From NCBI RefSeq assembly GCF_026151205.1, contig NC_087077.1:9787983-9851982 (forward strand): DNA of 64,000 nucleotides. Reading direction: 5' to 3'. The notes beneath the pieces were generated by a model. It was given only the letters and a program-made list of their open reading frames with translations. It was not told the origin of the DNA and searched no databases. Position numbers and translations under genes: made by a program. This document shows, piece by piece, positions 1 to 64,000 of the stretch. The stretch's first letter is position 1; every line of letters begins with the position of its first letter. The stretch is from Bolinopsis microptera (Eukaryota > Ctenophora > Tentaculata > Lobata > Bolinopsidae).

Positions 1-99
1 TTTTGTCTCTGACCCTGATCTTATACACAACCTTTCTCTCTCCACGCTCCATCCTCGTAATCCTGATACACTCGTTTGGATGTGTGTGTACATTATGTT

Positions 100-141
100 C
101 TATAGTTGCATCTGGCGTAGATAGGACTTAGTTCTGACCTT

Positions 142-192
<51 letters not shown>

Positions 193-235
193 ATAGTAGT
201 AGTAGTAGTAGTAATAGTAGTAGTAAGGTAGTAGT
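100..235 (+). repeat. LINE 3' tail remnant with (TAG)n microsatellite
   Basis: About 40 bases before the microsatellite (near 112-147) closely resemble the 3' end of the LINE at 56.4-57.04 kb, which also ends in a (TAG)n run. The (TAG)n tract covers about 147-235 with a few TAA interruptions. I infer a severely 5'-truncated copy of the same LINE family. Only the short tail is shared, so the rest of 1-100 cannot be assigned. Confidence 0.5.
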
Positions 236-768
236 AGTTGTAATGTTCAAAAATGTGCGTGATATTTTTGGGGGGTTTTCCGACTTTTGTTAATTGAGCT
301 ATTGCGTAAAAACCATATGTGATTATACGGTTTATTCATTTTCTTTGCTTTAATTACACTGACTAGTGACTGTATATCCTTTATCCTTATGCGTTATGTG
401 TGTTTTACACTTTCTCGATATCCTGTGTTGTAGTTCGTCATATTTATCTTAAACATTGTTTGCTAGTGATATAGACTAGACTAAAAACATATTTCAATAG
501 TTATATCCTTTGTCCTTACTTGAGTTGACACCTAGTTTATTTCGAGTTTGATTACAACATTAACCATTTTGTTTTTTGTTCAACCATTCGATTGTAAATT
601 TGTTGAGTTTTTTTGCAATTATCTTGCGAGGGAATTATATTTACTATGTTTCTCACTTGCCGAATTATTCTCACTGACACCCCAAAAGTAGTGATAATAT
701 GTCAACTCTAGTGTTTACACGTTTATAATTGCTGAAGTTATTATAAGCCAACCGTTTTTTGTCTGACT
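236..768. other. AT-rich non-coding stretch
   Basis: No open frame, repeat or recognisable signal beyond AT-rich sequence. It lies upstream of a short candidate first exon and may contain promoter sequence, but I see no clear TATA element near 769. Confidence 0.4.
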
Positions 769-843
769 ATGGCAGACTTTTTCGTGGAGAAGCCAGACGA
801 GGATTTGAAGAGATCATCTAATAATGCAGGAGGTGATGCTCAG
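769..843 (+). CDS. Candidate alternative first coding exon of the TRP channel gene
   Basis: An ATG opens 25 codons (MADFFVEKPDEDLKRSSNN...) ending in CAG followed by a consensus donor GTAAAT. It ends in phase 0, the phase needed to splice directly to the TRP exon at 4034. It would not read through the possible acceptor near 3810, so it would be an alternative to the first exon at 3825 and not its upstream partner. It could instead belong to an unrelated small transcript. There is no homology evidence for the peptide itself. Confidence 0.35.
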
Positions 844-3824
844 GTAAATATTTTGTAATTTTTTCTTATAGTCTGGTGAGATATGAACAAATGAAATGTT
901 TACCTGCTTTTCATGGTGGCGGGCTGTATAATTTGGGTCCTCTCCATTCTCCATTGTCCAACTTTTTATAAAAACATGTTAGAGAGTTAGTGACTGCAAA
1001 TTATATGTCATCTTAGTGTAAGTTTCAACTATCAAGTGCAATGACTCACGTCTCTCGATCAGTGACGTTCGATTTATCATGAGAACAATTAAGTGCATAA
1101 GTGCCCGAAAAATTTGCTTAAACAAAACAAGCGATTAAAAAGGAATCATTATTAACAACATATTCAAATTAATGATCAATGCCGATCAACTGATTATGTT
1201 CGTGTGAACGGTGTAAAAGGTAAAATTAGCATAAGCAAGTACTCAATGAGGATGATCCAGAGGAAACTCAAGGCAATAAGACAATACGTATGTCGTCAAA
1301 AGGTCTCTGCGAACCTCAAGATTCTGCAATGTTCCCTTTGAATCGTAAAAGCTTTTGTTAACAAAGAAGCTTACATAACATATGCGTGTAATTTAACTGA
1401 ATAACTAGATGGGATAGTCAGAAGAAGAGTCGCGGGTTTGGTATTCTGAGTGGAGTTCGAGCTTGGATGGATTTATTTAATTTTGGAATCAGAGACAGCT
1501 TTAGTTTCATGGTGAAATAACGACTTAGACCAGACCTGCTTATTTTTTCAAGGTCTACATATATGTGGCCATTTCAGTTAATTGGAACCTATCGGAAAGT
1601 CTCTACGATGTTTTGGCGTGGCCAAAAGGTCGATTTTTCAAGTCTGAATATTTGGGCTAGAATTTTTAATTCTACAGACCTTGGAAAGGCCCTAAAAATA
1701 TTCAACCCTCTACTATGAAATGCAGGCCTAGGTGTATAAATGACCAGACTATTTTCATTACTTACATACTTATAATTATTAAAACTGTAAATAAACTTTA
1801 AATTTTTTTCAATTTGGATTATACCGTGAATTTCATGATCGCTCTACTTCAAAGTAGCTTGCCATGAAGCAATTAACCTTACGTATATTAAGTGTACATA
1901 AACCACATTACAGAGCCGATCGATATGGCGCCAAGAAATAGTTATTTTTTACGTAATTGAACAATGAACATGAAATTACGCAATGATGGTCATCAGTATT
2001 CAGTACCTTTACATGTGCGCTGTACTAAAATATACCAAGTAACTTTGTGAAGTTGAATTAATATTCACACAGCTGTGACTGACTTGAGCTCACTATGCTA
2101 GTAATATTTTACCGAGGTAACACCTGGAGGTACCACTAATACTTTCATTTGTTTCCGATACATTCTAATCTAGTGCTGCGAGCCTGTTTGCTTCTTATCG
2201 TGTTATTAGAAATCAGAGGCAACATGTAGGTGTTTTTGCAAATAGTGCGATTCCAAATTACAAAACACCGCAATTAATTTGAACAATTTAATTTGCCAAA
2301 TTTGCAGCCTTTTAGCACTTTTATGTTAGATTATTCAGCAGCGTAGAATATAACGTTGCATTACACGATTGTTGAGTTTAATACAATTATTAACTTATAA
2401 GATTAATATCTTACATTGAGTTTCCTGGAAATGCAAAATATATAAATCTAGAATAACCCTCATAGAAGTTTTGATGGGCATGATGAATGGGGCTAGTTGT
2501 GAGCAATGAGCATAATCAAGGCAGAGTATTCAATATTCGTACTATAACTTTACAACTAAACATTAGATTCCTACTCATTGTGTGTATAAGCTAAAATTCC
2601 TGCAAACTATAATATCATCTAAATGTAACTATAAATATAATATATCTAATCATAACTAAAGTGACTCAATTTCAATTTCTTTTCTTGAGGGTCATTGATT
2701 ATAAGTCTCCATTTATTAGGGAGCACAGGATTATGTAAGGGTGGGGGGGGGGGGAATGGAATTCCGCCAATTATGGAAACAAACTCACCATCACAAACCT
2801 GCCTCAATCTACTGAACAAATTCGAGCGTGCTAAATCACTCTACAAGTACAAGTACAGTCGATCTTCGAGATTGTTCTAAAAGGGCCCCCGACAGTTGAG
2901 ACCAACTTCATTCGTTGTATTTTCGGACGCTGATTCCGAGTCACCCCCCCCCCCCCCTCCCATGACATAGGGTTAAAATAATCCCCTGACGAGATATTGG
3001 CGAAAAACTGTCTCAATCACGTGATATGACCGTATAAGGAAGTTAGTCTAATTTCTCGTTAGGGTTACGGTTTCAGTATATGCTTTTGTTAAGGATTGGG
3101 TTAGGGTTAGGGTTGGGATCAGATTAAAGGGTTAGGGTTTCGAATAGTCGTTCAGGACCAGCTTGAGAACGGGTTGAAAAAGTCACGTGACAGTCGAGTG
3201 TAGAGTGATTAATCATCATCCGAACAAATTGTCAAAAACTTGTATTGTTACGTTGGCACTAAATTTGGTTTTACAGCTATTTTTATAAATTTGAGGTTGA
3301 AAGTTTTAAATCTTTCAATTGGCAATGCCAATAATGTTGATACATTTGATATATGCCTGTTTTAATAATTGACCTGAGTCTTTGATATTTGTCCAAAAGT
3401 TCTAAAGATCCAAAATTAATTCAGACTGGGAGAATCGCCTTTTTGGCCACACCCGTGTTATATTTATATATATTATGTAGTTATCTCAGCTTCTGAACAT
3501 TTTAGAGACTTTTGGATAGGCTCAAATTAACCGCACTGGCCACATTTATCCACAACATATGAAATAACATATTATGCCAATTGCCACAATGACAAAATAC
3601 CTAATTTTTTAGTTATAGGCCAAAAAGTGATTTTAGGCACACGCTGACAGTGACAAAATTTTGATAAAAACATGTCAAAGATTTCTAAAATTTTAAAACT
3701 AACCGCGATGGACATTATATCATTTATGTACCTAGGTTATTGACTTGAGGCTTTAATAATTAACCTAGTAGTACAGTAGTAGTAGTAGCTAATTATATAA
3801 GTTACATTAGTATATTGCCACGGT
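844..3824. other. Long non-coding stretch (intron or 5' flank of TRP gene)
   Basis: No coding region is supported over about 3 kb. It holds a poly-G run near 2741-2755 and a poly-C run near 2944-2958 about 200 bp apart, complementary in sequence. There are a few TTAGGG-like hexamers around 3100-3140, too few to call telomeric. A short AGT run lies at 3775-3789. Confidence 0.5.
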
Positions 3825-6800
3825 ATGGAATTTGAGGAAGACCAAACGGTCGAAGCGGACTCATTTCAACAAGAGTTTATGACGAAGGCATCACCCAAAA
3901 TAAAGGTAGCAAGAACCGTCACCATTTCTAACTTGCTAAATCTTGAATTACCAATATCTGAGTACGATTTACGCAGCTCCATGGACGTAGATAAAACTCA
4001 GTGAACACTTCATTACAAAACCTCTTTTTTCAGGAAGGTCCGAAACACGGCTTACCAAAGAAATTCAAGCACTTATGGGATTTGTTGACGTGGCCCTCAA
4101 GGTCGTATAGAAGGTTTGAATGGTGGTGCATCTCAAAGTTCCTTAGCACAAAAGATATCAAACGAGACCGAGTGACCCTGAAACTCCACGAGAAGTACAA
4201 GGAGCATCCTCAGCTGCAGCTGTTGTATTACTTTAGAGATTTGGCTTTAACTACTAAAGTAGAGGAGACAGTGAGTACTTTCTTATCAGATTGATAACTA
4301 TTGGGTTAAACCAACTTAGAGTTGACATGAGGTTGTTCCAGTGGCTGCCTTATCACTATAACCACTTTCGTCAACTCTTCCTCTTTCACATACTGGCCCC
4401 TTTATACAGACCGACCAGAACTGATAATCATTGTCACCCCTGGTGACAATGATTATCAGTTCTGGTCGGTCTCCTACTTGTACCTTTATAACCTAACCAC
4501 TAACCAGTAATAACCCCTCGCCCACTCAGGTAAAAGCCAACTTGTCAATGATAAAGAAGATGATCCAGGATGGAGCTGACATACATGCCTGTGATGACCA
4601 GGGACAGAATATCATGCACGAAGTAGCTCGCTATCACGATGCTGAAATTTGTTATTTTTTTCTCAAACACAACGTTAATCTTAATTTAGGTTGGTAAAAG
4701 ATGAAAAAGTCTGTACTTACAATTCGTGCAATACGGTATAGATTGCCTTTATTGCCGTTTCGTGACATGCCTCATATATAATATACAACAGGCTGTCTAG
4801 ACTACAACTCTTAGTAAAGCCACAGCGGCCCAAAAAATGAACAGACTTAAATATTCAATGTCTACTGTCTAGACGCAACGGTTCCGATAGTCGCTCGGTT
4901 TTGAAACAAAATGGAAAATGACCATTCAGTATACGGATCGATTGAAGTAATTTGATTCTGTAAGAATGAGCTAGGCATGAGCAAACTTGAACATTTGTCA
5001 TAGTAAGGTTACAGAATTAGCATGATTGTCGAGAGCGCTTCTTGATTTCTGTTCTTCATAGAACTTGGAATTCTACTTAGGTATTTGTTAGATTAGTAGC
5101 GATATTTTTTGTGGATGAATTCATTTTTTAAAGCTTCACTTTTCACAGAAAGTGACTATAGTGTGACCCCACTGCACGTAGCAGCTGCCTTCAACAACTC
5201 TGCTGTTGTAGAGATCTTGGCAAGTAATGGAGGTTTACTGGAGTCCACTAACTTTTACATGCTCCAGACCGCTCTACATTACGCTGCTCGGTATAATTCT
5301 CCTAGCTCGGTGAAGAAGCTAGTCGAGATGGGCTCTGATATTGAAGCCAGGTAATTTTAATTAGATAATTGATTAACATCGGATAGGGTACACATCTTAA
5401 CTTTTCATCATTTGAACTAAATAGAAGCCTCTCGGAAGTATCAGTACGAGTCAGCATAATACTTTGAGGGGCTGATATTATGCTCATAACAATTGGTCAA
5501 TCATATAGCTAGAAATTCGACTTTTTAAATTTTCATAAGATGAACTGATCAATAAGTCTAAAAAACACCACCATAATCCGAATGATTTCCAAGAACCCAC
5601 TTCCAATGATCTGAATGATATCCTACTCCTATTATCCGTTTATCTGTAGGGACTACAGAGGACGAACGCCCCTGTTACTGGCTGCAGAACTGGGCAGGAT
5701 GAGTGCAGGTGCCATGTTGTTGGAATGTGGAGCTAAGGTTTATGCCATCGACTTTACTGGAATGTACGGAATCAGTGCTATGGTGGACAAATGCCCTCCG
5801 CTTGCAATCAAGGTTGGTCATCATCATAGAATTTGATAATTAGTCAGCAAATTGAAGTTACAGTTGATTAGTGCTTTCTAGGAAAATTCTAAAAGCACAT
5901 TTTGATTTTAAGAATTGACCATGACAACATTTCAGGCTTTGGATCAGTGTGTTGAGAAGGATTTGAGGAACAGGAAACAGTACTACTCCCTCCAGTTTCT
6001 AGAACCAGTCACTCTCTGCAATGACTCTGTATGTATTGGTTTACCTAGGGTGCAAGCCACAACTAACTTTCTTTAAACTACGGAATTAGAATTAGTCAGC
6101 CAATCAAAATACCCATTAAAATCGATCCAATCATTACCGGATAACTTTTAATCGATTCTACGGTCAAAATAAGTTTTAAGGAAAATATTATCAAATTTCC
6201 TAGCGTTTCGAGTGGAATTAATAAGGCTAATTATTATCAGAGATCTCTGTTGCCGCTAATTCTAAATCGTTGATTGATCGGGTCGATGCTATCAAGACTG
6301 ACGTCTGACACAACATGAGATTACGCATGACGCATCAGATTTCTCTCGCTCCTAATTATCCATGAATATCCAGCCATTATCTTTTTCACCATCACTGATG
6401 AATGTAGTATTAATTGGCCATTACAATAATGAGGCATTTTATCACAAGTAATTGTTACACTGCAATTTTAAGGCCACGTTTCACACTTAAGCCACCGTAA
6501 TCCGATCCGTCGGGCTGGAAATCTAGCTGATTAGCTAATTAAGACTGTCAAACTTCATTACCTAACTTAACTACTTGTGGGCTTAAGATGGGAAGTATTT
6601 TATCATTGGATCCAATTGCACGTAAAGTCCGATGAATTTGAACCGTTAATTACCCAATGAGCATTCCACGCCTTATTTACCAGTGTATAAAGATGTATAC
6701 AGTTATCGTTATTTCGTATTACTACTTTTGCATCCGAAATTATAATCGTTTGTCCATCTAGCGTTACTCAAATCTACTGTTGCGTTGTCGTCAACGATGA

Positions 6801-9800
6801 ACACGAGAAGAAAATCAGGACTTCTAGGGGTCTCGACTCCGAGCCATATGACCGACGAATCATTCTACAGTTACTACAACCTAAGAAAACATCTTGGGAG
6901 CGGTGGTTACGGTATGGTGTGGGCATGTGAGGAGAAGCAGCGGCCCGCTAAGATGAGTGCCGTTAAGATTGTATCTGAAGCGAAGTGCAGGCGTAAAACT
7001 TATTGCCCTACTCGTGATTGCGATGTGCCCGACGAAGTTGCACTTTGGATGCCCCTTTCTCACCCTCTCATCCTTTCCCTCAACGATGTATTTTACGAGA
7101 GCTTCACTGGACATTGGTACCTTGTCACAGACTATGATCCTGACGCTTATGATTTGTTTCATTTTGTAGAGGTGAATGGTCGTTTTAATTCAAAAGATGC
7201 TGCAAACGTTATCAGTCAAATTATCGAAGCTGCATACTACCTGGCTCAGCAAGGGGTGGATCACAGGGATATCAAAGACGAAAATATTCTGTACAATTAT
7301 AAAACAAGGCAGATCAAACTCATTGACTTTGGATCCGCATCGATCCTCACAACAGACTCCTACAGAAGTTACCAAGGGACGGACGTTTATCTACCTCCAG
7401 AGTACTACCACTTTAAGTGCTACGATCCATTTCCGGCTTGTGTGTGGTCCATCGGGTGTCTTGCCTACGTGTTATTTACGGGACACTGTCCATTTAATAC
7501 TAAGAAGGATGTTCTAGAGTTCGAATCCCTGCAGTGGAAGGTTGACAAGAAGACTCTCAGCAGTCAAGGAGTGAACTTTATTGAAATGTGCCTTGAGGCG
7601 GACCCCAATCGGAGGATCGACCTGGGATCCTTGATCCATCATCCATGGATAAAAATGTACAGTTGAAAATACAAGAGAAATGTTTAATCGAGGATTATAT
7701 ATTACATGTATATTATATGTATTATAATTGTTCAAATATACGTTACGATAGGCATAACATTTAAACGAGAATCTTGTTAATTTTGTTGATGGATGTCAAC
7801 ATTTGGGATTAATTACTTCATGTTGTTACTATGAACCGTTTTTCAGTGATTCAATATGAAGGTGTCACGAGATTCTTAGAAATTAGAAATTATAATTTCA
7901 CATGCAACTTTAACGGTTTTGTAAAAAAAAGTGTAGCTTATTTTGACCAAAGTAAAAAGTAAATGACCACCTGCCAGAAGAAGAAGTTAATAAGTTGTAA
8001 TTCTGGAGGATCAATAACAGAGTTGGTGTTTATACTTACTTTAGGCGATCTATCCTTGCTCGAAATGGAAATGGAGAATGGCAATCAATTCTTTTTCGAA
8101 TCTTTTCCACGGATGAATTTATTTTGAAATTTTGAAGGACATTGAAGTATGTAACTAGTACTGTAGTAGCCTGTAGTCATACAATTCGTTTCAGTGTGCC
8201 AAGACCACGTTTACTGTGCTGGAAGAAACCGTCAGAGCAGGAAGCTCTAACCTGGAGATCGTAAAACACGAGATGATACAGAAAATCATAGACGTTAAGT
8301 GGAGGCAGTTTGGAAGAAGAGGTATTTCTATAATTTAGAATTCGGTCTAAATCAAAGTTTCAATCTCTGAAAAAGCGCTTTTTTATGCACTTTCATCTTT
8401 AGATATTTTATAAGAGACAAACCTTTAAAATATTGTTGCAGGATACATCAAAGAACTGGCTGCATACGTCATTGTGCTGATAAATTGGAGTTTGCTTTGT
8501 CTTTTCAACCCCATTCGGCTCGGTAAGCTTATAGTTTGAAGATTCGGCCGATTCTTTTGCATAACAATAATTAATGATAAAACGTTTTTGCTAACGGATC
8601 AGATGGCGCCAATCTATCCGATGATAACAAGGTCTAGTATGTCCTATAGATACTCGTGTGAGGCACATGGTGCAACATAAACTGATAAAGCAGAACAGAA
8701 TCTACAAACTCATTTCAGAGGATGATGATGGTCACAATGATAAAGGAATACAATACGTTGAGATTGCTAACGAAATTCTGACAGTAATGTTCTTTTTCTA
8801 CCAGGTATGTGCAGTAGTAAGAACTGTTCGTTTATTAAATAATGTTTTATCGACTGCATTTGATCATCGACCAGAAGATTTTGGACCTTTTCTAGTACGC
8901 ACTGATGATGTTCAAAAGTTTATTTGGAAACCGCACGTACAGTAGAGTAATTAATTAATTAAGTTGCTTCACAAGTTTCATGTTTCTTTTTTAAATTCCA
9001 CCAATTTTAATAAACTGTCTTATCAATAATAATATTAATAGGCATTCGATGAAGCAAGAGAAATGAGAACAAACATGAGGAGACACAAAAACTTTGTGAT
9101 GCAGCGGTTGAAGCAACTTGAAATGGAGTTTAAGTATCTCGAGCTACTGTCAGAAGAGGAAAAAGAATATTTGCACAATGAACAAGAGCTTGTCCGGTAT
9201 AAAATCTTAAAATTACATAATTTGACTAGATAATAAATATTTGTATCATATTTTATAACATCTAAGTATTCCTTTATGTGCTCGATCTCTGTAAGCATAA
9301 CCAACAAATTCCAAACTGTGTAATATGCCATCTTAAGAGTCGTATGATACATGAGGCCATAAATGATACTGCGCCACCTTAGATTTCGATTGAGGAAATT
9401 GATTTGATTTACTGAATAAAATTTCTATATCTATATATATATATTAGATAAATATAAATTAATTTCAGCAAATCTGCGAGTTTGTACACGTCTGACTACT
9501 GGAACATATTTGATTGGTTCTCAATTTTTCTCATGCTGAGTAAGTGAGGCTACAATTATTATATTTATCCATAAGATGAAGATACAGACAATATTTATTA
9601 ACCTTTTGGGGAAGACACTAATAACCCTACTAATAACCCCACTAATAACCCCACTAATAACCCCACTAATAACCCCACTAATAACCCCACTAATAACCCC
9701 ACTAATAACCCCACTAATAACCCCACTAATAACCCCACTAATAACCCCACTAATAACCCCACTAATAACCCCACTAATAACCCCACTAAGAACCCCACTA

Positions 9801-12800
9801 ATAACCCCACTAAGAACCCCACTAATAACCCCACTAATAACCCCACTAATAACCCCACTAATAACCCCACTAATAACCCCACTAATAACCCCACTAATAA
9901 CCCCACTAATAACCCCACTTATAACCCCACTAATAACCCCACTAATAACCCCACTAATAACCCCACTAATAACCCCACTAATAACCCCACTAATAACCCC
10001 ACTAATAACCCCACTAATAACCCCACTAATAACCCCACTAATAACCCCACTAATAACCCCACTAATAACCCCACTGATAACCCCACTAATAACCCCACTA
10101 ATAACCCCACTAATAACCCCACTAATAACCCCACTAATAACCCCACTAATATCCCCACAACCCCACTAGTATTCTAACAAAGTTCCCCCGCAGTAACACT
10201 GGTGGTACATTTCCTTATCAAGTACGCGTTCCCGCAGTATACGGTAAATAGAGGTATCCTCCTCTCGATTACCCTCGTTATTGTTTGGTTAAAGATGTTC
10301 AAATACTGCAGAGTCTTGGAGACACTGGGTAAGTAATGTTTACATTCAGGTGTTGCATAATCTCATAATTAATTAGGTGTTGCAACTTGCATAATTAATT
10401 AGGTGTCGCATAATTAATTAGGTGTATTTGCAAGGGGAGCTGGAACAGTCGTAAATCGTAATTACGACACAGTCAGTACTCAGTAGTAGTCATCACGATG
10501 TAATTAAATTGTAGATATTGTATTTGCTTATTAAAGATGTATCTTGATGTATTCATGATACAAAATACCAAATTCAATCATGTATATTCAGTTGTTGAAC
10601 ATTTTATCTAGAAATTAAGTTTTCTCGCTTCGTATTTGCTGATAATGAGCGTCCCCTCGGATCAGACTGCTATAGCTGCAGTATCATAATTTTGTACGAA
10701 TACTGCAAAATAACACAAGTTAATGATGATAACTATTGCAGGTCCATTTTGCGTTATCATCGCATCTCTCCCGATGGATTTCATAAAGATTGCTACGGTT
10801 TACATCATTCTGTACATACCCATGGTAAACAAATTTCTTGTTGTTAAATTTGAATTAACAAATAACTAAATTTGAGTATTTTTATAATGCCCAATTAAGT
10901 TAAGAAATCATCAAGTATCAACCAAGATTATCGATTGTGATGAGTTAGGCATTTAATTGTCTCCAATCTGCACAGGTGTATTTGTGTTCTATCACGTCTT
11001 TTGTGGGCCTTATAGTCAAAAAGAATTATATAGTTCCAATTTTGAAGAAAGATTTTATGGGAACCTAAAACAAGTATTATTATATTATTATTATTCACAA
11101 GAGACCGTGGATTATATTATAAAATATCTAAAATATCATTATATTATAAAATATTTGAAATATCATACTCACAGGTGTGCTTGTTCTATCATTTCTTCTC
11201 CGGACCGTATAATGAAGATTTATTATTAAATGAAGATTTTGATGAATCTTTATACGGGGATCTTCCACAAGTATTCTTCACGGGTGAGTAAGTTAAGGAA
11301 TGTAAACTGTTAAGATTAATTCTAGTAGTATAATAGTGGTGGTAGTATGGTGTGGAGGAATCGGTGGCAACATGCCTTTTTGGTTATTACTTGCAAAGTA
11401 AAATCTCTATGATTTGCACGAAAAAGATCGAAATGCAGATTATTCTAACTGTATAAGATTTTAGCGGTGCATATTTGTAGGTTAACAATTTTTTACTACG
11501 GATAATCTTAAAAATCACATTATTTTCTTTTTTCTTTTTTTTTTCTGTTTAAATTGTTTTTTGTTTTATCAACTTCAAAATTAGGAGATTAGGTTTGTTC
11601 TAAATTAAAGTTTTAAAAAGATGTCAAATATTCAGTGTTTGTGTACACGCTTGTGGGAGATTACGGGTACGAAACCCTAAAGCAAATAACCTACAAGAGA
11701 CTGCAACCAGAGTACTTTCCATTCACGCAGATCATCATTGCTTACTGGATTTTAGTTTCTGCTGTGCTGCTCCTCAACATCTTCATTGCTCTTATGTCAG
11801 GTGAATTTTAGGACTCATTCATTCAGACATATAGCAGAGAAATCGATATAGTTATAATCATTCTTATTAAGTGAGATAAGAATTTGTAACCGTAGTAAAT
11901 CACTTACACTCTAATAACGATCTACAACTATGACCTTAGAGAGAGTTGGCGTGAGAGAGAGTTAGCGTGATCTGAAACTATTCACTGATCACTCACCGTT
12001 TCACTTCCACAGATACATTTGCAAGAGTTTACGAAAATGCACTGGTAGTTTCGCAGTTTGAACGAGCAGCTATGATAGTGAGCATAGAAAACAAGCTTCC
12101 TAGCTACTGGAGGAAACATCACCTAATAGGTATGATGATTTTGGTACAAAATAACTTATTATTCTACAATTTTCAGCCTGTGAGGCAATTTCATTAAAGT
12201 TATTTCTACACATTAAGTACACAATATAATCACGGAGATAGGGTCCTCAAATGGAAAAATCTGGCTTACATAAAATGTCAAAGATCTCTAATGGAAACAA
12301 ATTCCGGCAGATATTTCTTACAACTACGCGCCTGCAGCAGCGTTTTATGATGACGACGATGTGCGAGATGATGACAGCTTTGAGGATGAGGTTTACAGAT
12401 TTATTTATTCCAAGTATTTGATTTAATCATTTGTTCATTGTTTTAACAAGTATTCGATTTACTTTTGTTTATTGTTTTTACAAGCATTTTAAAAACTTAT
12501 CTGAAGCAACACATCAATTAACATTACTATTATCAACGCAGGTAAAAGCAGCCCGCGACACACTAACATCCATAGTGACAAAGCAACAAGCGAACACAGA
12601 AGCTAACCTAGTGAAATACGTAAAGCAGAAAATGCAAATCCAGCAGGAGCTGATCACTGCTATTTTAGAGAAAGTTGAGAGTCAGAGCGTAAGGTAGAGG
12701 GCGCTGAGCTGTGGGGCTAGCTGATCAGATTGTGATTTTAATAGGTGATGAGTTGTTCCTCTTCTTACAGATCTGCAGTTTTGAAGTTTACAAGAACTGC

Positions 12801-12941
12801 CACATTTTTTACGTAAGACTGAGGAAGAACAATTTTTAAAATAAAAAATATATACATACTATATAAGTGCATAAGTTCTCCTTGTAGGTAGATTTTAAAC
12901 CTCTTAATTATGATCGTCAATCGGAATTGGAACAACTCTAG
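3825..12941 (+). CDS. TRP-family cation channel with N-terminal ankyrin repeats (20 exons)
   Basis: Predicted plasma-membrane cation channel. Exons: 3825-3905, 4034-4270, 4530-4689, 5149-5350, 5650-5812, 5936-6028, 8195-8321, 8442-8522, 8632-8804, 9042-9196, 9469-9539, 10194-10328, 10742-10824, 11175-11283, 11636-11800, 12013-12129, 12311-12390, 12542-12688, 12771-12812, 12888-12941. All junctions I checked are phase-consistent and total 824 codons before TAG. Exons 3-5 encode ankyrin-type motifs (for example [19 protein letters not shown]). TM1 is in 8442-8522, the motif YWNIFDWFS opens TM3 (9469-9539), TM4 is in 10194-10328, TM5 in 10742-11283, and a pore-like segment [12 protein letters not shown] plus TM6 with [14 protein letters not shown] in 11636-12030. 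An acidic stretch and a coiled coil follow. Subfamily (TRPA-like or TRPV-like) is unresolved. The donor of the first exon could also be near 3985. Confidence 0.85.
4409..4471. repeat. Perfect 30-bp inverted repeat with 3-nt loop
   Basis: Arms 4409-4438 and 4442-4471 are exactly complementary (GACCGACCAGAACTGATAAT...). It lies in the intron between TRP exons ending at 4270 and starting at 4530. This could be a hairpin-forming footprint of a mobile element or a structured intronic RNA element. Confidence 0.9.
6686..6692 (+). promoter_or_regulatory. Candidate TATA box of the nested kinase gene
   Basis: TATAAAG lies about 110 bases upstream of the kinase ATG, inside the TRP intron. It supports independent transcription of the kinase, but the assignment rests on motif and position only. 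Confidence 0.4.
6797..7666 (+). CDS. Single-exon PIM-like Ser/Thr protein kinase nested in a TRP intron
   Basis: A complete 289-residue kinase transfers phosphate from ATP to Ser/Thr substrates. Catalytic features are all visible: glycine loop GSGGYG, AVKIV lysine, catalytic loop HRDIKDEN, metal-binding DFG, and PPE in place of APE. The segment [12 protein letters not shown], the HRDIKDEN loop and the closing HPWI are PIM-family-like. The protein is little more than a catalytic domain, like PIM kinases, which are regulated mainly by expression level. The start is the ATG at 6797; an upstream in-frame TTG at 6785 is not a plausible start. The gene has no introns and sits wholly inside the 2.2-kb intron between TRP exons ending at 6028 and starting at 8195, same strand. 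That suggests a retroposed copy or an old nested gene. Confidence 0.88.
   Translation: MNTRRKSGLLGVSTPSHMTDESFYSYYNLRKHLGSGGYGMVWACEEKQRPAKMSAVKIVSEAKCRRKTYCPTRDCDVPDEVALWMPLSHPLILSLNDVFYESFTGHWYLVTDYDPDAYDLFHFVEVNGRFNSKDAANVISQIIEAAYYLAQQGVDHRDIKDENILYNYKTRQIKLIDFGSASILTTDSYRSYQGTDVYLPPEYYHFKCYDPFPACVWSIGCLAYVLFTGHCPFNTKKDVLEFESLQWKVDKKTLSSQGVNFIEMCLEADPNRRIDLGSLIHHPWIKMYS
7667..8194. other. Kinase 3' flank / remainder of TRP intron
   Basis: AT-rich non-coding sequence between the kinase stop codon and the next TRP exon. I see no canonical AATAAA close to the kinase stop and no other feature. Confidence 0.5.
9618..10166 (+). repeat. 12-bp minisatellite (CTAATAACCCCA)n in TRP intron
   Basis: About 45 tandem copies of CTAATAACCCCA with a few single-base variants (AAG, TTA, TGA). 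The tract fills most of the intron between the TM3 exon (ends 9539) and the TM4 exon (starts 10194), stopping within about 30 bases of the acceptor. Because 12 is a multiple of 3, it is open in several frames, which produces spurious ORFs of repeated LITP or LVGL. The C-rich strand carries regularly spaced CCCC tracts. Confidence 0.97.
10976..11095 (+). pseudogene. Decayed duplicate of the TRP pre-pore exon
   Basis: This stretch follows a good acceptor (gcacag) and is clearly homologous to the functional exon at 11175-11283. Both encode FYHxFxGPY, then an acidic stretch, then a segment ending Y/L-G-N/D-L-x-Q-V. The copy has two extra bases near its start that put the homologous frame out of phase with the preceding exon. 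The donor GGGTGAGT of the good copy is replaced by CAAGAGAC after a TTA-rich expansion. It therefore looks like a dead exon duplicate about 200 bp upstream of the working one. Confidence 0.7.
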
Positions 12942-13178
12942 ACCAACATCAGGTCAAAGAAGGGAAAATCAACCAAAGCTAAAGCAGGTAGACCCGCTTC
13001 TAAAGCCAAGAAGGGCTCTTCAAAGGAGGCAACAAAAGCAAAAGCAGGTAGTCCAGCCTCCGAAACATTGGGCTCTCCCTCTGAGGCAGCGAGCTCGGAT
13101 TCTGATCTTAGCAGGGACAGCATCCCAGCTAAAAGTAAAGAAAAATCAAAAAAGGATGACTCGTGCAAGTCCCAATAA
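12942..13178 (+). CDS. Open Lys/Ser-rich extension beyond the TRP stop codon
   Basis: Immediately after the TAG at 12939-12941 the same frame stays open for 78 codons to TAA at 13176. It encodes a low-complexity basic tail containing two TKAKAG(R/S)PAS repeats and ending KSKEKSKKDDSCKSQ. The last codons before the TAG (SELEQL) read smoothly into the extension (TNIRSKKGK). Options: the TAG is a recent nonsense change, the stop is read through, or the composition is coincidental. I favour a recent nonsense change or a sequence error. Confidence 0.45.
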   Translation, partial: TNIRSKKGKSTKAKAGRPASKAKKGSSKEATKAKAGSPASETLGSPSEAASSDSDLSRDSIPAKSKEKSKKDDSCKSQ

Positions 13179-13306
13179 TCAATCAAAAGGACCATGGAAT
13201 TAATGTATAGTTGTGGTGTTTAGTTTTGGTTTATATTTATTATTTTTGGTTTTACTTTTACTGCATGGTCGCCTTTCATTGGGGCTGAGTTTGCGATTTC
13301 GAAGTT

Positions 13307-13417
13307 ATTCGTGGGGCCACTTGTCACTTGTGGTCAAGTTTTTGGTCGTCTTATACAAGACTTTCTTTTATCTTTTTATCGCAGTAATTTGGGTATGTGC
13401 AGATTTGATTGATTTCT
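13307..13417 (+). repeat. Left copy of a ~105-bp direct repeat flanking the large mobile element
   Basis: Begins ATTCGTGGGGCCACTTGTCA and ends GATTGATTTCT. A diverged copy in the same orientation lies at 25348-25451, directly outside the other end of the element at 13425-25344. It is far longer than a normal target-site duplication. Its origin is unclear. Confidence 0.75.
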
Positions 13418-14052
13418 AGTAGTATGACTATGTCTTCTATCACACAGCTCGTGCACAATGGATTTAAGGCGGAAATAGGGTGATTTGAAAAGGTTATTCC
13501 TGTCCGACAGCGACATCTGTCCGACTCAGGGTACCAGAAAAAATTGTGACCTGATTTGATCTAAACTGTTACTTGCTAATTTGTATACGTAACATTTCCA
13601 ATTTGAGATATGATCTGAGCCATAGATTACTACCATAGTTTATTTTCATTTGATGTCGATAAATTGGACAATAGTTTAAATGTTATATAAATGTTATATA
13701 AATCAATTCAATAAAATACAGTATCACAGAATCAAATCTAAAGCATAGTCAAATTTCTGATAGCTTTTAGGAAATCCGTAGGGTTGCTGTAGTTGTGTAA
13801 TCATCTACAATTCTCTGAAGTTAAGATCGATCATAACGGATCCATTTGGGTGCACGTGGCTCAGGTAGTTCCCGCCCTCTCTTTTGCTTTTCTTCACGTC
13901 TGTAAGGGCTTGTTCTGCTTTAAGGCAGAACAAGGAACTTCCAAATTGCGATATTGGATGAGCGAGGAATTCTCATCTGTGCGGCTTCGTGTTGATTCCA
14001 CATGTGGGGAGCGAAGTTAGGATTGGTGGTTGATCCAAGTGTTTTCGTAGTA

Positions 14053-14102
14053 TGAAGCCCCTCCTTCCTATAGACATGGGTCTATAGGAAGGAGGGGCTT
14101 CA
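14053..14102. repeat. Perfect 22-bp inverted repeat hairpin inside the TIR transposon
   Basis: Arms 14053-14074 and 14081-14102 (TGAAGCCCCTCCTTCCTATA...) are complementary around a 6-base centre. It is located in the internal non-coding part of the transposon. Confidence 0.9.
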
Positions 14103-14932
14103 GGTGTCTCCAGATTCGAGGGACGTCAGTCTCCGGTACGTAGGCAATCGCGAAGAAATCCCGAACAGGAGAGTTTGGAGTCAAATACTCCTCCCAGATT
14201 TTGGTCTGCTTAACATGCTTCAGGAGGGCTTTCTTGTAGTGGAAGTTGCATCCACGTCTGGTAATCCATAGAAGAGGGGAAGTTGCCAGCCGTCAGGGAA
14301 GTGTCCGTGGACTGTGAAGAGCTGATGGAAGAGAGAGGATGTAGTTTGCAGGAATTGAGAGCGTTTTCAGATCTCTCCGGTTAGAAGGGTGTCTGTTTGC
14401 TGCTTCTCTGTACCATTCTGTTGAGGGATGATAGCTGGCAGCCAAGCTTTGCTCTAAGTCTAGATTCGTAACCCAATCCACCAACTGCTTCAGATACGAG
14501 GTATTTCATCGGTTGATCTCCACCAGAAGCCTTTCTTTTCAAGTTCCGTTTGCTGACGTGAACGGTCGTTCCAGCATGGTGGACAGGGTGAGTGTGGTCA
14601 GTAGTAGGAGTGATCAGTTTTTTGTTCACGGTAGAGATGCGGGCTCTGCAACCCTTTTGGAAACCCGACATTTCCAGAAGGAAGTGTCGTTTCTTCGTTT
14701 GTCGAAGACGTATCGGAAGCCATTCTGCAGGACAGGGTTCTCAGAGCCTTGTTTGCGTCCAGGGATAAACTGAAGATTGGTTGCCATTGTGGATAGCGAT
14801 AACTGATCTCCGTACTCATGTAGGCTGTGTCCTGTAATGTGATCGACAGCTTGTTAGTGTACGGCTAGCCCGAACCTGTTCTCAACTAGTAAATCACGTA
14901 TTGATGGATCAGATCTCAATGGATCACATCAG
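14103..14932. other. Transposon-internal sequence without recognised gene
   Basis: Several short frames are open on both strands between 14290 and 14820, but none has recognisable motifs or a convincing start. Part of it (about 14820-14926) is shared, inverted, with the second transposon copy near 52430-52510, so it belongs to the transposon body. Confidence 0.5.
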
Positions 14933-15971
14933 AGATTCCTTCAAGCAAGCAATCGATGAACTTAGGAAGAAAGCTCTTCGCTCATTCTTCTCTCTGAGAC
15001 GAACTATTGACACGAGAGCCCTTACCACTAGCACGATGCTAAAACTCATTGATAGCTTAGTCAAGCCAGTGGCCACATATGGATGCCCTATTTGGCTGCC
15101 ATCAACCAACATCGTGAAAGCCATCCTCTCAAAAAATCAAGAAGCGAGTCTTCCCAAAGCAGCAGCAAAAGATGCTCTTGAAACTACTCACTTGAAAATT
15201 CTTAAATGGATATTGGGTGTCCACAAAAAGGCAAATAACAACTTCTGCTACGGAGATACAGGTAGAACCCCCTGGACAGTAACCGTCCTCCCTCAATGTA
15301 TTGCCTACTTCTGTAGAGCATCACAAGCGGTAGTAGGTAACGTGAACACCCTCTTGCACCATACATTTCAGGAACAGAAACAACTGAACCTTACCTGGTA
15401 TGATGCATGGTCTACTATCATCAAGACGAGCACTGTCGCTAAGCCACACCTACCCCACACCCTTGCGGCTCGTGAACACATACACGAAACATTTGTCAAC
15501 CACTGGAAGAAGGATCTTCACAACCAGCCCAAAATGTCATTCTACACTGCGGTCAAAGCTGAGTTTGGTGAAGAACTGTACTTACAGCTCCCATGCAGGG
15601 TCAAAAGAGCTAACATTGCAAAACTTCGATCTAGCAGTCACGATCTGAGGATTGAGAAAGGTCGCTACACTGGAGATCGCTACAACACAGCACTAAAAAC
15701 ATGTCGCTTTTGCTGCTCCTCAGACACCGACGTCATGCGGTTCTTCGAAGAACTACCATTCTTTGAAACACCTATCCTTGAAACCGAGGACCACGTTATA
15801 AATAAATGCCCCAGCTACAACTCCCTCCGGTCCAACCTCTCAGACAACCTTAAAAGCCTCATAATGCTCAAAGAATATGGGGCCATCATGAACTCATTCC
15901 ATGCTACTGAATTTGGAAAGTACCTCACAGAATCCTTTCACCTTCGACATCCTCCTGAAAAGAAGTCCTAG
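14901..15971 (+). pseudogene. C-terminal fragment of a LINE reverse transcriptase
   Basis: The frame is open for 356 codons, but the first 11 or so (including the ATG at 14901) come from the host transposon; LINE-derived coding starts near 14933. It encodes the region after the catalytic palm: a helical segment ending in LVKPVATYGCPIW, typical of LINE proteins, and a terminal Cys/His motif (CRFCC, then H and C in EDHVINKCPSY). The palm with its xADD motif is absent, so it cannot act as a polymerase. The fragment has no in-frame stops, suggesting a fairly young insertion. Confidence 0.75.
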
Positions 15972-16343
15972 TTATCACCTCCTATGAATTCCTAGCAATC
16001 ACCACCTAACAGACTCTTCAAACCTTCGAAATCCTATGATTAAGTCCTAATCCTCGCTTCACGTCCCCTACTCATCTCCTTCATCGTCCCATCAACTTAT
16101 TTAGTTTAACATATCTCCTTGGACTTGCTTTTATGCACACATCCAGAATTTCTATTAGCATTTAAATTATTATATTTGATTTTATTTCCACTTCGTGATA
16201 TTGTAACGCGGTTAAATTTTAAGATTTTATTTTCATACTTTTATTCGGCTTTTGTTTTATATATGAACTTATTTATGAATTGATGTATAGCCAAAACGAG
16301 TCCGTTAGTGTTCTCCTTGGTAATTTCAAGTTCAAGTTTAATT
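14933..16343 (+). mobile_element. 5'-truncated LINE inserted in the TIR transposon
   Basis: A 6-bp direct repeat CATCAG flanks it (14927-14932 and 16344-16349). The other transposon copy shows the empty site near 52414, where sequence matching both sides is contiguous. It carries the C-terminal part of a LINE reverse-transcriptase ORF plus 3' UTR, ending in short A/T-rich repeats (AAGTTCAAGTTTAATT). A related fragment is at 60060-60750. Confidence 0.8.
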
Positions 16344-16734
16344 CATCAGCATTAGAACAATGGGAGTAACGTCACGAGATTACCCGTGAGCTTGTGAAAT
16401 ATGTACGAATGTGAACAGAAATTACAATATGATCCGAAATTCGGACAGATGTCGCCAAAAACGACTCATGTCCGACAGCGACATCTGTCCGAAATCCCTA
16501 ATTCAGCTGTCGGACATGTGTCGCTGTCGACCAGATGTCGCCCAATCATTTGAAAATCGGACATAGAAATTGTGTGTAAAATTTAAAAAAGGTTAATTGG
16601 TTTCCGGGTTAACCCTAAGTAGCTGGGTGAATAGTGAGCTTTCCGGGTGCGCTTACCCTAGCCTATCCTAGCTGTGTGCTACTATATTCCTAATAAGGTT
16701 TGTGTTGTGGTCTAGATGTGTAAAAGATATGACC

Positions 16735-17046
16735 GGCAGTCTGACAAGCCAATCAGGATGACTAGTCAATTATTCTACTCTGGTCCCGGAACTAATTACA
16801 TGAAGACATGACCGGCAGTCTGACAAGCCGATCAGGATATCAATTAACATCTCAATTAACATCTGTGCAGGGTTGTTAACTAATGTCTAGGAGACGGGAT
16901 ATCCGGTGCTAATAGAGGTAGTGATCGCTATATAAACCAATAATTTTACAGCTAACATTAACTATTTGCTTATTCGATTGAATTCGTTGGTTGAATTATC
17001 GAATCTTGAAACAACCGATTGTCAGTTTGTTTCTCTATTTGCCGTT
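16735..17046. other. Mobile-element internal non-coding region
   Basis: Contains a short direct repeat ATGACCGGCAGTCTGACAAG at about 16731 and 16806. It leads to the ATG of an interrupted ORF at 17047. No other feature seen. Confidence 0.4.
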
Positions 17047-17302
17047 ATGACTGAGCGTCCCTGTCATTACGGTCCTTCTATGACCTATAAGTTTAGTGGT
17101 GATTTTGATAATGCCCTTGCGGAGGTTTCCAAGGCTATTTAGCGTGCTTGGGATAACGATCCCATTAACCCATATAATACCAACAACTCTAAACGTTCGA
17201 ATTTTTTGACGAAATTTTGTTTCCGAAGCACTAAGACACCAACTCCGACGATGCAATAATAATTTTGAAAAAATTTATATTTTTAATAGCTTTTTCGACC
17301 CG

Positions 17303-17462
17303 TACTTTTAAAAGGTCATTGTTGGAGCTTACTTTTTTGGAAAATTGTATCGTACTTTTAAAAGTACATCATATTTGAATGATGTACTTTTAAAAGTACG
17401 GGTTTAATAAATAATGTACTTTTAAAAGTACGGGTTTAATGAATAGTGTACTTTTGGAGGTA
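17303..17462. promoter_or_regulatory. Left cluster of GTACTTTTAAAAGTAC palindromes
   Basis: Three exact copies (near 17352, 17384 and 17416) and two degenerate ones (17302 and 17447) of the 16-bp palindrome. They sit between the left piggyBac terminus and the end of the transposase gene, spaced about 30 bp (three DNA turns). Candidate subterminal transposase-binding sites. Confidence 0.6.
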
Positions 17463-17675
17463 CATTAGTTAATTAAATAGAAACTCAGGGTCAGATAATA
17501 AAACTAAAAGCCTTTGTCAGAATGGCTGAATAAAATTTAAACAATACCATACAAAATTTAAGTGGTACACTGAATAAATCATGATGGTGGGAACAGCTAT
17601 ACTTATAAACTACTATCACAATTCCATTTACCAGTTAACTATCAATTTTACTAAAATTGTCAGGTTTTGTGCTTT

Positions 17676-20327
17676 TTACTCTAACTGATGATAAGGCTTA
17701 AAACAAAGCACACAAAGTGCAACGTCACACACTTCGCACTTATAGTTGCTGCGACCTTTGCAGCCATTCAAAGCACATCGTCTCTGCTTTGTTTTTACTG
17801 GCCAGTGAGTGTTAGTTCTACTCTCCAGGCGGACCTCTGGGGTAACTCTGTTGTCACCCTTCCACACTGCAACTCTTTGGCATAGCGATGATGGGGGCTG
17901 CAATCTCTTTTTCAGGTAGGCTATTGTTATTCGTCGAATGAAGTTCAGATATGTCAGTTTCGTCTTTTCATTCGAATGACATATCTCATACAAAGAATAT
18001 GATGCAGCTTTCAGGCAATCAAGCGTATTTATTAGGTGTGGCCACCACCACTTTTTTCCCCTTAGAGAGATTCTGTAGCTAGCAACATGGCCATCAAACA
18101 CATCAACGTTACCCATTCCCTTGTTATACTCCTTGACAAGAGATGGCCGTTTGATTTGAATCTTCTTCTTTTCTGCTTGACTGTACCGTTCCACATCTGT
18201 GATAGGATTAACAGTAAAGATGTTGGAACCAACATTCACGACGCTATTGTCATGCCATTTTACAATGGTCACCCCTGTAAACTCGTCAATTCCCTTTGAA
18301 AAGCTCCCACGCCCTTCTTTCTTAAGTGCAGAATCAGTCTTGGTGGTACAAGATGCTCCAAGCTCCATGGCAGAGAATATGGCCAACAGCTTATAGCTGG
18401 CAAACCAATTGTCATAAAAGACGTTACTTTCTTTGGGTTCAAGAATCTCCATGGCCAGTTGTAAGGTAACCCGACTGGTGAGGTTCTTTCCGGGATCTCC
18501 GCCAATTCCTTTCTTACCACAGTAAGGGAGGCAGTGGTACGGGAATCCCGATGAGCCAACCAGCCAAAAGTTTTTATAGCCAAATCGGATACTCTTATCC
18601 TTCATTCGTTGTTTAGCGCTATGCATCCCGGTGTAAGGGACCATCTGCTCGTCAATACTAAACGTATTATCAAGGTTCTTGAACTTAGCCAGACTTTGAT
18701 TCATGATATCGTAGAGAGGTCTTACCTTCCAATACTTATCTGTGGTGTCCACATCTCGATTGTCCACGCAATGAATGTACTTCTTCAGCAAATTATATCG
18801 GTTCCTTGATATGGCATCAGTAACCACACTCACATTAGTATCAACATTTGAATCCCAATAGAGGTGTGCTTGAGGTAACTTGTGATAGTAACTTCGTGTA
18901 ATAGGGGCAGGGTTCGTCAATTGTTCTGTGTCCAATTCATTATCTGACTCTTCTCCTACAAAATGTAGCTCATAGGTTCCAGCAGTATCTTTTACCGCAG
19001 ACAAGGGGAGATTGTCACCATCATTGTCATCGATCATTTCCGTATCACTCTCAACACCATCCGGAGGAAGGATGACAACATCTATCTCATTCGAAGACAC
19101 TGTGGTTGCCAGCTCTAGAGCTTCGTCCAGCGTTCTCAAGTTATTATGCAAAGAAGTTTGTTCTTCTCGAACATTAATACGGACATTTTTCTGTTTCTTC
19201 GCTTTATTTTTGGTCTTCGTGTTGCTTCGAGCTGATTGTCTGGATCCTGTTAACTCCTTCACATCTTTTTCTAGAATTTCTCTCTTAACTTCAGCCATCT
19301 TCTTTGATTTTGGGGATTTAGTCGATCTTGAAGGATCCACTTTTTCACCCGGTTGTTCCACGTCTTCCAGAGCGGCCTCTACTTCAATGTACTCTTTCTT
19401 AATGTTTACAATCCTAGATCTTGTAACTGGTTTCCGATGTATGTTTACTATTGAATACTGACATGATTGGCTGCCATCAGCAATCTGCTGTTCCAACGTA
19501 AGATTCCTTTCCTCTTGTAGTCTATGCATTTCCTCAGCTGCGTTGTTCTGCTCCTCTAGAATTGTCTCAGCCTCTGCTACTCTCTTCTGTTCCTCTAGAA
19601 CTCGCTCAGCTTCTGCAAATCTCTTCTGCTCCTCTAGAATTGTCTCAACCTCTGCTACTCTCTTCTGTTCCTCTAGAACTCTCTCAGCTTCTGCTACTCT
19701 GTTCTGTTCCTCTAGAACTCTCTCAGCTTCTGCTACTCTCTTCTGTTCCTCTAGAACTCTCTCAGCTTCTGCTACTCTCTTCTGTTCCTCTAGAACTCTC
19801 TCAACCTCTGCTACTCTCTTCTGTTCCTCTAGAACTCTCTCAGCTTCTGCTACTCTCTTCTGTTCCTCTAGAACTCTATCAGTTTCTGCTACTCTCTTCT
19901 GTTCCTCTAGAACTCTCTCAGCTTCTGCTACTCTGTTCTGTTCCTCTAGAACTCTATCAGCTTCTGCTACTCTGTTCTGTTCCTCTAGAACTCTCTCAGC
20001 TTCTGCTACTCTCTTCTGTTCCTCTAGAACTCTCTCAGCTTCTGCCACTCTCTTCTGTTCCTCTAGAACTCTCTCGGCTTCTGCTACTCCCTTCTCATTC
20101 TCACCATTTTCGGTATTCTTTAAGTTGTGAAAAGCTTCTGGGAGCTTTAGGGTTTGTTTGTGGACATCTAGCATTCTCTTACATTCCACAAACTGAATCT
20201 TGATCCCTCCTGATCCTCCTCTATAAATCTTCAGTACTCGAGCCGGCTCCCACTGTCTCCCCCATTCTTTGTAAACAAGATCGCCTACGTCGAATTTATG
20301 GTCCTGGTGTAGTTGAGTATTAGCCAT
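17676..20327 (-). CDS. piggyBac-type transposase with Tudor-like N-terminus and 13-residue coiled-coil repeats
   Basis: 883-residue DDE/D transposase for cut-and-paste movement at TTAA. Candidate catalytic aspartates are D559 (SIDEQM), D639 (FYDNWF) and D742 (GNVDVFD); spacings of 80 and 103 agree with the 78 and 101 of classic piggyBac. A C-terminal Cys-rich zinc-binding region (CALNGC, CEVC, CVLC) is present, as in family members. The N-terminal 60 residues (FDVGDLVYKEWGRQWEPARV) look like a Tudor/Agenet-type fold. Residues about 82-265 are 14 repeats of VAEAERVLEEQKR, predicted to form a long coiled coil. A nuclear-localisation-like basic stretch (KTKNKAKKQK) precedes the DDE domain. It is much longer than typical piggyBac proteins (about 600 residues). 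The frame is intact, so it may be active. Confidence 0.9.
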   Translation of the reverse strand: MANTQLHQDHKFDVGDLVYKEWGRQWEPARVLKIYRGGSGGIKIQFVECKRMLDVHKQTLKLPEAFHNLKNTENGENEKGVAEAERVLEEQKRVAEAERVLEEQKRVAEAERVLEEQNRVAEADRVLEEQNRVAEAERVLEEQKRVAETDRVLEEQKRVAEAERVLEEQKRVAEVERVLEEQKRVAEAERVLEEQKRVAEAERVLEEQNRVAEAERVLEEQKRVAEVETILEEQKRFAEAERVLEEQKRVAEAETILEEQNNAAEEMHRLQEERNLTLEQQIADGSQSCQYSIVNIHRKPVTRSRIVNIKKEYIEVEAALEDVEQPGEKVDPSRSTKSPKSKKMAEVKREILEKDVKELTGSRQSARSNTKTKNKAKKQKNVRINVREEQTSLHNNLRTLDEALELATTVSSNEIDVVILPPDGVESDTEMIDDNDGDNLPLSAVKDTAGTYELHFVGEESDNELDTEQLTNPAPITRSYYHKLPQAHLYWDSNVDTNVSVVTDAISRNRYNLLKKYIHCVDNRDVDTTDKYWKVRPLYDIMNQSLAKFKNLDNTFSIDEQMVPYTGMHSAKQRMKDKSIRFGYKNFWLVGSSGFPYHCLPYCGKKGIGGDPGKNLTSRVTLQLAMEILEPKESNVFYDNWFASYKLLAIFSAMELGASCTTKTDSALKKEGRGSFSKGIDEFTGVTIVKWHDNSVVNVGSNIFTVNPITDVERYSQAEKKKIQIKRPSLVKEYNKGMGNVDVFDGHVASYRISLRGKKWWWPHLINTLDCLKAASYSLYEICHSNEKTKLTYLNFIRRITIAYLKKRLQPPSSLCQRVAVWKGDNRVTPEVRLESRTNTHWPVKTKQRRCALNGCKGRSNYKCEVCDVALCVLCFKPYHQLE
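19550..20088 (-). repeat. 39-bp tandem repeat within the transposase gene
   Basis: Fourteen near-identical 39-bp units (CTCTTCTGTTCCTCTAGAAC... on the plus strand), each encoding 13 residues of predicted coiled coil. High nucleotide identity implies recent expansion or homogenisation. The plus-strand reading frames here are shadows. Confidence 0.93.
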
Positions 20328-20960
20328 TTAATAAATAAGTTCATCAATGTGAAAATGCCTATAATTGGATTGTATCTCATGATGACAGATGTAGAGAAGT
20401 AATATTATATAGCATAACAGTAGTGTATAACACACCAGGGTCGCATCTTTCTCAGGGCTCCTCTTTCTCCTCCTCCTTTTCGCTGTATCTGACAAATCCA
20501 TGTACACGTCCTGTTCTTAGCTAAGAAATGAACTAAGAATATACTAAGAAAAGAAAAATTACAATAAGAAAAGAAAATACTAAGCTAAGAAATGTTAGTC
20601 AATAAACCAGCAAAAGGCGTTACAACAAAATCGATATTTCATGCCCCACGGAGAGCACTGCTGACAGTCTAATAAATTGAGACCGAAGTTTATTATAAAC
20701 TGCACCAAATGAAACTGAAAGCTTATAATATAAAGACGTAATAAATATAAATGATATCGGATTAAGACATTGCATAAGGAGACCTCACACTATAATTACA
20801 TGAAGTGATAGTCAACTGTGAAATTATGCCAGTGCTGGCGAATCAGAGCGGAAAATTTCTGTTGTGACTTCCGTTCTGATTCAGAACAATTTACCTGTCA
20901 TGACAGTCTTACCGGCATTAATTAAGCCAGCAGACATTGTGTAGTCTATATAATTATAAA
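20328..20960. other. piggyBac 5' non-coding region
   Basis: Upstream of the transposase start on the minus strand, presumably including its promoter and 5' UTR. Repetitive AAGAAA(A/T)-rich sequence at 20520-20600. No clear TATA element recognised. Confidence 0.4.
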
Positions 20961-20965
20961 CCTGT

Positions 20966-21435
20966 ACTTTTAAAAGTACATTTTTCGTGAAACCTGTCCT
21001 TTTAAAAGTACATCATACAAAGATAATGAACTTTTAAAAGTACGTACTTTTAAAAGTACATCACTGTCTAGAATGATGTACTTTTAAAAGTACACCCAAT
21101 TTACATCTCAATTAGAGGCAATTTATGATTTTTATGTCGCTCCACATTATTGCCTATTTATTGCATAATCGTTTAGGCAATATTAAAAAACCAAATTTGG
21201 GATCCATCAAAGTTGGAGAATTGGCTGGTGGTACCGAAAATTTACCATTTTTGAAAGTACCATTTTTGACCACCTTTGCCAACATCCTATAAATCTCTTG
21301 CTTTTGTTAACCATCTGGTCAGGGTGCTAAAATAATCAGCAGACCTTTTTTAACCTAATACAAAAAACTGCATCAAAAAATATTTGTCACGAGACAAGTT
21401 AGGTCACTGTTTATGAACCGTACTTTTAAAAGTAC
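20966..21435. promoter_or_regulatory. Right cluster of GTACTTTTAAAAGTAC palindromes
   Basis: Copies (exact or with one mismatch) near 20966, 20998, 21027, 21043, 21077 and 21420, between the transposase start and the right terminus. They mirror the left cluster, as expected for transposase-binding sites. The one at 21420 lies within about 20 bp of the terminus. Confidence 0.6.
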
Positions 21436-21719
21436 CGTGGAAGAATATGGGTTAAGGCACTTTTGACAGTGAATGTCACGAATGGTGTCCGCTATGTTTC
21501 CAGTCCCTTGTATGTGCATCAGGAGATGATTTATCATATCTTTAGGAGTAGTATTGATGCTCAACTAGAGCTTGCCTTGATGGATGCGGCAAATGCAGGT
21601 GTGTTCGAGTCTGTAAATTTCTTTATAACGAATATTTTCTGATGCGATAAAAACCGACTTTCAAGAATACTATTAGCTTCCTACCTGTGACCGGGCTTTC
21701 TAGTTTAGCTTAGAATCAA

Positions 21720-23230
21720 ATGTCGCCGGCTGTGCAAGCTAAACAACTCATCCACTATTTATTTCAGATTTGTAAGGTTGAGAAGTTGAACAACGTTTCT
21801 ATCAATGTTCTTGGATGGGATGATGGGACAATTGCAACAGGAAACCCGCATGAACTTCACCAGGGATTCTACCCCATCAGACTCTGTAAGGATCCTAACA
21901 GTGAGACGTGCATAAACATTCTGCTGGTGGAGAACGACAGGACGAGCCATTGGGTCTGGGTAGAAGATCTATCAAAACTATTAAGACAGTTTTTGGGAGT
22001 TCCAAATAATTTCTTATTATTCTGATTTCTTGCGACAAATGATACTGCACTGTTAGAAAACTATTAAGTGGACAGAGCAAGAATACTCATGCGAAATTTT
22101 ATTGTCTTAGATGTTTGAGAGGTTTCACAAGAAGTGACCTTTTGATTGAACACGAAATTGATTGTAGTAAATTTCAAGCACAACGAACCATCATGCCAAA
22201 TGAAGTAAAACAGCGAGAATACCCAGTAGGAAGTCTAAAGCAGAAGAAGACGGCAAAGGAGCTGCTGACTTTAAAGTTCAACAGTTGCGAAGGAAGACTA
22301 TTAAACATCCGTTCAATGTATCCTAGTGCCGCGGGAAGTATATGAAGACCGCAGAGCACATCCCCTGCACGGTATCGTATAAGCTACATAGTCACCTAGC
22401 TGGGTTTGAAGATGAGCCGGTGGTAATTTTCCATGGACCAAAATGTGTCGATGAGTTCTTGGAAGCCCTTGATTTACTGTATGAGCGTATGAGACCTTGG
22501 TTGGAGATGAATAAGCCAATGGAGAAGGTAGACCAGGCTACCTTGGATCGTCTCGACGCTGATCCGAATTGTGTTATTTGTGAACATAAACATATTGCAG
22601 AAAAGCATCTTGATCATTGTCATTACACCGGTAAAGTGTTAGGTTATACTCACCCACTATGTAACCTGGAGCGTCAAACACCAAAGTATTTACCGATTTT
22701 CTTCAATCTTAAAGGTTACGACTCACACATGATTATTGAAGGCATTGCAGATCGCTTTGACGATCCATGGGATATCAATGTTATCCCCAAGTCCATGGAA
22801 TCATATACAGCACTCATGACTAAAAAGTTCAGATTGATTGACTCATGTGCTCACCTAAACTCCTCTCTAGAAAAACTAGTGTCTTATCTTCATTCGTCAG
22901 GACCTGCAGTGTGCAGCCTTTAAACCTGCACAAGACTTCCTTCAGCAGAAGTGTGGCTCTGTGGACCCTGAGAAACTAGAGCTCCTTCTTCGCAAAGGGG
23001 TGTATCCCTACTCCTACTTCACCTCCTTCGAGAACTTTGAGGAGACTGAACTACCTCCCATTACGGCTTTATACAATGACCTGACCGATGAACCCCTCTC
23101 GTTGGGAAACTACCCTCTGTCAACTATTCTGACCTATATGCTCAGCCAAGAAAGGCTCATCACTCTGTCGAGGAAATTGCCCCTGATGATGGCAATGTCA
23201 TCTTTGAAAGTTGCCTTGTTAGAGTCCTGA
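21720..23230 (+). pseudogene. Family-B DNA polymerase-like fragment of the large element, broken
   Basis: Successive reading frames (21720-21980, 22060-22345, 22342-22920, 22908-23230) resemble the N-terminal half of large family-B DNA polymerases found in animal mobile elements and virus-like elements. Visible parts: a segment ending in VWVEDLSKLL, a C2H2-type finger (CLRCLRGF ... H ... C), a Cys/His unit like endonuclease VII (CVICEH, DHCHYTGKVLGYTHPLCN) and the following FFNLKGYDSHMI and LLLRKGVYPYSYF motifs. It is disrupted by an insertion at 21985, a stop and frame change near 22340, and a frame change near 22905. The palm domain with catalytic aspartates is not seen, so it cannot be functional. 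Confidence 0.65.
21985..22067. repeat. Small insertion with 11-bp direct repeats in the polymerase-like ORF
   Basis: AAAACTATTAA occurs at 21974-21984 and 22057-22067, flanking about 72 bp that interrupt the coding sequence. The insert ends in short inverted ACAGT/ACTGT. It is consistent with a tiny DNA-transposon derivative, but a duplication during repair is possible. Confidence 0.55.
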
Positions 23231-23820
23231 GGATTGTTCAACGTCAAGGTAAAGAGGCAACGTACAATACAGTTAAGGTCAAGCAAGAGATGGGCTATTG
23301 GCTACGCACATTCCGCTTTAACATCTTCTCCTCTCATCCTCTATACAACACGATCAAGGAGGATATGAAGCTGGACGTCAAGGTAATTTTATTTGATTCT
23401 TATTCGCATTAGAAATAAATATTATTATAACAATTATTCTATATCTTACCTTTTATTAAATAATAATTGATTAATTAACATTTCTTCAGGTAAAACATTT
23501 CTCCAGATTCTACAAGAAGCTGATTAATGCTAGAGAATACTCATTTGACACCTGCAACATATGCTTCATATGGAGTGCTCTTGCAACGAGGAGCCGGCAA
23601 ATCACCTCATTGGATGCTGGGAACTGGTAAAGGTCGTCACGTCTCCCTTAATAAGAACATGACTCTACTTCAATAAGGACGATGTAATATTCTGTCACGT
23701 CGTGTTCGCCAAGAACCTGGACGGAGTTGGACTAAAGGCCAATGAGTTTTACTACCTGGATGGGTGGCAGAAGACGGATACTCGCAGAAATTGCCTCATC
23801 ATTTATGAGAGCATACCAGC
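23157..23820 (+). pseudogene. Unrecognised coding remnant with one candidate intron
   Basis: One frame is open from about 23157 to a donor at 23393 (GTAATT), encoding IFESCLVRVLRIVQRQG and HPLYNTIKEDMKLDVK among others. An acceptor at about 23490 (ttcttcag) leads to VKHFSRFYKKLINAREYSF. A later frame with a TGA near 23660 contains FYYLDGWQKTD. I recognise no family. It lies between the polymerase-like fragment and the RING ORF and is probably part of the element's cargo. Confidence 0.35.
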
Positions 23821-23867
23821 AGATATTTAATTTCCATTCAATTAATGTAGCTCTTATTATCTTAAAC

Positions 23868-24254
23868 ATGATTTGCATCATCTGTTTAGATGATATCGTA
23901 ATAGAGGGGGTCGCGTTCTCTAAGGAGTGCAGACATAGATTTTGCTATAAATGCATACGCCAGAGGATTCGGGAGAATCATGACACTTGTTGCCCCATAT
24001 GTTTGGGAACTGTAAAGACTCTGCAGAAAATACACACTGCTACTGGGGAAATGTTTGGAAAGCTGAAACGAGTGAAGATAGTGTTTTCAGAAAACGGAGA
24101 GCTCCCGGTGCAGGGCTTCGGAACCTTGGATCACATCGAATATTTATGGAAGAAGCGGGTGAGAAAATTGCAAAGACGCCGACTCGTACGATGCTCCGTT
24201 ATCCATCAGCGTGTTGAGAATGTAACAAAAACATCTGATAGTCTACCTGTGTAG
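23868..24254 (+). CDS. RING-finger protein carried by the large element
   Basis: A 128-residue ORF. Residues about 3-45 form a C3HC4 RING: CIIC, then C-R-H-R-F-C-Y-K-C, then CCPIC. RING domains usually act as E3 ubiquitin ligases by binding an E2. The C-terminal half is basic (WKKRVRKLQRRRLVR) and unrecognised. The start is the ATG just before the first Cys pair. The frame is intact although the neighbouring polymerase is broken. Because the ATG is so close to the RING, it might be an exon of a larger protein. Confidence 0.6.
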   Translation: MICIICLDDIVIEGVAFSKECRHRFCYKCIRQRIRENHDTCCPICLGTVKTLQKIHTATGEMFGKLKRVKIVFSENGELPVQGFGTLDHIEYLWKKRVRKLQRRRLVRCSVIHQRVENVTKTSDSLPV

Positions 24255-24530
24255 GGCTACCTAGAGCCACCTTCTGTTCTTTATTTACAAAATGATTATT
24301 ATATTCTCTCATTATTTTATTTACAATTTATAAAGTTACTTTTCTCCGAAACTCTTAGTTTTTCTCTTCTAATTAAAATTATTAGACCCCATAACCCTAA
24401 TGGGCTATATCCAGATCAATTAGGGTTAATCCAGCAACTCCAATTCAAACTCACTATCATGCCCAGCTACTCTGGAAACCAATTAGCCCTTTTTTACACA
24501 CAATAACTCAAGACCATATAACACGGAAAC

Positions 24531-25344
24531 TTTTTACACATCTAGACCACAACACAAACCTTATTAGGAATATAGTAGCACACAGCTAGGATAGGCTAGG
24601 GTTAGCGCACCCGGAAAGCTCACTCTTTACACAGCTACCTTACAAGACATTTTTGTGGCGGACCAATTTGCGACGACCGAAATTTTGGCGGTCCGAAAAT
24701 ATGGCGAAATTGAACAAAAACCGTCACATTTCGGACGTCACAGAAAATAAGGGAATTTTTCATCATTTTGTTTTCTGACACAAAGGAAATTCAAAATTTT
24801 CTAAAAATCGGTAAAATCATGTTGAAACAAAATGAAACTTATAAATCGATTTCTTCATCTTCCTCTAAGGGGTCCGGCTCGACTCTTTCAGTTTCACTTA
24901 TTGAGTTTGGTATTAAATTGTTTATCTTGACTTAGTCTCTTATAAGACGTTTATGTTAGCACATAAATGTAATTTATTGTAAATTTAAAACGTATTACTT
25001 GACATCAAATTCATCATGGAATATTGTGTTTATTTGTCCCACCATCATATCACTAACTTTTCAAGAACAAAATGAATCAATGAAGCCACAATTATTGGAA
25101 TAAGCTAAAAATAATGCGACGGATTCTATTACGACGACCGAAATTTTGGCGGTCCGAAAATATGGCGAAATTTCGGGAAAACCGTCGCATTTCGTACGTT
25201 ATAAAAAAGTCTTGTAAGGTACCTAGGGTTAACCCGGAAACCGATTAGCCCTTTTTTTACACAATTTCTATGTCAGATTTTCAAATCACCCTATTTCCGC
25301 CTGAAATCCATTGTGCACAAGCTGTGCGATAGGAGACATAGTCA
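24531..25344 (-). repeat. Right inverted terminus of the large element (split by a MITE)
   Basis: Reverse complement matches the left terminus (13425-13491 and 16557-16735), including TTTCCGGGTTAACCCTA and the stretch GAGCTTTCCGGGTGCGCT. It is interrupted by 24638-25219. Confidence 0.75.
24638..25219. mobile_element. MITE with CCTTACAAGAC termini and TA duplication
   Basis: 582 bp bounded by inverted CCTTACAAGACTTTT-like ends and flanked by TA on both sides (24636-24637, 25220-25221). It splits the right terminus of the large element; the intact left terminus shows the empty site. It holds a direct repeat of GACCGAAATTTTGGCGGTCC near both ends. No coding capacity. The terminal CCTTA and TA duplication are shared with the elements at 43092 and 44052. 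Confidence 0.75.
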
Positions 25345-25347
25345 GTG

Positions 25348-25451
25348 ATTCGTGGGGCCACTTGTCATTTGTGGTAAAGTTTTTGGTCGGCTTACAAGAC
25401 TTTCTTTTATCGCAGTAATAATTTGGGTATGTGCAGATTTGATTGATTTCT
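25348..25451 (+). repeat. Right copy of the ~105-bp flanking direct repeat
   Basis: Counterpart of 13307-13417, same orientation, with a few substitutions and a short length difference at the TTTTATC motif. Confidence 0.75.
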
Positions 25452-25604
25452 GATACAAAATGATTTTTGATAAAAAATGATAAAGACAGTTTTAAAGTAT
25501 AATATCAACCAAAATTGCATAATAATTCGAGAAAGTTCAATCTTTCATCCATAAGAGGAGCTTTACAGGTCACGGTCTTTTCTACAGTGATGGAGAAGGC
25601 ATCA

Positions 25605-26385
25605 TTACATGAACTCTTGTTCGAAGTAGTTGTAATGTGTGTCCTCTGAAAGATACGAGTTTTAATATTTAGAGTTATTCAGTAAAATGCCAAGTTCACG
25701 CAATACCGATGAATAAATGTGCAATAATTTCTGTTTCAATAATATGTCAACTTACCGCAATCCTGTTTGACCCAGGACTTCTCTCCAGACGAACTGACGG
25801 ACGGAGTAGAACTAGTTCTGAGGGAGTGCTGTCCGCTGGATCCTGATCTTGTCACTCCACCACACTTTGCACCTGCCACAGAGACCAGTTATTAGTAGAG
25901 TTAGTTGCCACAGAGACCAGTTATAAGTAGAGTTAGTTGCCACAGAGACCAGTTATTAGTTAGTTGCCACAGAGGCGAGTTAGCAGCTGGGACATCTTGT
26001 TTAAAGGTTTAACTACTTTTGGTGCTATTTTAGGAAATCTCGGTATCTATAATTGTTCACAAGGCTGGGATTGCTTTGGTGACCCTCGTCGTTTCCTCGA
26101 GGACACTCTGCTTCATTTTCCCGTGTCCTGCACTTTATGCTTTCACAGTCATGTTAAAGTTGTGGTTTACTTTATGTTTTCGGGTTTAACGAAGGTTAAA
26201 ACTTTGAAATTGGACTAGCTGAGGATTACTTCTGAAGTTAAATAACTAGAATTAAGTTGTCATACCCAATCTGCTGCACGCCTGTTGAGCTGAAGCAAGA
26301 CTGGCGTAGTAACCATGTCCAGGAACTGAACCAGAGAGGTATTTGCCAGCGTAGTACTGATAGTCACACATACGATCTGGGGAGA
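25605..26385 (-). CDS. Cys-containing C-terminal exons
   Basis: Exon about 26262-26383 encodes [13 protein letters not shown] and [16 protein letters not shown]. Exon about 25751-25878 encodes [17 protein letters not shown] and SWVKQDC. The final exon gives [13 protein letters not shown] and TAA at 25605-25607, using the phase of the previous exon. No family recognised for this tail. A 38-bp tandem repeat (GTTGCCACAGAGACCAGTTA) lies just outside in the intron near 25875-25975. Confidence 0.45.
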
Positions 26386-29300
26386 TGAACGTTTTATCAT
26401 TTTTGCTATACCATGTATACAATGAATGAAGCTTGAAAAATTCAGCTTTACACTTTATAAGTACTAATATGTAACATTATTGGGGACAAGATTGTTAAAA
26501 GGGTATACGTGATAAACTAAGATTAGTGTCAATGTCATCTATTTGTTAAGTAGTAGATTCGTTTCCAACTGAACCAATCCAAGCTTGACGCTACAGAGTA
26601 GCAACTGGTAATTATATATATTAGCCAAATTCTTAAAACATTGCAATTCTTAAATATTGACAATTTAATGGTTTGCGGGTTCTAGCTCTGGAAGCATTGT
26701 TGCGTTCAAATCTAAATCACACTAATGTTTTAAATACGATGATCACCTGCACTTTTATTATGGTGAAATTTTAATCAGAATTCTCTCGATCAAATTCAAA
26801 ACAAAATCTGGATTGCTAAATTGTCCGAATCGAACAGAAAAGGTAGCTGAACAAAAACAACCACTTTAGCTTGCTAAAAGGTATAATAACCCAAGCAGTC
26901 TACCATATTAGCATATAATAAAAGCATTTTTTTGGATAAAACTTTCGTAGCAGTTAGCAGTACAGCTGGGCGTTCATCATGAGGCTGGCCCAAAGCGCCA
27001 AAACTGCTACCTTTAGTGGGGATAAAGTAAAACCAGTGATCACTTCCTACATCATCTTCACAATGGTACTGCAGCAGGTTAGTTCCTGGTGTAATGTCCG
27101 ACCAGCCTAGATCATAGAAGTGTTAGTGGCAAAAGGTGTTAGTGGTAAAAGGTGTTACCTTGAGTTGGGATGAAATAGAACCAGTGATCACTGGTACCGT
27201 CATCTTCACAATAGTTTTGTTGCAGGTTTGTGCCGGGGAGAGGTGCAGAACCTGAACCACAGTTAGGTGAAGTAACTAATTCATATATAAAATTAAAATT
27301 GCCTGGAGAATGTTATCTGAATCCAGGTGGGCTGAAATCTGAACAGTTACAAACGATTGTGGTTTAAATTTTTTATTCGTTTTCGTGATAGCAACTTTAA
27401 GCGAACAAGATTTCAATTAAGACCGACAAAAAAACTGGAATTCAGTTTCTATACGAAACTATAAATTTGAAAGTTGAAAACACATCAACATCTAACACCA
27501 TCCAAAAACTAAGGATAACATGTCTCAAAGAATACCTGGCGCATCTATACACTGGTGAGTGTCCTTGTTCTTGAGTCTGAAAGCACAGCTGTCAAACTTG
27601 CTCCACTGCACCTCCCATTTCTGATCTGTTCCCATGTTGTATTGACAAGTCCACATGTTCAGGTTGGTGTTAGCTGAGGAGACAGACTATTTAGTGTTAG
27701 CTGAGGAGACATACTATTTAGTGTTAGCTGAGGAGACATACTATTTAGTTTTAGCTGAGGAGACAGACTATTTAGTGTTAGCTGAGGAGACATACTATTT
27801 AGTGTTAGCTGAGGAGACAGACTATTTAGTGTTAGCTGAGGAGACAGACTATTTAGTGTTAGCTGAGGAGACAGACTATTTAGTGTTAGCTGAGGAGACA
27901 GAATATTTAGTGTTAGCTGAGGAGACAGACTATTTAGTGTTAGCTGAGGAGACAGAATATTTAGTGTTAGCTGAGGAAACAGACTATTTAATGTTAGCTG
28001 AGGAGACAGACTATTTGGTGTTATCTGAGGAGACAGACTATTTAGTGTTAGCTGAGGAGACAGACTATTTAGTGTTAGCTGAGGAGACAGACTATTTAGT
28101 GTTAGCTGAGGAGACAGACTATTTAGTGTTAGCTGAGGAGACAGACTATTTAGAGCTGGGATGTGAAGGTTCCATGCAATTATCTACTATTAGCACAAAA
28201 GATTCCTCTGTAATAAAGTTTGGTTAAAAAGTTTATTCAACGTGAGAAAGGTCAATAAAAATATGAACAGCTCAAAAACTTACGGTTAGTGCTCTTGTAA
28301 CCCAGCACATTGACACAATAGTTAGTCCTCTTGTTGATAATATACCCGTCACTATTCATCTTGAACACATGATCAGTTGCACTCTTGTGGGGCACCTCGC
28401 AGTTGTGGAGCTGAACGTTATCTCCCATACTGCTGTGAGGGGAGCCTGCCACGTCCATACAGAGTCCTGAGTTCTTGGCCAGGAATCGTCCCCAGATTCC
28501 TGAAGCTGGGTCTCCACAATCTTGTTCTGAGGTGGAGGTGGTTAATGTGTTGTGGATAAGTCGGATATACAAATAAATTGATCGGAACTTTAGAGAGAGA
28601 GGTTAGTTTCAGAAGTTGTAAATACGCAATAGTTGAAATATAAAAATTGATAATGACATCATTGTTGACTCTCACCGCATTTGTCAACAGCACAGGTCTT
28701 CTTAGCTCCACTCTTGTAACACCAAGGCTTATGGAGACCAGAGTTCGCTGTGTTTCTATGAAGGGATCATATTAGTACTTAGTATAAACACTATTAGTAA
28801 AGTAAGTTGTACTAATTCTAAAAACAGTGGGAATTAAGACAGTATTTAAACACAGTTCATAACTTGAGTACTAACTTGCAGATATTGGTGCTAGTTCCAG
28901 GCCAGTTGTCACAAGTCTGCCCGTCCTCAGTGGTGGAGACTGTTCCCATGTAGGTCTGACCTTCCTCCAGGTAGCAATCAACATCATTAGCTGAGAGAAA
29001 CATTCATATCATGTTCAATTATCAGAAACATTATCATATAGATGCAACCTTACCGTTTTTAAATTCATTGTTTAAACTCATTCTCAGTAACAAAAATGTC
29101 TTACTCTAAATGTAAAACGTTGAGGCACCCTGTACTTATAAAATATTCACTAAAACTCACAGCATAAGGTACAAATATTCGATAAAACTCACAGCACTTA
29201 GGAACATCGCAGTACTCCCACCTAGTACTGGCATCTGTTGTGTAGCACCAGGGTCCCCCAGAAGCATTAGTAGGGTTTCTGCAGAAGTTGTGGTTCCCTA

Positions 29301-32300
29301 TACTTCCTGAGATCAACTTGGTTAAAGGCAATAGTGTGTTTAAATGTAGATTATTATAGGGAGAAGCAGCGTATGTCAATATATAATTGAAGGCGCAACG
29401 GTGTTGTAAAAACCGACTCGGATTTTGTTAGCAGGCCGTAAACTGCGCATCAAAGTTTTCTTTTGGTCATTGCAGCAGTAGCAGTAGCAGTAGCAGTAGC
29501 AAAATCTTCTAAACTTTTAGCAGGTTCGGCATCTGTAGACAGAGCAGTTGATGTTTGTAGCCTGTACGCTGTAGCTGCGGCTGTTTTAGACAATGCAAAA
29601 CAGCAGATATATATACAGGTGGGAACAGTGCTGATATCCAAGCATTTGGACTTCTAAGATCGACTCAAGAATTCGCCTCTTTTGGTGGGCTGATGGGATA
29701 ATAAAAAGGACCATGCCATTATATCTAAGCAAATTTTGCGTTGCATCATTCAGGGAAATGATTTTCTTTTCGATGAAAAAAGATTTTTCAGCTGAAGCAA
29801 CTCACCAAAGTCGTCTCCAATAAGACAATCAGCTCTGATACTAGAATAATTGCTGTCACCACTGGGTCCATTCTCACCCTCAACCTTGTGCTTTAGCCAA
29901 CAATTCCTATCACGTTTACTGAATGTTATAGACTTGCACTGAGGCTCTGCCATACATCTACCCGCGCATTCCTCTATATCCTTAGTTCTCATGTCTCTTA
30001 TATCAGCACCCCAGAAATTAGTGTTCAAACTCACACAGGAGTTCACAGATCCTCCTGGGAAGGTAGGAAGTGTAGGAAGTGTAGGAGCCACTTTACCAGG
30101 AACATCATGATAAATGGAATGATGCAACTTTATTAGAGGAGTTGAATGACCAGCATTATTTTAGTGAATCGAATGAAACTGGCTTCAAGTTCGATTACTA
30201 ACCTTTAACACAAGCAATGTTAAGACTGTGAACTGAGCTGTGATCACTTTTCCCATTCTCACCAAACTCCTTCCTCTTCAACCAGCAATACTTATCAGTT
30301 GCATGGTAAGTTATGGACTTACAGCCAGATCTAGACTTGCACCTCATAGCACACTCCTCCACATTTACAACATTAAAACTCTCTATATCAGCCCCCCAGA
30401 AGTCGGTATACGAATGCAAGCAAGCAGACACTGTTCCCCCTGAAATATGTTCCAGTCTCAAAACTCAGCTCAGAAGTTGAAGAGGAAGGTAGGTTCTACG
30501 TGGGTTGGGTTGGGTGGTCCTGTCCTCTATAATCTCATTTCATATCCACATACCAGAACCTTCCTTCCTCTTAACAGCGTATAAAATAGTACAGCTGGAG
30601 TAACAGCAGCCTGTATAATATGTACCACTACAAGGAGGATTGGGGCAGTGTTTGTAGGAGTCACCCTGGCAGCACGTGCTACCAAAGGAGATGGGACCTC
30701 CATCACAGGTGGCACCAGCAGGACCATAGTGCTTCTCGCGGGAGTATTTGCAGCAGTAGTCACCGTTTAGGTAGACGTGAGGGTGGGAGGAGGGGCAAGA
30801 GCCTACAGCGTTGAGAAGAGTGGAGGATGAGAAATTGAATTTCATGAGCTTTTTTAAATAGGATACATACAGTTTTAGAAAGGTAGTCCGGAAAACTACA
30901 TGCTCTGCTTGAACTATTATTTCAGGTCACAAACAATAAACAGGACCCAATAAACAGCTAATAGATAACGACGTAACACACATACCGTAACTATGACAAC
31001 ATACCACACATACCGTAACTATGACAACATACCACACATACCGTAACTATGACAACATACCACACATACCGTAACTATGTGTATGAGGAGATTGAGAGGA
31101 CCAGTTCTGACATGTCTTCCCGGATACTGTTGTAGATCTGTAACCGCTGTAACTCTTTCCCAGGTCACGGGGAGCGTAGCAGAACTTGTTCGTTACTGGA
31201 AATTTAAAGAATTTAGAAATGTAAAGAATTTAGAGGCTCATTCTTTGTATTTATTGTAAGAAAATGGGAGCTGAAAGCAGGAATTTGAAATAATAAAATT
31301 TTTTTAATCAAGACACTAATTTTACTTCGGTGTATTCCAACAGCCACATTGTTACCCAAGTGCCACCAGCCAATTACAGGATGCCGAAGGATTTATTTGG
31401 CCAGTGACGGTTAAGGTAGTGTGAACCATACTTTCTTCGCCCGATACTTTGCTGCAATGTGCAGCTCCTCATTTAACCCTCACACCCGATTTCTCGAGTA
31501 TTCGGCTGAGTATACCGGGGGGCTGCATAGACCACTCAGGATCCTTAGCTGAACGTCAACGACACTCACCCCACGACCAGGCAGACAGTGGGATTCGAAC
31601 TCGCAACCTCACGATTGTAAAGCTGGCGTTCTAACCAACTGATCAATGAGTTTCTGCTCGGAAATATAAGGATTGATAACTTACTGATTGGTTTGATAGA
31701 GTTGACAGTAGGGTTATCATAAGGAATAGTCTGACCATGTTTAACAACTCCCTTCTGGCTTCTATAGTAATCCTTGTCAAACAGTTCCCAGTCTCCTATC
31801 TTTGCCACCCATCCGTTCATCCTGTCTTTTACTTGTCCTGAGTTTGTTAATATTTCACCTGTAGTTGCTGCTAGACGATCATCAACAAACTGTATCATTT
31901 TAACAAGCCCTATAAAAACGTAAAACAATAAGAAGCCTTATTTTGGCTTATGATAATTTCAATAAGACTTCAGACTGTTTTTGAAGTGAAAACTCACCTA
32001 GATCAGGGATCTGAACGTATCTAGCGTACCAGTTCCCGTAGTAGTGACCCTCTAGTTTGGGACCGTAACACTTGTTAGTGTTTGGCTTGTAGGTGGTGTG
32101 TCCAGCCGGGCAGTCTTTACAGCTGGTAGCACGGTCTTGAGTCGAGAATGTTCCCTGGAGGAGTTGGCAGAGATGGTTACAAACCTCTTCTGAGAGCCTG
32201 TCTGCATTTCTATTTGATTTACTATAATGTACAGTTACATTTTATCGTTTTTGTAACAGTTTCCAGTAATAATATTGGGTGTTTACTTACACGAGGACAT

Positions 32301-35300
32301 ATGTTGCAGGAGCCGTTATCAAGGTAGGATCCTGCTCTACAGGGCTTGCAGGGTCTGAAACCTGTTGCAGAGTAGAAGCCAGTGGGACACGGCCTTTCGA
32401 GATCTGAAATATTGTGCTATCAGCAGACTGGGTTTAGGATTTAGTTGTCCGTTTAAGTTATGAATTAAGTTATTGTTTTTGTCATTTATTACCAGGAAAC
32501 AAGGAACTAATTATCGAACAAAAAAATAACAGTACTCCTTAAGAGATTCGTAACAATTCCTCGACCTTACCGACGGTGTAAGCTTTAAGTTCGCATATGG
32601 TCAGGACCTTCCCTCCTGATGTAGATGGATGGTGTATGGAGATGTAGCGACCGGTGGTGCTACATTTGATGTGTTTTACACCGGTGATAAAGTCAGCTGA
32701 TTTCAAATCGTCACCACATACCGGGTCGGAACTGAAATGTCATGATGGATCATGGTCGCTTGGTTGGGGCATGCAAAGTGCAAAGTGCTGACTCTTTCCT
32801 CTGTTGGGTCCTGAAGACTTAGCCATCACTACATAATACTAATAGTCGGTCACTTTATGTGATGATTTTTGCTTTAACTTTTCAACTCATACCTTGATTT
32901 GGCATGTGATCTAAAAAGTTGTGCAAAGACTTAATTCTGTTGCCGAGCAGAACACAATCAATCCACAGGATAAATAGAAAATGGTATGTTCAGGCTCTAA
33001 TTTACTTACGAGGATCCTGTGTTTCCCACGTGTACCCTGAATCCATCGATCCTATCTGAAAATTAAAAATTTTGAGTTTCGCAAAGAAAATGAGAAAATG
33101 GTACCATGTGGTGGATTATGGTGAAAACTTTAAATCATGGCCAGAAATCTCGTCTGGTAAAAAATATCCACTCACTTCCGCAGCAATCTTTACGGTTGTA
33201 CACGATCACCTCTTTTACTGGGAATGTGTCTCCTAGATCCACCTTCCACCAGGGGTTCGTCTGTGGTCTGAATTTGGAGATATCATTGTTTTCAATGATT
33301 CTGTAGCAAAAGGGGTCAAAATATATAAGATAAGGATAATTAGCCCTCAAATTGAAAGTTTTTCGTCTAGCCATCAAATAGTTTTGAAACTGGCTTCCTC
33401 GCTATCACGAGATTTAAATAATTTACAAAGATTTTAATAATTTATAAAACATAATTAGTAGTACTAATTAGTAGTGAATTAGAAGTAATTCGTACACTGT
33501 GTGGGTGCACTTCCCATTAAAGAAACTCCCGTCCGTATCCCCGTCTGTCCCGTGGTTCGGGTCTCCGTCCGTGGAGTGAGTAGTGGACTGAGAAGCAGGC
33601 TTATCCCGCGCAATGTTGTACGCTGAACACAGAATGGAGTGAGGGGTATCTGAATGAGACCCCTCATCTTGAGACCCCTCATAATGAGACCCCTCACTCT
33701 CAGTGAGGGGACTTTAGTCTGCGGGATCCCTCCTCTCAGTCACTACATCAACAACATCGGACCAGCTTAAACCACGGGACAATCGGAGCAATTTCAGGTG
33801 AGCATCATTTTTTGAACTTCTTTTTTATCTATCGATCAAGAAACAGCAAAATTGTTTCAGCTTATTGGGCTCAAAAATCACAAAAGATATGGCCTTATTA
33901 ATAATTTTTAGATAGCATATGCTGATAAAATCCTTACGCAGTGTGAGTGCAAGTGTTCGCGTTATAATCCCCGTTTGTATTTCCGTCAGTCCCGTGGTTA
34001 GCGTTAGCGTCCGCTCTACCGTCGTAAGTGGTTGACTGAGAGGCGGACTTATCCCGGACAATGTTGTACGCTGAACACAAAGACAAGTTAGGGATTTTCC
34101 CCTACCTTCAGAGTGGTGTATCTAGTCTGCAGGGATCCCAACCTCTCAGTCACAACAACAACACGGGACGGACTGAAACCACGGGACGATAGGAAGTGCG
34201 CTAATAGGTGGAATTCAATGGAGCTTTTGTCGCCATTCCCTATCTATTGTTCAATGTCAAGAGACTGTTTAAGTGTTTCCAAGGAGACGCAAATTTAAGC
34301 TAAACTTGAAATATGTCCATATTGACGATCAGTAAACAACTCTTACGCAGTGTGAGTGCAACTGTTCCCTGACAAATAGTTCCCGTTGGTATCCCCGTCA
34401 GTCCCGTGGTTAGCGTCCGAACCACTGTTGTAAGTAGTGGACTGAGAGGCAGGCTTATCCCGAGCAATGTTGTACGCTAAATGTTAGTTAAATTAGGTGA
34501 AATAAAAGTTTAATTTGCAACCATCACTGCAGCGAAAAAATTCAAAACTGTAACCAAACATCAAATATAGAAAACCGCGTTTCTTAGTATTTAGTGTATG
34601 CTAGTCAAGCTCTAGTCACGAAGCACGAACGGCAGGGCGTACCGAAAGGTAGAAATGAAACGAGTATATTAAAAAGGATAATTAATTAAATGGAAAAGTA
34701 ATACAAAGTGAACGTCAACAGATAAAAACTTCCAAGTGTTCGCTCCAATCAATTGACGTGACAAATCACAAATGGTAGTGCTCAGTAACACTGGCTACCG
34801 TCAATTTGAATCCCTTAAAATGATTAAGGGGCAACTAAGAAGTGAGCTCTCCACTTCCGGCTCTCCGGGTATACTCTCAAAACTCGTCACGCCATACTGC
34901 GTGACGGCACAACGCATTTGCTTGCACCACGTGACACGCTGTCTCGCCAATGAGCACTCCACTAGCAGTCACCCTGTGTCCGCGAGGACCAACCACAGGT
35001 CTGGCTGTTAGTCAGGTGCAAAGTGAGCGGACGGCTCGTTACAGACAGTTAGTCTGACAGTAGTTCTGCCAGCCAACCGACTTACACTCAAAATGTGTAA
35101 CTCCCAAATACGAACATATAAAAACATTGGTTATTATATAATACCCGGAAACACATACTAAATTCTACGTCCCTTAAACGTTATGCTAAACTAAGATATC
35201 CTAAAAGATATCTCTAAATACCATATTACAACATCTCTACCCAAAAAATTTTTTCGAATATTTTAAAACAATAAAATAATCGCCCTATTCAAAATTTAAA

Positions 35301-38300
35301 TTTTAATGCTCCCACGCATCAAAAGTCCAAAACTTAAAAATAAGTCAAGTCTCAAAATAAAATACACGGCCCTAACCCTGTGCATTAAATTTAAATCCTC
35401 AAAATCCTAAAGTTAAAACTGAAATTGACTTCCACAAATCTTTCAAAACTTTCAAATACTTCCCTCTTGCACCAAGTTGTAGAGTCCTAGGTGTCGAGTC
35501 TTCCTCATCTGATAGAGATGTATCTGAATCTCTAAAACGTCCTTGACAAGCAAACAAAGAAGTCAAAATAAATTCGAAAGTATCTACGTTTCCACCACTA
35601 AAGCAGCCTTGAGCGAGTCGTGTTGAGAGTAAAGATCCTATTATCCCTATCAGTACTGTTCTGAAAGATACACGTGTTATACCCAAGTAAGGTACTAAAT
35701 TACTGCTAAGTACTAAATGGAAAGTTTAGCTAAGTGCGTAAGATATTACTGTACTGAGACTAGATTCCAAAGTAAGTGAACTTCCCTGTCAGGGATTCTC
35801 CCCGTCTTCTACTGGCTTAAATACCTCAAGAGATCCTTGACCAAACTAACTTTCTCGTACCCCAAACGGTCGGGTTGTCTCCGCTCCTCAGGTCTCCTAG
35901 TGTTATATCTACGCTCCTCCCTCGGAGGGCTCTGTCTTCTTAGATCCACAGGAGAAAGCGATCCTGTTGTGTCAATGTCGTGCCCCACTGTATCATATGA
36001 CCTAGAACTGCTATGACCCATCGTTCCTTCACTAACAACCGGACTCGATGATCTTCTAGCGGCCGATCTCTCTCTAGCTGGAGTGAAGAATTCTGCAGAA
36101 TTATCAACTGTTTCTACACTATCGCCTGAGGGAATGTTATGTGTGAGAGGTGTTACCGTACGAAAACTAGGATTTATAGAATTCAGATCTAGTTGAGCAG
36201 GTCTATTAACAGCCCTAGGAGTTGAACTAAAACTAGGTTGCTTGTAAATGCTAGCTGCACCATCCTTCTCCAGACGAAACTTCTTCGGATGAACCTCTCT
36301 TCTCCTCACAACTGGTGCTCTTCTCAGTTGAAAATCTGTCTCCTCTTCACTATTACTATCGGAATAATCTACAAATCGCTCCGATGAGTCCGTCTTTAAC
36401 TCAGCTCCACTGCTCTTAACCTTATTGTAAATGTATGCCTGAGGTGGCTTACTTGCTGTACACAAGACCCCTCTCTCTAGAGAGCTTACATCTCTAGTAA
36501 CCGCTGAAACATTTTCCACCGCATCAACTGCTCCCGCAACTACTGATGCCTTCTCTGTAGTATCAGCCTGAGTAAGACTACAATTGCAATGGTGGCTATC
36601 AACTTCAGGCGTAATCTGAACAACGTTTACTGTGCTATGGTCATCACTAAACTTCTCATCAAACAAGAACCCCGGAATCATACTATCCTCAACACTCAAC
36701 TCATTGCAAGATTCCTCGATCATATTACTGCAATCATCCTTAACCACTGTCTCGCTGCTAACCGGTACCTGCAGCCTCTTAAACAGTATCGGGTGTTTAC
36801 ATCTATAATGTTCACGTGTCACCCGGTTTACTCCCTCTAAAGCAGCTTCAAGACTAAAAGTGCAACTGCTACCAATGCTCGCTACATTTTCTCGAGATTT
36901 ACCATAACCCTGGTATTTATAGCGGTTAAATCCACCACACTTCTGGTTTCTCTTCCCCGAGATATGCTTCATGGTAAAAGTACAGTTAGCAAGCTCCTGA
37001 AACTTCCTGATGACAGAAGACGACACCTTTGAAAATCTCATTACAATCTCATAAATACGTGTGTTTTTGACCGCGGGTGACCTCCTCTTAAATCTAGGGC
37101 CACCCTTTAGAAGTTTAAAGGCACCTGACTGTTAGGTCTATACACTCTGTTCCAACTCTGTTGGCCATACCCACTCTGATATGAAGACCCTCTGTCTTGA
37201 TATCTACCTCTATTACCAGCTAATCTGCTCGGACAGTTCCTCTGAAAATGTCCAATATCACCACACTCCCAACAACCTTCCAACTGATGGCGAACGTTAC
37301 GATCATCATTTCTCATGGTAGCTTAATCTCACAAATACGAGCTATCTATCTAGATTTAACTGTACTGCGAAGCTTACAAACGGCTGTAAAACTGGGTGCT
37401 CGTTAAAACGATAGCACTGAACTGGAATATACAGGTACCACAAAATGCGTAGCAACACTTACCAATTCTAGTAGGAAGTACTCAAGATCTAGAACAACCT
37501 CCAACGTAATTCTTCTGAACTGCGACGTACACCGAACTTAGCTTAGCAAATGACAACGTTAGGATCTAATCGAAACTATACTGAATATAGGTGATACTAG
37601 AAGGATCACGAGCAAAAATAGCAACACTAAAAGTGGCCTCCAGATATAGAAAACTGAGTTTCCTCTGTATTTAGTGTATGCTAGTCAAGCTCTAGTCACG
37701 AAGCACGAACGGCAGGGCGTACCGAAAGGTAGAAATGAAACGAGTATATTAAAAAGGATAATTAATTAAATGGAAAAGTAATACAAAGTGAACGTCAACA
37801 GATAAAAACTTCCAAGTGTTCGCTCCAATCAATTGACGTGACAAATCACAAATGGTAGTGCTCAGTAACACTGGCTACCGTCAATTTGAATCCCTTAAAA
37901 TGATTAAGGGGCAACTAAGAAGTGAGCTCTCCACTTCCGGCTCTCCGGGTATACTCTCAAAACTCGTCACGCCATACTGCGTGACGGCACAACGCATTTG
38001 CTTGCACCACGTGACACGCTGTCTCGCCAATGAGCACTCCACTAGCAGTCACCCTGTGTCCGCGAGGACCAACCACAGGTCTGGCTGTTAGTCAGGTGCA
38101 AAGTGAGCGGACGGCTCGTTACAGACAGTTAGTCTGACAGTAGTTCTGCCAGCCAACCGACTTACACTCAAAATGTGTAACTCCCAAATACGAACATATA
38201 AAAACATTGGTTATTATATAATACCCGGAAACACATACTAAATTCTACGTCCCTTAAACGTTATGCTAAACTAAGATATCCTAAAAGATATCTCTAAATA

Positions 38301-41300
38301 CCATATTACAACACAAAGAAGTATTTGACATTTTAACTGAACAATACTCACGATCGCACTCTGATTTATCAGAGTTGGGTCTGGTCCCCTTCTCACAGGC
38401 CTCACACTCTACCTGTCCCACGTCAGTGTTAATACTGTCGTCACAGACCTTGCACGCTGCTGCTCCTGTTACGTCACTGTAAGTACCGATGGGACAGAGG
38501 GTACAACTTGTTTCTCCTGTTACAGTGTCCATCATTATACAAAATTCCTTTTTGTTTTTGGCATTAAAATAACTGCAGGTGGGAAATGACAATTTGAGAG
38601 TTTTCTAAAATGATGACTGTGTGCAACAGTAATTTACTCTCACATCATGAAAATAACAACATCAAATCTGGATATTATAAGTTTCTGATACCTTGATCAT
38701 CAGCGTAAGATCCTTTATCACACGGTGTGCAGGATGTAGACTTCCTCTTGTTAGAGTAACTACCAGCGTTACACTGGCTACAGTCAGAGCCTCCAGCGGA
38801 GCCGGAGTAACTTCCTGCTGAGCAATCTACACATGAAATCTGAAAGTGAGGTCAATTCTGTCAAAAGGGTCTGAAACAGTGAGACGTCTGAGGGTTGGAT
38901 TTTTTAAAGATTGGGAACGCCACTTTCAACTATAGTTAAATTTGGAAAGCACAAACTTGCGAACTATTTTTTAGAAAAACATTGGAATTACCATTCCCGT
39001 TTTGCTAGCGACAGACCCAGCCGGGCAGTCTGTGCAGGAAACACTGCCGTTAGTAGCAGCGAACTGGCCCATTGGACACAGGGTACAGGAAACAGTTCCA
39101 GTGCTGGCAGAGTAACTACCCTCTGGGCAGGGAGAGCAATCTTCTTGACCGGTGATGTCTGAGTAGTGACCTGGGGTGGTGCGGTATTAGATCAATTGCA
39201 ATATTTTGCTAACATGTAAAGTCAGTAGGGACTAAATATCATAGCATAATGTTGGACAAAAAGAGGAATCAAAAGCTAAATAAGAATGATACGAAAGCGT
39301 AATCGACTAAAAATCACTTTAAATTTGCACTAGGAAGAGACAATTACAAAACTCACCAGAAGGACAAAGATCGCAGGAAGTAGCTCCCTCGTCCTCGCCA
39401 TAACTCCCCTTAGCACAGTCCTTACAAGCAGTCTGTCCAGTAAGATCCTGGTAGCTACCAACAGAGCACATGTCACACTGAGCAGCACCAGGTGAGGAGC
39501 TGACGGAGCCAGCAGCACAGAGTACACAAGATGAGGAACCCTCAGGGCTGTAGGATCCAGCAGCGCAGGAGGAGCAGGATGAGGCTCCTGCAGAGTCAGA
39601 GAAGGTACCTGGTGATGGGAGTTGTGATTATGTCTAATTCTCGTAAAAAGGATATTTGTTAGTTTATCGGATTATTATAGAGGGGATGATTCTGTCGAAT
39701 CAAATTGCTTCAAGCTGTCACACTCCAAACAGAACACTCTCATTTCCAAAATATCAAAAAAGTTACAAACCGACTTCTTCCTTTTATAAAACAGTACCTG
39801 CGGCACATTTGGAACAGGATGGACTCCCCAGACTGTCAGAGTATGTCCCAACAGGGCACACTTTACAGGAGCCAGAACCCTGGTCAGAGTATTCACCAGC
39901 AGCACATAAAGAACACGAACTGGACCCTGTACTGTCAGCATACGATCCTGGAGGAGAAGAAATATTTAGGAGATGAGAGATTAAGTTGTTGTAAACCGAA
40001 CTTATATCCTTTACTTACCATATTCCTAGAAACATTTTTGTTAAAATCAAAACCTGCAGGACACAGATCACAATCATCAGATCCTGTTGCTTCAGCGAAC
40101 TCTCCGACAGCACAAGCATCACATTTAGTCAGACCGGTAACCCCAGCAAAGTGTCCCACTGGACAATCATTACAAGAGTCAGACTCAACCTGAAGCATTA
40201 GCTAAAATGAGGCAACTGATTCAATTCATAAATATAAGTTAGGAATGAGGAAATAGAAAACAATATGAAAATCCTTAAAACCATGTCCCTGAAGTTGCCT
40301 GTATTATGTTCTACCTTATTGCCATATTGACCAGCAGGACAGGGACTGCAAACAGCACTGCCCGGTACAGAGAAGTGACCAATATCACATGCTACACATG
40401 ACGTTGTAGCTGAGAGAGGAGTGAGGGTTTAATGAGAATTACAGACTTTTTCAGTACATGCGATGAATCGGCTAAATAAAGAATACAGGCCGGTGGCCTG
40501 CAACAACTATACCTCGAAATGACATGTTTACAGTCAGAGTTTTGTTCAACAATTGATTCTTAACAAAACCCTGATATTTCTCACCATTATCAGAAGCGAA
40601 TCTACCAGCCGGGCAATCAGTACACTTCTCTTGTCCAGTTTGGTAAGCAAAGCTCCCTGGTTCACACGGCTGACACATGGCACTGCCCTCCTCGTCAGCA
40701 AAGTACCCTGCTTTACAGTTGGTACAGTGGTGAGATCCATCCTCCTCCGCATGCGTTCCTGGGGTTGTGTGTTGGTGTTAAGTTAGTAATATATTCTAAC
40801 AATTACTACAAATTATCAAATGATTGTCAACAAATAATACAATCGACATTTTAGTTGTCGTTCTGTTCCGCGGCAGAACTGGACAATTCTAATAAATATA
40901 AAACCTCGCCTCAATAGAAACTGTTAGCTTGGTACGAACCTTTAGGACAAGGATGACACTTGTCTCCGCTAGAGTCAGAGTTGTGGTGACCGCTAGGACA
41001 GTCATGACATACAATATTACCAGTGGAGTTAGCGAACGTTCCTGTGGAGTAGCAGGTTAAGTGAGTATTTAGTTTCTTCTCTGTGACTCAGGGATAATAT
41101 AGATAAGACACAAGATATTTCGTTGTGTTTTAAGTCCAGTTATCTTTAAATAACACGTGTTTTAGAGTATACCTGGAGGACAATCAGTACAGTAAGGGCT
41201 TCTCTCGTACATGTTGTAGGTTCCTTTGGGACATTCGTCACAGATGCTAGCTCCCATCTTCGAAGCAAAGCTTCCTGTAGGGACACAAAAAATCTTTTAA

Positions 41301-44300
41301 AGGAAACATATAGTTGTGTGGTTAACGCTGTGATATCCGGGAAAGTTGGATCAATTTGTGTTCCTGATTTCTAAAATAATTGAAACCCACCCTTGGGGCA
41401 GGATTCACAAGAATCAGATCCGGTCTCGTCGTTGAACATTCCAGGTTGGCAGTCCATACAGTACTGCAGTCCAGGTCTAGTGTTAAACTTTCCAGCTGGA
41501 CATTCCTCGCATACCTCCTGTCCTCCCTTGTCAGTGTAACTTCCCGTGTCACAGTCGTGGCACTTGAATAAGCCTGAAGGAAGAGGGTTGGTTCATAATT
41601 ATAATATGAATGATGAGCGGAGATATGAGTGAAAACGCGCTTCTGTTTGCTAGCAGAGAAAAGTATTTGGTATTAAATAATAAACTTGTATACACAGGAT
41701 CTGAGTGAGGAACCTTTTTTGAATGGAAACATTATCAAGTGCCATAATCCTGGAGTTAACTCAGATCCCTTACCAAGATCCTGCATCTACTCCAGACCAC
41801 TTGCTATTAATAAAATCCATTTCTTTGCGCTCATTCACAAGTTTTCGTTTGATCTATAGCTCTGTGATAGGACAAAAGCTATTTGTCTCGAATGCTTGAC
41901 ACCTCGATTCGAAAGATCAAGCTTTAGCTCCCTATCGTCACAAAATAAAGGTGTTGACTCACTCGCATTGATAAAGGTTGAGAAAAAGAGATAAGAAAAC
42001 AATTCTTGTCGGGAAAGTGCTAAAAATCGAACTCCGCGAAACAAAAGGATGGCATACGATGGCTACTGTATAAAAAGGAAGAATTGGACGGATCAAAATA
42101 GTTTGATTTGTTCGAGATACAGATTAAGTGACTAATAATGATGTTTTCTATACTGTTACTAATCTCGTTCGTGTTACTATTCGAAGAAATGGATACTACC
42201 GGAGCCTATCCAATCTGGCATAAAGCTCTCAAAAAGTGGCAGCAAGACAACGGGGCCTCTGGAGACAGTGAGGAGGTGATCAACTCGGAGCAAAAGTTCA
42301 ACAACCTCGAGGAGAACGGCGAACGCAGATAAATAAGACTTTTCGGGAATATTCGTGAATATTTGTAATTTTTCGAGAAAATTCAAAATATTTGTAATAA
42401 CTCGGAAATATTTGGAAATATTCGTCTATGACATTAGCATTATTAAATTGATGTTTATATTTGACAACCTTTGGAGAGCAATTAAACTTGCATTTTTAAA
42501 TGATATTGAATGTCTGATGATACATTTTGAGGTTTGCTGCCCTCACATGCAATGATTAACCAATTTTACTGTCTTCAATGCACAAAATAGTGAAATATCT
42601 GATTTAATCAAAAAATTGCAAAAAGAAATAGATCCAAACCATATCCAAACTCCTATTTCCTAACCATAATCCTGATGCTATGATCCTAGACCCCTTATAC
42701 CATACTTCTCAACCCATCTTCCCAAAACCTTACGGTAAGGGGCACAAATTACTCCGTTCCCAAAATTCTTCAATAAAAGAAAGATTGTTATATATTATAA
42801 CTTAAAACGCTACTGCCGAAATAGAGACACAGAACCCTATGTTAAAAACCTGTAGTATTAGAGAAAGTTCCAGGAATGCAGTCGAAGCAGACTACAGATC
42901 CGGCCTGAGCAGAGTATTTTCCTTCCGGGCACAGCTCGCATTCTTTAGCTCCCATCTTACCGTTAAATGAACCTGAGATGAACGTTAGCAGGTACTTCAA
43001 GTTAAAGTGTTTCATGTTATTAGCCTTCTTAGATTCAAAGTGCAAACAAAATATCCTAAAATACGATCTTGAAACTATCGGTTTACGGGTACCTTAATTC
43101 CCAAAAATTTGGGCGACCAAAAATTTGAGCGGGCCTCTCGCCCAAATTTTTTGCAGACCAAATTAATTGCATAAATCTTTTCCGTCTGCTAAATTTTTTG
43201 CTAACCAAACTTTTGGCATTCGGCCTGTGGCCCTGAAATCTATAGAAAGATGGCTTTTTCTTCATATAATCCAAGTGAAATAATATTTGAAATTTTAGTT
43301 TTCTAATCTGTCATTCTTGGCTTGACCAAGTAAAAAGGCTTATATTTTAAATGAATAGAAATAACTGGAATTAGACTTCAAGACCTTTGGTCCGGGTTTA
43401 CAGTAGTTCGCTACACACAATTATGTACACCTTTGTTTCCCCCAAAGCTAAGCGTATGTGCCGCTTAGTTTGATAGATCATGATGTAAACCTTCTAATTT
43501 TCTTCCAAACCTTTCGACCATCTGGTGAGGCGTCATAATGATAATTGTATGTGAAAGGGGTATGATAAGATATGCTGAGTGTAAGTAGACTAAACTATCT
43601 GATTGAGAGACTAAATATCACTATTGTATATCTATCATTTTGTACTGTGCCATCATCACTGTATTTTTTAGTAGTTACTGGGCAGATCGTAAATTTCATA
43701 ATGTGAAACAACTCAGACTACCACCTACATGCTTAAAATTGAAAGCAAAATGACTGGAATAATAAGGAATAATAATGAACTAAGGCAAATCGTAAATTTC
43801 ATAATGTGAAACAACTCAGACTACCACCTACATGCTTAAAATTGAAAGCAAAATGACTGGAATAATAAGGAATAATAATGAACTAAGGCAAATATCTAAC
43901 TGAAATTTTAGTGGAAAATCGTTCATTTTTCGAAGAATTTGTGCCCAAATTTTCGGTCGCCCAAATGAGTTCAGATTTTCTGCCCAAATTTTTCGGGCTC
44001 AAATAAATTGTGCTCAATATAATGGCACACAAATTTTTGGGAACTAAGGTACCTTACGAGACATATTTATGTTTCGTACCATTTAAATATGTCTCGTAAG
44101 GTAATACTTTGAGGCGCATCCCCATTGATCCCCCCTTCGACAGATTCAACCCATAACCATGAATAACTAACCAGGGTGACACATAGTACAGGCAGTGGCA
44201 TCAGAAGAGTTACTGAAGTGTCCAGCTCCACACATCTTACAAGAGGTAGACCCCATCAGGTCACTGTAGTAACCCTCCGGGCAGGGGGTGCAGGAACTGG

Positions 44301-47300
44301 CACCTGGGCACATCGGCATAGTTAATTACTAATTAGTAAATTAGTTAATTTGAGTATTGATATAACTCTGTCAAGCAGAAGCCCTGTGTTAAGTATAGTT
44401 TACAATTCCAGAGTGGTTGAAAACAATAGCAGTTACTGTATATGGCTGGTTGGGGACTGGCCCTAAGTGCCCACTAATGTTTACTCAAAATATATATGAC
44501 AATAATATAATCAATCTCATAAAATAATAAATTCAGAATTAAATCTAGATAATAATAATGATTAAGCTAAGTTTGTTTTGTAACTAACCAATGACGTCAG
44601 AGTAGAGTCCAGGAGGACACTGTTCACAGTTACCGGCAGGGTTTATGTAACTTCCCTTTCCACAGGCGATACACTTATCACTTCCTGGCGCAGAGATCTG
44701 GAGGCCGACAAATTTATACAGAAATTAAAATGTTAGCTTTAGATAATTTGTAATTTTGTATAAAGTATATAAATAGGTCGATATGATTATTCATAGGAAG
44801 CAACCCACTCTACCATACACCCGACGCTACATCGGTTAAACTTATTACATTTATAGAGTTATAGGATACCCGTTGCTCTCTGACCTGATCTGAAGGGCAG
44901 GGAGTACAAGTATCCACACCACCAGCACTGAAGGTGTTCTCCGGACACGACACACACTTGTTGCTGTCCTGGTGTTGTCCGGCTGGGCAAGCTGTACAGC
45001 TGCTGGCTCCATCGTCTGACATGTGACCTGGACATAACAGTATGGTTACTTTTGTTTTTAGTTACCAAGTTGATAATAATAATAATAATAATAAGTTGAA
45101 GCAAAGTAAATGGATCAGATATGGATTTCATGTAATTGCTCATTAAACCAAGAGTTTTAAAAACCCAAAAATGCACTTTCATGAATATTTATGAACAGTG
45201 ACTGTACTCAGTAACTTACATCTGTAGGGGAAAAGTTTCGAATTTTTCGGTGGAATCAGAGAAGTTAAGCAATCAATGTATAGCCGAGAAAAGGGGTTTT
45301 GAACTAATTACGGCAGATATGATTTACCTGCCGGGCAAGCATTACAAGACAGAGCCCCGACAGTGTCAGAGTAAGTTCCCTTGGCACAAGGAGTGCAGGT
45401 TTCAGCACCGTCAGCACTGGAGTAGGTACCAACCGGGCACTGTTTGCACTTCGCACTTCCCTCCTCGTCAGCGTAGTTGCCAGCTGTACAGGTCTGGGGG
45501 AGAGAGGGTGCGTGATAAATTACTTCTATAAAGTAATACTGATTACTGAGTGGGTTGTTAGGGGTTTAGGGGTTTATTGTTTGAATAAGTCACACAAATA
45601 GTGAGGCTATTGTGGATTTTACATGACAAGCTTATAATGCGAAGATATCTTATACTACATTAAAATTAATAAACTGGACGTACCTTGCAGTCTGTGTTCT
45701 CAGCTCCATCATTAAAATATCCTTTCTTACACAGTTCACACTCCTTTGCAGAGTCTTTCTGGGAGAATGTACCTGTAAGGACGATGTGATTAATGGAAAT
45801 ATCACGTGGAGAATCTTAAAATTGAAATCATCCAATGTTTGAAGAAAATACAGGATACCTTAGTTTGTTCGTAGTTATCACGCACGATGTGTACTAATTC
45901 AAACAACACATCACACCTGTGATCCTTTAAGAATCTCACTTTTCAATTCGATTGCTAGAAAGTTTACCTGGTCCACATTTATCACAGCTGTCGCTGCCGT
46001 CAACAAGAGAAGCGGTACCAGCAGTGCACTTGAGACAAGCCGCACTGCCAGGAGCCCCGGAGTACTCCCCAGCAGGGCACTGCTGACAGCCTGCAGATCC
46101 TGCTGAGGCGCTGTAGCTTCCTGACATGCACTTCACACACGACACTCCTCCTGGTGTGAATCTCGTTACAGTTTCACGACGTTTCGTTCTAACAGAAGTA
46201 CAAATTCTAAGTAGTACAAATAATGACAGAAATCGGGAAAAAAGTAAACCAAGCCTCGTATGCGAAGTTATCATGCTAGCAGTACCTGTGTCTGCCTGGT
46301 ATTCTCCAGCTGGGCAAGCTTGGCACGGTTCCAGACCACTAGCGGAGATAGTACCAGGGGTACAGCCGTCTTTACAGTCTGATATAGATCTTGCTCCCGT
46401 GTCCACGGTTGTGAGACCATCTGGGCATGCTTGACACGAGGTTGATCCAGGCTGATCCTGGTAGAAACCTGGAAACGTTAATTTTTAAAACTTGAAATAA
46501 ATAGAATAGCGATCGATATCCTCCCTAAAGCGTCATGAGTGAACCTCAAATGTTATACGTTAGTGCTGAAAGTATTTAAACTAAAAGATTCGATCGTATT
46601 TTTGATTCTTAATTAAATCATGAACACGAACCACATCACTATTCACTTCCCCTGCAAGTTTCAGCCGGTATAAGCGACGGTACTAACCTCTAGTTACTAC
46701 TTCAGTACTCTTACTAACCTCTAGCACAAGGGTTACACTGTGTCTGCCCCTTCTGATCCTGAAAGGAACCTGGACCACAGTCTCTGCAGGGGAAGTTACC
46801 GTTCGCGGAGCTCATCCCCTCGTTACATGGTCCTGCAAGGAGGGTTTATCTAAAGTTTGTAGGTTCTCGTAACTGATTTATAGACTTTGAAAAATGTAAT
46901 TTAATTAATATTCCATCACATTTCTGCAATTCCCGTCATAATCTAGCTCACTGTTTTTTGTTATAAAAGTCGACATAATTATCTGTTATTAATTACAAAC
47001 CAGCGCAAGGTCCTTTCCACCCGACATAACTTTGACAATACCCAAAGTAATCAGCATCCGAGAACCCAGTGAATACCATGCCGTCATCAAAAGCAACAAT
47101 AGAGAGACTGCACAGTTCCTTAACCAGCTCACAACTGCTAGTGAACTCCACCAGACTGGTGTCGCACACGGGGGAGGGTGCTACTCCGGTGCAGTCAGGA
47201 CAGTTCCCTCCACCACCGTCTGTGGGACATTTACCTTTCTGGGATATGTACCCTCCTACTATACCTTGCACTGATAGGTCACTGTAATGGGAGCAGGGTC

Positions 47301-48050
47301 AGCTAGGTCGCCAGGAAATTGCGAGAAACCTAGACACTTTAGAAAATATTCGGATTGTGCCTAGAAATAACAAGTTCAAGAACCTTATCTAAATCGCCAT
47401 CCAGTGACCTCGCTGCTAATTCATTTAAACATGACCTGTAAACGAACGCACAAAAAGCTCATTAAATGAACTTTAGTTAAACTGTAGATAAGCTTTATTA
47501 TTTAAGACATATAACTTACTTGATATCGACATCATCTCCTATGGTTATCATATCCTGATTGCACAGAGCCACGAAGAGTTCACAGTGGGAGTCGTACGTG
47601 ACCCCATCGATAGCGCAGATCACTTCAGCTGTTCCCCTCCAGTTATCACACGACGGACACCCTGTTAGGGGTTATTAGGTGTTACGAGTACGACACCATG
47701 GGGGTGAAACCCGGGGAGGGGGGATAAAACCTGGGGGGGGGGGGGGGGGCTTTTAGTCTTTACTATAAGTGAGATCACTTGTAAGTCATGTGATATTTAT
47801 ATGGGAAATATGAGAAGTAACACCACGTATTACTTTTACTAGAAATAAGTTGAATCATTAAACTTAAAGCTTCCTTGGGGCTTGAACACTGTAATTGTGG
47901 TAATGCAAATAATTGTTCATGCTATCAAAGTTGACGAGGCAGTTATTATTTCAAATCTCCGGACTAACCTTGAACCAGGAGAAGGTTGAGGGATAGCAAA
48001 ACTGCTAATTTGGCCTGAGATTTAAAAATTTGTTTAAAGACGACAAACAT
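25605..48050 (-). CDS. Giant secreted mosaic protein: Kazal, ephrin-receptor-like repeats, fucolectin, kringle, PAN/apple, ricin-like
   Basis: One gene of roughly 45 exons on the minus strand. It starts with an ATG and signal peptide at 48050 and appears to end at TAA 25605-25607. Domain order: signal peptide; two Kazal-like units; about 20 exons of Cys-rich GCC2/GCC3 (ephrin-receptor-like) repeats; fucolectin (F5/8 type C-like); two more Cys-rich repeats; an unrecognised segment; kringle half, Cys-rich unit, two PAN/apple domains, kringle pieces; ricin-type lectin repeats; a Cys-containing tail. Junctions checked at the 5' end are phase-consistent and mostly phase 1, typical of exon shuffling. 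I see no transmembrane segment. A secreted adhesive, matrix or recognition protein is a reasonable inference. It may be two genes; no internal start with a signal peptide argues against that. Confidence 0.65.
26982..28530 (-). CDS. Ricin-type beta-trefoil lectin-like exons
   Basis: Exon about 28283-28530 encodes a ricin-B-like unit ([27 protein letters not shown]). Exon about 27537-27660 ([21 protein letters not shown]) and two related exons at 27157-27254 and about 26982-27105 ([20 protein letters not shown] and [20 protein letters not shown]) continue it. The last two are recent duplicates. Ricin-type folds usually bind galactose-type sugars; a full set of QxW motifs is not evident. Confidence 0.65.
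27655..28152 (-). repeat. 27-bp minisatellite in a ricin-domain intron
   Basis: About 18 copies of a 27-bp unit (GTTAGCTGAGGAGACAGACT...). It is open on the plus strand as repeated LVLAEETDY only because 27 is a multiple of 3. It begins right at the 5' boundary of the exon near 27537-27660. Confidence 0.95.
28675..31195 (-). CDS. Kringle pieces, Cys-rich unit and two PAN/apple domains
   Basis: In transcription order: kringle first half (about 31080-31190; [23 protein letters not shown]), a Cys-rich unit (about 30549-30805; [15 protein letters not shown]), two PAN/apple domains (about 30203-30437 and 29806-30059; DFWGADIES ... CAMRCKS ... CKSITY and a close relative), kringle second half (about 29193-29308; [15 protein letters not shown]), then another kringle first half (28877-28990; [18 protein letters not shown]) and second half (28675-28758; [11 protein letters not shown]). 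The first kringle appears split by the intervening domains, which is odd. Either a second-half exon was lost or the halves are paired by alternative splicing. Confidence 0.65.
29468..29505. repeat. (GCAGTA)n microsatellite
   Basis: Short run of GCAGTA hexamers in an intron of the mosaic gene, followed by GC-richer sequence. The surrounding interval 29400-29750 has no supported gene. Confidence 0.7.
30972..31079. repeat. 28-bp tandem repeat next to a kringle exon
   Basis: About 3.5 copies of ATACCGTAACTATGACAACA plus CTACCACAC-like remainder, ending at the donor side of the kringle exon near 31080. Confidence 0.8.
31330..31652 (-). repeat. tRNA-derived SINE
   Basis: On the minus strand from about 31652: an A-box-like segment CAGTTGGTTAGAACGCC followed about 35 bases later by a B-box GAGTTCGAATCCC, as in tRNA genes. 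It is then followed by roughly 250 bp of unrelated body ending A/T-rich near 31330. The tRNA-like part lacks a proper acceptor stem, so it is a SINE and not a functional tRNA. It lies in an intron of the mosaic gene. Confidence 0.75.
31683..32404 (-). CDS. Two Cys-rich repeats and an unrecognised segment
   Basis: Exon about 32291-32404 ([17 protein letters not shown]) and exon 31998-32158 ([18 protein letters not shown], then [15 protein letters not shown]) continue the repeat type. Exon about 31683-31908 encodes a segment with [16 protein letters not shown] that I do not recognise. Confidence 0.55.
32573..33302 (-). CDS. Fucolectin (F5/8 type C-like) domain core
   Basis: Exons about 33171-33302, 33008-33056 and 32573-32733 complete the lectin fold. 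Motifs typical of fucolectins are visible: [20 protein letters not shown] then NRKDCCG, then CGDDL, then [11 protein letters not shown] and LTICELKAY. Such domains bind fucose through a shallow basic pocket with Ca2+ nearby; I did not map the binding residues. Confidence 0.75.
33496..34476 (-). CDS. Three alternative copies of the fucolectin 5' exon
   Basis: Exons 34347-34476 (130 nt), 33938-34070 (133 nt) and 33496-33622 (127 nt) each have an acceptor and donor and encode variants of YN(I)(A/V)RDK(P/S)ASQSTT ... NHGTDG(D/N)T(N/D)G ... CTHT. This is the N-terminal part of an F5/8-type fucolectin domain. Each starts in phase 1 and ends in phase 2, and each length is 1 modulo 3. Any one keeps the frame into the next exon at about 33302, but two in series would shift it. 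Flanking intron sequence is duplicated as well. Confidence 0.75.
34565..35233 (-). repeat. 3' LTR
   Basis: From 34588 to the end it appears identical to the other LTR at an offset of 3080 bases. The outermost ~23 bp differ at several positions. On the minus strand it starts TGTTGTAATATGG. Confidence 0.88.
35234..35808 (-). other. LTR-element internal region without supported gene
   Basis: One 95-codon frame is open at 35399-35686 but begins at a non-ATG codon and lacks recognisable motifs. It could be a spliced exon (an acceptor-like tttcag lies near 35664). Confidence 0.3.
35809..37041 (-). pseudogene. Pol remnant: RNase H tail joined to retroelement C-terminal region
   Basis: 410 codons. 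Residues about 15-35 ([18 protein letters not shown]) match the end of a gypsy-type RNase H domain. The rest is a Ser/Arg-rich, charged region ending in a PRPEERRQ-like stretch that I do not recognise. Protease, RT palm and integrase are absent, so the element is non-autonomous. The long open frame is surprising for a deleted copy and may mean a transposed deletion derivative. Confidence 0.55.
37107..37316 (-). pseudogene. gag nucleocapsid remnant with CCHC zinc knuckle
   Basis: 69 codons from ATG at 37316. A CX2CX4HX4C knuckle ([14 protein letters not shown]) binds nucleic acid in retroelement Gag. The rest is Arg/Tyr/Gly/Gln-rich. The capsid part is missing. Confidence 0.7.
37644..38313 (-). 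repeat. 5' LTR
   Basis: Partner of 34565-35233. Near-perfect identity over about 645 bp points to a recent insertion or recent gene conversion. The ORF of 79 codons inside each LTR is on the opposite strand and is not a gene. Confidence 0.88.
38345..46834 (-). CDS. Array of ephrin-receptor-like (GCC2/GCC3) Cys-rich repeats
   Basis: Around 20 exons, with approximate positions 46719-46834, 46286-46469, 45967-46157, 45684-45773, 45330-45494, 44878-45028, 44588-44700, 44171-44305, 42850-42973, 41390-41574, 41174-41277, 40940-41044, 40584-40760, 40314-40412, 40018-40198, 39797-39949, 39356-39610, 38991-39172, 38696-38840 and 38345-38580. They encode about 40 repeats of the pattern C-x2-C-x-G-x-(Y/F)-S-x(4)-G-x3-C, for example [14 protein letters not shown]. 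Most exons carry one to four repeats with symmetric phases. Such arrays form extended, disulfide-rich stalks in extracellular proteins. Confidence 0.8.
42069..42076 (+). promoter_or_regulatory. TATA box of small secreted-peptide gene
   Basis: TATAAAAA lies 69 bases upstream of the ATG at 42138, on the strand opposite to the host gene. Confidence 0.5.
42138..42332 (+). CDS. Small secreted peptide precursor, nested and antisense
   Basis: 64 residues from an ATG (with a second ATG next to it). The first ~16 residues ([15 protein letters not shown]) form a clear signal sequence. The mature part is hydrophilic: a Trp/Lys-rich stretch ([16 protein letters not shown]) followed by an acidic segment ending in NGERR. 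No Cys and no amidation signal. It sits in the intron of the mosaic gene between exons 41390-41574 and 42850-42973, opposite strand, with its own TATA box. It could be a bioactive or antimicrobial-type peptide precursor; family unknown. A chance ORF cannot be excluded. Confidence 0.5.
   Translation: MMFSILLLISFVLLFEEMDTTGAYPIWHKALKKWQQDNGASGDSEEVINSEQKFNNLEENGERR
43092..44049. mobile_element. MITE with CCTTAATTCCCAAAAATTTG termini
   Basis: 958 bp bounded by 20+ bp inverted ends and flanked by TA (43090-43091, 44050-44051). Near both ends are repeated GGGC(G/A)ACC(A)AAAAATTT-type motifs. A ~106-bp internal tandem duplication occupies about 43685-43895. No coding capacity. Confidence 0.75.
43685..43895. 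repeat. Two-copy ~106-bp tandem duplication within the MITE
   Basis: The segment beginning ATCGTAAATTTCATAATGTG and ending GAACTAAGGCAAAT occurs twice almost identically in tandem. Confidence 0.85.
44052..44101. mobile_element. 50-bp hairpin sharing MITE-type ends
   Basis: CCTTACGAGACATATTTA and its inverted copy TAAATATGTCTCGTAAGG surround a 14-base centre. Flanked by TA on both sides and directly abutting the MITE at 43092-44049. Possibly a minimal relative of the same TA-inserting family. Confidence 0.6.
47001..48050 (-). CDS. 5' exons: signal peptide and two Kazal-like domains
   Basis: Exon 47969-48050 encodes a signal peptide (hydrophobic core [15 protein letters not shown]). Exon 47520-47661 encodes a Kazal-like unit ([21 protein letters not shown]). 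Exon 47001-47281 encodes a second, divergent unit ([25 protein letters not shown]). Phases 1 and 2 match across the junctions. Kazal units are often protease inhibitors, but in mosaics they may be purely structural. Confidence 0.75.
47727..47750. repeat. Poly-G tract
   Basis: A run of about 19 G preceded by GGGGAGGGGGG-type sequence, between the first two exons of the mosaic gene. Candidate G-quadruplex; prone to length error. Confidence 0.8.
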
Positions 48051-49615
48051 TCCGAAAATAACTTTGAAAATGTATCGTGCACACATCATTGAACAGAAGT
48101 AAGTCTTAAAATCTTACCAATATAGTCGGAGACATTGTCAATATAATATAATTCTCCAACCAAGTTAAACTCAGCACTTATAAAAATACGACGAAACTTT
48201 GTGAATAGAAATCCTACTTTGATTTACAGAACATCCCTCCTTTAACAACCAGGTCTGACAGGTAGGTTAGAGATACCAGACCAGATGTCTAATCAACTCT
48301 TGTAACTCTATTGTTATTCAGGCCACCTCCTCTCTTTGAGGCTGTTGTGTCAGTGGAGTTACTGTTAGGGTGTCAGATGGTGGCAAGTGTCATCCTGCAT
48401 CTTTTCTGTCAAGGTGGAACGCTAACCCAATTGGGCGGTGGGTCGGGGGTCTGTATTGTTAGCAGCCATGTGTGAAGAGGACTTACAGAGAAAACGCTGT
48501 CCTTTGACAGGGACTGAAGATTTTAGAGACCCTGTTTGTCACTGTAAATCTCAGGACGTTCCAGCTGTATGCATAATTCTAGCAGAAGTCTACACTTCTT
48601 TGAGGAATTAAAGTAAAAAGTCAATAAAATCCAATTTAAGTTTAATACGATCAAATATCAATTATCATAATATTACATTCGATAATATAGAAAGTTAAGA
48701 TCGAAAAGCCGTACAAAAATGGCAAGAAATTTTAATATATTCGTTTCTATTTGTTTCTATGATCCAGCCAATTATTTACTTGGTATTGGAATGATAAGTG
48801 TCGCAACTGCTGCATTTACATAATAATGTCGGCTCGGCTTTCGGAAGCGGGAGCTCTGCCTTCTGAGGTACGTACTAGGTACTACTGCCAACTCATGGCG
48901 CTTATTACACGGGCTATAAAAGAGCGTGACCTCTACATTTTCCAGGATAGAACTTAATATTTGTAATTTAATAGATCTTTTCAACTCCGTTTCGTAAAAG
49001 TTAAAATGGGAAATTAAGACCTGCGTTAACGGTTACGAATAAATTACTGACTATTTTTGTAATCGAATAAACTGTGTAAGGAATGTTGTGCAAAAATATG
49101 ATCATGATTATCAAACGTGGTATTATTAATAATACGTGACATGATCTATGATATAAATTCATTACAAACTACACGAGTCACGAACTGTAGAGCTCTGATA
49201 CGACTGAAACCCGATTTTATTGATAGTAAATATTCTGAAAATCTATGTAAATGATAGATTTCATTGAGCATTCATTATTTAAACGGTCGCCGGTCGCAAA
49301 TATTTAGCAATAGCATAGGCCATAGGTCCCCTTTTCTTGATATAAAGATATAACTAGATTATACCTCGGTCTCGGTGACGGTCAAGTTTTCTTTGCAGGT
49401 TGGGCTTACTCACTTAGTCTACCCAAGCCACGTAGCGTTTTCGGTTGTTCAGTTTTAGTAGTTGATCCTGCGAGCAGATCACAAATACATGCTTATTTAG
49501 TGGATACTTTTTATTAATTTATGTTTCATCATTTAGTTTAAATTACATATCCACGGTGGACCTACATATTTAGGATCGAACCATTTTCTGTTTGTATAAC
49601 TATAAAGCTAGAGAA
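48051..49615. other. Intergenic region upstream of the mosaic gene
   Basis: Presumably contains its promoter and 5' UTR exons. No clear TATA near 48100. One 70-codon minus-strand frame at 48772-48984 has no recognisable motif and is not called. Confidence 0.5.
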
Positions 49616-49619
49616 TGCT

Positions 49620-50668
49620 ACAACGGGTGCTGGCAGTGGCGTAACGTTATGCTACTGAGTCTGGCAGTGGCGTAATGTTACGCTACTCATGGGTGCTGGC
49701 AATGACGTAACGTTACGCTACTGAGTGCTGACAGTGGCGTAACGTTATGCTTCTGAGTGCTGACAGTGGCGTAACGTTATGCTACTGAGTCTGGCAGTGA
49801 CGTAATGTTACGCTACTCATGGGTGCTGGCAATGACGTAACGTTATGCTACTGCGTGGTGACAGTGGCGTAACGTTACGCTACTGAGTGCTGACAGTGGC
49901 GTAACGTTATGCTACTGAGTCTGGCAGTGACGTAATGTTACGCTACTCATGGGTGCTGGCAATGACGTAACGTTATGCTACTGCGTGCTGACAGTGGCGT
50001 AACGTTACGCTACTGAGTGCTGACAGTGGCGTAACGTTACGCTACTGAGTGCTGGCAGTGGCGTAACGTTACGCTACTGAGTGCTGGCAGTGACGTAATG
50101 TTACGCTACTCATGGGTGCTGGCAATGACGTAACGTTATGCTACTGCGTGGTGACAGTGGCGTAACGTTACGCTACTGAGTGCTGACAGTGGCGTAACGT
50201 TATGCTACTGAGTCTGGCAGTGACGTAATGTTACGCTACTCATGGGCGCTGGCAATGACGTAACGTTATGCTACTGCGTGCTGGCAGTGGCGTAACGTTA
50301 CGCTACTGAGTGCTGGCAGTGGCGTAACGTTACGCTTCTGAGTGCTGGCAGTGGCGTAACGTTACGCTACTGAGTGCTGGCAGTGGCGTAACGTTACGCT
50401 ACTGAGTGCTGGCAGTGGCGTAACGTTATGCTACTGCGTGCTGACAGTGGCGTAACGTTATGCTACTGCGTGCTGGCAGTGGCGTAACGTTTCGCTACTG
50501 AGTGCTGGCAGTGGCGTAACGTTATGCTACTGCGTGCTGGCAGTGGCGTAACGTTATGCTACTGAGTGCTGGCAGTGGCGTAACGTTACGCTACTGAGTC
50601 TGGCAGTGGCGTAACGTTACGCTACTGCGTGCTGACAGTGGCGTAACGTTTCGCTGCTGAGTGCTGGG
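49620..50668. repeat. ~33-bp satellite array with palindromic core
   Basis: About 32 units of GTGCTGGCAGTGGCGTAACG + TTACGCTACTGA. Each unit contains the palindrome GCGTAACGTTACGC or a one-base variant. Variant units (GACGTAATG, CTCATGGGTG, GCAATGACG, CTGCGTG) recur in the same order at about 49660-49860, 49790-49990, 49920-50110 and 50090-50280, giving a higher-order pattern of roughly 4-6 units. Confidence 0.95.
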
Positions 50669-50990
50669 TGGCCGGATAGCTGAGTATTCAATATTATGAC
50701 CATGCTTTTTTCTGATCAGAGGTTTAACCATACTGAGATGAGAACAATTAAAATGTCTATATATTAAATTTCATACTGACACATTTAGAACCTCACCATT
50801 TTATAGCAATATGATGGAAACTGAAGAGGTCACCCAAAAAAGCCAGAGGATCATTCCGGTTCACTTCGCTCGTTAATCAATATGCTTCGTAGTATCTTTC
50901 GACCATCAGACAAACTGTGCACTGTCTTTGATGGATCCAGGTGATGTGCAGTCTGTTGCTTATGAACTTTTACAAATGCACTGATGTACA
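50669..50990. other. Non-coding spacer
   Basis: Between the satellite and the next tandem array; nothing recognised. Confidence 0.5.
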
Positions 50991-50994
50991 ATCA

Positions 50995-52125
50995 AAAGAC
51001 AACCATGAAACTTACAACGAAAGATAATGATACTAATACTGATGACTAGGTTGCAACAAATGAACTATTACGATGGGGGAAATGACGTACAATTTAAAGA
51101 AGATGAGAATGAGAAGTAAAATGAAGGGTATGGAAACACAGTGTAATGGAATTGAAACGGGTTGGCAATGGAGTAGAGGTTGTAGCAGATGAACTATTAC
51201 AGGTTACAGAAAGAAGACGAGACTGAAACTTAAAACAAAATAGAATGATATTAAGACGACTGATGACTATGTTGTAGCAGATGAACTATTACAGATGCAC
51301 TACAGTACAAAAGAACATGAACTTGAAGATAGGATGGAAATACAGTGTAATGGAGTTGAAATAGGTTGGCAATGAAGTAGAGGTTGCAGCAGATGAACTA
51401 TTGCAGAGTTAGAAAAGAAGATGAGAGTGAAACTTAAAACAAAATAGAATGATACTAAGACGACTGATGACTATGTTGTAGCAGATGAACTATTACAGAA
51501 GCACTGCAGTACAAAAGAAAATGAGCATAGGATGGGAATACAGTGTAATGGAGTTGAAATAGGTTGTCAATGGAGTCGACGTTGTAGCAGATGAACTAGT
51601 TTACAATGGGGGACATGATATAATTGAAAGAAGACGAACAGAAAGAGGAGTAAATAGAGAAGGAGACTAAGACTGATGACTAGGTTGCAGCAAATGAACT
51701 ATTACGATGGGGAACATGACGCACAATTTAAAGAAGATGAAAGTGAGAAGTAAAATGAAGGGTATGGAAATACAGTGTAATGGAGTTGAAATAGGTTGGC
51801 AATGAAGTAGAGGTTGTAGCAGATGAACTATTGCAGAGTTAGAAAAGAATATGAGAGTGAAACTTAAAACAAAATAGAATGATACTAAGACGACTGATGA
51901 CTATGTTGTAGCAGATGAACTATTACAGAAGCACTGCAGTACAAAAGAAAATGAGCATAGGATGGGAATATAGGGTGTAATGGAGTTGAAATAGGTTGTC
52001 AATGGAGTCGACGTTGTAGCAGATGAACTATTACAGAGTTACAGAAAGAAGATGAGAGTGAAACTTAAAACATCATAGAATGATACTAAGACTGATGAAT
52101 AGGTGTAGCAGATGAACTAGTTGTA
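50995..52125. repeat. Degenerate tandem array with GTAGCAGATGAACTATTACA motif
   Basis: Repeats of roughly 90-110 bp built around (G/T)TAGCAGATGAACTATTAC with intervening GTGTAATGGAGTTGAAATAG and AAAACAAAATAGAATGATAC blocks. A larger unit of about 480 bp (around 51180-51650 and 51700-52100) is repeated with high similarity. No coding capacity. Confidence 0.85.
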
Positions 52126-52228
52126 AGAACTCCCAATTTCCTGAGATACCAGTGTAGTCATTGTATTCCAGGTACGTGATCCAGGTTCAGTGATCTCCCA
52201 TCAGCTTGATCGCTCACCTGACTTACAC

Positions 52229-53140
52229 GATTGGGCGACAACTGTTCGACAGCCGAATTTGGGATTTCGGACGGATGTCGCTGTCGGACAGCAGTCGTTT
52301 TTGGCGACATCTGTCCGAATTTCGGATCGTATTTGTAATTTGAAATTTCGGATCACATTCGTGTATCACAAGCTCACGGGTAATCTTGTGACGTTGCTCC
52401 CACTGTTCTAATGCTGATGTAATCCATTGAGATCTGATCCATCGATACGTGATTGACTATTTGAGGATAGAATCGTGCTAGCCGTACACATCACCGGACA
52501 CAGCCTACAGGGGCACCTCCCCCTCTTCTATATGGACTCCTTCCTGGAAAAACGACGACCCTCTACCGCAACATGTTCGAGGAGATAGACACCTGGGCTT
52601 CTGGGGGCTACCAACCACAATCCATCCTCATGGACTCTTCAGAGAATTGTAGATGATTACACAACTACAGCAACTCTATGGATTTCCTAAAAGCTATCGG
52701 AAAGTTGACTCTGCTTTAGATTTGTTTCTTTGATATTGTATTTTATTGAATTAATTTATATAAAATTTATATAACATTAAAACAATTGTCCAATTGGTAG
52801 AGTTCAGCTCAGATCATATCTCAAATTGGAAATGTTACGTATACAAATTAGCAAGTAACAGTTCAGATCATGTCTCTAATTGGAAATGTGTCGTTTTGAA
52901 ATCAGATCACAATTTCGGACAGATGTCGTCTTTTCCTGGTACCCTGAGTCGGACAGATGTCGCTGTCGGACAAATGTCTTGTTACCGACACAAACTTACA
53001 CAAATTATTTGTCCTATAACCATCATACTTTATGGAAAGTTTGAAGAAAATCGTAAGGTAGGATCCGACTTAAACTATTGTCTGAAAAACCTAACTTTGG
53101 AGTCGGACAGGAGTCGCTGTCGGACAAGAGTCGCCCAATC
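52229..53140. mobile_element. Second, deleted copy of the 9-bp-TSD TIR transposon
   Basis: Starts GATTGGGCGAC and ends GTCGCCCAATC. Its body matches 13492-16547 in reverse orientation, but lacks the LINE and most of the internal region. No matching target duplication seen (GACTTACAC versus CAGATGGAC). Confidence 0.75.
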
Positions 53141-53351
53141 CAGATGGACTATTGTTAGTTTGAAATTTTGTGGTGTTAGTTTAGAATACCAGCAGTAAAT
53201 AAAGACGTTGCAAAGCAAAAAACAGTTTTATTCTCAAATTCTGCTTCTACTCTGGAAACCTTGACCTAATCTCAGTGCAAAGGAAAAAAACACTGATTCT
53301 GATGTGAAAGTCTGCTAAATCAGAGCCTGGAGCAGTTGTTTTGCTTGTAGT

Positions 53352-53527
53352 CATAGTTGGTTCGTGCGTCAATTTTTCGGGAAAAGTACGTAAAGTGCGT
53401 TTGAATTATTTCGTGCGTTAAAAGTGCGTTTAAGTACATTTACCGTTGAATTCACCGTTTTACGTTTTTTCGTACGTTAAGTGCGTTATGTTTTAAAAGT
53501 ACGTTAAGTGCGCACGAACCAACTATG
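53352..53527. mobile_element. 176-bp MITE with 8-bp target duplication (hAT-like)
   Basis: Inverted ends CATAGTTGGTTCGTGCG (17 bp) and an 8-bp direct repeat CTTGTAGT at 53344-53351 and 53528-53535. The interior is made of AAGTGCGTTTAAGTAC-like repeats. An 8-bp duplication is typical of hAT elements. Confidence 0.9.
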
Positions 53528-53700
53528 CTTGTAGTAGTGTTAATTCTGAAAAGACGGTTTCTCATTTCACTTTGATTTCATCTTGCCATCCAGATTTCCA
53601 TTTTATCATTACAAGTTCAGTATGATTATCAATTCTTGTTTCTCAATTCACAGATGATTCAGTGTTTTATTCTGTAATCCCACTTATATTCCGGTTACGT

Positions 53701-56700
53701 TTACCTAGTAGTAGTACTCCCATAATCCGACTTTTCAGGAACATGACTCCCCCTATCTTGTAACCCCTCTTCAGAAATGGGCCAAAAGTACCACACAAAC
53801 AAAGGAACAGGGAGAAAGCTGATCAAAAATATTAGCACTTTTATGCCAAATTCTGGATATGACAGGAACGTTTTCTGAAAATTTAAATATATTAACATGG
53901 ACTTGACAAATTTTTTTTGAAAATATCACTTAATTCGCCAGCCAAAATCATTCCTTTTCAATTGCCTATATTAAAGGAACAAAATCAAATTCAACTCAAT
54001 TAATGAAATCAATGAAATCAATTAATGATTTAACCACCTTATGAGTGAGTAAAGCTGGTGTCTAACCTTGAACCATGATTTAGTGCCAGTAAGACCCTTG
54101 TACCCAACACCTTCACACCCTACATACTTCTTATAGTTAGGGTGCTCTATCAGAGACACTCCAGCCGAGGTGACCAGGATCAAGAAGAGGACTGCTGGAA
54201 TGTACCATTTTATCAGCCACTTCCTGAATGTAGTTTCCCAGGGTTATTGCAGGACCATCGCGGACAATCTGCATTTCTTGTTTTTATTGTGCAAATGTTG
54301 TTCGTCAAGTCGATCTAAATTCTATTCTTTCGTGTTATATAAACTTACAAAAATAACCTACCAACAGTCGTTCATTGTGAGTCCTGAACGTTCTTCTAGT
54401 TCTTCGTCTAATCTATCTAAACCATAGAACCAACTTATATACGTGCACTCTAACAGCGCCTGAAGACATAATAGTGACGTAATAATGACGTAATAGTGAC
54501 GTAATTCTAAACCTATTGAAGCATTGAAGTGCACGACAAGAAAAATGGCTGAGAACCAAACACCTTGAAGCAATTTCAGCTGATGGAATTTAGGTCGATA
54601 AGGTAGTTTTCTACTACCTTATACTCTTATACTGCGTGGATTATTGTTCGGATTTTTAATTTCACTGTAAAAACTAGAAATTTCTCAATCGTTTGATAAG
54701 CTTTGATAAAGACACAACCGTTAATGGATGAAAATCAATATAATCATAAATTAAATTTAAATATTCACAAAGTAACTGCTAAAACACAGCCAAATATTAT
54801 CATCACTTCAAATTCATTTCTGCAACATATCCAAAATAGTTTTAGCGTCTTCAGGACTCTGAGCACTCCTCCTCTTGTGTGGTATCACGTGACCAGACAC
54901 TCTCTGTCTCCCTCTCCTGTTCTTGAAGAAGTTGGATACTTGTGAGTAGGACAGTTTCGCTTGTCTGGACAGTTCACGCTTCTCTTCTGGAGTGGGGTAC
55001 GGGTTCTTATCGTAGAATTCCTGTAAGGTAGTCCGGGATGATTCCTTAAAAAGGTGTCTGTCGGCATCTCCGTTCCAGATGGTAGGGGGGAATGGGTAAC
55101 GCTTCCTCAACCTGTATCTGTCCACTGCATTCAGGTTCTTTCCTCTCCGTTGCTTGGAAGCTCGCTGGTAGGTAGCTTGCTGCCAAATCTCTTGAAATTG
55201 ATGGTGAAGACGTTCAGGTTGATGGGTTTGAGAAATAAAGTCCAGGACTTCGTCGAAGAGTCCATCTGCAAGCATCTCCCTAGCTGTGATAACGGCTGAG
55301 TTCTCTGCGATCAAGTCCAGGAGGTTCAGTTGGTCGCTGGAGTTAGCGGTCTGATCATGTTCAGGGTTGAACAAATGAGGGACTTCTCCCGCTGTTGAAG
55401 GTTGTAAGAGTGAAGCTAGGTCTTGAGTTGGGAGGGAAGGGGTGATGTCCAGTATTTCGTAACCAGAGTATCCAGAAACAGGCGGGTAGGACTGGTCGGA
55501 CAGATAGCTTGACGTAGACTCCTCAGAAGAAAGGGAGTTGTATTGATACTGGTAGGGAGGTGGTTGTAACTGGATCTCGTCCAAAGCAAGAATCTCTGTA
55601 CATAAGTTTTGTTCCAGATCGTCAGAGAAGCTAGAATAGGAAACTGTAGGTAGGGAGCTGGACGGGGTTGGATATCTCCAAACATCGTCAAACGTGAAGT
55701 ACTGAGCTTGAGAGGGGGAAGTTTGCGGAGTAATGTAGGATTGCAGTTGATCGTAATCAGGGAAGTAGGTCGGTGTAGACTGGGACTGAGGTTGGGATAT
55801 TTGGATTGGTGACAGTTGCATCTTAAATTTGTTGGTTTTCGTTGATGTTGTTGTTGTTGTCGATAATCAAAACTGGATGACGATTCGAATACGTCACCAA
55901 TATTTATACAAATCGGTGGTATTTTTGCACATGGCTGATTTGATTGTTCAGCATGTCAGTGACTTGAATCTGATCACGCTGATAGGAATTCGTCACCTGA
56001 TCGCATGACATTCGTCAGTATGACTGGAATTCTCAATGATATCCTGCACTGTGCGTTATGTTGTAATATGACTATTGACTGATTGACTATCGTGTCAGAT
56101 GCAAAGATCATATCACCGAAATTTACATTGACTATATCATACCGAATCTTGATTCGAATTGGAATGTGCTAGTCAAATGAATTGACATGATAATGAACAA
56201 TAATAATAATATCATAATTATGATAGTAGACAGTTCTCATGAAATTCCTGAATTGGAGATCGAAATTTATCGTCGATTGGCTTATTGAATTATGATTCTA
56301 GCCATTCCTGAGGCAAAAAATGATGATATTAATTCGGGCGTTCTTTTGATATGTTCATAATCAGCCCTTATTTTGTCGAGTCGTCGACTTAACATCAGAC
56401 GGAGAAACGGAATTGTTCGAGATACTAGCAGGTGTGTTACAGGGTGATACCTTAGCACCTTACCTTTTTGCAATAGTCATCGACTACTGTATGAGGCAAG
56501 CCATAGGTGATGATGCGGAGCGACTTGGACTCACTCTCGAACGTACAAAAAGCAGAAGAGTGGGCCCCAAGATCATCACCGATGTGGACTTTGCAGATGA
56601 TATAGCACTTTATATATGTCAGTACTGCTCTAAGGATCAGAAACCTGGACACTTATAAAGGCTCAAGAAAAAAGTTTGGACGGGACATACACAAAAATGC

Positions 56701-59700
56701 TGCGTATGGTGCTGGGTATCTCATGGAAGGACAAGGTCAGCAATATAACTTTGTATGGTAGTCTACCAAGGCTGTCAAACAAGTTACGAAGCAGGAGACT
56801 AAAAATGGCGGGACACTGCATCAGACATCCTGAGCTACTTGCCAATGATTTAGTCTTATGGGAACCTATGCATGGTAGAGCACAGCAAGGCCGACCAAGA
56901 CCAAGCTACTTGTCTATGTTAGTAAAGAAAGTTGGGACAAACTCTAAAGAGAAACTGCGAACCCTGATGCGGGACAGGGATATATGGAGGGGATTATCTG
57001 GTGTAGATCGGACTTAGTTCCGACATAGTAGTAGTAGTAGTAGTTAACATCATTATCATCGTCCTACTTAGTAGGATCAGAGACTATATTAGGATAAGTT
57101 CGAGCTTCTTGTTCGCAAGCATTGTCCAAAGAATTCCTTGTTTGATCATCCATTCGCCATCCAAGCTCAAACATATGAAGTGTCTAACGGAAACATGATG
57201 TACCCCACTCAAACGGTGAAAGATCTAGGAGTGACAGTTTCCGCTGATTTGTCCTGGACCCCACACGTCAACAGGATAGCTGAACTTGCAGAAAAAGTTG
57301 CTTCTTGGGTGCTAAGTGCGTTCAAAACGAGAGACAAAGCCACCATGATGACTCTATACAAGTCTCTCGTTAGAAGCCATCTGGAGTATTGCTGTCCTCT
57401 GTGGAATTGCTCTAAGAACAAGGACATCCAACAGCTAGAAGGGATTCAGCGTACGTTTACATCGAAAATAGATGGTACCCAGCACCTCAACTACTGGCAA
57501 AGATTAAAGGCCCTAGATCTGATGTCATTGCAAAGAAGAAGAGAACGGTATTTAATCATCAACATGTGGAAAGTTCTGCATTGCAAGTGCCCCAATGATA
57601 TTGGTATCCAGTTCTCAGTGACTCTCAGACATGGTCAAAAAGCAGTTGTGCCCGGTATAGCTAAGTCCAGCAGTCAAAGTAATCAAGCACTACATGACAA
57701 CTCATTTGCAGTCACTGGACCTCGATTATGGAATGTAATCCCAACACATATGCACACCATTGAGGATCCTATGCAATTCAAAGCAGGTTTAACGAACTTT
57801 GTGAAGTCATTTCCGGACGAGCCTCCAGCTCCAGGATACAGCCGTCGGAATGGATACTCCTTGCTGGATTGGAGTGGTGACAAAACAGTTTCTATACTGT
57901 CCGGGGGTCGACTTTTTCGATGGCCCGATAGAGGATTCTATGAAGCCCTACAAAGTAACAAAGTAAGTAAAGCGGAAGTATGTTTGGCCGCGATTTTTTA
58001 CATGGCGATGTGATCGTGATCTGATCTCAGGATCTAACTAGCTGGCCACTGAACAGTTAGTCATGTTATCATGTGACGTATTACGTGTGATCGTATTACA
58101 GATTAATATCTCTGAAACAGTCGATGTTATTTTTGCAGACGTTAAAAATGTGGTAAAATCACTGTCAACATAGTATATTTGTATTGTGTAAGATATCACT
58201 TGGGCCAATGAATGAATTCTTTGTGAACTATTTTTGAAGATTCAAATTTAATTCCAACTTACAGTACCTAACATTTTCAAATTTTAAAATAAGTATTGAT
58301 CGATTAAAGAATGAAAGACACAACGATTTATCAATAATGAATTACAATTAAATAAAATATTTAAAAATAAACTGTTAAAACACAGTCACATATAATCGCT
58401 CCAAACAGATTCATTTCTGCAACATATCCAAAATAGTTTTAGCGTCTTCAGGACTCTGAGCACTCCTCCTCTTGTGTGGTATCACGTGACCAGACACTCT
58501 CTGTCTCCCTCTCCTGTTCTTGAAGAAGTTGGATACTTGTGAGTAGGACAGTTTCGCTTGTCTGGACAGTTCACGCTTCTCTTCTGGAGTGGGGTACGGG
58601 TTCTTATCGTAGAATTCCTGTAAGGTAGTCCGGGATGATTCCTTAAAAAGGTGTCTGTCAGCGTCTCCGTTCCAGATGGTAGGGGGGAATGGGTAACGCT
58701 TCCTCAACCTGTATCTGTCCACTGCATTCAGGTTCTTTCCTCTCCGTTGCTTGGAAGCTCGCTGGTAGGTAGATTGCTGCCAAATCTCTTGAAATTGATG
58801 GTGAAGACGTTCAGGTTGATGGGTTTGAGAAATAAAGTCCAGGACTTCGTCGAAGAGTCCATCTGCAAGCATCTCCCTAGCTGTGATAACGGCTGAGTTC
58901 TCTGCGATCAAGTCCAGGAGGTTCAGTTGGTCGCTGGAGTTAGCGGTCTGATTATGTTCAGGGTTGAACAAATGAGGGACTTCTCCCGCTGTTGGAGATT
59001 GTAAGAGTGAAGCTAGGTCTTCAGTCGGGAGGGAAGGGGTGATGTCCAGTATTTCGTAACCAGAGTATCCAGAAACAGGCGGGTAGGACTGGTCGGACAG
59101 ATAGCTTGACGTAGACTCCTCAGAAGAAAGGGAGTTGTATTGATACTGGTAGGGAGGTGGTTGTAACTGGATCTCGTCCAAAGCAAGAATCTCTGTACAT
59201 AAGTTTTGTTCCAGATCGCCAGAGAAGCTAGGATAAGAAACTGTAGGTGGGGAGCTGGACGGGGTTGGATATCTCCAAACATCGTCAAACGTGAAGTACT
59301 GAGCTTGAGAAGGGGAAGTTTGCGGAGTAATGTAGGATTGTAGTTGATCGTAATCAGGGAAGTAGGTCGGTGTAGACTGGGACTGAGGTTGGGATATTTG
59401 GATTGGTGACAGTTGCATCTTAAATTTGTTGGTTTTCGTTGATGTTGTTGTTGTTGTCGATAATCAAAACTGGATGACGATTCGAATACGTCACCAATAT
59501 TTATACAAATCGGTGGTATTTTTGCACATGGGTGATTTGATTGTTCAGCATGTCAGTAACTTGAATCTGATCACGCTGATAGGAATTCGTCACCTGATCG
59601 CATGACATTCGTCAGTATGGCTGGAATTCGCAATGATATTCTGCACTGTGCGTTATGTTGTAATATGACCATTGACTGATTGACTATCGTGTCAGATCCA

Positions 59701-62700
59701 AAGATCAGATCGCCTAAATTTACATTGACTATATCATACCGAATCTTGATTCAAATTGGAATGTGCTAGTCAAATGAATCGACATGATAATGAACAATAA
59801 ACGGTGAACATTATGATATTAGACATTCCTCATGAAATTCCTGAATTGGAGATCGAAAATGTATCGTCGATTGGCTTAAATTGAATTATGATTTTAGCCA
59901 TCCCTGAGGCAAAAAATTATGATATTAATTCGGGTTTTCTTTTGATATGTTCATAATTAGCCCATATTTTGTCGACTTAACGTCATTATCATCGTCCTAC
60001 TTAGTAGGATCAGAGACTATATTAAAGCGTTAGTATATTTGGCCGCGATGTTTTACATGCTGCAACAAGGATAACGTTCAAGGCTTAGAATATCTCCCCT
60101 TTTTCGAAGGAACAATCATTGAAAATGAAGAACACTGCCTCACTGAATGTCCAATGTACCACTCAGCGAGACTCTCACTGTCGGAAAACCTTAAGAGTCT
60201 TTTGCTGCTCAAGGAATACGGAGCTATCATGAATTCTGCCCATGTGCAAGAACTGGGCAAATTCCTTTGCAACTGTCACCGCATCAGGAACCCGAAAAAG
60301 ACGCCAATACTGCCTGTCACCCCATCAGGACTACCAACTCAACAGACATAATACAGATCAACCATCATTATGCAGATTTCACGATCTGTTGTACGAGGAA
60401 GGAACACTAGTGATTACTGTTTCCAGTACGTTGTGACTGTGAGTGGGAGGTCTGTTTGAGTATGAATGTGTCTTTTGTGGACTCGAATACTAATATCGCA
60501 GTTTAGTGACCATTGAAGTTGCCTTTTACTACTTCCTCTTATGTTAAATTATTATTTCAGCAATTATTTCTATTTCGGTTGTTTGTACGGGAGTTAAATT
60601 TTAAGTGATTTTGTTTTAAATTTTCATGATTCTTGAATCTCGAATTTTACTTACTCTAGATATGTTATTCATTCATGTATAGTCGAGACGATGGTGTTAG
60701 TGCCATCTCCGACAACTTTACGTTTAATTCCGTTTAATAATTCCGTTTAATTCCATGGTGATGTGATCCAACTGTCGTGATCTGATCTCAGGATCTAACT
60801 AGCTGGCTAGTGGACAGTTAGTCATGTTATCATGTGACGTATCACGTGTGATCAATATCTCTGAAACAGTCGATGTTATTCTTGTGATCTGATCTTTAGA
60901 TCTGGCAAGCTAGTCAATGGTCATGTTGCAACATTACGCAAAGTGCAGGATATCATTGCAAATTCCAGTCATACTGACGAATGTCATGAGATCAGGTGAC
61001 GAATTCCTATCAGCATGATCAGATTCAAGTCACTGACATGCTGAACAATCAAATCAGCCATGTGCAAAAATACCACCGATTTGTATAAATATTGGTGACG
61101 TATTCGAATCGTCATCCAGTTTTGATTATCGACAACAACAACAACATCAACGAAAACCAACAAATTTAAGATGCAACTGTCACCAATCCAAATATCCCAA
61201 CCTCAGTCCCAGTCTACACCGACCTACTTCCCTGATTACGATCAACTACAATCCTACATTACTCCGCAAACTTCCCCTTCTCAAGCTCAGTACTTCACGT
61301 TTGACGATGTTTGGAGATATCCAACCCCGTCCAGCTCCCCACCTACAGTTTCCTATCCTAGCTTCTCTGACGATCTGGAACAAAACTTATGTACAGAGAT
61401 TCTTGCTTTGGACGAGATCCAGTTACAACCACCTCCCTACCAGTATCAATACAACTCCCTTTCTTCTGAGGAGTCTACGTCCAGCTATCTGTCCGACCAG
61501 TCCTACCCGCCTGTTTCTGGATACTCTGGTTACGAAATACTGGACATCACCCCTTCCCTCCCAACTCAAGACCTAGCTTCACTCTTACAACCTTCAACAG
61601 CGGGAGAAGTCCCTCATTTGTTCAACCCTGAACATGATCAGACTGCTAACTCCAGCGACCAACTGAACCTCCTGGACTTGATCGCAGAGAACTCAGCCGT
61701 TATCACAGCTAGGGAGATGCTTGCAGATGGACTCTTCGACGAAGTCCTGGACTTTATTTCTCAAACCCATCAACCTGAACGTCTTCACCATCAATTTCAA
61801 GAGATTTGGCAGCAATCTACCTACCAGCGAGCTTCCAAGCAACGGAGAGGAAAGAACCTGAATGCAGTGGACAGATACAGGTTGAGGAAGCGTTACCCAT
61901 TCCCCCCTACCATCTGGAACGGAGACGCTGACAGACACCTTTTTAAGGAATCATCCCGGACTACCTTACAGGAATTCTACGATAAGAACCCGTACCCCAC
62001 TCCAGAAGAGAAGCGTGAACTGTCCAGACAAGCGAAACTGTCCTACTCACAAGTATCCAACTTCTTCAAGAACAGGAGAGGGAGACAGAGAGTGTCTGGT
62101 CACGTGATACCACACAAGAGGAGGAGTGCTCAGAGTCCTGAAGACGCTAAAACTATTTTGGATATGTTGCAGAAATGAATCTGTTTGGAGCGATTATATG
62201 TGACTGTGTTTTAACAGTTAATTTGTAAATATTTTATTTAATTGATTATTCATTATTGATAAATCGTTGTGTCTCTCATTCTCTAATCGATCAATACTTA
62301 TTTTAAAATTTGAAAATGTTAGGTACTGTAAGCTGAAATTAAATTTGAATCTTCAAAAATAGTTCACAAAGAATTCATTCATTGTCCCAATAAAGTGATA
62401 TCTTACAAAATACAAATACCAAGTTGACAATGATTTTACCACATTTTTAACGTCTGCAAAATACAAATGTTGAATGCTAAATACTAACCGCCATGCAGAT
62501 AACTGGATTAATAGTGCCATCCATTGCCTCGAAGAGGTACACCCCATTACCCATTAGAAAGGGTAGACCTGTTAACGCACATGTCAGTGTTATCACCAGT
62601 GACAGGATACTGTAAGGGATGTAACGGAAACCTCCTACCTCCATCAGGGACAACGTTACAGCGTTTACCTGATTAGAACAACATTTGTCAGGGACAACGT

Positions 62701-64000
62701 TACAGCGTTTACCTGATTAGAACAATATTTATAAATAAATAGGGTTTAATATTAACCAATGGCAAGAAGGCACGTGTGAAGTTCGCTCTTAAATTGTAGA
62801 CCGATTAACAAAGAACAAATCTTAGTGTTGTTCGGATTCTCGCTCTTCTATTAAAATATCAAGGTTGATAATCTACATGACAGTACATGGAGTCAATGGA
62901 TATAAGGACGAGAGCCACGAAGAAGAGAATGCTCCAAATATTAGGAACGAGGAAATAACTGAAGATGTTTGGGAATACAGAGAAAACCACACTTGCTCCT
63001 CGTGACACGAATACCTCTTGCTTCGTTCGTTCTGAAAACAACCGGAATATCATTACACGGAAGAATGTATGCTCAAAAAAAATATTCCTACATCTGAATA
63101 TCTACATATTATATCATTTAGCTCAGTTAAATTGATAAGGTACTGCATATTGTATTTTAATACTCAAGAACCCTAAAAAATATACTCTGTAATATATATT
63201 ACTATATACAGTAAAACCACGATTTACCGCGTCCCGATTTACCGCAAACCCCAATTTACTGCGGATGTTTCCTTTCCCCAAACTCCGCGGTAAATCGGGG
63301 TTTTACTGTACTCAGTACATTACTTACTCTTAGTTTTACTGTACTCAGTACATTACTTACTCTTAGTTTTACTGTACTCAGTACATTACTTACTCTTAGT
63401 TTTACTGTACTCAGTACATTACTTACTCTTAGTTTTACTGTACTTAGTACATTACTTACTCTTAGTTTTATTGTACTCAGTACATTACTCACTCTTAGTT
63501 TTACTCTACTCAGTACATTACTTACTTTTAGTCACCATGAGATGTCCTATAATGGCGTAGAGTATTAGCGCACTGACAACTGACACTGTCATGTTAAGGA
63601 AACCAATGAGCAGAGCCTCAAATGTGGGGTATCCCGGGTCCCTGGAACGGGCTTTAAATGTCATCAGGAGTCCTATTCCTACACCACATGTGTTCAATGT
63701 CTGAAATTTTAACGTCGCTCAAATTCAGACACCATAGAACCATGGTTATTTTGTAAGGATACAATAAGAGCACTATAATAAGAACAACCTAGCTGCATAG
63801 GCATGTACAATGTACTGTACACTATACACACCTTGTACACACCTTCCATAAACATTCACCTGGGACATAAGATCGAGCAGCATCAAGGGTACAGATATTC
63901 TGTTCATATCACCGAGATTTGGAGTTATAAACGTTACTAATCCGATAAGAGCTCCGTCCAGGAACAAAACTCGTACAAAAATAATCAGCAGGATCATCAG
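53701..64000 (-). CDS. SLC6-type sodium-coupled neurotransmitter/amino-acid transporter, 3' part
   Basis: Membrane symporter, C-terminal two-thirds only; the gene continues past 64000. Exons in transcription order: 63860->64000, 63532-63701, about 62890-63030, 62489-62668, 54362-54459, 54067-54223, 53701-53874 (TAA at 53701-53703). Signature pieces in SLC6 order: [14 protein letters not shown] (TM6-7 loop region), [14 protein letters not shown] (TM7), [25 protein letters not shown] (TM8), [17 protein letters not shown] (TM10-like), [14 protein letters not shown] (TM11), [15 protein letters not shown] and a last helix [20 protein letters not shown] before the tail. The usual SSYN segment after TM7 is replaced by ARSRD, so transport properties may differ or be lost. 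The 54459-62489 intron contains the SIX genes. Confidence 0.8.
54814..55821 (-). CDS. SIX-type homeobox gene, copy A
   Basis: 335-residue single-exon transcription factor. Residues about 1-150 are Pro/Ser/Gln/Tyr-rich and probably activating. Residues about 175-245 align with the C-terminal part of a SIX domain ([45 protein letters not shown]). A homeodomain follows to about 310 ([37 protein letters not shown]). The recognition helix reads [14 protein letters not shown]: Asn51 and Arg53 are kept but Trp48 is Phe and Gln54 is Gly. The N-terminal half of the SIX domain is not visible. Intact frame with its own TATA box, nested in the SLC6 intron. Differs from copies B and C at a few N-terminal residues. 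Confidence 0.88.
55901..55909 (-). promoter_or_regulatory. TATA box of SIX copy A
   Basis: GTATAAATA on the minus strand about 80 bases upstream of the ATG, followed by a CRE-like TGACGTA. The same arrangement is kept in all three copies. Confidence 0.6.
56398..57043 (+). mobile_element. 5'-truncated LINE with (TAG)n tail
   Basis: Flanked by a 9-bp direct repeat TTAACATCA (56389-56397, 57044-57052); the empty site is seen in segment B near 59977. It includes the end of an RT domain ([20 protein letters not shown], then [10 protein letters not shown] with the FADD catalytic motif) and the C-terminal region ([20 protein letters not shown]). Frames are interrupted near 56658. The 3' end is (TAG)n, like 100-235. 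Confidence 0.85.
56413..57017 (+). pseudogene. LINE reverse transcriptase remnant
   Basis: Two frames, 56413-56658 and 56676-57017, carry the RT palm end with FADD and the conserved C-terminal part ([27 protein letters not shown]). A gap or frame change separates them. Non-functional. Confidence 0.75.
57095..57972 (+). mobile_element. CR1/jockey-like LINE fragment
   Basis: Carries the ORF at 57138-58013. The junction with the duplicated SIX segment is visible by comparison with segment B (60020-60060), where the sequence on both sides is nearly contiguous. Confidence 0.7.
57138..58013 (+). pseudogene. C-terminal fragment of a CR1/jockey-type reverse transcriptase
   Basis: Frame open for 291 codons; no catalytic palm. 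Typical post-RT helices are visible: [37 protein letters not shown], then a terminal region [16 protein letters not shown]. The last ~15 codons run into flanking sequence. Confidence 0.75.
58411..59418 (-). CDS. SIX-type homeobox gene, copy B
   Basis: 335 residues, same architecture as copy A. Differences lie in the N-terminal region (for example [14 protein letters not shown] and NPEHNQ) and one Ala/Ser change near residue 213; the homeodomain is identical, including Phe at position 48. Frame intact. Coding changes concentrated outside the DNA-binding part suggest constraint, although the copies are too similar for a firm test. Same strand as copy A and as the host transporter. Confidence 0.88.
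59499..59507 (-). promoter_or_regulatory. TATA box of SIX copy B
   Basis: GTATAAATA-type motif in the same position as in copy A. Confidence 0.6.
60060..60750 (+). mobile_element. Fragment of the LINE family seen at 14933-16343
   Basis: Encodes a relative of the terminal Cys/His region ([34 protein letters not shown]) with stops and frame changes. The 3' end has a GTTTAATTCC repeat. Flanked by CATG-containing sequence; segment A shows a candidate empty site near 58005. It sits at the centre of the B/C inverted duplication. Confidence 0.75.
61084..61090 (+). promoter_or_regulatory. TATA box of SIX copy C
   Basis: TATAAAT 81 bases upstream of the ATG; a CRE-like TGACGTA follows at about 61097. 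The 5' UTR is CAACAACAACAACATCAACG-rich and is conserved in all copies. Confidence 0.65.
61171..62178 (+). CDS. SIX-type homeobox gene, copy C
   Basis: 335 residues, opposite orientation to copies A and B. N-terminal region is a mosaic of A-like ([14 protein letters not shown]) and B-like ([18 protein letters not shown]) states. The homeodomain is identical with the Phe48 and Gly54 changes. Frame intact; same TATA box. The mixture of states suggests gene conversion between copies. Confidence 0.88.
62647..62735. repeat. 44-bp tandem duplication of an SLC6 splice acceptor
   Basis: The segment covering the acceptor and first codons of the SLC6 exon (TCAGGGACAACGTTACAGCG on the plus strand) occurs at about 62646 and 62690. 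Use of the outer acceptor would place an in-frame stop after the first repeat, since 44 is not a multiple of 3. Confidence 0.85.
63209..63308. mobile_element. 100-bp MITE of Tc1/mariner/pogo type
   Basis: Inverted ends CAGTAAAACC(A/C)CGATTTACCG and TA on both sides (63207-63208, 63309-63310). The CAG start, palindromic build and TA duplication are typical. Confidence 0.8.
63297..63515. repeat. 33-bp tandem repeat seeded by the MITE end
   Basis: About six copies of TTTTACTGTACTCAGTACAT + TACTTACTCTTAG. The first eight bases equal the right end of the adjoining MITE, so the unit seems to comprise the MITE terminus plus flank. It reaches within about 20 bp of the SLC6 donor at 63532. Confidence 0.9.

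What the first reader, a model, noticed from the sequence alone, without database searches (positions are those of the whole stretch)
54814..62178. Three near-identical intronless SIX-type homeobox genes with Phe at homeodomain position 48, nested in a transporter intron
All three copies keep intact frames, TATA boxes and 5' UTRs. The recognition helix has VSNFFKNRR where homeodomains almost always have W48-F49. Gln54 of SIX proteins is Gly. The N-terminal half of the SIX domain is replaced by a low-complexity Pro/Ser/Tyr region. The set looks like a recently amplified, divergent SIX subfamily, with unusual DNA-binding potential.
Basis: partly seen in the sequence, partly recalled or inferred. 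Interest (0 to 1): 0.85.

Follow-up and report, generated by a model that had tools for sequence, protein, structure and literature searches.

The report
Divergent comb-jelly SIX genes, three copies
Three nearly identical, intact genes for an odd comb-jelly version of the SIX developmental control proteins sit inside an intron of a transporter gene; their unusual DNA-binding residues are shared with many distant relatives rather than new here, and comb-jelly relatives of this sort were already noticed in 2010.

Summary
Three intact 335-codon intronless ORFs encode SIX-class proteins with F48, G54, K50, N51. They lie in an 8,029-base intron of an SLC6-type transporter gene of Bolinopsis microptera and are the only copies found in that genome. 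The reading needs changing. F48 is not new here: 43 of 50 readable database relatives (51 collected, F48 queries) have F or Y at 48, and 20 of them share G54. Loss of Trp48 in ctenophore SIX genes was published in 2010 (MlSIX59a-e and one more); F48 is standard in ONECUT and SATB. What my literature searches did not turn up is the combination: (1) the SIX domain lacks its first third, including the helix where V17E stops EYA binding, although the genome keeps one EYA gene and a complete SIX1-like gene; (2) the homeodomain has Arg5, normally absent in SIX proteins, with F48 and G54; (3) gene bodies are more alike between copies than most flanking sequence, suggesting gene conversion plus selection. 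Most likely: working, EYA-independent SIX transcription factors with shifted DNA preference. Transcription and binding were not tested. A new variant of a known ctenophore SIX expansion, of moderate interest.

The parts
54814..55821 (-). copy 1, intronless SIX-class gene, 335 aa
58411..59418 (-). copy 2, intronless SIX-class gene, 335 aa
61171..62178 (+). copy 3, intronless SIX-class gene, 335 aa, inverted relative to copies 1 and 2
61675..61905 (+). copy 3 SIX-domain remnant (residues 169-245 = profile 35-112)
61921..62100 (+). copy 3 homeodomain (residues 251-310; R5, F48, F49, K50, N51, G54)
55087..55317 (-). copy 1 SIX-domain remnant
   Evidence: by register with copy 3
54892..55071 (-). 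copy 1 homeodomain
   Evidence: by register with copy 3
58684..58914 (-). copy 2 SIX-domain remnant
   Evidence: by register with copy 3
58489..58668 (-). copy 2 homeodomain
   Evidence: by register with copy 3
55901..55908 (-). TATAAATA of copy 1
59498..59505 (-). TATAAATA of copy 2
61084..61091 (+). TATAAATA of copy 3
54460..62488 (-). intron of an SLC6-family (Pfam SNF) transporter gene that contains all three SIX genes, GT..AG
58345..59677 (.). arm of a 1333-base inverted repeat (98%) with 60912-62244: duplicated unit of copies 2 and 3
60912..62244 (.). other arm of that inverted repeat

Best explanation
These are three working copies of one gene for a divergent SIX-class transcription factor of a ctenophore. 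The homeodomain binds DNA in the ordinary way through helix 3 (K50, N51, R53 kept); Phe replaces Trp48 in the hydrophobic core, Gly54 removes a base-reading side chain, and Arg5 restores an arm contact that SIX proteins usually lack, so DNA preference is probably shifted from that of SIX1. The SIX domain has lost its first helices, so the protein probably cannot hold EYA by the known helix-1 interface and instead regulates genes through its long disordered N-terminal region (with conserved motifs) and its conserved C-terminal helix. The gene was duplicated locally inside the SLC6 intron, and the copies are kept alike by gene conversion and purifying selection. Shown: anatomy, conservation, copy number, divergence pattern. 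Inferred: EYA independence, shifted DNA preference, gene conversion, expression.
For: SIX1_SD and Homeodomain matches; SIX1 is the top PDB match by sequence and by fold. 26 relatives came; 20 of them have F/Y48 with G54, and 16 of those 20 have R5, as do all three window copies. SIX domain matched only from profile position 34-54 in 10 of 10 database relatives scanned, of 26 then in hand, and only from 35-53 in 8 of 10 own-genome SIX ORFs scanned, of 15 listed; the other two, L021 (1-113) and L024 (12-112), show that the profile finds the missing part where it exists. AlphaFold2 model: residues 1-163 nearly all under pLDDT 50, four SIX-domain helices, three homeodomain helices, a C-terminal helix 323-334. 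V17E, in the first helix of the SIX domain, stops Eya binding (PMC8293042, abstract and passages). One EYA domain in the same genome, 339 bits. dN/dS 0.14-0.38 between copies. Synonymous divergence 1.8-2.7% against 5-11% in the 5' flank at 100-300 bases (p 0.31, 0.001, 7e-5) and 18-31% in the 3' stretches compared.
Against: No transcript, DNA-binding or EYA-interaction data. Only 9, 9 and 14 differences per pair of copies, so dN/dS is weak. The flank contrast fails for c1-c2 on the 5' side, and for c2-c3 the first 100 bases after the stop are 97% identical; its 3' contrast uses bases 100-350. The model is of low overall confidence (mean pLDDT 61, pTM 0.33, 23 rows) and cannot prove that no helix 1 forms. 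P0019 has G54 with W48, and P0016, P0018, P0021 and P0023 lack R5, so the three residues are not an inseparable set; own-genome L024 has R5 with W48 and Q54. The database searches used F48 proteins or their alignment as queries, which enriches F48 among the hits.
Confidence: 0.66

Rival explanations
1. Recent retrocopies or decaying pseudogenes of a normal SIX gene that landed in an intron.
For: Intronless; retroelement-like ORFs lie between the copies (56350-58010; resemblance recalled, no Pfam match).
Against: All three frames open, the 100 bases before the ATG identical, dN/dS under 0.4. The duplicated units reach beyond the coding sequence on both sides, which is a DNA-level duplication. 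No parent: next own-genome match 53% over 88 residues, apart from a 45-residue piece at 60%. Full-length relatives of the same layout exist in the database.
Confidence: 0.07
2. The second or third copy is an assembly artefact: alternative haplotypes placed side by side.
For: Copies differ at 9-14 codons, which a heterozygous animal could show; the published B. microptera assembly came from noisy-read assembly with wtdbg of a diploid animal (PMC10232365, passages).
Against: The repeats found run only from 54809 to 62461, so the SLC6 exons are not duplicated; one copy is inverted, and the sequence between copies differs. The cluster of P0001 (96.7% identical to copy 3) holds 11 member sequences, which may mean several copies or several samples.
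Confidence: 0.12
3. The proteins have lost DNA binding and act as dominant-negative partners.
For: Core Trp48 and contact residue Gln54 are both changed.
Against: 50 of 51 database proteins match the pattern used, which demands K50, N51 and R53, and all 50 have F49; P0034 does not match. F or Y at 48 is tolerated in other homeodomains (PMC4901127; PMC10515288; passages).
Confidence: 0.1

Closest known systems
Mnemiopsis leidyi MlSIX59a-e (Ryan et al. 2010) and their Bolinopsis counterparts L014, L048, L051, L055, L056 (and L068, by its hit only)
   Same: SIX class, single open frame in the own genome, F48 (also in MlSIX59e = P0039), SIX domain matched only from profile 48-53 in the three own copies scanned (L014, L048, L051)
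   Different: They end two residues after homeodomain position 54, have N5 and S or C54, and are 27-30% identical to the window protein; the window clade has G54 and mostly R5 and goes on about 30 residues with a conserved tail
Bolinopsis L022 and database P0020, P0022, P0024-P0026 (W48, M54; P0026 is from Mnemiopsis leidyi)
   Same: SIX domain matched only from profile 34-35 in the three scanned (L022, P0020, P0026)
   Different: W48, M54, L5
SIX1/2 (human SIX1; own-genome L021)
   Same: SIX domain plus K50 homeodomain; L021 is 67% identical to SIX1 over 141 residues
   Different: Complete SIX domain in L021, W48, Q54
ONECUT and SATB homeodomains
   Same: Phenylalanine at position 48 (PMC10515288)
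   Different: CUT class; similarity at 48 is presumably convergent (inference)

Membership tests
SIX/SINE homeobox class | SIX domain directly before the homeodomain | tested here: met
   SIX1_SD 58.2 bits against cut-off 27.4, but only profile 35-112 of 113
SIX/SINE homeobox class | Lysine at homeodomain position 50 | tested here: met
   K50 in all three copies
SIX/SINE homeobox class | Complete SIX domain of about 115 residues with the EYA-binding helix 1 | tested here: not met
   profile 1-34 unmatched; complete in L021 as control; the link of helix 1 to EYA is from PMC8293042
SIX/SINE homeobox class | Basic residues absent from the N-terminal part of the homeodomain | tested here: not met
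   R5 in the window copies and 16 of 20 F/Y48-G54 relatives; class trait from PMC4901127
SIX1/2 family | ETSY at homeodomain positions 3-6 | tested here: not met
   ADRH; trait from PMC2959044
MlSIX59 group | Homeodomain cut short at about codon 57, end of protein | tested here: not met
   window proteins continue 31 residues past position 54; trait from PMC2959044
MlSIX59 group | No Trp48 | tested here: met
   F48
Single origin of non-Trp48 SIX genes | F/Y48 rows form one clade | tested here: inconclusive
   Not one clade in the free tree (3 changes over 42 rows); held together AU p 0.124, the 23 G54 rows with F/Y48 alone p 0.072; long branches present

The most novel reading that the evidence does not exclude
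The ctenophore SIX radiation is an EYA-free branch of the SIX class: an ancestor lost SIX-domain helix 1 before the group diversified, freeing the homeodomain to be retuned (Arg5, Phe/Tyr48, Gly/Met/Ser54), so that ctenophores run two parallel SIX systems, one canonical with EYA and one EYA-independent and expanding by local duplication with gene conversion.
Probability: 0.4. Interest if true: 0.62.

Novelty: new variant of a known kind. Interest (0 to 1): 0.42.

Why it matters
SIX and EYA are usually seen as ancient partners (general knowledge). This ctenophore, of a lineage thought to be sister to other animals, holds a complete SIX gene, an EYA gene and a set of SIX genes without the EYA-binding helix. 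That makes it directly testable whether the SIX-EYA partnership can be dropped, and how a homeodomain class changes DNA preference when a core residue, a base-reading residue and the arm change together.

Tried and rejected
Retrogene of a canonical parent: rejected, no parent found. Phage origin: no match. Phe48 as unique to this locus: rejected. Identity with MlSIX59: rejected by the tail and by residues 5 and 54. Whether the window clade is the sixth non-Trp48 Mnemiopsis gene, named once as 'MlSIX45' in PMC2959044 (not among the SIX rows of its table in the passages I saw), could not be settled: none of the 20 F/Y48-G54 database hits carried a name, so neither their species nor their being ctenophore is shown by a call. 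Pfam on three ORFs between the copies gave nothing. A full count of SIX domains in the genome with PF16878 did not complete. What I call undescribed rests on the listings and on passages of some of those papers; supplements were not open to me. In the structure list SIX1 is the only one of 50 rows whose aligned range starts before residue 200 (5hod_A starts at 208); other families are not excluded by that list.

Full report
Where it is. The window lies in a 264,652,675-base genome of 232 contigs. A SIX protein of the same genome (L056 on contig C10, 18,271,524 bases) is 100% identical to a database protein named Bolinopsis microptera on a contig of exactly that length (P0027), and the published figures for that species (265 Mb, 13 chromosomes, largest 26.2 Mb; PMC11797021, table passage) fit contig C1 (26,206,493 bases). 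The organism is the ctenophore Bolinopsis microptera.

What is there. Three ORFs of 335 codons match the SIX domain and the homeodomain (copy 3 scanned). The proteins differ at 3 (c1-c3), 5 (c2-c3) and 8 (c1-c2) residues. A protein search of the genome gave 28 matches: the three copies and 25 others, the best of which are 53% over 88 residues and a 45-residue piece at 60%. A DNA search gave the three copies and one 65-base fragment. Minus-strand exons on both sides encode an SLC6-type transporter (Pfam SNF 8.9e-19), and the intron that I read from GT..AG sites is 54460-62488.

How the copies arose. Copies 2 and 3 are arms of a 1333-base inverted repeat (98%), copies 1 and 3 of a 1272-base one (99%), and copies 1 and 2 are direct repeats, so this is duplication of DNA with flanks, not retrotransposition of a transcript. 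For c1-c2, c1-c3 and c2-c3, dS is 0.027, 0.027 and 0.018 and dN 0.010, 0.004 and 0.006. In the same order: the 100 bases before the ATG, including TATAAATA, are 100% identical in each pair; DNA for residues 163-335 is 99.4, 99.4 and 100% identical; bases 100-300 upstream are 95, 89.5 and 89%; the first 100 bases after the stop are 69, 71 and 97%; the next 250 are 49, 44 and 82%, where the lowest figures are in effect unalignable. Synonymous sites are less diverged than the 5' flank in two of three pairs (p 0.001 and 7e-5; c1-c2 p 0.31) and than the 3' stretch compared in all three, but for c2-c3 that stretch is bases 100-350, since its first 100 bases are as alike as the gene. I read this as gene conversion of the gene body plus selection; it is an inference, and differing duplication breakpoints would explain part of the flank contrast.

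How widespread the odd residues are. Two searches gave 26 relatives and a third, with the other F48 group as query, 25 more. With a pattern that allows W, F or Y at 48 and demands K50, N51 and R53, 50 of the 51 could be read: 43 have F or Y at 48 and 7 have W; P0034 did not match. The set with F/Y48 and G54 counts 20 database proteins, 16 of them with R5; it reaches down to 47.5% identity to copy 3 among full-length members with F48 and R5 (P0014). P0019 has W48 with G54, and own-genome L024 has R5 with W48 and Q54. On a tree of the SIX-homeodomain region (42 rows) the window copies join P0001 with full support (100/100), P0001-P0018 in a 21-row group (88/72), and P0019, P0021 and P0023 in a 24-row group (92/90); the deeper groups are not at the starred level. 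With residue 48 masked the tree needs three W/non-W changes; holding all 30 non-W rows together is not rejected (AU p 0.124), nor is holding the 23 G54 ones (p 0.072). Several long branches make the deep order unsure.

What was known. Ryan et al. [quoted passage not shown] MlSIX59e in the database (P0039) has F48 and ends right after the homeodomain. The window clade is a different one. A 2014 study (PMC4083861, passages) treats the ctenophore SIX genes as often long-branched and hard to place. [quoted passage not shown] A CUT review (PMC10515288, a legend passage) gives F48 for ONECUT and SATB.

Conclusion. The clade is a divergent, apparently functional SIX branch with no EYA helix, an arm arginine and an altered recognition helix, present here as three recently duplicated copies in an SLC6 intron. 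Expression and DNA binding are the missing facts.

Noticed in passing
G000 contig C9 about 1,549,300-1,564,000: Five neighbouring SIX-type homeobox matches of equal homeobox score (the first, L013, has W48 and M54), apparently another local SIX amplification in the same genome.
   Followed up: partly
L014, L055, L056, L068 (contig C10), L051 (C11), L048 (C3): Second F48 SIX group; the five copies read to their end (L068 was not) stop two residues after homeodomain position 54; the Bolinopsis counterpart of MlSIX59.
   Followed up: partly
L024 1450-2487: SIX ORF with nearly complete SIX domain (profile 12-112), W48, Q54 and also Arg5, on a very long branch.
   Followed up: no
56350-58010: Plus-strand ORFs between copies 1 and 2 that look like pieces of a non-LTR reverse transcriptase (recalled resemblance; no Pfam match).
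   Followed up: partly
50014-50663 and 63267-63563: Arrays of roughly 32-base and 33-base units, the second between exons of the transporter gene.
   Followed up: no
45939-46484 (-) and 46996-47298 (-): ORFs with ephrin-receptor-like cysteine repeats (PF07699 1.3e-24) and a Kazal-like domain just under its cut-off, probably exons of one neighbouring gene.
   Followed up: no
G000 contig C4 15,747,925-15,955,173 (L009-L012): Four homeobox genes with equal scores and long open frames, another apparent homeobox amplification; they gave no match to the SIX queries.
   Followed up: partly
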